Source: a virus
Length of the DNA stretch: 26,120 nt
Reading direction: 5' to 3' (one strand)
Virus record (IMG/VR): IMGVR_UViG_3300028298_000028
Location: 1-26,120 of that record
Positions 1 through 26,120 of the stretch are shown in pieces. The notes under the pieces are model-generated. The model worked only from the letters and a program-made list of their open reading frames with translations. It was not told the origin of the DNA and made no database searches. The position numbers and the translations under genes were made by a program. How positions within the stretch are numbered: position 1 is the first letter of the stretch; each line of letters opens with the position of its first letter.

Positions 1-776
1 TTTACCTTGTTGATGGTTTCGGTAACAACCGGATCTTTTGTTATGTTGAGCGTTGCCAGTGCATCGCAGACCTCGTTGACCGTTCCCAACAGCCCGGCGA
101 AGCGCGTACCTTTTGCGTCGTCTTTCGCAAGGCGTATCTGCATATCGTTGACGAGCTTCTTGAGCCGTTCACCGATAGTTTCCACGGCTTTATTTAACTG
201 CTCGCTGATCTGCATCTCAACGCTCCGGCGAACCAACTGTTGCGACGCTTCGCTTAAACCTGCGATGCGTGTATCAGCAGATATTGGAATCGGCTTTGAG
301 TAATTATCCACACCGTACTTTGCCCGGAAGTCGTCCTTCGATGGGAAGCGCGACTCATCGAACATCCCGTTCAGTTTCCGTTTTGCCTCTGCCTTGATCT
401 CGTCGTACATTCCAACCACCTCTTCGACGGTGTCGTTGTAGTTTCTTACGAGCGGCGCAATGCTGTCGAGCAGGGGCATGAACGCCTCCGCCGTAACAAC
501 GCGCCATCCGCCATCTTCCCACGGCAGGGAAGCGGTCTTCCAAAACGACTCCAAGCGGCTCTTGGCCACCCCGATTTTGTGCTGTATGTGCTTTGGTATG
601 TATATCACCTGCAGGTCGCAGGAATCATCCTCCGCGCCCTTGCTGACCTCGAACTCTCTGGCAAGGTCATTCTGTTTGCGTACTCCGTTCCAAAAGTGAA
701 CGGTTAACTTTACCTGAACGAGCGACTGCAAAACCTCATTTGTGCATTTTGCGTTAATTGCTTTTTTCGTTGTCAT
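1..776 (-). CDS. DUF3150-like phage protein (partial, C-terminus beyond window)
   Basis: An open frame of 258 codons runs from an ATG at 776 off the left edge without a stop. The start has a strong Shine-Dalgarno site (AAGGAG, 8 bases before ATG). The N-terminal half has the layout I associate with DUF3150: an early segment with HFWNGVRK, a middle IYIPKHI segment, then KSRLESFWKTASLPWEDGGW near residues 72-91, then charged helices. A KPIPISADTR stretch follows. The function of this family is unknown; I recall it beside MoxR-type ATPases in phages, which fits the gene just upstream. It overlaps the 67-aa gene before it by 23 bases, so the three minus-strand genes probably form one operon. The family call rests on remembered pattern only; the coding call is firm. 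Confidence 0.8.
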   Translation of the reverse strand, partial: MTTKKAINAKCTNEVLQSLVQVKLTVHFWNGVRKQNDLAREFEVSKGAEDDSCDLQVIYIPKHIQHKIGVAKSRLESFWKTASLPWEDGGWRVVTAEAFMPLLDSIAPLVRNYNDTVEEVVGMYDEIKAEAKRKLNGMFDESRFPSKDDFRAKYGVDNYSKPIPISADTRIAGLSEASQQLVRRSVEMQISEQLNKAVETIGERLKKLVNDMQIRLAKDDAKGTRFAGLLGTVNEVCDALATLNITKDPVVTETINKV

Positions 777-957
777 TTTCGATACTCCTTTTTTGTGCAT
801 TTACCAACCGACGTTTCCATTTCCGTATTTTCTCTTTTGCTTTCTCTTCCTTGGTCTCCCACGTCGCAATCATAACGAGCGCGTGGTTTATCGCTTCCTC
901 TCTTGTCAACCGGCCAACTCCTACCCGATCAGGATCGCCTGATTTTCTTTTGTCCAT
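754..957 (-). CDS. Small charged helical protein, unknown function
   Basis: A 67-aa ORF (MDKRKSGDPDRVG...) lies between the MoxR ATPase and the DUF3150-like gene. It overlaps the end of the first by 37 bases and the start of the second by 23. The C-terminal half is highly charged and probably helical (KEEKAKEKIRKWKRRL). No Shine-Dalgarno site precedes the ATG, so translation may be coupled to the ATPase gene; an in-frame ATG at 1008 would add 17 residues but lies deep inside the ATPase gene. I do not recognise the family. Its tight position suggests it works with the two neighbours, for example as an adaptor, but nothing in the sequence proves that. Confidence 0.55.
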   Translation of the reverse strand: MDKRKSGDPDRVGVGRLTREEAINHALVMIATWETKEEKAKEKIRKWKRRLVNAQKRSIENDNEKSN

Positions 958-2027
958 TTTTGGAACGATACCGTTGTTGCGACTGCCGGAACTCGGTCGG
1001 CTCTGCATAACCCTTTAAGCAGGGTGGCCGCAAACTCCGCCGGGAGCCGCACACCGTACCGGACGTACTTTTCGGCCTCGTCCTTGTTCTTGACGTTGGC
1101 AACCAACGCGCAGGTGAGCGCGTAGATTACGGACGGGTTCGTCGGGAGCTTGCACGCTTCAGGAGCGTCCTGAATATCCTCAAGGCTCGGTGCCTCGCTG
1201 ATAAGTTTTTCCGTGGCCATGTACTCAATCGCACCGATCTTGCCAAGCACGCCAACCAACGCAGGAAACAGAATGTCGTCCGTCTTCATGGTCATAGACT
1301 TCGATGCCTGCATGATCCGGTCGGCCATCTCCAGCGTGCGGTCATTGCAAACCGCCAAGTCTGTAAACGTCTCGTACTTCTTGATCAGGTCGGCCCGGTA
1401 TTTTCTGAACGCTCGCGTTGCAGGGAGCAGGTTCTTTCCGTCGGCCCAAGCGTCCCACGACTCGGCGTAGCCTTCTGCGTGCGCCGATACGTAGAGGAAG
1501 CACATCCTCGTCCGGTTGGCCTCGCTCAACTGCGTCGTATAAATATCCGATACGCCGTTCATCGCCGCCGCAACGTAGACGCTGTCGGCCAGCGTATGAC
1601 CGTGGAAGAACCTGTCGAGTACAAGCTGGAGGCAGGCGTTCTGCATCTCCGGCGTTCCCCGATCTAGTTCATCCAAGAACAGAATGCCGAACGCATCCTG
1701 CTGGTCGAACGGAATAAACGTAGGCGCGTAGTTGTCGAGTATTTTCTTCTCAAGGTCGGGAACCGGGACACCCATGTCACCGGGTTCCATGCGGCTCACC
1801 GTAACGGGCCACAGCCGGGCTGTGCGCGTCACGGTCTTTTTCTTTAACTGCGCCGCCGCCGCGATGTCGTTATTCAACTCCTCGATGGTCTCGCGCATCG
1901 TGGATGTCTTTGCCGTAGCCGGGCTTCCGACAAAGCACAGGGGAACGTTGGCCTTCCAAAGAAGGCGTACGCAACGCTTCCCCTGCTCCGGATTAATAAA
2001 AGGCAACTGGTTTGTTTCGTGTGTCAT
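921..2027 (-). CDS. MoxR-type AAA+ ATPase with variant P-loop
   Basis: A 368-aa protein with an AAA+ core. The P-loop is GSPATAKT (residues 34-41), where Ala39 replaces the usual Gly before Lys40. Walker B is ILFLDE (115-120), a sensor-1-like AAAMNG follows, and LSEANRTRM looks like the arginine-finger region. Length and motif order fit the MoxR/AAA_5 group, ATP-driven remodelling machines that often act with von Willebrand factor A proteins to activate or insert cofactors into targets. GAGGAG lies 8 bases before ATG, which fixes the start. It is the first well-supported gene of the minus-strand unit and is followed by a 67-aa protein and a DUF3150-like protein. A VWA partner may lie beyond the left edge. 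Its role in the phage is unknown. Confidence 0.88.
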   Translation of the reverse strand: MTHETNQLPFINPEQGKRCVRLLWKANVPLCFVGSPATAKTSTMRETIEELNNDIAAAAQLKKKTVTRTARLWPVTVSRMEPGDMGVPVPDLEKKILDNYAPTFIPFDQQDAFGILFLDELDRGTPEMQNACLQLVLDRFFHGHTLADSVYVAAAMNGVSDIYTTQLSEANRTRMCFLYVSAHAEGYAESWDAWADGKNLLPATRAFRKYRADLIKKYETFTDLAVCNDRTLEMADRIMQASKSMTMKTDDILFPALVGVLGKIGAIEYMATEKLISEAPSLEDIQDAPEACKLPTNPSVIYALTCALVANVKNKDEAEKYVRYGVRLPAEFAATLLKGLCRADRVPAVATTVSFQKWTKENQAILIG

Positions 2028-2031
2028 GTTT

Positions 2032-2259
2032 TTAACTCCTCATACTTGCGAACCCTACCAACGCAATCTCCATCGCTGTCCCTTTCTGTTTATTCCTTTC
2101 GTGTTCGTGTTTTTGTTTCGAATAACTGACCCTGTAAATTGTCCTGCCGTTCTCGGTCGGCAGGGTACCGGGCCTGCAAAAGCGTATAGCCGCTCGTGGC
2201 GGTTTCGTGTTTTTCGTACCACCCTCGTTCCGGCCTTGTGCCTCAAGGCACCTCGTCAA
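2032..2259 (-). CDS. Possible small ORF before the MoxR gene (uncertain)
   Basis: A 75-codon frame opens with TTG at 2259 and ends 4 bases before the MoxR start codon. The second half (GRTIYRVSYSKQKHEHERNK) looks more protein-like than the first. No good ribosome site precedes the TTG. An internal ATG near 2073, with AAAGGGA before it, would encode only 13 residues and could act as a leader peptide. A competing 63-codon frame (2055-2246) overlaps it, and the region could equally be untranslated leader RNA. No family recognised. Confidence 0.25.
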   Translation of the reverse strand: MTRCLEAQGRNEGGTKNTKPPRAAIRFCRPGTLPTENGRTIYRVSYSKQKHEHERNKQKGTAMEIALVGFASMRS

Positions 2260-2314
2260 GAACCGTTTTGATGGCGTTGCAGGAATTAACCTGCCTGACG
2301 TAAGGCCGTCTGGT

Positions 2315-2500
2315 TTAGCTTACTCGGCATGCCGTAACCGGAGCCAACCGCGCCTTGGGTTTCTCGTCCCAACTCAAAGGGGCCGTCTCGCTCCCCATGC
2401 GCTCCGACCTTGCTCGGAGAAGACCCTTTGCAACCCGAACGCTGTTACCGGATTTTCCTCCGGTCGTCGCGTTCAAAAAATAATCAATTCTTATTTTCAT
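2315..2500 (-). CDS. Possible leaderless small ORF (uncertain)
   Basis: A 61-codon frame starts with ATG at 2500, only 6 bases downstream of the TATAGT box of a strong minus-strand promoter. Transcription would begin at about the ATG itself, so the mRNA would be leaderless. The product starts MKIRIDYFLNATTGG and is basic, with no motif I recognise. The DNA includes a short stem-loop (CTCCGA...TCGGAG, 2402-2419), so this may be structured leader RNA and not a gene. Confidence 0.3.
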   Translation of the reverse strand: MKIRIDYFLNATTGGKSGNSVRVAKGLLRARSERMGSETAPLSWDEKPKARLAPVTACRVS

Positions 2501-2506
2501 GAGGCC

Positions 2507-2535
2507 ACTATAAACTATCGCAGGAAGGAAGTCAA
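2507..2535 (-). promoter_or_regulatory. Sigma70-like promoter for the minus-strand MoxR unit
   Basis: Read on the minus strand, TTGACT (2535-2530) and TATAGT (2512-2507) are separated by exactly 17 bases. Each hexamer has five of six consensus bases. Transcription would start near 2500 and run into the MoxR, 67-aa and DUF3150-like genes after a leader of about 470 bases. I see no comparably good plus-strand promoter for the gene at 2645. Confidence 0.75.
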
Positions 2536-2644
2536 AAGAATTTTCATAAATAAAACAAGGCTTTTAACCCCATGAATACAAGGGCTGAACGCGCCAGTCA
2601 AAAAATGTATAGCTGGCTTTGATTTCTTTTGAGATGATCCCGGT

Positions 2645-2857
2645 ATGAAAAAGAAGAAACCAGCATCAAGACAATCTATCTGGCAGGAACTCCACAGGCA
2701 ACAGGGATTGTGCCTGATGTGTTCAGCTCGCCATGCGCCGGGCCGGGTTCTCTGTTCTGTTCATGCCACAATCCAACGCATACGAGTAAGGAGTAAGTCC
2801 GGTTGGAACCGTTGGAAACCCGGCGGTCGAGGCAGGCCTCCCATTACGGAGAAATAA
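2645..2857 (+). CDS. Small basic protein with Cys/His zinc-binding pattern
   Basis: A 70-aa basic protein (MKKKKPASRQS...) with a CxxC-x10-CxxH arrangement in GLCLMCSARHAPGRVLCSVH (residues 24-43). This spacing suggests a small zinc finger, and the Arg/Lys-rich ends suggest nucleic-acid binding. It is the first plus-strand gene after the divergent region, and its stop lies 1 base before the next ATG, so the two are cotranscribed. The ribosome site is poor. Short phage proteins of this type are common and mostly uncharacterised; the function is unknown. Confidence 0.65.
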   Translation: MKKKKPASRQSIWQELHRQQGLCLMCSARHAPGRVLCSVHATIQRIRVRSKSGWNRWKPGGRGRPPITEK

Positions 2858-2858
2858 C

Positions 2859-3062
2859 ATGGCAGGAGAAACACTAGGACAGGCACAAACAGCAGAAGAA
2901 GTCCAGCTCCGGGCTCGTGAACTCTTCGTCAACGCCCTGAAAGACCACCAAAAATCCTACCCGTTGGCCCTCCGATCACTCGCTACTAGGTGCGCGTTGC
3001 TCGAAAAGTACAAAAACGCCTGCGACAAGTTTTTAGGATTTCGGAATGGTGACTGCCCGTAA
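2859..3062 (+). CDS. Hypothetical protein, 67 aa
   Basis: A small, mostly helical protein (MAGETLGQAQTAEEVQ...). GGAG lies 7 bases before ATG, which supports the start. It follows the Cys-rich gene with 1 base between stop and start, so they share an operon. The sequence has an amphipathic stretch (VQLRARELFVNALKDHQKSY) and two cysteines without a metal-binding pattern. I do not recognise it. It is followed by the hairpin and repeat region, which may end or control this unit. Confidence 0.65.
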   Translation: MAGETLGQAQTAEEVQLRARELFVNALKDHQKSYPLALRSLATRCALLEKYKNACDKFLGFRNGDCP

Positions 3063-3075
3063 ACATTGGCGATTT

Positions 3076-3115
3076 CTGATTCAGCCTTAGGGCTACCCTT
3101 AAGGCTGTGCGATCA
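3076..3115 (+). promoter_or_regulatory. Stem-loop before the AGAGC repeat
   Basis: The core hairpin pairs CAGCCTTAGGG with CCCTTAAGGCTG around a 3-base CTA loop, with a single bulged A. Outer CTGAT and ATCAG arms extend it. No U-run follows, so it is not a classical intrinsic terminator. It lies between the stop of the 67-aa gene and the HNH gene. Confidence 0.6.
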
Positions 3116-3139
3116 GTAAAGTAATACTTGGCTTATGAT

Positions 3140-3181
3140 AGAGCAGAGCAGAGCAGAGCAGAGTAAGAGCAGAGTAAGAGC
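3140..3181 (+). repeat. Short tandem repeat (AGAGC/AGAGTA)
   Basis: About four tandem AGAGC units are followed by alternating AGAGTA and AGAGC units. It is noncoding, directly after a TATGAT box that could be a weak -10 (3134-3139), and about 40 bases before the HNH start. Role unknown; a binding site or a slippage-prone spacer are both possible. Confidence 0.8.
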
Positions 3182-3219
3182 GCGGTTCACGCGCTGGGTA
3201 AGTTTGGAGGATTATCTCA

Positions 3220-3639
3220 TTGAGTAAAAAGAGCAAGACAACATCGAATGGCAGGGACGATACCGAAAACCCAAAGTCGGACTACTGGAAGAAGAAGGCC
3301 TGCTTGTTGTGGTATGAGTACATCCACAGAAAGTTCCATGACCGCTGTGCCATGCAGGGAATCGGAACATGCGACGGGCCTCTCGAAGCGCACCACATCG
3401 TTACGAAATCCGTACGCTCCCTGCGGAACGACAGCCACAACGGTATCCTGCTCTGCAATTACCACCACCAGCACCACGCAATGGCTCCGCATAAATCCAA
3501 CTCGGCGTTCCTGATGTGGCTGGCCCAAACACACCCCATCCTCCACGAAGCCATCGACCGCCGCTGGCGCATTAGTGGATTCGACTACCGGGCCGACGCG
3601 CTTCTCCTCCAAACCAAACTGCAGGAACTCCCAGAATGA
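3220..3639 (+). CDS. HNH endonuclease
   Basis: A 139-aa protein starting with TTG at 3220; GGAGG 9 bases upstream supports this start. The HNH core is visible: CDGPLEAHHIVTKS (first His pair), then LRNDSHNGILLCNYHHQHH with the Asn and final His positions. The early Cys (GTCDG) and later LLC may help bind zinc. HNH proteins are metal-dependent DNA nucleases. In phages they often sit near the terminase and assist cutting of concatemers during packaging. Here the gene lies two genes before RusA and about 0.9 kb before TerS, which fits that role, though a homing endonuclease cannot be excluded. A weak terminator-like hairpin follows it. Confidence 0.85.
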   Translation: MSKKSKTTSNGRDDTENPKSDYWKKKACLLWYEYIHRKFHDRCAMQGIGTCDGPLEAHHIVTKSVRSLRNDSHNGILLCNYHHQHHAMAPHKSNSAFLMWLAQTHPILHEAIDRRWRISGFDYRADALLLQTKLQELPE

Positions 3640-3674
3640 GATCATCCTGTTATTCATCCGGCTATATAGGAGAC

Positions 3675-3701
3675 AAAAACCCCAATGAAATGGGCTTTTT
3701 T
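3675..3701 (+). terminator. Terminator-like hairpin after the HNH gene
   Basis: AAAAACCCC and GGGCTTTTTT can pair around a short loop, and the arm ends in six T. The GC part of the stem is only about 4 bp, so termination would be weak. It lies 36 bases after the HNH stop, where a terminator would be expected. Confidence 0.4.
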
Positions 3702-3763
3702 CAATTGCCCCTGTTTGGCCCCACGTTCGCCCAAGTTTGGTTGTTTCTCCAGAAGGCATTACC

Positions 3764-3961
3764 ATGCCACCTACCCCAGAACGTCGTTTTCGCAAGTCTG
3801 CTAAACCATGCGAATATGCCAAAGAATACGCATATCTTTTTTCAGGCAATTTGGGACTATATGGCACTGGGACTTATCAGCGTAGTCCGGGAATATCGCG
3901 TTCCCGTACAAATACTGTGCCTTTTTCTAGATTTTTCCAAACAATTAGAAGATTCTTATGA
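3764..3961 (+). CDS. Hypothetical basic protein, 65 aa
   Basis: A 65-aa ORF (MPPTPERRFRKSAKPC...). AGAAGG lies 7 bases before ATG; this is why I chose this start over the in-frame ATG at 3737. It is rich in Arg, Ser and aromatic residues and has no motif I recognise. A competing frame (3636-3986) overlaps it; that frame starts with an ATGA overlap on the HNH stop but has no ribosome site and an irregular hydrophobic product. RusA follows 28 bases later. Confidence 0.45.
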   Translation: MPPTPERRFRKSAKPCEYAKEYAYLFSGNLGLYGTGTYQRSPGISRSRTNTVPFSRFFQTIRRFL

Positions 3962-3989
3962 CAGTATAACTTGCAACAAAGGATAATCC

Positions 3990-4406
3990 ATGAACGTAAC
4001 ATTCACCATTCCCGGCAAACCAAAAGGCAAAGAGAGACCACGTTTCTTCCGAGCACGTAACTTCATAAAAAGCTATACTCCAAAAGAGACTGCCTCATAC
4101 GAAAACCTCGTGAAGGTCATGTTCTTAAGCGTTGCACGTAAATCCGGATGGAAACTACTGCCGCTCGGTCAACCACTGTCGGTAAAGATAATCACCCACT
4201 CCACCATCCCAGCAAGCTGGTCACACAAGAAACAGGGATCAGCTTGGTGGTGTTGCTCCAAACCAGATGCCGACAACATAGGCAAGATAGTCTGCGACGC
4301 TCTGAATGGCATTGCCTACCACGACGATGCTCAAGTAGTTGTACTCGAAGTACGGAAAATGTACAGCTACCACGCTCACACTATAATTACACTGGAGACT
4401 CTTTAG
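3990..4406 (+). CDS. rusA: RusA-family Holliday junction resolvase
   Basis: A 138-aa protein with the RusA pattern: N-terminal FTIPGKPKGKERPRF, a YTPKETASYE segment, and the catalytic region KPDADNIGKIVCDALNG followed by YHDDAQV. Asp93, Asp95, Lys99 and Asp112/113 match the metal-binding Asp and essential Lys of E. coli RusA (Asp70, Asp72, Lys76, Asp91). RusA enzymes are Mg-dependent nucleases that cut four-way DNA junctions symmetrically. In phages they usually lie just before the terminase genes and debranch DNA before packaging; that is the position here. GGAT lies 5 bases before the ATG. Confidence 0.93.
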   Translation: MNVTFTIPGKPKGKERPRFFRARNFIKSYTPKETASYENLVKVMFLSVARKSGWKLLPLGQPLSVKIITHSTIPASWSHKKQGSAWWCCSKPDADNIGKIVCDALNGIAYHDDAQVVVLEVRKMYSYHAHTIITLETL

Positions 4407-4408
4407 CA

Positions 4409-4438
4409 TTGACGCACTGTATATATCTGCCCGATAAT
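4409..4438 (+). promoter_or_regulatory. Sigma70-like promoter before the terminase genes
   Basis: TTGACG (4409-4414) and GATAAT (4433-4438) are 18 bases apart; each matches five of six consensus bases. Transcription would start near 4445, about 30 bases before the membrane-peptide ATG, and could drive the packaging and head genes. It begins 3 bases after the RusA stop. Confidence 0.65.
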
Positions 4439-4474
4439 ATCCGGCATGAGAAAAAGAAAAGGAATTATATAAAC

Positions 4475-4543
4475 ATGACACTGCTTCAGCTATTCATCGT
4501 CGGCTTGATAGTGTTCATCATCTGGAGACCAGTAGGGCCATGA
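4475..4543 (+). CDS. 22-aa single-span membrane peptide
   Basis: A tiny ORF encodes MTLLQLFIVGLIVFIIWRPV plus GP, essentially one hydrophobic helix with a short positive C-tail. AAGGA precedes the ATG by about 10 bases. Its stop overlaps the TerS start as ATGA, so it may exist to couple translation into TerS, or it may be a functional membrane peptide. It is the first ORF after the promoter at 4409-4438. Function unknown. Confidence 0.5.
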   Translation: MTLLQLFIVGLIVFIIWRPVGP

Positions 4544-5124
4544 GAAAAACTCTGTCCATGAAACAGACAAAGTTCATTGCCGAGTACATCAAATCTGGTA
4601 ATGGAACGAAAGCCGCCATCAAAGCTGGGTACTCCCCAAAGACTGCTCAAGAGATAGCTTCAGAAAACTTATCAAAACCTTTGATTGCAGAGAAAATCGC
4701 ATCACTTAAAAAACAAATTGAGTCAAAAGCAGTGATGACGAAGCAACGTGCGCTTGAGATTATTTCTGAAATTGCTGAAACAGATTTATCTGACTTCTTA
4801 ACTGTCGGTTCCGATGGCGTTACGTTCTTTGATTTCGGGAAGGACACCACGAAGAGGAAAGCGTTGAGGAAAGTCAAAACGAAAACAGTGCGCGACGAGG
4901 CCGGGAATACCGTTATCGAGACAATGTTCAACGAGCTTGAACTGGAGGACAAAGTTCGGGCGATTGAACGGCTGTCGAAGATGATGGGATGGGATACGCC
5001 GGAGAAACAAGAAGTGAATCTGTCAGGGACTTCCATAGAGCAGGTCTTAAAAGACATAGCTGAAAGCGGAGGCAAATGGTGGAGACGAAGAAGCGTAAAG
5101 AACGGGCTCCCACATCAGAAGTAA
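4540..5124 (+). CDS. terS: Terminase small subunit
   Basis: A 194-aa protein. Residues 7-56 (MKQTKFIAEYIKSGNGTKAA, then GYSPKTAQEIASENLSKP) are the helix-turn-helix of the Terminase_2/XtmA family, which recognises phage DNA and loads it on the large subunit. The middle is a typical oligomerisation region ending LEDKVRAIERLSKMMGWDTP, and the tail is basic. It starts in an ATGA overlap with the membrane peptide and overlaps TerL by 49 bases, an arrangement that ties subunit amounts together. An internal ATG at residue 7 is a possible alternative start. Confidence 0.92.
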   Translation: MRKTLSMKQTKFIAEYIKSGNGTKAAIKAGYSPKTAQEIASENLSKPLIAEKIASLKKQIESKAVMTKQRALEIISEIAETDLSDFLTVGSDGVTFFDFGKDTTKRKALRKVKTKTVRDEAGNTVIETMFNELELEDKVRAIERLSKMMGWDTPEKQEVNLSGTSIEQVLKDIAESGGKWWRRRSVKNGLPHQK

Positions 5125-6587
5125 CGGACGCTAATCTTGCGGACTCGATGTGGCGGCTCAATAATTTGTACTGGATACAAGACAAGGCCGGGAAGACCGT
5201 CCTGTTCGTTCCAAACGTTGCACAAAAGAAACTGTACGACGATCTGCACTCACGAAATTTAATCGTCAAAGCCCGGCAACTTGGGTTCTCAACTGGTATT
5301 GACATCTTCATGCTGGACTGCGCTCTGTTCATGCCGGGGTTCCATGCAGGGATCGTGGCCGACACGGAGGACACCGCGCAGGATTTGTTCCGAACAAAGG
5401 TTCAGTTTCCATACGAGCATCTCCCTCCATCGCTTCAGTCTGCCGTAAATATTGTCACTGCAAATAAATCCATGTACGAGTTCACAAACGGAAGCGCGGT
5501 GGAGGCCGGGGTGACGTTAAGAAGCGGCACGTTCCAGTCTGTACACGTTTCAGAGTTCGCAAAGATAAGCGTTGAGCATCCCGAACGCGCTGACGAAATT
5601 GTTTCTGGCTCTCTGGAAACAGTCCCGACCGATGGCATAGCGTTCATCGAGTCAACGGCGCGTGGCCGGGGTGGACGCTTTTACGACTACTACAAGCAGG
5701 CCGCGAAGAACAACATCAAGAACCTTACCGATCTAGACTACAGACTGCACTTCTTTGCGTGGTTCAACTCGCCCGAATATGAGATTGACCCATCGGGTGT
5801 TGTAATGCCCGAACGACTCACGGAATATTTCAATACGTTAAGCGTGCCGCTCTCGCCGGGCCAGAAGGCGTGGTACTGCAAGAAGGAACAAGCACTGGGC
5901 GAAGATATGAAGCGCGAGTATCCATCCACCTGTGAAGAAGCGTTTGAGCAATCGCTGGAGGGAGCATACTTCACACGGCAACTGGCACAGGCCCGGAACG
6001 AGGGCCGTATCTGCGTCGTGCCGCTAGATTCACACCTGCCTGTTGATACGCACTGGGACTTGGGTATGGACGATTACATGGCGATCATATTCACGCAGAA
6101 ACACGCAGGAAAGATTCGTGTGGTAGATTTTTTTGAATGCAACGGCGAAGGTTTGCCATTCTACGCCAAGGTTCTGCAGACCAAGGGATACAAGTACGGA
6201 CAGCACAACGCGCCACACGACATTCAGGTAAAAGAACTGTCCGGCAAGACGCGGTTGGAACAGGCCGCCGCTCTGGGCATCAGGTTCACCGTGGTGCCTC
6301 GCATTCAGGACAAGGCGGACGCAATAGAGATGGCCCGGAGCCTGTTCAAGCATTGCGTGTTTGATGCGACTCACTGTTCCACGTTGCTCACACATCTGGA
6401 AGAGTATCGCAAGGCTTGGGACAGCGTCAACGGCGTGTGGAAGTCTGACCCGGCCAAGACGGATCACAACCATGCCGCCGATGCATTCATGACGCTGGCT
6501 CAGGGTGAGGACATTCCCAAAGAGAATATAATTCTAACGTCAGGCACATCAAACTGGAAAACGAAATGGAAAACAAAGAAAGGATAA
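5076..6587 (+). CDS. terL: Terminase large subunit
   Basis: A 503-aa packaging motor. The ATPase half has an atypical Walker A (KARQLGFST, residues 65-73), Walker B VHVSE (156-160) and a coupling motif ESTARG (192-197). The nuclease half has Asp328 in WDLGMDD and Asp463/Asp469 in DHNHAADAF, consistent with an RNase H-like metal site. It cuts concatemers and pumps DNA into the procapsid through the portal. The gene overlaps TerS by 49 bases. GGAGG is only 3 bases from the ATG; the next codon, GTG at 5079, has 6-base spacing and may be the true start. Confidence 0.96.
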   Translation: MVETKKRKERAPTSEVTDANLADSMWRLNNLYWIQDKAGKTVLFVPNVAQKKLYDDLHSRNLIVKARQLGFSTGIDIFMLDCALFMPGFHAGIVADTEDTAQDLFRTKVQFPYEHLPPSLQSAVNIVTANKSMYEFTNGSAVEAGVTLRSGTFQSVHVSEFAKISVEHPERADEIVSGSLETVPTDGIAFIESTARGRGGRFYDYYKQAAKNNIKNLTDLDYRLHFFAWFNSPEYEIDPSGVVMPERLTEYFNTLSVPLSPGQKAWYCKKEQALGEDMKREYPSTCEEAFEQSLEGAYFTRQLAQARNEGRICVVPLDSHLPVDTHWDLGMDDYMAIIFTQKHAGKIRVVDFFECNGEGLPFYAKVLQTKGYKYGQHNAPHDIQVKELSGKTRLEQAAALGIRFTVVPRIQDKADAIEMARSLFKHCVFDATHCSTLLTHLEEYRKAWDSVNGVWKSDPAKTDHNHAADAFMTLAQGEDIPKENIILTSGTSNWKTKWKTKKG

Positions 6588-6590
6588 CCT

Positions 6591-6857
6591 ATGCCGCACA
6601 CCATCCGAGTAGAACGAGCCGACCACGCCTTCGCTGACTTCACGAAGGACACGCCGTGGACAACAGACGACATTAACAAGCTGAAGACCCTGCCACAGAT
6701 GGTTCGGTTCATAGACAACAAGATGGTGTTTGCCGACCAGATGAACAAGGAACTGGAGCAGGCCGGACTGTCGCTCGGAGCGGCACAGTTTCAGGGACTT
6801 TACCGGGCAGAGGTGGACAGCGATGAAAACATGGAAGGCGGAATAATAATACCGTGA
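6591..6857 (+). CDS. Hypothetical protein, 88 aa
   Basis: An acidic, probably helical small protein (MPHTIRVERADHAFADF...) starting 3 bases after the TerL stop with a GGAT ribosome site 5 bases upstream. The middle reads DDINKLKTLPQMVRFIDNKM; the end is acidic then hydrophobic (ENMEGGIIIP). I see no known domain. It is the first of nine small genes between TerL and the head genes and must be cotranscribed with TerL. Confidence 0.75.
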   Translation: MPHTIRVERADHAFADFTKDTPWTTDDINKLKTLPQMVRFIDNKMVFADQMNKELEQAGLSLGAAQFQGLYRAEVDSDENMEGGIIIP

Positions 6858-6868
6858 GGAGGTAACCA

Positions 6869-7126
6869 ATGGGTGACAGACAATTCAATCCAAAGGAGAG
6901 TTATGGATGCGATAAAACGTTTCTTGTTATGGACGCAAGCAAGCTCAAAGACGACATTCCTTTGCTCAAGGCATCCATTGAATCAGAGATTGTGGCGTTC
7001 GTTCCTGCAAAGTATCGCAAGCACGTCCGGCGATTCATCAGGATACACGACGCGCCCAAACCAAGCGAAGCTGGCTGGCGTTATACGCCGTACGTAACCG
7101 TAAAAACTGGAAAGGTGGATTCGTGA
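6869..7126 (+). CDS. Hypothetical protein, 85 aa
   Basis: A small basic protein (MGDRQFNPKESYGC...) with a strong ribosome site (GGAGG, 6 bases before ATG). The second half is Arg/Lys-rich (VPAKYRKHVRRFIRIHDAP) and could bind nucleic acid, but no motif is recognised. Its stop overlaps the next start as GTGA. An overlapping frame at 6873-7097 lacks a ribosome site and is ignored. Confidence 0.75.
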   Translation: MGDRQFNPKESYGCDKTFLVMDASKLKDDIPLLKASIESEIVAFVPAKYRKHVRRFIRIHDAPKPSEAGWRYTPYVTVKTGKVDS

Positions 7127-7365
7127 ACAGAATAAACTTCATGCGAATGATTGGCCTCAGAGTAGCGGCGGCTGTGCTTCCGTTGCCTGCGACGCAAATA
7201 GTGAAGCATCATAAATTCAGACGGCAGGATGTTGGATGGATGATTAGAGATGCTCGTGAACAAATAATCAGGAGAACAAACAATGGAAATGACAGAGACG
7301 AGAGATGGGCTGGCAACAGTGTACAAAATAACGATAACCGACGAAGAGATGATCCGGGCGAGTAG
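7123..7365 (+). CDS. Hypothetical basic protein, 80 aa
   Basis: Starts with GTG in a GTGA overlap with the previous stop; AAGGTGG precedes it by about 4 bases. The first 50 residues (MNRINFMRMIGLRVAAAV..., then HHKFRRQDVGWMIRDAREQI) look like a real protein. The last 27 residues overlap the next gene in another frame and are Asn/Arg/Asp-rich, so the end may be unstructured. No family recognised. Confidence 0.45.
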   Translation: MNRINFMRMIGLRVAAAVLPLPATQIVKHHKFRRQDVGWMIRDAREQIIRRTNNGNDRDERWAGNSVQNNDNRRRDDPGE

Positions 7366-7549
7366 CGGTACTCCTTCGGTCATTCTTACCGGGGCGCAGA
7401 ACGTCAAGACTTCAATGTGTTGCAAGCTGATGGTTCTTTCAGGGCTGGCTGGGAAACTGGAAGAGGAAAAGTATCTGGCAATAAAAGCAAAGGAACGTGA
7501 GCAGGAACTCAAGGAGGCAATAGCGGCAAATGATCCCACGTCCAATTAA
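7283..7549 (+). CDS. Hypothetical protein, 88 aa
   Basis: AGGAGA lies 7 bases before the ATG. The protein (MEMTETRDGLATVYKITITD...) seems to have a small beta-rich start and a charged helical end (KLEEEKYLAIKAKEREQELK). Two adjacent Cys (MCCKL) are not in a metal-binding pattern. It overlaps the previous gene by 83 bases and the next by 20. Unknown function. Confidence 0.65.
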   Translation: MEMTETRDGLATVYKITITDEEMIRASSGTPSVILTGAQNVKTSMCCKLMVLSGLAGKLEEEKYLAIKAKEREQELKEAIAANDPTSN

Positions 7550-8159
7550 ATCCTATCGTGCAAGTAACGGCGCAATCGGGTTCAAGTTCGACGTAAAGGA
7601 CTTCCCGGACGGCGAGGCCAACGGCCTGTACTACGTTCGTGGAGCGATCTGTTGGCCAATACGCGACGACATAAAGGACACCTCGCGTGGTTATGCCATC
7701 CTTGCGGCACAGTCGCTGGCAACCAAGTCAATCGTCGTGTTTGAGTCTACGCCATTCACGAACATTGAGAACGTGGTCGAGGATAACAAACTGGTGTGGG
7801 AAGGACTGGAAGACTGGTTCCGGGCCGTGTGGCAGAAGTACATTGCCGACTCGTTCTACTGGTCGGGCAACGCCGACACACATTTCCAGTACCAGCTTCA
7901 ACTCATCCGGTGCAAGGACGTGGTGCCCCAGCCATGGATGATTGAGATACGTATCCCCGACCAAAACGATGCAATCAATACGCTGTATAATTTCAAAGCG
8001 AAAGGACTGCTGGTTCTCGACGAGGAATCCTCGCTGGTAAACGACCTCATGATATGGGAGCAGTCAGGCCGTAAACAACCGATGGCTTCCGTTCAGGCAT
8101 TGCTTACGCTGGTGTACGGCATGGGCAAGTATCCATTCAAACCAAACGCGGAGGAATAA
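7530..8159 (+). CDS. Hypothetical protein, 209 aa
   Basis: The largest gene of the unknown block. It starts inside the end of the previous gene; a GGAGG 12 bases upstream is distant but usable, and coupling is likely. The product (MIPRPIKSYRASNGAIGFKF...) has many aromatic residues (NGLYYVRGAICWPIRDD, LEDWFRAVWQKYIADSFYW) and reads like a folded cytoplasmic mixed alpha/beta protein. No catalytic motif, signal peptide or membrane segment is seen. Its place between packaging and head genes suggests an accessory role such as host takeover or anti-defence, but that is a guess. Confidence 0.8.
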   Translation: MIPRPIKSYRASNGAIGFKFDVKDFPDGEANGLYYVRGAICWPIRDDIKDTSRGYAILAAQSLATKSIVVFESTPFTNIENVVEDNKLVWEGLEDWFRAVWQKYIADSFYWSGNADTHFQYQLQLIRCKDVVPQPWMIEIRIPDQNDAINTLYNFKAKGLLVLDEESSLVNDLMIWEQSGRKQPMASVQALLTLVYGMGKYPFKPNAEE

Positions 8160-8209
8160 TGATGAGGCAGGCAAATGGTACAAACAACAAACAACTGAAA
8201 GGATAAATA

Positions 8210-8560
8210 ATGGTAGCAGAAAACAAACCAAGTGAAGAACCCAAGCCGCCTATCATCTCGCAGAAGGATATTCTTGCCGAGGCCGTCCGGCAGACCCTGC
8301 AGATGACAGTGATGGAGCCAATGATGGAGGTCATTACAAATTATATGACCGAAGTCAGGTCGGAGTGGGACAAGGTCAAAAACGTTATTGAGCCGTTACT
8401 TCGTGGCAAGTTCAGCCAGTGTCAACACTGCGGATCGTTTGCCCTGAACGATATGGCCTGCGAGGACTTGAAGTTCATCTGTCCTACGTGTGCGCTGATG
8501 TCGCAGTGGAAGTTTCACGACAAGACTGGAAAATATACACTGGAGAAAATAGAACAATGA
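8210..8560 (+). CDS. Protein with C-terminal zinc ribbon, 116 aa
   Basis: GGAT lies 5 bases before ATG. The first 65 residues are helical and charged; the C-terminal half has CQHCG (near residue 71) and CPTC (near residue 95), a two-pair zinc ribbon, with one extra Cys between. Zinc ribbons of this type bind nucleic acids or proteins. The stop overlaps the next start as ATGA. The precise role is unknown. Confidence 0.75.
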   Translation: MVAENKPSEEPKPPIISQKDILAEAVRQTLQMTVMEPMMEVITNYMTEVRSEWDKVKNVIEPLLRGKFSQCQHCGSFALNDMACEDLKFICPTCALMSQWKFHDKTGKYTLEKIEQ

Positions 8561-8685
8561 AAAAGAAACCGCGCAAGATGTGCATGAGTAGATTTGCGGC
8601 GTGTACCTGCAAGCAGAAAAAGAATCACAAGGGACAGCATGAATGTATCTGCGGAATTATGTGGAGAGGTAAGTCAAAGAAATGA
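8557..8685 (+). CDS. Small Cys/His-rich protein, 42 aa
   Basis: Starts in an ATGA overlap with the zinc-ribbon gene. The product has MCMSRFAACTC then HKGQHECICGIMW, the C/H-x-G-x-H-x-C-x-CG-x-x-W arrangement I recall from small phage proteins predicted to bind zinc. It is basic (MKKKPRK start). Its stop overlaps the next gene as ATGA, so three genes form a tight set. Function unknown. Confidence 0.65.
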   Translation: MKKKPRKMCMSRFAACTCKQKKNHKGQHECICGIMWRGKSKK

Positions 8686-8963
8686 ATGACAGCATGATAT
8701 CAAAGGCAGAATGGAAGAGGTACTGCGTCGCGCTGAAGGACGTGAACACCAAGCTCGGCCAACTGGCAGAGCAACAGCACAACGATATCAAAGAGATAAT
8801 AACCATGTGCGACATGAACCCGGTATTGCGGTTTCTTATGGCGGCGTGGATCGTCAAAGATATTCGGAACATCATCAATAAGTACCGAAAAAACGTCGTC
8901 AAGCAGGGAGATTTAACCGATGAAGATAGCGCGAAAGAACACGTTGCGAAACCGAACACCTGA
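8682..8963 (+). CDS. Hypothetical helical protein, 93 aa
   Basis: Starts in an ATGA overlap. The sequence (MNDSMISKAEWKRYCVALKD..., KLGQLAEQQHNDIKEIITMC) is probably a helical bundle with a moderately hydrophobic stretch (VLRFLMAAWIVKDI, about residues 48-61) that could touch a membrane but is too short and charged for a clear membrane span. It overlaps the next gene by 44 bases. No known family. Confidence 0.65.
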   Translation: MNDSMISKAEWKRYCVALKDVNTKLGQLAEQQHNDIKEIITMCDMNPVLRFLMAAWIVKDIRNIINKYRKNVVKQGDLTDEDSAKEHVAKPNT

Positions 8964-9198
8964 GACGTGGGCGATTCTCCTGAACCAGATTGTTTCTTAC
9001 AAGACGCGCATAGTCTGCGCCAACATCGTCTGGTGGGATTACCTGTCCGACAAGCTTGAGGCGTCAGAGTGGCCTTGCATTCGTGAGTATCAAAAATGCT
9101 GGAACGTTAAGGTAAGATGGATAAAAGCTGGACTGATTCGCATCGGATATTTACCCGAGACGGCAGAGCATCGCGCAAAAACTCCGTACAACAATTAG
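8920..9198 (+). CDS. Hypothetical Trp-rich protein, 92 aa
   Basis: GGAG lies 9 bases before ATG. The product (MKIARKNTLRNRTPETWAIL...) is basic and Trp-rich (IVWWDYLSDKLEASEWPC), typical of a compact helical protein. No motif recognised. It ends the block of small genes; about 180 AT-rich bases follow with a small AAGCG/CGCTT hairpin but no clear promoter or gene before the capsid staple. Confidence 0.65.
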   Translation: MKIARKNTLRNRTPETWAILLNQIVSYKTRIVCANIVWWDYLSDKLEASEWPCIREYQKCWNVKVRWIKAGLIRIGYLPETAEHRAKTPYNN

Positions 9199-9382
9199 AA
9201 AAATCCGTATGAATTGATATTTTTCCTGCACATTCACTTCAACCGCATGAATAAAAGGCGTTCTGCTTATTTTCCGTGTGTGTAAATTCAGCCTCGTTTG
9301 CCCTTCACTCCGTTTTGTTGCAAAATATTTCTGTGTTGAATAAGCGTTTTTCGCTTTGAACCAGTCACGGAGGATGTTTCGC

Positions 9383-9739
9383 ATGAAGATGGTATCGCTC
9401 AAGCTCCCTAAGAAATCCAAGAACGAATTAAAAGAGGGGCCTATCTCTCCGTTGTCAAATGAGTACCCCTACGATTCCAGACTAACCATTCGCGATGAAC
9501 CCTTGAAGAAAATGACGGAGATATACGACAAAGTCAATGTGGGCGATATCGTCATAATCAAGGCAAAAGCTAAAGTAATATCCGTATCGGAAAGCAAATC
9601 ACAATCCCTTGGTAACGAAAAAAAACATGAGGAGTGCCGCATAGAACTTCAACTCACGGATATCGGTTGCGAGATGGATGATGACGGCGCGATGGAAGAA
9701 GGGTTTGCCGAGGGTTCAGAGGACAAAAAGGAGGAATGA
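9383..9739 (+). CDS. Capsid staple-like protein
   Basis: Start set by GGAGG 9 bases before the ATG at 9383; upstream in-frame ATGs lack a site. The 118-aa product begins MKMVSLKLPKKSKNELK, then YPYDSRLTIRDEPLKKM, then VNVGDIVIIKAKAKVISVSE and RIELQLTDIGCEMDDD. This matches the pattern I know for phage capsid staple proteins (MKxxSLKL start, YPYxxRL, KVGDxxxxxAxAxVxSVS, LQI). Such proteins clamp the capsid lattice. The acidic tail (EEGFAEGSEDKKEE) is an extension. It overlaps the portal gene as ATGA. Identity rests on recalled motifs. Confidence 0.7.
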   Translation: MKMVSLKLPKKSKNELKEGPISPLSNEYPYDSRLTIRDEPLKKMTEIYDKVNVGDIVIIKAKAKVISVSESKSQSLGNEKKHEECRIELQLTDIGCEMDDDGAMEEGFAEGSEDKKEE

Positions 9740-11856
9740 TTTTGCCGGATGTAATCTCAACATGGATTAAGTGTCAGTACGACCGAGCGGACAAAAACCG
9801 CTATGATTTAAATAAAAAATGGGAAGATAACCGCTCCAATTTCCAAGGCAACCTGTTTTCAGAGAACGACGATACGGGAACGAACACGAAATGGAAGAAG
9901 GACGAGGGCGAAGGCTGGCGGTCAAAGACACATCCCGGCGCAACACACCAGAAAGTAATTTCAGCCCTTGCCATTGTTCTGGATACAATGCTTTCAGGCG
10001 GCTCAATTCCCTTCATGCTCAAGCCAAGCCCGTTCAACAAGCATCGCGTGCGTACCGCCGAACCTATTGATCCCAAGGCGGTGGAGAAGGACGTCGAGTT
10101 TATGTCTGACCTGATTGACCAGCAATTTTCCGACTGCAAGGCCGAACTTCACTTCACAAAGAACTGTCTATCGGCGGCATTGTACGCGTGGACTTATGCG
10201 AAGATGGTGGTAAAGCCCATAAAGCGGTCTGGATACGAGCCTGTAACGCTTGGCGAGATTGAAGGAATTACCGACTGGAACCGAATCAATACTCCGCAGG
10301 AATGGCGCAAATGGGAGGAAAGTTTCAATGCACCGCATTGGCAGTATATCCCGGTGTGGGATATCTTCCGCGATTGGGAGACTGACGATCTTACTGAATG
10401 TGGGTTTATTATTCACAGGCAGATTGTGAACAACTGGTGGTTGAGACAGAAAAAGAGCAAGCCATTTTTCATTGACGATAATCTCGACAAGGCAATCGCT
10501 CGCGTCAAGAACGACAAAACCAAGTCCAGTTCTTCTGTGAACAGCAACGAGGATACGTCCAATATGTCTCCGGCCTTACGTAACTTCGTAAATTACCGGG
10601 TGAACACAAGACAGTGTCTTGAGTATTGGGGCCGGATACCACGCGACATCGTGGAAGAGTTCGAAAAGGATAACAGCGGTCTGAATACTCGCGGAATCGT
10701 TGGCGATGGCTCTGACGATGGTGATGAAGTTGAGGTGTGCGCCATATCCGTGGAGGGCGAGGATACAATTCGCTTCGTTCGCACCACGCCGGACATGAGA
10801 CCATTCTCGCAGGCCAAGTGGGAAGATATCGGGGACGAGTTTATGCCTCGCGGCGTTGCGGATAACTGTCAGGAAATGCAGACCGTAATACAGGGGACTA
10901 TCCGAGGCATTGAGGACAACGTCAAACTTGCAGGCAATGTCATTCTGGCAATCAAGGAACGTCTGGTAAAGAATATGCCGAAGTCATTCAAGCCGGGAAC
11001 TCGCGTTCTGCTTGCCGAGGAATGCCAGAAGGCTGGCGATGCCATCCAGCAGATTACCATTGCGGATATGTCCAGCGGACTCATGGGCTTGCTCAATCTT
11101 GCCAAAACGCAAATGGAAGAAGACAGCATGGTTCCCAAGATTGCACAGGGTATGGTTGAGGCAGTTGGACAGACGGCGCGTGAGGTAAGCATCCGGCAGG
11201 CACAGGCTTTAAAGTATCTTGGCATGGCAATACGAAACATTGACACCGGGCTGATAGAGCCAATGGTTAAGATGTTCTACGATTACAACATGGAAGATCC
11301 GGAAGTCAAACAGGGCAAGGGCAACTATCTCATTCAGGCACTGGGCTTTTCCAGTTTCCAGAACAAGAACGAACGGCTAACGAAACTCATGCAGGCTCTT
11401 ACGCTGGCATTGGCACAGCCAAAGCTGGAGGCCGAGACGAAGATTCGTCAATGTTGGGAAGAGATTATCAAGGCAATGGACGTTGACCCGGATATGTTCC
11501 TGAAAACTCAGGAAGAGAAGGACAAAGAGCAGGAAGAGGCCATGAATAACCCGGCACTGCAACTTGAGATGGAAGGGCAGAAAGCCGTTGTCGAAAAGGA
11601 CAAGGCCGCCGCGCTCAAGGATAGAACAGATGCGGCACTGAATCTGGCACAGGCAAAGGATAAGACCGTCGATACCGACGCCAAGACTGAACTGCTTAGT
11701 CTGGAGTTAGGCCAACCCGGACAGGCAGATGTGCCGGCCGACGTTGCCACACAGCCGCCTGAACAGCCGGAGCCGGGCATAGATGCCGGAATCGGGCCAG
11801 TTCCGCAGGAAGGCGCGGAAGTACCTGCAGAACAACCAAACGAGGTGATCGTGTAG
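9736..11856 (+). CDS. Portal protein
   Basis: A 706-aa protein between terminase and capsid genes, of the size of podovirus-type portals. It forms the ring through which DNA enters and leaves the head and docks TerL. The core has aromatic-rich segments (HWQYIPVWDIFRDWETDD near residue 200) and a long helical region around residues 440-520; the C-terminus has a Lys/Ala/Glu helix (about 590-660) and a Pro/Glu tail with QPPEQPEPG. The ATG at 9736 overlaps the previous stop but is 1 base after GGAGG; TTG at 9742 has 7-base spacing and may be the real start. Family assigned mainly by context and layout. Confidence 0.85.
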   Translation: MILPDVISTWIKCQYDRADKNRYDLNKKWEDNRSNFQGNLFSENDDTGTNTKWKKDEGEGWRSKTHPGATHQKVISALAIVLDTMLSGGSIPFMLKPSPFNKHRVRTAEPIDPKAVEKDVEFMSDLIDQQFSDCKAELHFTKNCLSAALYAWTYAKMVVKPIKRSGYEPVTLGEIEGITDWNRINTPQEWRKWEESFNAPHWQYIPVWDIFRDWETDDLTECGFIIHRQIVNNWWLRQKKSKPFFIDDNLDKAIARVKNDKTKSSSSVNSNEDTSNMSPALRNFVNYRVNTRQCLEYWGRIPRDIVEEFEKDNSGLNTRGIVGDGSDDGDEVEVCAISVEGEDTIRFVRTTPDMRPFSQAKWEDIGDEFMPRGVADNCQEMQTVIQGTIRGIEDNVKLAGNVILAIKERLVKNMPKSFKPGTRVLLAEECQKAGDAIQQITIADMSSGLMGLLNLAKTQMEEDSMVPKIAQGMVEAVGQTAREVSIRQAQALKYLGMAIRNIDTGLIEPMVKMFYDYNMEDPEVKQGKGNYLIQALGFSSFQNKNERLTKLMQALTLALAQPKLEAETKIRQCWEEIIKAMDVDPDMFLKTQEEKDKEQEEAMNNPALQLEMEGQKAVVEKDKAAALKDRTDAALNLAQAKDKTVDTDAKTELLSLELGQPGQADVPADVATQPPEQPEPGIDAGIGPVPQEGAEVPAEQPNEVIV

Positions 11857-11857
11857 T

Positions 11858-12133
11858 ATGAACCTGGAACGAGAATATGGGCTAGACGAGGGAGAGGTAA
11901 ATTCGCTGGCGCAGATAGAAGATTCGCCGCCTGCGCTGGCAATTCTCAAAGTTGCCTTGGCGATACACAAGAGGGAGACGAAGAAAATCATGGATGGCCT
12001 GACGGGAGTTAACGAAGCTGAGCCGCGCAATGATTATCGTCATTCTATAGGTGCGGCAAGTACAGCCGCAAAAATATTAGGGCTTCGAAATGAAGCTCTC
12101 GAACAACAAAACATAACAAACAGCAGGAGGTAA
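11858..12133 (+). CDS. Hypothetical protein after portal, 91 aa
   Basis: A helical, charged protein (MNLEREYGLDEGEVNSLAQI..., PPALAILKVALAIHKRETKK) starting 1 base after the portal stop and ending 2 bases before the next ATG. GAGGTGAT in the portal end lies about 10 bases upstream. The position between portal and head genes suggests a small head accessory protein; no motif confirms it. Confidence 0.65.
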   Translation: MNLEREYGLDEGEVNSLAQIEDSPPALAILKVALAIHKRETKKIMDGLTGVNEAEPRNDYRHSIGAASTAAKILGLRNEALEQQNITNSRR

Positions 12134-12135
12134 GG

Positions 12136-13119
12136 ATGAAGACGAGAATAATGTCAGTATTTGCCAGCATGATCTTCGCAGGCGTTTTGATCGCTGGAGA
12201 CGTTCCCGAAAATATGAATTTCCGGGGCGACGTGAACTTCGACAAGAGTTGCAACATCAAGATAAACGGAACAAAGGTGACGGCCACTGCCGCTGAAATT
12301 AATCAGCTTGCAGAGACCGTTCTTTCGGTCGAGACAATGAAGATTGAGAGAGTTGAGTCAACAACTGGTGGCTTCAGTGGTATGCCGCTGGCGGCGTCAC
12401 CCAATCAGTCATATTTTCTTCTGGAAGATTTCTATCACTACATGACGGACACCAACATTCCTGCAGTACGTGTAAACGCATGGAAATATGCTGGTGACAG
12501 CACCGACAAGACAGGAACGACTATTGCTATTGGAGCAGGCGGAATTTTGAAATACATTCCTACTGGTACGGCGAACGACGAGCAGTACATTCAGTACACG
12601 CCTCTGGCTACTGAAGGTGCGTTTGGAATTGCGTCGAACAGCGAAAAGAGAATGTGGTTTGAAGCGCGGATCGCCGGGCCACATACGAATGCACCCAGCT
12701 CAACGTTTATCGGCTTGGCGACCAATGGGTCGTCTGCGGCTGACTTTATGGTTGATGATTCAGGCCGGATGACCACCAATGGCGCGTTCATGGGCTTCTG
12801 GTGCAACTCTTTGAATTCGTCCAACAGGTACTGGAACTTTATCGCTCACAAACCGCTTGCAACCTATGCGGCTACTCCAATAACGACCAACGGCGTATTA
12901 AACACTTCGCTTGGAACTTATAAGCGGCTTGGTTTCGCTTATGATGGTGTGAGAACTTTGACGGCATACGGCGATGGCACATCCATCGGATCGTTTACGG
13001 TAAATAATGCAGAGTATCCTCTGAATGTTCAAATGATGCCCGTTATGGCAGTGAAGACATTGGCCACATTCGTTCCTACGAATTACATAGACTTCATTTA
13101 TGTGAACGAGGAACGGTAA
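12136..13119 (+). CDS. Exported head-fibre-like protein with signal peptide
   Basis: A 327-aa protein with GGAGG 5 bases before ATG. Residues 1-21 (MKTRIMSVFASMIFAGVLIAG) form a typical Sec signal peptide with cleavage likely near residue 20. Then comes INGTKVTATAAEINQLAE, a motif I associate with phage fibre or head-fibre proteins. The rest (residues about 85-327) is Gly/Thr/Asn-rich beta structure ending FIYVNEER and resembles a concanavalin/LamG-like sandwich. It lies between portal and scaffold, where virion proteins normally have no export signal. It could be a virion fibre, or an exported surface protein made during infection. Confidence 0.75.
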   Translation: MKTRIMSVFASMIFAGVLIAGDVPENMNFRGDVNFDKSCNIKINGTKVTATAAEINQLAETVLSVETMKIERVESTTGGFSGMPLAASPNQSYFLLEDFYHYMTDTNIPAVRVNAWKYAGDSTDKTGTTIAIGAGGILKYIPTGTANDEQYIQYTPLATEGAFGIASNSEKRMWFEARIAGPHTNAPSSTFIGLATNGSSAADFMVDDSGRMTTNGAFMGFWCNSLNSSNRYWNFIAHKPLATYAATPITTNGVLNTSLGTYKRLGFAYDGVRTLTAYGDGTSIGSFTVNNAEYPLNVQMMPVMAVKTLATFVPTNYIDFIYVNEER

Positions 13120-13158
13120 ACGTTCGAGCGTGAGCAATAAACAACAAGGAGAATGAGC

Positions 13159-13434
13159 ATGAAGAAGGATGAATCAGTGAAAGCACCTGAAGCGAAAGCA
13201 CCGGAAGCACCAGCGCAGGCTGATACTCCCAAAGTGCCAGAGCCCGTAAAAGCACCGGAAGCACCAGCGCAGGCTGATACTCCCAAAGTGCCAGAGCCCG
13301 TAAAAGCACCTGAAGCGAAGAAAGTAATCGCGCCCGATGCGATGACCATATTGACCATGAAGTTTAATGCCCTTTGCAAGTTGCAGGGTATTTCGTTCAA
13401 AGAGGACGCCGGACGGTTTATCGCGGTTCGATAA
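13159..13434 (+). CDS. Pro/Ala repeat protein, 91 aa
   Basis: Start set at 13159 because GGAG is 7 bases upstream; the ATG at 13153 is only 1 base from it. Residues 1-53 are Ala/Pro/Glu/Lys-rich and contain two exact copies of an 18-residue unit (APEAPAQADTPKVPEPVK). The C-terminal 38 residues (VIAPDAMTILTMKFNALC...) look like a small folded domain. The repeat half is probably an extended linker or stalk. Its place before the scaffold suggests a small head protein. Confidence 0.7.
   Translation: MKKDESVKAPEAKAPEAPAQADTPKVPEPVKAPEAPAQADTPKVPEPVKAPEAKKVIAPDAMTILTMKFNALCKLQGISFKEDAGRFIAVR
13198..13305 (+). repeat. Perfect 54-bp tandem duplication
   Basis: Two identical 54-base units (13198-13251 and 13252-13305) encode 18 residues each inside the Pro/Ala repeat protein. 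No base differs between copies and partial units flank them (GCACCTGAAGCG), so the duplication is recent or kept even by recombination. Confidence 0.95.
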
Positions 13435-13479
13435 ATCGTTTCGGATGGGTTAGAAACAATAACAAAAAGGAGATGACCA

Positions 13480-14598
13480 ATGACAACTGATGCAGATGAG
13501 CCAGTGGATCAAGAGTCACCGGAACAGGATGCCGCTTTCGATGAAGAGGCCGCCAAGCCGGGTCTGGAATCTGATGGGGCTGTAAAGCTTCCTGATGATG
13601 ACGAGAAGAAGGACAAGAAGTCCGAGAAACCTGCGCCAAGCAAGGCAAAGGAACCGGAAGAGAATGACGACAACAAGGAAGATAAAGAGGACAAGCCAGC
13701 GGACAAGAAAGAAGAATCCGAGTCTGGTGAAGAGGATATTCCAAAGACTGCGGCTGAAAAGGCAGAAGCCGCCGCAAAGTCACTGGAAGAGGGCAATGGC
13801 GATGATCGGCCCGAAAGCGTCCTTGATATTCTTCCTGATTCCTACGCATGGGCGAGGGATGTTGTCGGAACAGACAAGTTCAAGTCTTTCGTTCTCAAAC
13901 AACCGAAGGCAGTGCAGAAGGCGGCAACATCGGGCGATCTTGATGACTCCATGTACGTTCTTGATCTTTACAAGGCGGCACAGGATGGAAACAGCGAAGT
14001 CAAACCTCTAAGTTCTGAAGCCAAGGCAACCGTAAGTTCTATTGCCAAGAAATTTGGTGATACGAAGTTCACGGCCCCGGATGGTTCTGAAAAAACCATC
14101 AAGCAAATTGCCGCTGAATACGGCAACGAGGAACTCCTTGAGGCCATTGGAGCGATGGCGCAGGCCATGAACGCTGAAAGCCTCAAGAACATGAAGCCTG
14201 TAGAGAAGAACGAGACTGTAGACAAACTTCAGGCACGCATTGACAGCATGGCGGCAGAGCAGGCGTACTGGGAGGAAGTCCTTGACGCTCATCCGGACGC
14301 CAAACGGCTGGCAAAGAAAGGCAAGATTGGTGAATGGGTTAAGACGCAGTCTCCGTCAGTACAAAGATTGTATCGCTCAAATAATCCTGAACATTCCATT
14401 CTTGTTATCGATGCCTACAAGGAGTCCGTTGCGAAGGCCGTCGAGACCGAGGCAGACGAAAACTCCAAGGGCAAGAAGCGAAATATTGATTCACTTCATT
14501 CTGAATCTTTAACAGGAAAGAAGGTAGTGAAACATAGCAAGAGTGGAAAAACACCCGAAGAAGAAGAGGACGACGGGTTTAACGAAGGAGCGAAATAG
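13480..14598 (+). CDS. Capsid scaffolding protein
   Basis: A 372-aa protein with GGAG 7 bases before ATG. The first 105 residues are extremely acidic and Lys-rich (DDDEKKDKKSEKP, EENDDNKEDKEDKP) and likely disordered. The middle is helical (IKQIAAEYGNEELLEAIGAM, residues about 207-226), followed by a coiled-coil-like KLQARIDSMAAEQAYWEEVL and HPDAKRLAKKGKIGEWV. A basic then acidic tail ends it. This layout, and the position two genes before the capsid gene, fits scaffolds of N4-gp56-type phages, which guide capsid assembly and then leave. Identity is from architecture and context, not from a conserved motif. Confidence 0.8.
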   Translation: MTTDADEPVDQESPEQDAAFDEEAAKPGLESDGAVKLPDDDEKKDKKSEKPAPSKAKEPEENDDNKEDKEDKPADKKEESESGEEDIPKTAAEKAEAAAKSLEEGNGDDRPESVLDILPDSYAWARDVVGTDKFKSFVLKQPKAVQKAATSGDLDDSMYVLDLYKAAQDGNSEVKPLSSEAKATVSSIAKKFGDTKFTAPDGSEKTIKQIAAEYGNEELLEAIGAMAQAMNAESLKNMKPVEKNETVDKLQARIDSMAAEQAYWEEVLDAHPDAKRLAKKGKIGEWVKTQSPSVQRLYRSNNPEHSILVIDAYKESVAKAVETEADENSKGKKRNIDSLHSESLTGKKVVKHSKSGKTPEEEEDDGFNEGAK

Positions 14599-14602
14599 AA
14601 GT

Positions 14603-14797
14603 ATGAATATCAAAGCCGTCAAGGAAAGGGCGATGTCGATAGATACGAGCAAAAGCCTTCTTGACGGCTTGGTAGATAAGTCAGTCCAACACCGATGCTC
14701 GGTATGTAACAGCATTATTGCTGTGGGTTCCGTCAAAGGTGTTTGGGAAATAAGGTGCCGACGCTGTGGGTTCTTCAACAAACAGGGTTCGGCGTAA
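14603..14797 (+). CDS. Com-like zinc-finger protein
   Basis: A 64-aa protein starting 4 bases after the scaffold stop. The C-terminal half has HRCSVCNSIIAV and WEIRCRRCGFFN. This CxxC-x(15-20)-CxxC pattern with RC-x-x-C and IRC-RRC-G-x-x-N matches the Com family, named after the phage Mu protein that binds RNA and switches on translation of mom. A ribosome site at its start is weak (GGAG 12 bases away). It lies directly before the capsid gene with an 80-base gap, so RNA-level control of capsid translation is a possible role. Could also be a generic zinc ribbon. Confidence 0.65.
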   Translation: MNIKAVKERAMSIDTSKSLLDGLVDKSVQHRCSVCNSIIAVGSVKGVWEIRCRRCGFFNKQGSA

Positions 14798-14877
14798 AAA
14801 AAAAGACGTGAGCCAGAGTGGGTCTTGAATCCGCCAAAGTGCCTGTCAAAAACAAACAGTAAAGGAGGTTCAAGAGA

Positions 14878-15879
14878 ATGAACACAACGACAAGCATAGG
14901 ATACAGGACAAACGGATTCGCCGTTGCGAGACTCCTGAAACGCGCACAGGCAATTATGACGCTGGAACGTTTCGGCCAAGTTGATCCGCAGGGCAAGAAT
15001 AAGTCAACGACTCGGAAATTCAGAAGGGTTGAGGCTCTGCCTGCGGCTATTGCGCCCATCGCTGAAGGCGTGGCCCCGGCTGGTCAGACACTTCAGGTAA
15101 CCAACATTTCGGTTACACTGGAACAGTACGCTGATGTCGTCCCGTTCACGGACGTTATCGAGGACACTATCGAGGATAATACCCTTGATGATATGACCAA
15201 GCTGGTCTCTCAACAGGCGGCTGAAACCAAGGAAACGATTCGCTTCAATGCTCTCAAGGCAGGAACGAACGTGTTCTACGGCGGCACAGGCACGACCAGA
15301 GCAACGGTAAATGGAACGATTACACGCGCACTCCTGCGTAAGGTGTTCCGCTCCATGAAACGCAATCGCGCACAGTTCATCAGCGAGATTGTTGCCGCTT
15401 CCGCGAAAATCGGAACGCAGGCAGTCAGTGCGGCTTACTTCGCGGTAGGTCATACCGATCTGGACGCCGACCTGAACGACGTTACCGGGTATAAGAGAGT
15501 CGAGCATTATTCAGACTCCAACAAAGCCCTTCCAAACGAAGTTGGTTCTGCGGAAAACTTCCGTTTCATATTGAGCGATCTGTTCAGCCCGTGGCTGTCC
15601 GCTGGTGCGTCTGGTTCGACATACCTTCAGGCCGGAACGACCGGAACGGGTGCTTGCGACGTTTACCCGTTGCTGGCGTTTGGAACCGATGCGTACGCCA
15701 TTGTCCCTCTTCAGGGCAAAGGCGCAGTTAAAATCTATGTCGTGAATCCCACGGCTAGTGCCGCTGACCCGGTTGCTCAGAAGGGTACCGTTGGTTGGAA
15801 GATGTATGATGCATGCGTCATACTGAATGATAACTGGATGGCGCGTATGGAAGTCGGCGCATCGCAGACACCTTCGTAA
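14878..15879 (+). CDS. Major capsid protein, N4-gp56 family
   Basis: A 333-aa protein with AGGAGG 9 bases before ATG. Residues 79-137 (VTLEQYADVVPFTDVIEDT, NTLDDMTKLVSQQAAETKET, LKAGTNVFYGG) carry the signature I know for N4-gp56-type major capsid proteins. The C-terminal part (KRNRAQFISEIVAASAKIGT..., AYFAVGHTDLDADL, GTVGWKMYDACVILNDNWMARMEV) also fits an HK97-fold capsid subunit. It forms the icosahedral shell. It follows the scaffold and Com-like genes. The long leader (14798-14877) begins with nine A residues and is free of ORFs. Confidence 0.93.
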   Translation: MNTTTSIGYRTNGFAVARLLKRAQAIMTLERFGQVDPQGKNKSTTRKFRRVEALPAAIAPIAEGVAPAGQTLQVTNISVTLEQYADVVPFTDVIEDTIEDNTLDDMTKLVSQQAAETKETIRFNALKAGTNVFYGGTGTTRATVNGTITRALLRKVFRSMKRNRAQFISEIVAASAKIGTQAVSAAYFAVGHTDLDADLNDVTGYKRVEHYSDSNKALPNEVGSAENFRFILSDLFSPWLSAGASGSTYLQAGTTGTGACDVYPLLAFGTDAYAIVPLQGKGAVKIYVVNPTASAADPVAQKGTVGWKMYDACVILNDNWMARMEVGASQTPS

Positions 15880-15929
15880 TATTGAAGGACAATAACGAAC
15901 GAAACAATAACCTTTAAGGAGGGTTAAAT

Positions 15930-16643
15930 ATGAAAAGTTTGAAACGAGTAATGGGAACATTTCTTGGTTCCGGGGCGGCAGTATATCTCTGCACTGGAGC
16001 CATTCCTATCTACGCCAAGATAACCAACATCACGAACACTACCAACCCGAATTTCATCGAGTGGTCGCGTCACATGATTCAGGGTTATCTGGGCTATGGA
16101 GGAATACTCATGACCGGGTCAACGGGTGTTTTTACCAAGGCGACTACGGCAGGCGTGTTCCCCTACGAAGGTGGAGACCTGATGACATCAACCAACCAGA
16201 CAAGTCTCGTGGCAGGCCACGCGGTGTACCTTGGATGGGATGAGAAAGACTATCGCTCCGACTATACGTACGGTGCGGTAACGGAAGGCACTCCGATAAA
16301 CACATGGACAAACGATGGAACGACCACAGGTCATTTCAACAGTAATCTCGTTGCCAGTGGTTACCGTATTGGTGTTGGCTCCATAATCAGGATCAAGGAA
16401 AACTCCACTGGTCTTGTAAAGGAAGCCTCCATCATAACATGCGCTGGTGCTACTACCACAACGTCGGCATATGTGACCTTGAGCCGCACAATCGGCACAG
16501 GAAGCATAACGTTCATTGGCGGTATGTACACTCTAATGCCCATCGCGTTGGGAAAGACGACCCCGGCAGGTCTGTGCGATAAGGAAGTTACGTTCAATGT
16601 CCATGATGAAGTCCAAGTTTTTGACTTCCAGATGGAAGCGTAA
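15930..16643 (+). CDS. Head decoration-like structural protein, copy 1
   Basis: A 237-aa protein with GGAGG upstream of ATG. It begins MKSLKRVMGTFLGSGAAVYLC and continues TGAIPIYAKITNITN, which resembles phage structural proteins with a GTxxGTGA...GFIPDYVKIxN start found after N4-gp56-type capsid genes. The middle has GGDLMTSTNQTSLVAGHAVY then LGWDEKDYRSDY; the end is beta-rich (IGTGSITFIGGMYTLMPIALG). It is probably exposed on the capsid. The next gene is a same-length paralogue with conserved blocks throughout (TTTGHFN, GSIIRIKENSTGLVKEASI, LGKTTPAG). Confidence 0.8.
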   Translation: MKSLKRVMGTFLGSGAAVYLCTGAIPIYAKITNITNTTNPNFIEWSRHMIQGYLGYGGILMTGSTGVFTKATTAGVFPYEGGDLMTSTNQTSLVAGHAVYLGWDEKDYRSDYTYGAVTEGTPINTWTNDGTTTGHFNSNLVASGYRIGVGSIIRIKENSTGLVKEASIITCAGATTTTSAYVTLSRTIGTGSITFIGGMYTLMPIALGKTTPAGLCDKEVTFNVHDEVQVFDFQMEA

Positions 16644-16667
16644 TTGGTTGTTTGAAAATTAATGGGT

Positions 16668-16687
16668 GGCAGGGTTCATCCCCTGCC
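16668..16687 (+). promoter_or_regulatory. Intergenic stem-loop between paralogues
   Basis: GGCAGGG and CCCTGCC pair perfectly (7 bp) around a 6-base loop. It lies after copy 1 of the decoration-like protein, 8 bases before the next ribosome-binding site; no U-run follows. A similar GCAGG...CCTGC hairpin follows copy 2, so it was probably duplicated with the gene. It may slow RNA decay or tune readthrough. Confidence 0.65.
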
Positions 16688-16708
16688 GCTCAATTAAGGA
16701 GGTTCAAA

Positions 16709-17422
16709 ATGAAGGAACTCAAACGAGTTACAGGATGTTTCAAAGGCACAGGCGCAACAGTGTATCTATGCGTTGGAGCAATTCCTGTATATACAAAAAT
16801 TCAAAATCTCACTCATGCCACGTATCCGCTCTTCATTGAGTGGTACCAGCCCATGATAAAGTATTCTGGTTCTTATGGCGGCATCGCCATGATTAACGAC
16901 ACTGGAGTCTTTACCTATCTGACTACTGATGGTTTTGAGATTTATGAAGGTGGCGATTTGCTTACGTCTGTAAACCAGACCAGTGTTGCTTACGGAGAAG
17001 GCGTATACCTTGGATGGGATGATAAGGATTATCGTGCTGATTCAAATTACGGAACCAATGGGGCCGCAATTAATAAGTACACGCAGGATGCTACAACCAC
17101 CGGGCATTTCAATGCCGACGGAGTTGCATCCGGATGCAGGATTGCAGTTGGTTCGATTGTGAGAATTAAGGAGAATGCAAGTGGTCTTGTTAAGGAAGCG
17201 TCCATAACGGCTCTTACGTCTACTCCTACTTTCACGACTGCTACGTATGTAACGTTGAGTCGAGCAATCGGAACTGGCGATGTGATCTTTATCAGCGGTG
17301 CATATAGTCTTTGCCCTATTCCTCTGGGCAAGGTTACTCCTGCTGGTGTGAAAATAACTGATACAGCGGTAAATATTGACGCGGCATCAGTTGTATTTGA
17401 GATGGATATCGAAAGTCCGTAG
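16709..17422 (+). CDS. Head decoration-like structural protein, copy 2
   Basis: Also 237 aa; the start follows GGAGG by 6 bases (an upstream in-frame ATG at 16652 is in the gap and unlikely). It matches copy 1 along its whole length: MKELKRVTGCFKGTGATVYL, CVGAIPVYTKIQNLTH, GGDLLTSVNQTS, YLGWDDKDYRAD, GSIVRIKENASGLVKEASI and LGKVTPAG. The C-terminal tail differs most, as do loops near residues 45-75. Tandem duplication followed by divergence is clear. The two could form mixed lattices or sit at different capsid positions. Confidence 0.8.
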   Translation: MKELKRVTGCFKGTGATVYLCVGAIPVYTKIQNLTHATYPLFIEWYQPMIKYSGSYGGIAMINDTGVFTYLTTDGFEIYEGGDLLTSVNQTSVAYGEGVYLGWDDKDYRADSNYGTNGAAINKYTQDATTTGHFNADGVASGCRIAVGSIVRIKENASGLVKEASITALTSTPTFTTATYVTLSRAIGTGDVIFISGAYSLCPIPLGKVTPAGVKITDTAVNIDAASVVFEMDIESP

Positions 17423-17439
17423 AAGAAGTTATAAGCCGG

Positions 17440-17467
17440 GCAGGTATGGTATCAACCCCATGCCTGC
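17440..17467 (+). promoter_or_regulatory. Stem-loop after copy 2
   Basis: GCAGGTATGG pairs with CCATGCCTGC (10 bp including one G-T pair) around an 8-base loop. No U-tract follows. It mirrors the hairpin after copy 1 in position and in its outer GCAGG/CCTGC stem. Confidence 0.65.
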
Positions 17468-17505
17468 TCTTAATCAACGGTTGATAATGACAAAGGAGAC
17501 ACAAA

Positions 17506-17991
17506 ATGAGCCGAGAGCCTAAAAGTAAAGTGACAGGCCAAGAGCCGGAAGCAGTGCAGTCAGGGGAACAGCCAGTGGTTAAGGTAGAAAATCCAATAAC
17601 GGGTGAAGCAACATCGTCAGTGGTGATAAAACGGAAGGACAAGTTCCTGAAGGGAATGTGGGCGAACAAGTCCGATCCGAATGAACCTGACAAGGTTGTC
17701 ATCACCGTTAATGGCGAACCCATAATGTGGCAACGTGGAGTGGAGACAATAGTACCCGAGTGTTATTACTTGGCGGCCAAGGATGCCGTGTACAACAAGT
17801 ATTCGGTTAAGCCGAGCGAAGGCCGCAAGGTCTCCGCAAGGATAAGCCGTTTTCCGTTCACAATAACAGGGGAATCCACGTATGACGAGTTTAGGGCCGC
17901 ATTTGCCGCAGGAAGCAAATTCACAAGAGAAGCGGTAGCCATTCATGGATTGAATATACCTGTAGCCAAGAGTGTTCCTCAATTGGATTAA
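17506..17991 (+). CDS. Structural-region protein, 161 aa, unknown
   Basis: GGAG lies 7 bases before ATG. The first 40 residues are charged and likely disordered; then VIKRKDKFLKGMWANKSDPN and KVVITVNGEPIMWQRGVETI start a beta-rich part, and the end is helical (YDEFRAAFAAGSKFTREAVA). Position after capsid and decoration genes suggests a minor head or connector protein. I recall proteins of this kind (charged N-terminus, VxVNGExxxxxRG) in N4-gp56-type head gene sets but cannot name one. Confidence 0.75.
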   Translation: MSREPKSKVTGQEPEAVQSGEQPVVKVENPITGEATSSVVIKRKDKFLKGMWANKSDPNEPDKVVITVNGEPIMWQRGVETIVPECYYLAAKDAVYNKYSVKPSEGRKVSARISRFPFTITGESTYDEFRAAFAAGSKFTREAVAIHGLNIPVAKSVPQLD

Positions 17992-18008
17992 ATTGAGGAT
18001 GATATCTT

Positions 18009-18344
18009 ATGACAGTCCAGAACGTTATTGATAAGGTCAGGTTACTGCTTGGTGATACCGTAACAACCTACCATTGGAGCGACGCGACTCTTATATCCAA
18101 ACTCAATGACGCAATGGAAGAACTATGGCGCAGGCAGAGTTCAGCATTTCATTTAACTACGGTCATATACACCAAGCCAGCAGATGTTTCAGCAGTTGTA
18201 GACACGGTTCCTGTACGAGACGATCATCGGCAGGAACTTGTCTATTTCATGTGCTACCTGTGCCTCGTTGAAGATCAGGACGATCAGGTAAACATCAATC
18301 TGTCGCTAAAGTATTACGATCTGTTCGAGAAAGGATTATCCTAA
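18009..18344 (+). CDS. Head-tail adaptor-like protein (DUF6682-type)
   Basis: A 111-aa helical protein with the pattern VIDKVRLLLGDTVTTYHWSD then ATLISKLNDAMEELWRR, which I know from small phage proteins (RxLLxD...WSDxxLLxxLNxA) encoded after capsid genes and thought to join portal and tail. The end has YFMCYLCLVEDQDDQVNINL, another helix pair. GAGGAT precedes the ATG by 8 bases. The stop overlaps the next start as TAATG, so the two proteins are probably made in step. Confidence 0.7.
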   Translation: MTVQNVIDKVRLLLGDTVTTYHWSDATLISKLNDAMEELWRRQSSAFHLTTVIYTKPADVSAVVDTVPVRDDHRQELVYFMCYLCLVEDQDDQVNINLSLKYYDLFEKGLS

Positions 18345-18961
18345 TGGCTGAATTTGCACAGCTTACAGATATGTATCCCATCATGATTCCACGGCTTCAT
18401 GGGATTAACACTCCGATACTTGATCAGGCTCTACAAGAAGGATTGAGGACGTTCTGCTTCGATTCAGAAGCATTCAGGGAGGAGTTGCCCCCCATTGACC
18501 TCGAAGATGATATCATTGATTATACCCTGACACCTTCCTACGACTGCCACGTTAAGCGTATTGCCAACCTGTGGCTCCGGACGGCTACGGATGTTACAAA
18601 CGACTACGATGGCACGTTACAAGACCCAAGTCTTTATGAATTTACCCTTCCGGATGCGTTGAGGCTCGATCTTTCAATTGAACCATCTTCAGACATTACC
18701 GACGGGCTGGTGGTTGAAGTTGTTCTTGTTCCATATCCCATTCAGTCTGGAACGGACACCTTTTCACCGGAGTTCATAAACGAATGGTACGAGGGTATAA
18801 TGTACAAGGCGTTTCACCTTCTCATGGCCATGCCAGGCGAACGCTGGACAAACACTGACTTGGCCCTGTACTACGAGAACCAGTATAAAATAAGGGTGAC
18901 AGATGCCATTGCGGAAGTGAGTTTGAAAAACAACACAATTCTTGACGGTTTCGACGGGTGA
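18344..18961 (+). CDS. Adaptor or neck protein, 205 aa
   Basis: Starts in a TAATG overlap with the adaptor-like gene; AGGA is 8 bases upstream. The sequence begins MAEFAQLTDMYPIMIPRLHG and has ILDQALQEGLRTFCFDSEAF, REELPPIDLEDDIIDYTL and a helical region EFINEWYEGIMYKAFHLLMA. This type (a short P-x-x-x-x-x-L lead, FC-x-x-S/T-x-x-F/W, then a beta sandwich and terminal helix) recurs as a neck protein following adaptor genes in phages. It probably binds the adaptor ring. Family name unknown to me. Confidence 0.7.
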   Translation: MAEFAQLTDMYPIMIPRLHGINTPILDQALQEGLRTFCFDSEAFREELPPIDLEDDIIDYTLTPSYDCHVKRIANLWLRTATDVTNDYDGTLQDPSLYEFTLPDALRLDLSIEPSSDITDGLVVEVVLVPYPIQSGTDTFSPEFINEWYEGIMYKAFHLLMAMPGERWTNTDLALYYENQYKIRVTDAIAEVSLKNNTILDGFDG

Positions 18962-18964
18962 ACT

Positions 18965-19360
18965 ATGACAACAGAGGCGTGTACTATAACGTTTAATCTC
19001 TCAGCGTTGACAGCAACGTATTCCAAGGCTATGGCGAAGAGAGAACATGTTCCACTGGTCTGTAGTAATGTTACCGGATACACGGCGGCCAACATGTACG
19101 CCAAGCTGTGCAAGTCAAATGATGGCGAAGAAGTAACGCATTCCCATTTTACGCTGTCCGGGGCCACGTTTGTCGGGGAACTTGAACTGGATGCCGCTGG
19201 CGTTCTGGCTTTCTTCGAGACTGCCAATGCTACCCCTTTAAAACGCTTGAGGTTCACGCTGAAGCTCTACGCCAACGCAACAGGCACTGGAACACCGATA
19301 ATCACCGACGATGAGGTCTATATCATCAATAACCCTTTTACATCAGCAATGGAGGCTTAA
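18965..19360 (+). CDS. Structural-region protein, paralogue A
   Basis: A 131-aa beta-rich protein (MTTEACTITFNLSALTATYS...) with GGGTG 5 bases before ATG. It shares a pattern with the next gene: a short beta start, K-x-x-x-RE-x-V, VTGYTAA, a middle LRFTLKLYAN and an ending VYIINNPFTSAMEA that parallels IKVYNNPYDPSMAD in the neighbour. So both carry one domain of about 125 residues. It is probably a small virion or fibre-associated protein; no family recognised. Confidence 0.7.
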   Translation: MTTEACTITFNLSALTATYSKAMAKREHVPLVCSNVTGYTAANMYAKLCKSNDGEEVTHSHFTLSGATFVGELELDAAGVLAFFETANATPLKRLRFTLKLYANATGTGTPIITDDEVYIINNPFTSAMEA

Positions 19361-19363
19361 TCA

Positions 19364-19996
19364 ATGGCTGGCACAACAAATCTGACTGTGGTTATAGACC
19401 TGACGACAAAGACTGTCACCCTGACAGGCAAGGTATCCATCCGGGAAAATGTTATCCTGCACATCACCGGGTACGGCACAGCCGGCGCCGCTGACCTGCA
19501 CTGCGCCATTGTTTACGATGATTCACTCATGGCGCATCTCACGCCGCTTGTAAACTATACCACGTATATCGGCGGAACGTTATCCACAAATACCACTGAG
19601 ATTGTGGCGGAGTTTTCACGAAAGAGTTCAGCCGCACACCTCCGCATGAGTTTCGTGATATGGGATACCACGTATAACTGCCTGCTCGTCAACGACTGGA
19701 TCAAGGTCTATAACAATCCTTACGATCCAAGCATGGCTGATCCGACAGCAGTAGACCCTATAGGTGGCGTTGAATATGCTCCACTGGCAAATGGCGTAAC
19801 CGGAGGTGATTCCCACACGCACGAGAATGGAGACGGAGCAAGTTTGTCATCGTATTACATGAGACGAACACCTACGGGCGGCTTCTTTAGACAGTCAACA
19901 GACGGAAATGATATTGAATTGAAAGATAGAATTTTGGGAACATGGCACACACTCCTCCTCGCAAATGGCAGTGTGTCTGTTGGCCCAGCGGTATAA
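19364..19996 (+). CDS. Structural-region protein, paralogue B with extension
   Basis: A 210-aa protein; GGAGG lies 8 bases before ATG inside the end of the previous gene. The first 125 residues resemble paralogue A (ISIRENVILHITGYGTAG-like region, LRMSFVIWDTTYNC, VYNNPYDPSMAD). A C-terminal extension of about 85 residues has GDSHTHENGDGASLSSYYMR then FFRQSTDGNDIELKDRILG. HxH clusters with DG are common in phage fibre and baseplate ends and can bind metal. It sits directly before the long fibre gene, so a fibre-base role is likely. Confidence 0.75.
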   Translation: MAGTTNLTVVIDLTTKTVTLTGKVSIRENVILHITGYGTAGAADLHCAIVYDDSLMAHLTPLVNYTTYIGGTLSTNTTEIVAEFSRKSSAAHLRMSFVIWDTTYNCLLVNDWIKVYNNPYDPSMADPTAVDPIGGVEYAPLANGVTGGDSHTHENGDGASLSSYYMRRTPTGGFFRQSTDGNDIELKDRILGTWHTLLLANGSVSVGPAV

Positions 19997-20007
19997 AAGG
20001 AGACAGC

Positions 20008-22623
20008 ATGATGAGAAAAATAGTCATTTTTTTGGCATTGACAGTGACATCGTTTTCTGTCTCTTTCGGTGCGGCCACAAATGTCATGCCAGAGAAGGCC
20101 GCAGTCATGGCAAACTACACAAATTATTCAATTGTGTGGCCCACAAATACATCTCAATTTCTGAACTCAAACGATATCGCAACCATCACGCTGGCAACCG
20201 CCATAAGCAATGCTCTGAATGTAAAACTAACGAACGCAACCAATAATATCTACGGGTATGTTGCAAGCTCCAACGATATGACCAACACGCAAATACGTGT
20301 GGGCCGCATTGAGGGCCGGACAAGCACATGGAATCAGGCTTCAATCGACGCCACAGCCTTCACAAACTTCTGGTATGGCAGTTCAGAGTCCGGAGCCGCA
20401 AATTGGGTGCTGTTGACCAATGGAATGATCTCGTGGAATGCGGCTTCGAGCAGTTCCATCGCCACGACCAATGAATTGTGGTGGCTGGCTTACGGCAAAA
20501 CCAACCAAGTGGGCTTGAGGGCGGTAGATACGAACACGCTTTCCATCCGCAACTCAGATGATTCTGATTACGGTAATTTGATTGTGAGCAACCTGACGGT
20601 AATGGGAACACAGAACACCTTTAACGTCAACGTGATTGATGTAGAGACGAACAGGATCAAGCTCAATTCAAACATTTCCGCTGGTGCGCCTATTCTTGAC
20701 GCCTACATTTACAATCGCCGGGGCGACGAGAGTAACGCCATGATCAAGTGGAACGAGACAACTGATCGCTGGTACTTCGGCATTGAAGGAGGCGACGTTC
20801 AGGACACAACGCTATGGGTATCAAACCACAATACCTATTTCGGGAGTATGTTGAGTTACACACAGGGATGGAACAAGGCTTCAAACGATGCTTATCTGGC
20901 AACCAACTGGATCGCAACAAACACGCTCTGGACAAATGTGCTCAATATTCAGGCTCAGACGGGATCATGGATACAGGCTCGGACGGATTCCACAGCCTTT
21001 ACAAACTGGATATATCCGGCTGGCGGCACAAATTACTGGAACTGTCCGTCGAACATTATCAATGCCGCGTTTACCAACATCACGCCCGGCGCGAACATTA
21101 CTATTGTAACCAATGGACGCAATCTTACGGTGGTAGGAACCATAAGCGGTGATGTAGTGACCAACGGAGGCAATACCACAATAAGACTTACTCAGCGCGG
21201 AACCAATTACCAGCTTGTTGGTGAAGCTCAAATCGGATGGACGAACGTTGTAGGAACATCGACTTGGGTAAGTGTAGGTCTCAACTTCCAGAACGGAACG
21301 AATACCTCGTGGCGCAATGACCACGGAACGAATATTCTTGAAGTGCCGTCAGCAGGGCTTGGCGATGTAATCGCCGCGAACTATAACACCTTTGCCAACA
21401 GTAACGCTTTCAACGGCAACGTCCGAATTCATGGAACGAATATTGAGACTAAACTTGAGGCGGCTATTCTGACGAACGGATACCATGAAACTACTATCAA
21501 TACGCTTGTCACTTCCAACGGAACCCAGCAAACGCAGATCACCAATAACACGCAACTGACTATAGGACACACGAATCTTATGGTCGCAGATGCGCCACAT
21601 GGGATGACAACGGTCGCGCTTGTGCCGTCTAATTCAGTGTTCTATGCAGACGGACGTATTTCCGGAGACAGAAGCGTGTGGGGTTCTACATTAAGCTTGG
21701 ACGATATATCATCAACGGCCTATGGATCTTTAATAAGAGGAAGCAAAACAGATGGAGGAGCCGGAACAGGAACAGGAATATATTTAATAGGGCCGTATTC
21801 AGAAGGATGCGAACAGGCTGGAAGTTGTCAGGGTTATGTTTCAGTTCTTACAAATTCTTACGCAACTATGCAGAGATTATCAGTGTCTGTATCGGGGCGT
21901 GCCGTAATAGGGTCTTATACGCATGCGGCCCAACAATACGGAACCGTTAGATCAGGAGCAACGGCCACAAATACAGGAAGCGGATCAATACAGATTTTTG
22001 ATTTATATACCAATGAACTTGCTTTAATGACGGGAGTTGGATCAATAGGCTTGGGGGCCGCAACAGTTACAAACGACGAAAGCCTGGTAGCTGGAGACGG
22101 CAATGTTTCTCATGGCATTGCCACTGTAACCGCAAATGGTTTCTATTCGACCAATGGTGCAGTCGGTTTTGTCGGCAACGGCTCCGGACTGACCAACATC
22201 CCCTACGCCACTACAGCCAACACAGCAAGCAACGTAATCAACGCCGTAAGTTACTCTACCAACTCTGGCACAGCCAACACAGCAAGTAATATGAGCGTTT
22301 CTCACGCCACGTATATCGTGCCTTATGGAGTTACGCAGACAATCTCCATGGCTTACTATGATCAGACCTTGCTTGACATCACGAATGATTGCGTATTTTA
22401 CATAGACACCACAGCATCAACAACGATGAGCCACAATGTACGGTTTAATTGGGTTGCGAGTACGAACGCCATCACATGGTTCACAAATTGTTTCTTCGGT
22501 ACAAATCTTCAATATGGGCTTGGCAGTGGCTTGATGCGAAACAAACGTGGTGCAGGCGAGATGTCGTCAGCCATATACGATCAACCAGCATACTCAATAA
22601 AGGGGACATGGTGGCCGCTATGA
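20008..22623 (+). CDS. Long fibre-like protein with signal peptide
   Basis: An 871-aa protein. The start at 20008 has AGGAG 5 bases upstream, and an upstream in-frame ATG is rejected for lack of one. Residues 1-22 (MMRKIVIFLALTVTSFSVSF plus GA) form a Sec signal peptide. The body is Asn/Thr-rich. A repeat W(N/I)QA-x-x-D-x-x-A-x-TN(F/W) appears three times (20322-20373, 20862-20910, 20961-21010). Near the end FVGNGSGLTNIPY and repeated TANTASN units are typical of trimeric phage fibres, followed by a closing beta domain ending KGTWWPL. It probably recognises the host surface. The section about 21640-22110 has different codon choice. Export of a fibre is unusual. Confidence 0.82.
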   Translation: MMRKIVIFLALTVTSFSVSFGAATNVMPEKAAVMANYTNYSIVWPTNTSQFLNSNDIATITLATAISNALNVKLTNATNNIYGYVASSNDMTNTQIRVGRIEGRTSTWNQASIDATAFTNFWYGSSESGAANWVLLTNGMISWNAASSSSIATTNELWWLAYGKTNQVGLRAVDTNTLSIRNSDDSDYGNLIVSNLTVMGTQNTFNVNVIDVETNRIKLNSNISAGAPILDAYIYNRRGDESNAMIKWNETTDRWYFGIEGGDVQDTTLWVSNHNTYFGSMLSYTQGWNKASNDAYLATNWIATNTLWTNVLNIQAQTGSWIQARTDSTAFTNWIYPAGGTNYWNCPSNIINAAFTNITPGANITIVTNGRNLTVVGTISGDVVTNGGNTTIRLTQRGTNYQLVGEAQIGWTNVVGTSTWVSVGLNFQNGTNTSWRNDHGTNILEVPSAGLGDVIAANYNTFANSNAFNGNVRIHGTNIETKLEAAILTNGYHETTINTLVTSNGTQQTQITNNTQLTIGHTNLMVADAPHGMTTVALVPSNSVFYADGRISGDRSVWGSTLSLDDISSTAYGSLIRGSKTDGGAGTGTGIYLIGPYSEGCEQAGSCQGYVSVLTNSYATMQRLSVSVSGRAVIGSYTHAAQQYGTVRSGATATNTGSGSIQIFDLYTNELALMTGVGSIGLGAATVTNDESLVAGDGNVSHGIATVTANGFYSTNGAVGFVGNGSGLTNIPYATTANTASNVINAVSYSTNSGTANTASNMSVSHATYIVPYGVTQTISMAYYDQTLLDITNDCVFYIDTTASTTMSHNVRFNWVASTNAITWFTNCFFGTNLQYGLGSGLMRNKRGAGEMSSAIYDQPAYSIKGTWWPL

Positions 22624-23081
22624 AAGACTTATACGCAAATAAATTTACAGGTGAGAAGAATATACCGGAAGAGAAGGTGCCAACAACGATTGGCAATACT
22701 CAGTTTGTCATAAGCAATCCACCACCGCTGTTTTACATCTGCGGCTGGCGAAAGCAGATTGACATTGAACTTGCACCAGTAGGGTTCAGGGTAGCTGACT
22801 ATGCCGTTGAGGATATGGACGGCAAGAATTGTCGTTTGAGAATTGCGGCGGCAGTGAATATTGCTGACGAGAAAGCTCAGTCCGAGATTGCGGCTCTGAC
22901 GTATGCAGAGACTATCGCACAGGCGAAGGTTGACGCTGACGTCAAGGCTGGCGATCCGGCGAACTGGTCAAAGGAAACCCGTACTGTGATTGCCCTATTA
23001 CGTGAAATAGGCAAGGTTGAGATGGATGACAAGACATGGAATGATTTACTGAAAGCAACATGGGGTAAACTTGCGAAATGA
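22620..23081 (+). CDS. Fibre-associated or chaperone-like protein, 153 aa
   Basis: Starts in an ATGA overlap with the fibre stop (GGTGG is 5 bases upstream); another ATG at 22608 is possible. The first half (FTGEKNIPEEKVPTTIGNTQ, NPPPLFYICGWRKQIDIELA) is beta-rich; the second is helical (ADEKAQSEIAALTYAETIAQ, TRTVIALLREIGKVEMDDKT). Short proteins coupled to fibre genes are often fibre-assembly chaperones or tip proteins; that is only an inference here. No signal peptide is seen, unlike both neighbours. Confidence 0.65.
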   Translation: MKDLYANKFTGEKNIPEEKVPTTIGNTQFVISNPPPLFYICGWRKQIDIELAPVGFRVADYAVEDMDGKNCRLRIAAAVNIADEKAQSEIAALTYAETIAQAKVDADVKAGDPANWSKETRTVIALLREIGKVEMDDKTWNDLLKATWGKLAK

Positions 23082-24193
23082 AACGTAACCTTATAACTCG
23101 CCAATGCAGTTTTATAAGTAATTTCTTTCTGTGCATTGGAACCGCCACAGTTATTTGTGGCTTCGTATCCCTCGCCTACGCTGGCCGGATGCAGGATTTG
23201 CTCATGGCAAGCAGGGCAAGCATGGTAGAGGCAACTGGAACACCGGTTGCCAAATTCAAGTATCCGCAATGGTCTACGGCATCAATGTCGGCTTCCAACG
23301 CTCCTGCGCCAGCAATGGTTTACGCCAGTTCAGTATATAGCTCCAGTTATTTGCCTTGGTACGCTTTCGATGCGTCGTTATTTGAAGCTTATACAGGATT
23401 AAGGTGGGCTTCCGAAGTCGGATCGCCGCCGGAATGGATTTTGTACGACTGTGGTTCTGGCAATAGCAATGTTGCCAAGACCCTCGTAATTAACAATCCG
23501 AGATTTGGAAATAATGATACTTTTATTTTTCAGGGTAGTAATGATTCAACTAACTGGACGAACCTCGCAGCGACGAATACGCTTGCGAATTATTCTGTTC
23601 ATTATTTTTACAACAGTTATGCAACTACCAACTTTGACTATTACAGATATTTTCGAGTTAACTTTACGGTTATGCCCGACACTTTGGTATCCGTCTGTTT
23701 TATGAAGATAACCTCGGCAGTTCAAATCAGGCCATCAATGACATCCTTTAACACGCCAGCTCCCTATGTTGTGACGCAGAGTTCGTTAAGCGCTAACGGA
23801 ACGAATCAGGGCGGCCATTGCGCCTTTGACAACTACGAACTGGATGATGTCAATTATTATCACAGGTGGATTGCCACAAACGAGTTCCCCGCATGGGTAA
23901 AGATAGACATGGGCAGTAACGTGCTTGTTAATGGCTTCGGAATTGATGCGGCAAATGGATGTCCAAGTAATTTCATAATATCTGCGTCCATCAACGACTC
24001 CGACTATACAACCTTGGTCACAACTAACCTCGCTAATTCGCAGTATGCCATGCCCGGATGCACTTTATACCAAGACATTGTAACGACGAGCACGACTGCG
24101 TATCGGTTTTACAAATTTACCGCAACCGATACATGGACAGGTGCGGCGGCAGAACTCTGGGAAATACTACTTTGGCAGTATGAGGTTGAATAA
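23078..24193 (+). CDS. Exported protein with two discoidin (F5/8C)-like domains
   Basis: A 371-aa protein starting in an ATGA overlap. A hydrophobic segment (FFLCIGTATVICGFVSLAYA, about residues 16-35) after a basic start is a signal peptide with cleavage probably after AYA. Two discoidin-like units follow: the first (about 60-210) has YSSSYLPWYAFDAS, WASEVGSPPEWILYDCG and FIFQGSNDSTNWTNL; the second (about 225-368) has HCAFDNYELDD, FPAWVKIDMGSN and a matching ending. Such domains bind carbohydrate or lipid head groups. It could be a host-surface binding protein on the virion or on the infected cell. Base composition is AT-richer than the head genes. Confidence 0.78.
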   Translation: MKRNLITRQCSFISNFFLCIGTATVICGFVSLAYAGRMQDLLMASRASMVEATGTPVAKFKYPQWSTASMSASNAPAPAMVYASSVYSSSYLPWYAFDASLFEAYTGLRWASEVGSPPEWILYDCGSGNSNVAKTLVINNPRFGNNDTFIFQGSNDSTNWTNLAATNTLANYSVHYFYNSYATTNFDYYRYFRVNFTVMPDTLVSVCFMKITSAVQIRPSMTSFNTPAPYVVTQSSLSANGTNQGGHCAFDNYELDDVNYYHRWIATNEFPAWVKIDMGSNVLVNGFGIDAANGCPSNFIISASINDSDYTTLVTTNLANSQYAMPGCTLYQDIVTTSTTAYRFYKFTATDTWTGAAAELWEILLWQYEVE

Positions 24194-24202
24194 AGGAGCA
24201 AA

Positions 24203-24787
24203 ATGAAAACACGTCATCTATGCGATGAAGAACGTGAAGAAATAGCGGTGGGCAAAATCACTTGCCTGATCGTTCTAGCAGTTTTCGTACTTTCCTTTTT
24301 CGTATGGGGGTGCAAGACGCCTGACCTGCCGGACATTGACATACCCGACATCATCACGCCAACGACGACGACAACTACGTTGCCACCTGTAACGACAACC
24401 ACCCAGCCGCCTGAAGTCGAAGATAGCGACGAGAATAACATTGTCCCTGAACAACAGTATCCACCGCGTTTTGACACCATAGGCGCAACAGAATTACAGT
24501 TCAAAGGCGGTCTGAAATACAATGCCGAAAACTCACGCAAGAAGCTGAAAATCATCTGGCCGTCAAAGTACATTAACAAAATAGCTTGGTGTGTAGCATT
24601 TGGCGATGGGTATCAGGAAGTAATTAAGCGAGCGTTCCCGAATGAAGGCGGCCCACGCGCAAGGTTTTATGGTAGTCTGATTTCCAAATTACCACAGGAA
24701 ATAATTTGCAGGGCGCATATCGTGGAAGATGGAGTAGCAAAGGATATATGGGTGCGGATACCGGACACAAAGAGGACATGGCAATGA
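24203..24787 (+). CDS. Lipoprotein with Thr/Pro-rich linker, 194 aa
   Basis: GGAG lies 5 bases before ATG. After an 18-residue charged start, a hydrophobic segment ends LSFFVWGC, with Cys37 as a likely lipidation site (Trp at -2 is unusual). Residues 41-70 are Asp/Ile then Thr/Pro-rich (ITPTTTTTTLPPVTTTTQPP), a spacer typical of envelope lipoproteins. The C-terminal domain (about 90-194, IKRAFPNEGGPRARFYGSL) is unknown. It could be a surface-exclusion protein, an outer spanin or a host-modifying lipoprotein. The stop overlaps the next gene as ATGA. Confidence 0.7.
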   Translation: MKTRHLCDEEREEIAVGKITCLIVLAVFVLSFFVWGCKTPDLPDIDIPDIITPTTTTTTLPPVTTTTQPPEVEDSDENNIVPEQQYPPRFDTIGATELQFKGGLKYNAENSRKKLKIIWPSKYINKIAWCVAFGDGYQEVIKRAFPNEGGPRARFYGSLISKLPQEIICRAHIVEDGVAKDIWVRIPDTKRTWQ

Positions 24788-24915
24788 CCATCGAAAGCGG
24801 CACATTTATGTCAGGCGTGATTAACGCCTTTGTGTTTGTCTGCGCTTTGGGCGTAGTTGTTTTTGGGTTACTGATTGTTGTTCCATTTCTGGCATTGCGT
24901 AGGGATATAAAATGA
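24784..24915 (+). CDS. Single-span membrane protein, 43 aa
   Basis: Starts in an ATGA overlap with the lipoprotein. The sequence has a short N-terminal part, one long hydrophobic helix (VINAFVFVCALGVVVFGLLI) and a basic tail (ALRRDIK). Size and shape resemble small phage membrane proteins such as holin-like or exclusion proteins, but no family is recognised. Its stop overlaps the methyltransferase start as ATGA. Confidence 0.65.
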   Translation: MTIESGTFMSGVINAFVFVCALGVVVFGLLIVVPFLALRRDIK

Positions 24916-25739
24916 GCAACTTCTTTGAGAAACAAGCAATAGAAAGACTGGGGAGAAAATACAACCACTTTTCGTTTAAGACATTTCTGGCTACACTCAA
25001 AAAGACCAAGCTCTACGAAATGGACGATCCGAACAAACAAGTAGGCATCACTGAAAAACTGTGGTGGGAGAAGTATGTCGGCAAGGTAACGAATAAGGAC
25101 GTGCTTGAAGTAGGGTGTGGTGTTAATTATATTGTCCCTTACTGGTTACATACCAAGAACAGGGTAACTGCTTTCGATCCTTGCGCCGAATCCATTTCTC
25201 TCCTTACCCAAATTCTGAAGAAGCTCGGTCTGCTTAAAAGCAAACTACGTCTCTTTACGGGAGACATCAGCCTCCTAGTAGACGCCAAGACGTTTGACAT
25301 CATCAACGTCAACAATGTCCTGCATCACGTCAAAGACAAACCCAGCCTGCTCAAAGCGTTACATGGGTTGCTCGATGATGACGGACTATTGTTGCTTGTG
25401 GAACCTAACTATTATTACCCACCACGCTGGATAATTGAAACTGACTTCATGGAGAAATTTAACTTCGTCAAGGCATGGTTCGTAAAGCATAACCTTATTG
25501 AGCAGGGAGAGAAAGCGATTGTCTTCAGCGAGTTGAATCGGATGATTGCTGGTGCTGGGTTTGTAATTAAAGTAAACAGGAAAGACTCTAACTACCTTGG
25601 CTATGCGATTACCTACTTCCTGAAACCAAACAGTTTCTTGGCAAATGTTCTGTATGCTATTGATCAGAGGATATTGAAATATATTTTGCCGTCAAAGTTT
25701 GCGCCTTTTGAATATTTGATACTGGAGAAAAGAAAATGA
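24912..25739 (+). CDS. Class I SAM-dependent methyltransferase
   Basis: A 275-aa protein in an ATGA overlap. Motif I is VLEVGCG (residues 64-70), followed by an acidic ribose-binding position AFDP (87-90), FDIINVNNVLHHV (128-140) and GLLLLVEPN (158-166). This is the Methyltransf_11/UbiE-like fold for small molecules, lipids or sugars; no DNA-methylase motif (DPPY, NPPY or PC) is seen. The C-terminal region (LGYAITYFLKPNSFLANVLY) is hydrophobic, suggesting membrane association. Next to surface-type genes, it could modify a host envelope lipid or glycan. Confidence 0.85.
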   Translation: MSNFFEKQAIERLGRKYNHFSFKTFLATLKKTKLYEMDDPNKQVGITEKLWWEKYVGKVTNKDVLEVGCGVNYIVPYWLHTKNRVTAFDPCAESISLLTQILKKLGLLKSKLRLFTGDISLLVDAKTFDIINVNNVLHHVKDKPSLLKALHGLLDDDGLLLLVEPNYYYPPRWIIETDFMEKFNFVKAWFVKHNLIEQGEKAIVFSELNRMIAGAGFVIKVNRKDSNYLGYAITYFLKPNSFLANVLYAIDQRILKYILPSKFAPFEYLILEKRK

Positions 25740-26120
25740 TGCGTAAACTTGCACAAGCTATATGCTCAAATGCCTTACTCAAAATGCAGATTGCGCTGTC
25801 ATTGGTTATGGCTTTCTTCCTGACCGCCGCTGGATACCGCACCTTCCGGCAAGACCATTGCGAGATATGCGGCGAGAGCAGGTTCTATGTCCGGCTGGCA
25901 GTACACCATATCGTTATGCAGAGCGTTGACAAGCGGCTACGTGACGTCAGAAAGAACTGCGTTACCTTGTGCGATCCCCTGATCTGCCGGAAAAATGGTT
26001 GCCATTGGCTTGCGGGGCATGGTGGTAAGTCATGGTCATTTGATAATTCAGCCGTAGTGTGTCGGATTTTCGGGGTGACGACGAACGAGATTTACGAGGC
26101 GTACTGGAAGGAATGCGAGA
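25736..26120 (+). CDS. HNH-like protein with N-terminal membrane segment (partial)
   Basis: An open frame from ATG 25736 (ATGA overlap with the methyltransferase) runs off the right edge after 128 codons. A hydrophobic stretch (MQIALSLVMAFFLTAAG, residues 17-33) is followed by CEICGE, LAVHHIVMQS, NCVTLCDPLICRKNGCHW and LAGHGG, the order of an HNH nuclease with a zinc knuckle. A membrane-anchored HNH is unusual. The upstream hydrophobic part lacks alternative starts with good ribosome sites, so it seems to belong to the protein. The end is missing. Confidence 0.7.
   Translation, partial: MMRKLAQAICSNALLKMQIALSLVMAFFLTAAGYRTFRQDHCEICGESRFYVRLAVHHIVMQSVDKRLRDVRKNCVTLCDPLICRKNGCHWLAGHGGKSWSFDNSAVVCRIFGVTTNEIYEAYWKECE

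Follow-up and report, generated by a model that had tools for sequence, protein, structure and literature searches.

A signal-bearing fibre-type protein encoded among tailed-phage head genes, and a fibre-ligase gene pair in its relatives

Textbook accounts describe the assembly of tailed phages as a wholly cytoplasmic process. Why, then, should a gene located among head genes encode a protein that begins with a predicted Sec signal peptide? This question was raised by the initial annotation of a 26,120-base virus record (a fragment, referred to here at its full length as the window), which considered two possibilities: either parts of the virion pass through the periplasm, or the phage places a protein on the surface of its host.

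The slot fibre gene and its neighbours in the window

The features of the window on which the analysis draws are as follows:

9736-11856, + strand: portal (head-tail adaptor; PHROG match to phrog_332, 1.4e-32)
11858-12133, + strand: small ORF of 91 residues, kept in the slot of relatives (ORF list, relatives)
12125-12131, + strand: Shine-Dalgarno (SD) sequence AGGAGGT of the fibre gene (read from the sequence)
12136-13119, + strand: head-slot fibre-type protein with signal, 327 residues (ORF, alignments, relatives)
12136-12195, + strand: Sec signal peptide, residues 1-20, predicted cleavage A20/G21 (rule-based; feature kept in relatives)
12220-12303, + strand: conserved fibre-type module from F29..D36 to VTATAAEIN, residues 29-56 (alignments)
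12376-13116, + strand: variable C-terminal part, residues 81-327 (weak relative in L104)
13480-14598, + strand: acidic scaffold-like protein (position, composition, homologues before the capsid gene)
14878-15879, + strand: major head protein (PHROG match to phrog_1357, 9.5e-55)
20008-22623, + strand: long fibre of 871 residues, signal-bearing, with a segment matching cyanophage tail fibres
23078-24193, + strand: protein with a signal-like N-terminus and F5/8 type C (discoidin) domains; weak SD
24203-24787, + strand: lipoprotein-like gene (FVWG/C), its product having a Thr/Pro-rich linker; close to where the structural block ends

The genes are arranged in the order portal, 91-residue ORF, fibre, 93-residue Pro/Ala-rich ORF, scaffold-like protein and major head protein, i.e. 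the fibre gene occupies the portal-scaffold interval (the slot), both in the window and in relatives. As regards this location, given already in the initial annotation, the portal is secured by its PHROG match, while the scaffold-like protein is assigned by composition, position and conservation, with no family model matching it. A small protein with perfect KAPEAPAQADTPKVPEPV repeats is encoded at 13153-13434, between the fibre and the scaffold. Downstream of the capsid gene, 15930-16643 and 16652-17422 encode tandem paralogues of a conserved post-capsid protein (GTGAxVYLCxGAIP), mostly present as one copy in relatives; the signal called on this protein (FNGTGA type; 15930 in the window) had a low rule score and was treated as a false positive.

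Signals were called with a von Heijne-style rule that considers charge, hydrophobic core and the -3/-1 site. The N-terminus of the slot fibre reads MKTRIMSVFASMIFAGVLIA/GDVPENMNFRGDVNFDKSCNIKINGTKVTATAAEIN..., where the slash marks the predicted cleavage, with GD right after it; it combines two positive charges with an uncharged hydrophobic core of 15 residues and the small-residue site A20/G21, in agreement with the clear Sec signal originally described. Behind the signal lies the fibre-type module, NFRGDVNFD...INGTKVTATAAEIN, in which the VTATAAEIN motif, also recognized at the outset, occupies residues 48-56 (12277-12303). Translation starts with ATG according to the sequence and ORF reading, and the next in-frame ATG after the signal is codon 27 (12214). 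A wrong start codon was rejected, since a strong SD precedes the first ATG and none was read at codon 27. An assembly artefact was likewise rejected, because dozens of contigs show the same architecture.

Pfam and PHROG searches with the window protein gave no family match, including to any known head-fibre family, and its designation as fibre-type refers to the module only. Searches by tblastn of 50,697 phage records returned no useful match to the whole protein or its N-terminal part, and only a weak match to its C-terminal part; a search of viral contigs with the window fibre itself found nothing. The predicted structure had a mean pLDDT of 42.

The long fibre encoded at 20008 was initially noted to share the signal, and the feature was therefore considered not to be a one-off. 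This proved an understatement: the long fibre gene has the SD sequence AAAGGAG and a signal as good as that of the slot fibre, and in the relatives described below, downstream fibre-type genes often have signals too. A segment of the long fibre is 36-49% identical to annotated cyanophage tail fibres (best E 4e-8). The protein encoded at 23078 matches a PHROG named tail protein.

Conservation of the signal among relatives

Relatives were collected via the capsid protein and not via the fibre. In the first six of them with the region covered (L002-L007), the slot protein consists of a signal and the module, with the consensus F-x-G-x-V-x-F-D ... G-T-x-V-T-A-T-A-A-x-L-N or a close variant, followed by C-terminal sequences that differ in content and length. 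In the wider set of slot proteins the VTATAAELN motif itself is found in only a part. A signal is carried by 29 of 38 slot proteins (including two near-duplicate pairs, and with a manual reading of the starts in L002, L027 and L037), compared with 9 of 160 head-protein controls (portal 3/43, capsid 6/82, scaffold 0/35), a difference with a Fisher p of ~3e-19 when relatedness is ignored. Directly before the module, a good cleavage site (AxA or similar) is present in most relatives; in one (L045) the same module is preceded by a lipoprotein signal (LFTG/C). The signal sequences barely align, but their physical features are kept, as expected under selection for export.

On the capsid tree the signal-bearing state covers most of one deep clade and requires nine changes, five of them forced by well-supported branches, with gain and loss being indistinguishable. 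Nine relatives have a slot protein lacking a signal and others have no slot protein; export is therefore not needed for such phages in general. No slot protein was found in the distant-capsid phages vB_Pun_Y3, StenR_269 and Rollin or in the metagenome-assembled ctsTn925. Signals on the slot protein and on downstream fibres tend to occur together (9/11 versus 4/14, hand-curated; p 0.015 with phylogeny ignored), a result that is suggestive only.

A capsid scan of genomes, performed in search of hosts, yielded one 3-kb contig in a deltaproteobacterial MAG, whose slot protein is signal-less; 395 genomes of the same phylum provided no informative neighbourhood and no paired fibre of the type described in the next section. 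In two relatives the portal gene is immediately followed by a putative gene for a GIY-YIG-like homing endonuclease (L027:6177-6797 and L028:5396-6016); their capsids are identical, and their slot fibres differ behind an identical signal.

A signal-bearing fibre gene paired with a Wzy_C ligase gene

The slot of the window contains no ligase gene. In several relatives with a portal and capsid of the window type (L047, L037/L108 and L032/L113), the slot fibre gene is followed, before the scaffold gene, by a gene for a multi-pass membrane protein of the Wzy_C (PF04932, WaaL/PglL) superfamily. The L032 enzyme scores above the Pfam cut-off, and those slot ligases that score below it or are undetected align with this enzyme along their whole length.

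When viral contigs were searched with the alignment of slot ligases alone, 14 distinct loci were obtained, a good number of them in other phages. The pair is located directly after phrog_1005 capsid genes in L107 and L109, directly after phrog_371 capsid genes in L111 and L118 (weak capsid matches), and after a phrog_334 capsid gene, with one gene between, in L115. Thus, together with the window type, it stands beside at least four capsid families. Upstream DNA could be read at 13 of these loci, and at every one of them the gene before the ligase bears a signal; as a rule it overlaps the ligase gene by about 29-32 bases. A cut locus (L105) keeps the same fibre C-terminal domain. One further pair (L123) was reached through the fibre domain only, and another (L054/L056) came from a scan for membrane proteins (Wzy_C match with E 5e-19). 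In the latter case the gene directly before the Wzy_C gene (L054:4730-7282, and in L056) encodes an 850-residue tail-region protein with the signal PSYA/QQ, which resembles a tail or stabilisation protein and has no family match.

When all routes are combined, the preceding gene carries a signal in 15 of 15 ligase loci; these loci, of which the first three served as search seeds, are not independent of each other, but against a signal-like background of 16.5% of all genes in these phages the count is far from chance. The cassette of a signal-bearing fibre-type gene and a Wzy_C gene is found at the following loci:

L047, L054, L107-L113, L115-L118, L121, L123: signal-bearing fibre-type gene followed by Wzy_C gene

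The PF04932 domain exceeds the Pfam cut-off in L032, L054, L107, L109, L110, L111, L112, L116 and L118, falls below it in several enzymes, and was not detected in L037/L108, L115 and L121. With this domain and its multiple membrane spans, the partner gene belongs to the WaaL/PglL group. The HX10G element, placed in the periplasm in WaaL and PglO (PMC1976384), is present in 17 of 17 partner enzymes, and RX3L is not consistently present.

Within the collected set, the C-terminal domain of the paired fibres occurs only beside a ligase. The model of the L108 paired fibre, of fair quality (78), shows a beta sandwich resembling carbohydrate-binding modules, with low TM-scores to the query of about 0.3-0.5. 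Searches of the 50,697 phage records (tblastn) with the paired fibre and with the ligase, and of PDB sequences with the ligase, found nothing. At two of the loci with a phrog_1005 capsid, consecutive signal-bearing genes, including one for a 473-residue fibre-type protein, follow the ligase (L107:7022-8391, L109:7100-10054). The contig of L037 encodes, between portal and slot fibre, a pair of small proteins whose N-termini are Tat-like (NRREFIKAAG and DRRTFIKILG; L108:4163-5268).

Export, particle membership and alternative explanations

Three observations taken together support export of the slot fibre well: the signal is kept over a deep clade, a lipoprotein signal has replaced it in one case, and relatives combine the gene with one for an enzyme of a family that has its active site in the periplasm. 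The signal, its conservation, the virion-type module and this pairing are all seen in sequence; export itself is a prediction, and one that we consider very probable. Of the two possibilities considered initially, the virion part is favoured over the host-surface protein; membership of the slot fibre in the particle, with passage through the periplasm, we judge to be an evenly balanced proposition.

What favours a virion part is the company that the module keeps elsewhere. In two unrelated phages (L095 and L099) it forms part of short, signal-less proteins whose genes lie soon after a capsid gene, the match to the window protein being a short motif only, and in a phage genome from spring water (L104) a signal-less, remote relative of the C-terminal half, weakly matching, is encoded directly after the capsid gene. 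Moreover, the signal-bearing long fibre of the window carries a tail-fibre segment. The main competing explanation is that the protein is exported but never enters the particle, acting instead as a late host-envelope protein that might mask receptors, block superinfection or keep progeny off debris, a role like that of the T5 lipoprotein Llp; its Wzy_C partner would then modify host glycans, as in seroconverting phages. An envelope protein needs a signal, one relative even has a lipobox, and O-antigen alteration by phage genes is well established. On the other hand, many phages have the gene in their head block and others directly after capsid genes, the module occurs beside capsid genes without any signal, and the ligase goes together with a particular fibre domain, an association that remodelling of the surface would not call for. 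We regard the envelope role as a real but lesser possibility.

Two further explanations were considered. The hydrophobic N-terminus might be an uncleaved anchor that keeps proheads at the inner membrane during assembly, an idea suggested by the location of the gene between portal and scaffold and by the proheads of T4, which start at the membrane. It appears unlikely in view of the cleavage site before the module in most relatives, of the long tail-fibre genes that share the signal and play no part in prohead initiation, and of the pairing with a periplasmic enzyme, which requires the mature part to be outside the cytoplasm. Less likely still, and in our opinion improbable, is that the signal is a look-alike, reflecting a later translation start or a stretch needed for folding or trimerisation in the cytoplasm. 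The rule does fire on ~6% of head proteins and on the proportion of all genes given above, but the SD sequence indicates the first ATG and not codon 27, 29 divergent slot proteins share the architecture, a lipobox variant exists, other fibre genes of the same genomes have signals, and the coupling to a periplasmic enzyme holds at 15/15 readable loci.

Returning to the exported virion part, we infer the following course of events. The window gene product would be an exported head-associated fibre or decoration protein, whose first 20 residues direct it to the host Sec system and are then cut off by signal peptidase, so that the mature protein, residing in the periplasm, would begin a few residues before the module F-x-G-x-V-x-F ... 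G-T-x-V-T-A-T-A-A-E-L-N. The module is likely to be the particle-binding end, and the variable remainder the outer part. Filling of the heads takes place in the cytoplasm, so the fibre would most likely join the particle only at lysis, once the inner membrane is breached; we know of no route in any tailed phage by which a periplasmic protein reaches filled heads. In some relatives, the fibre may receive a host lipid-linked glycan in the periplasm, transferred by the phage WaaL/PglL-type ligase.

Parts of this picture have precedents: Sec signals in filamentous phages, head fibres without signals and WaaL/PglL enzymes of hosts are already known. The phi29 protein gp8.5 is a dispensable head fibre (PMC9965433). 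Like the slot fibre, proteins of this type are optional, variable and fibre-type, and are encoded beside capsid genes. In contrast, gp8.5 is not known to have a signal peptide, and no sequence match emerged in the present searches. The short VTATAAEIN proteins of L095 and L099 share the module, followed by a small beta-rich part, and a place beside the capsid gene, but they lack a signal and accompany other capsid families. Structural proteins made with Sec signals are represented by the coat proteins of filamentous phages (M13 g3p and g8p; PMC8310372). These phages, however, assemble in the membrane and are extruded, whereas the window belongs to a tailed phage with a DNA-packaging head. Export to the host envelope is typical of the T5 lipoprotein Llp and other phage lipoproteins, to which the lipobox of L045 can be compared; Llp differs in being small and encoded outside the head operon, and we know of no fibre module in it.

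The partner gene resembles the O-oligosaccharyltransferases PglL, PilO and WaaL in its PF04932 domain, multiple membrane spans and HX10G element, and differs in being a putative ligase coupled to a phage fibre gene and absent from the window. The capsid glycosyltransferases of mycobacteriophages are cytoplasmic. Mycobacteriophages with glycosylated capsids encode enzymes thought to add sugar to particle proteins (PMC11256854). Those enzymes are glycosyltransferases, whereas here a periplasmic ligase family is combined with an exported candidate substrate. In the open-access papers searched, we found no account of signal-bearing head-slot fibres in tailed phages, nor of the fibre-ligase gene pair, and this two-gene cassette is possibly the more important finding.

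A broader proposal, which we put forward as tentative and rather doubtful, is that several tailed-phage lineages finish their particles outside the cytoplasm, adding Sec-exported head and tail fibres, part of them glycosylated in the periplasm by the cassette ligase, to filled heads at lysis. If this is true, some virions would gain periplasm-matured or host-glycan-bearing parts at their exit from the cell, which would bear on the attachment of such phages, their escape from defence and their avoidance of debris. Current annotation would easily mistake the genes concerned for those of host-derived secreted proteins and O-antigen ligases.
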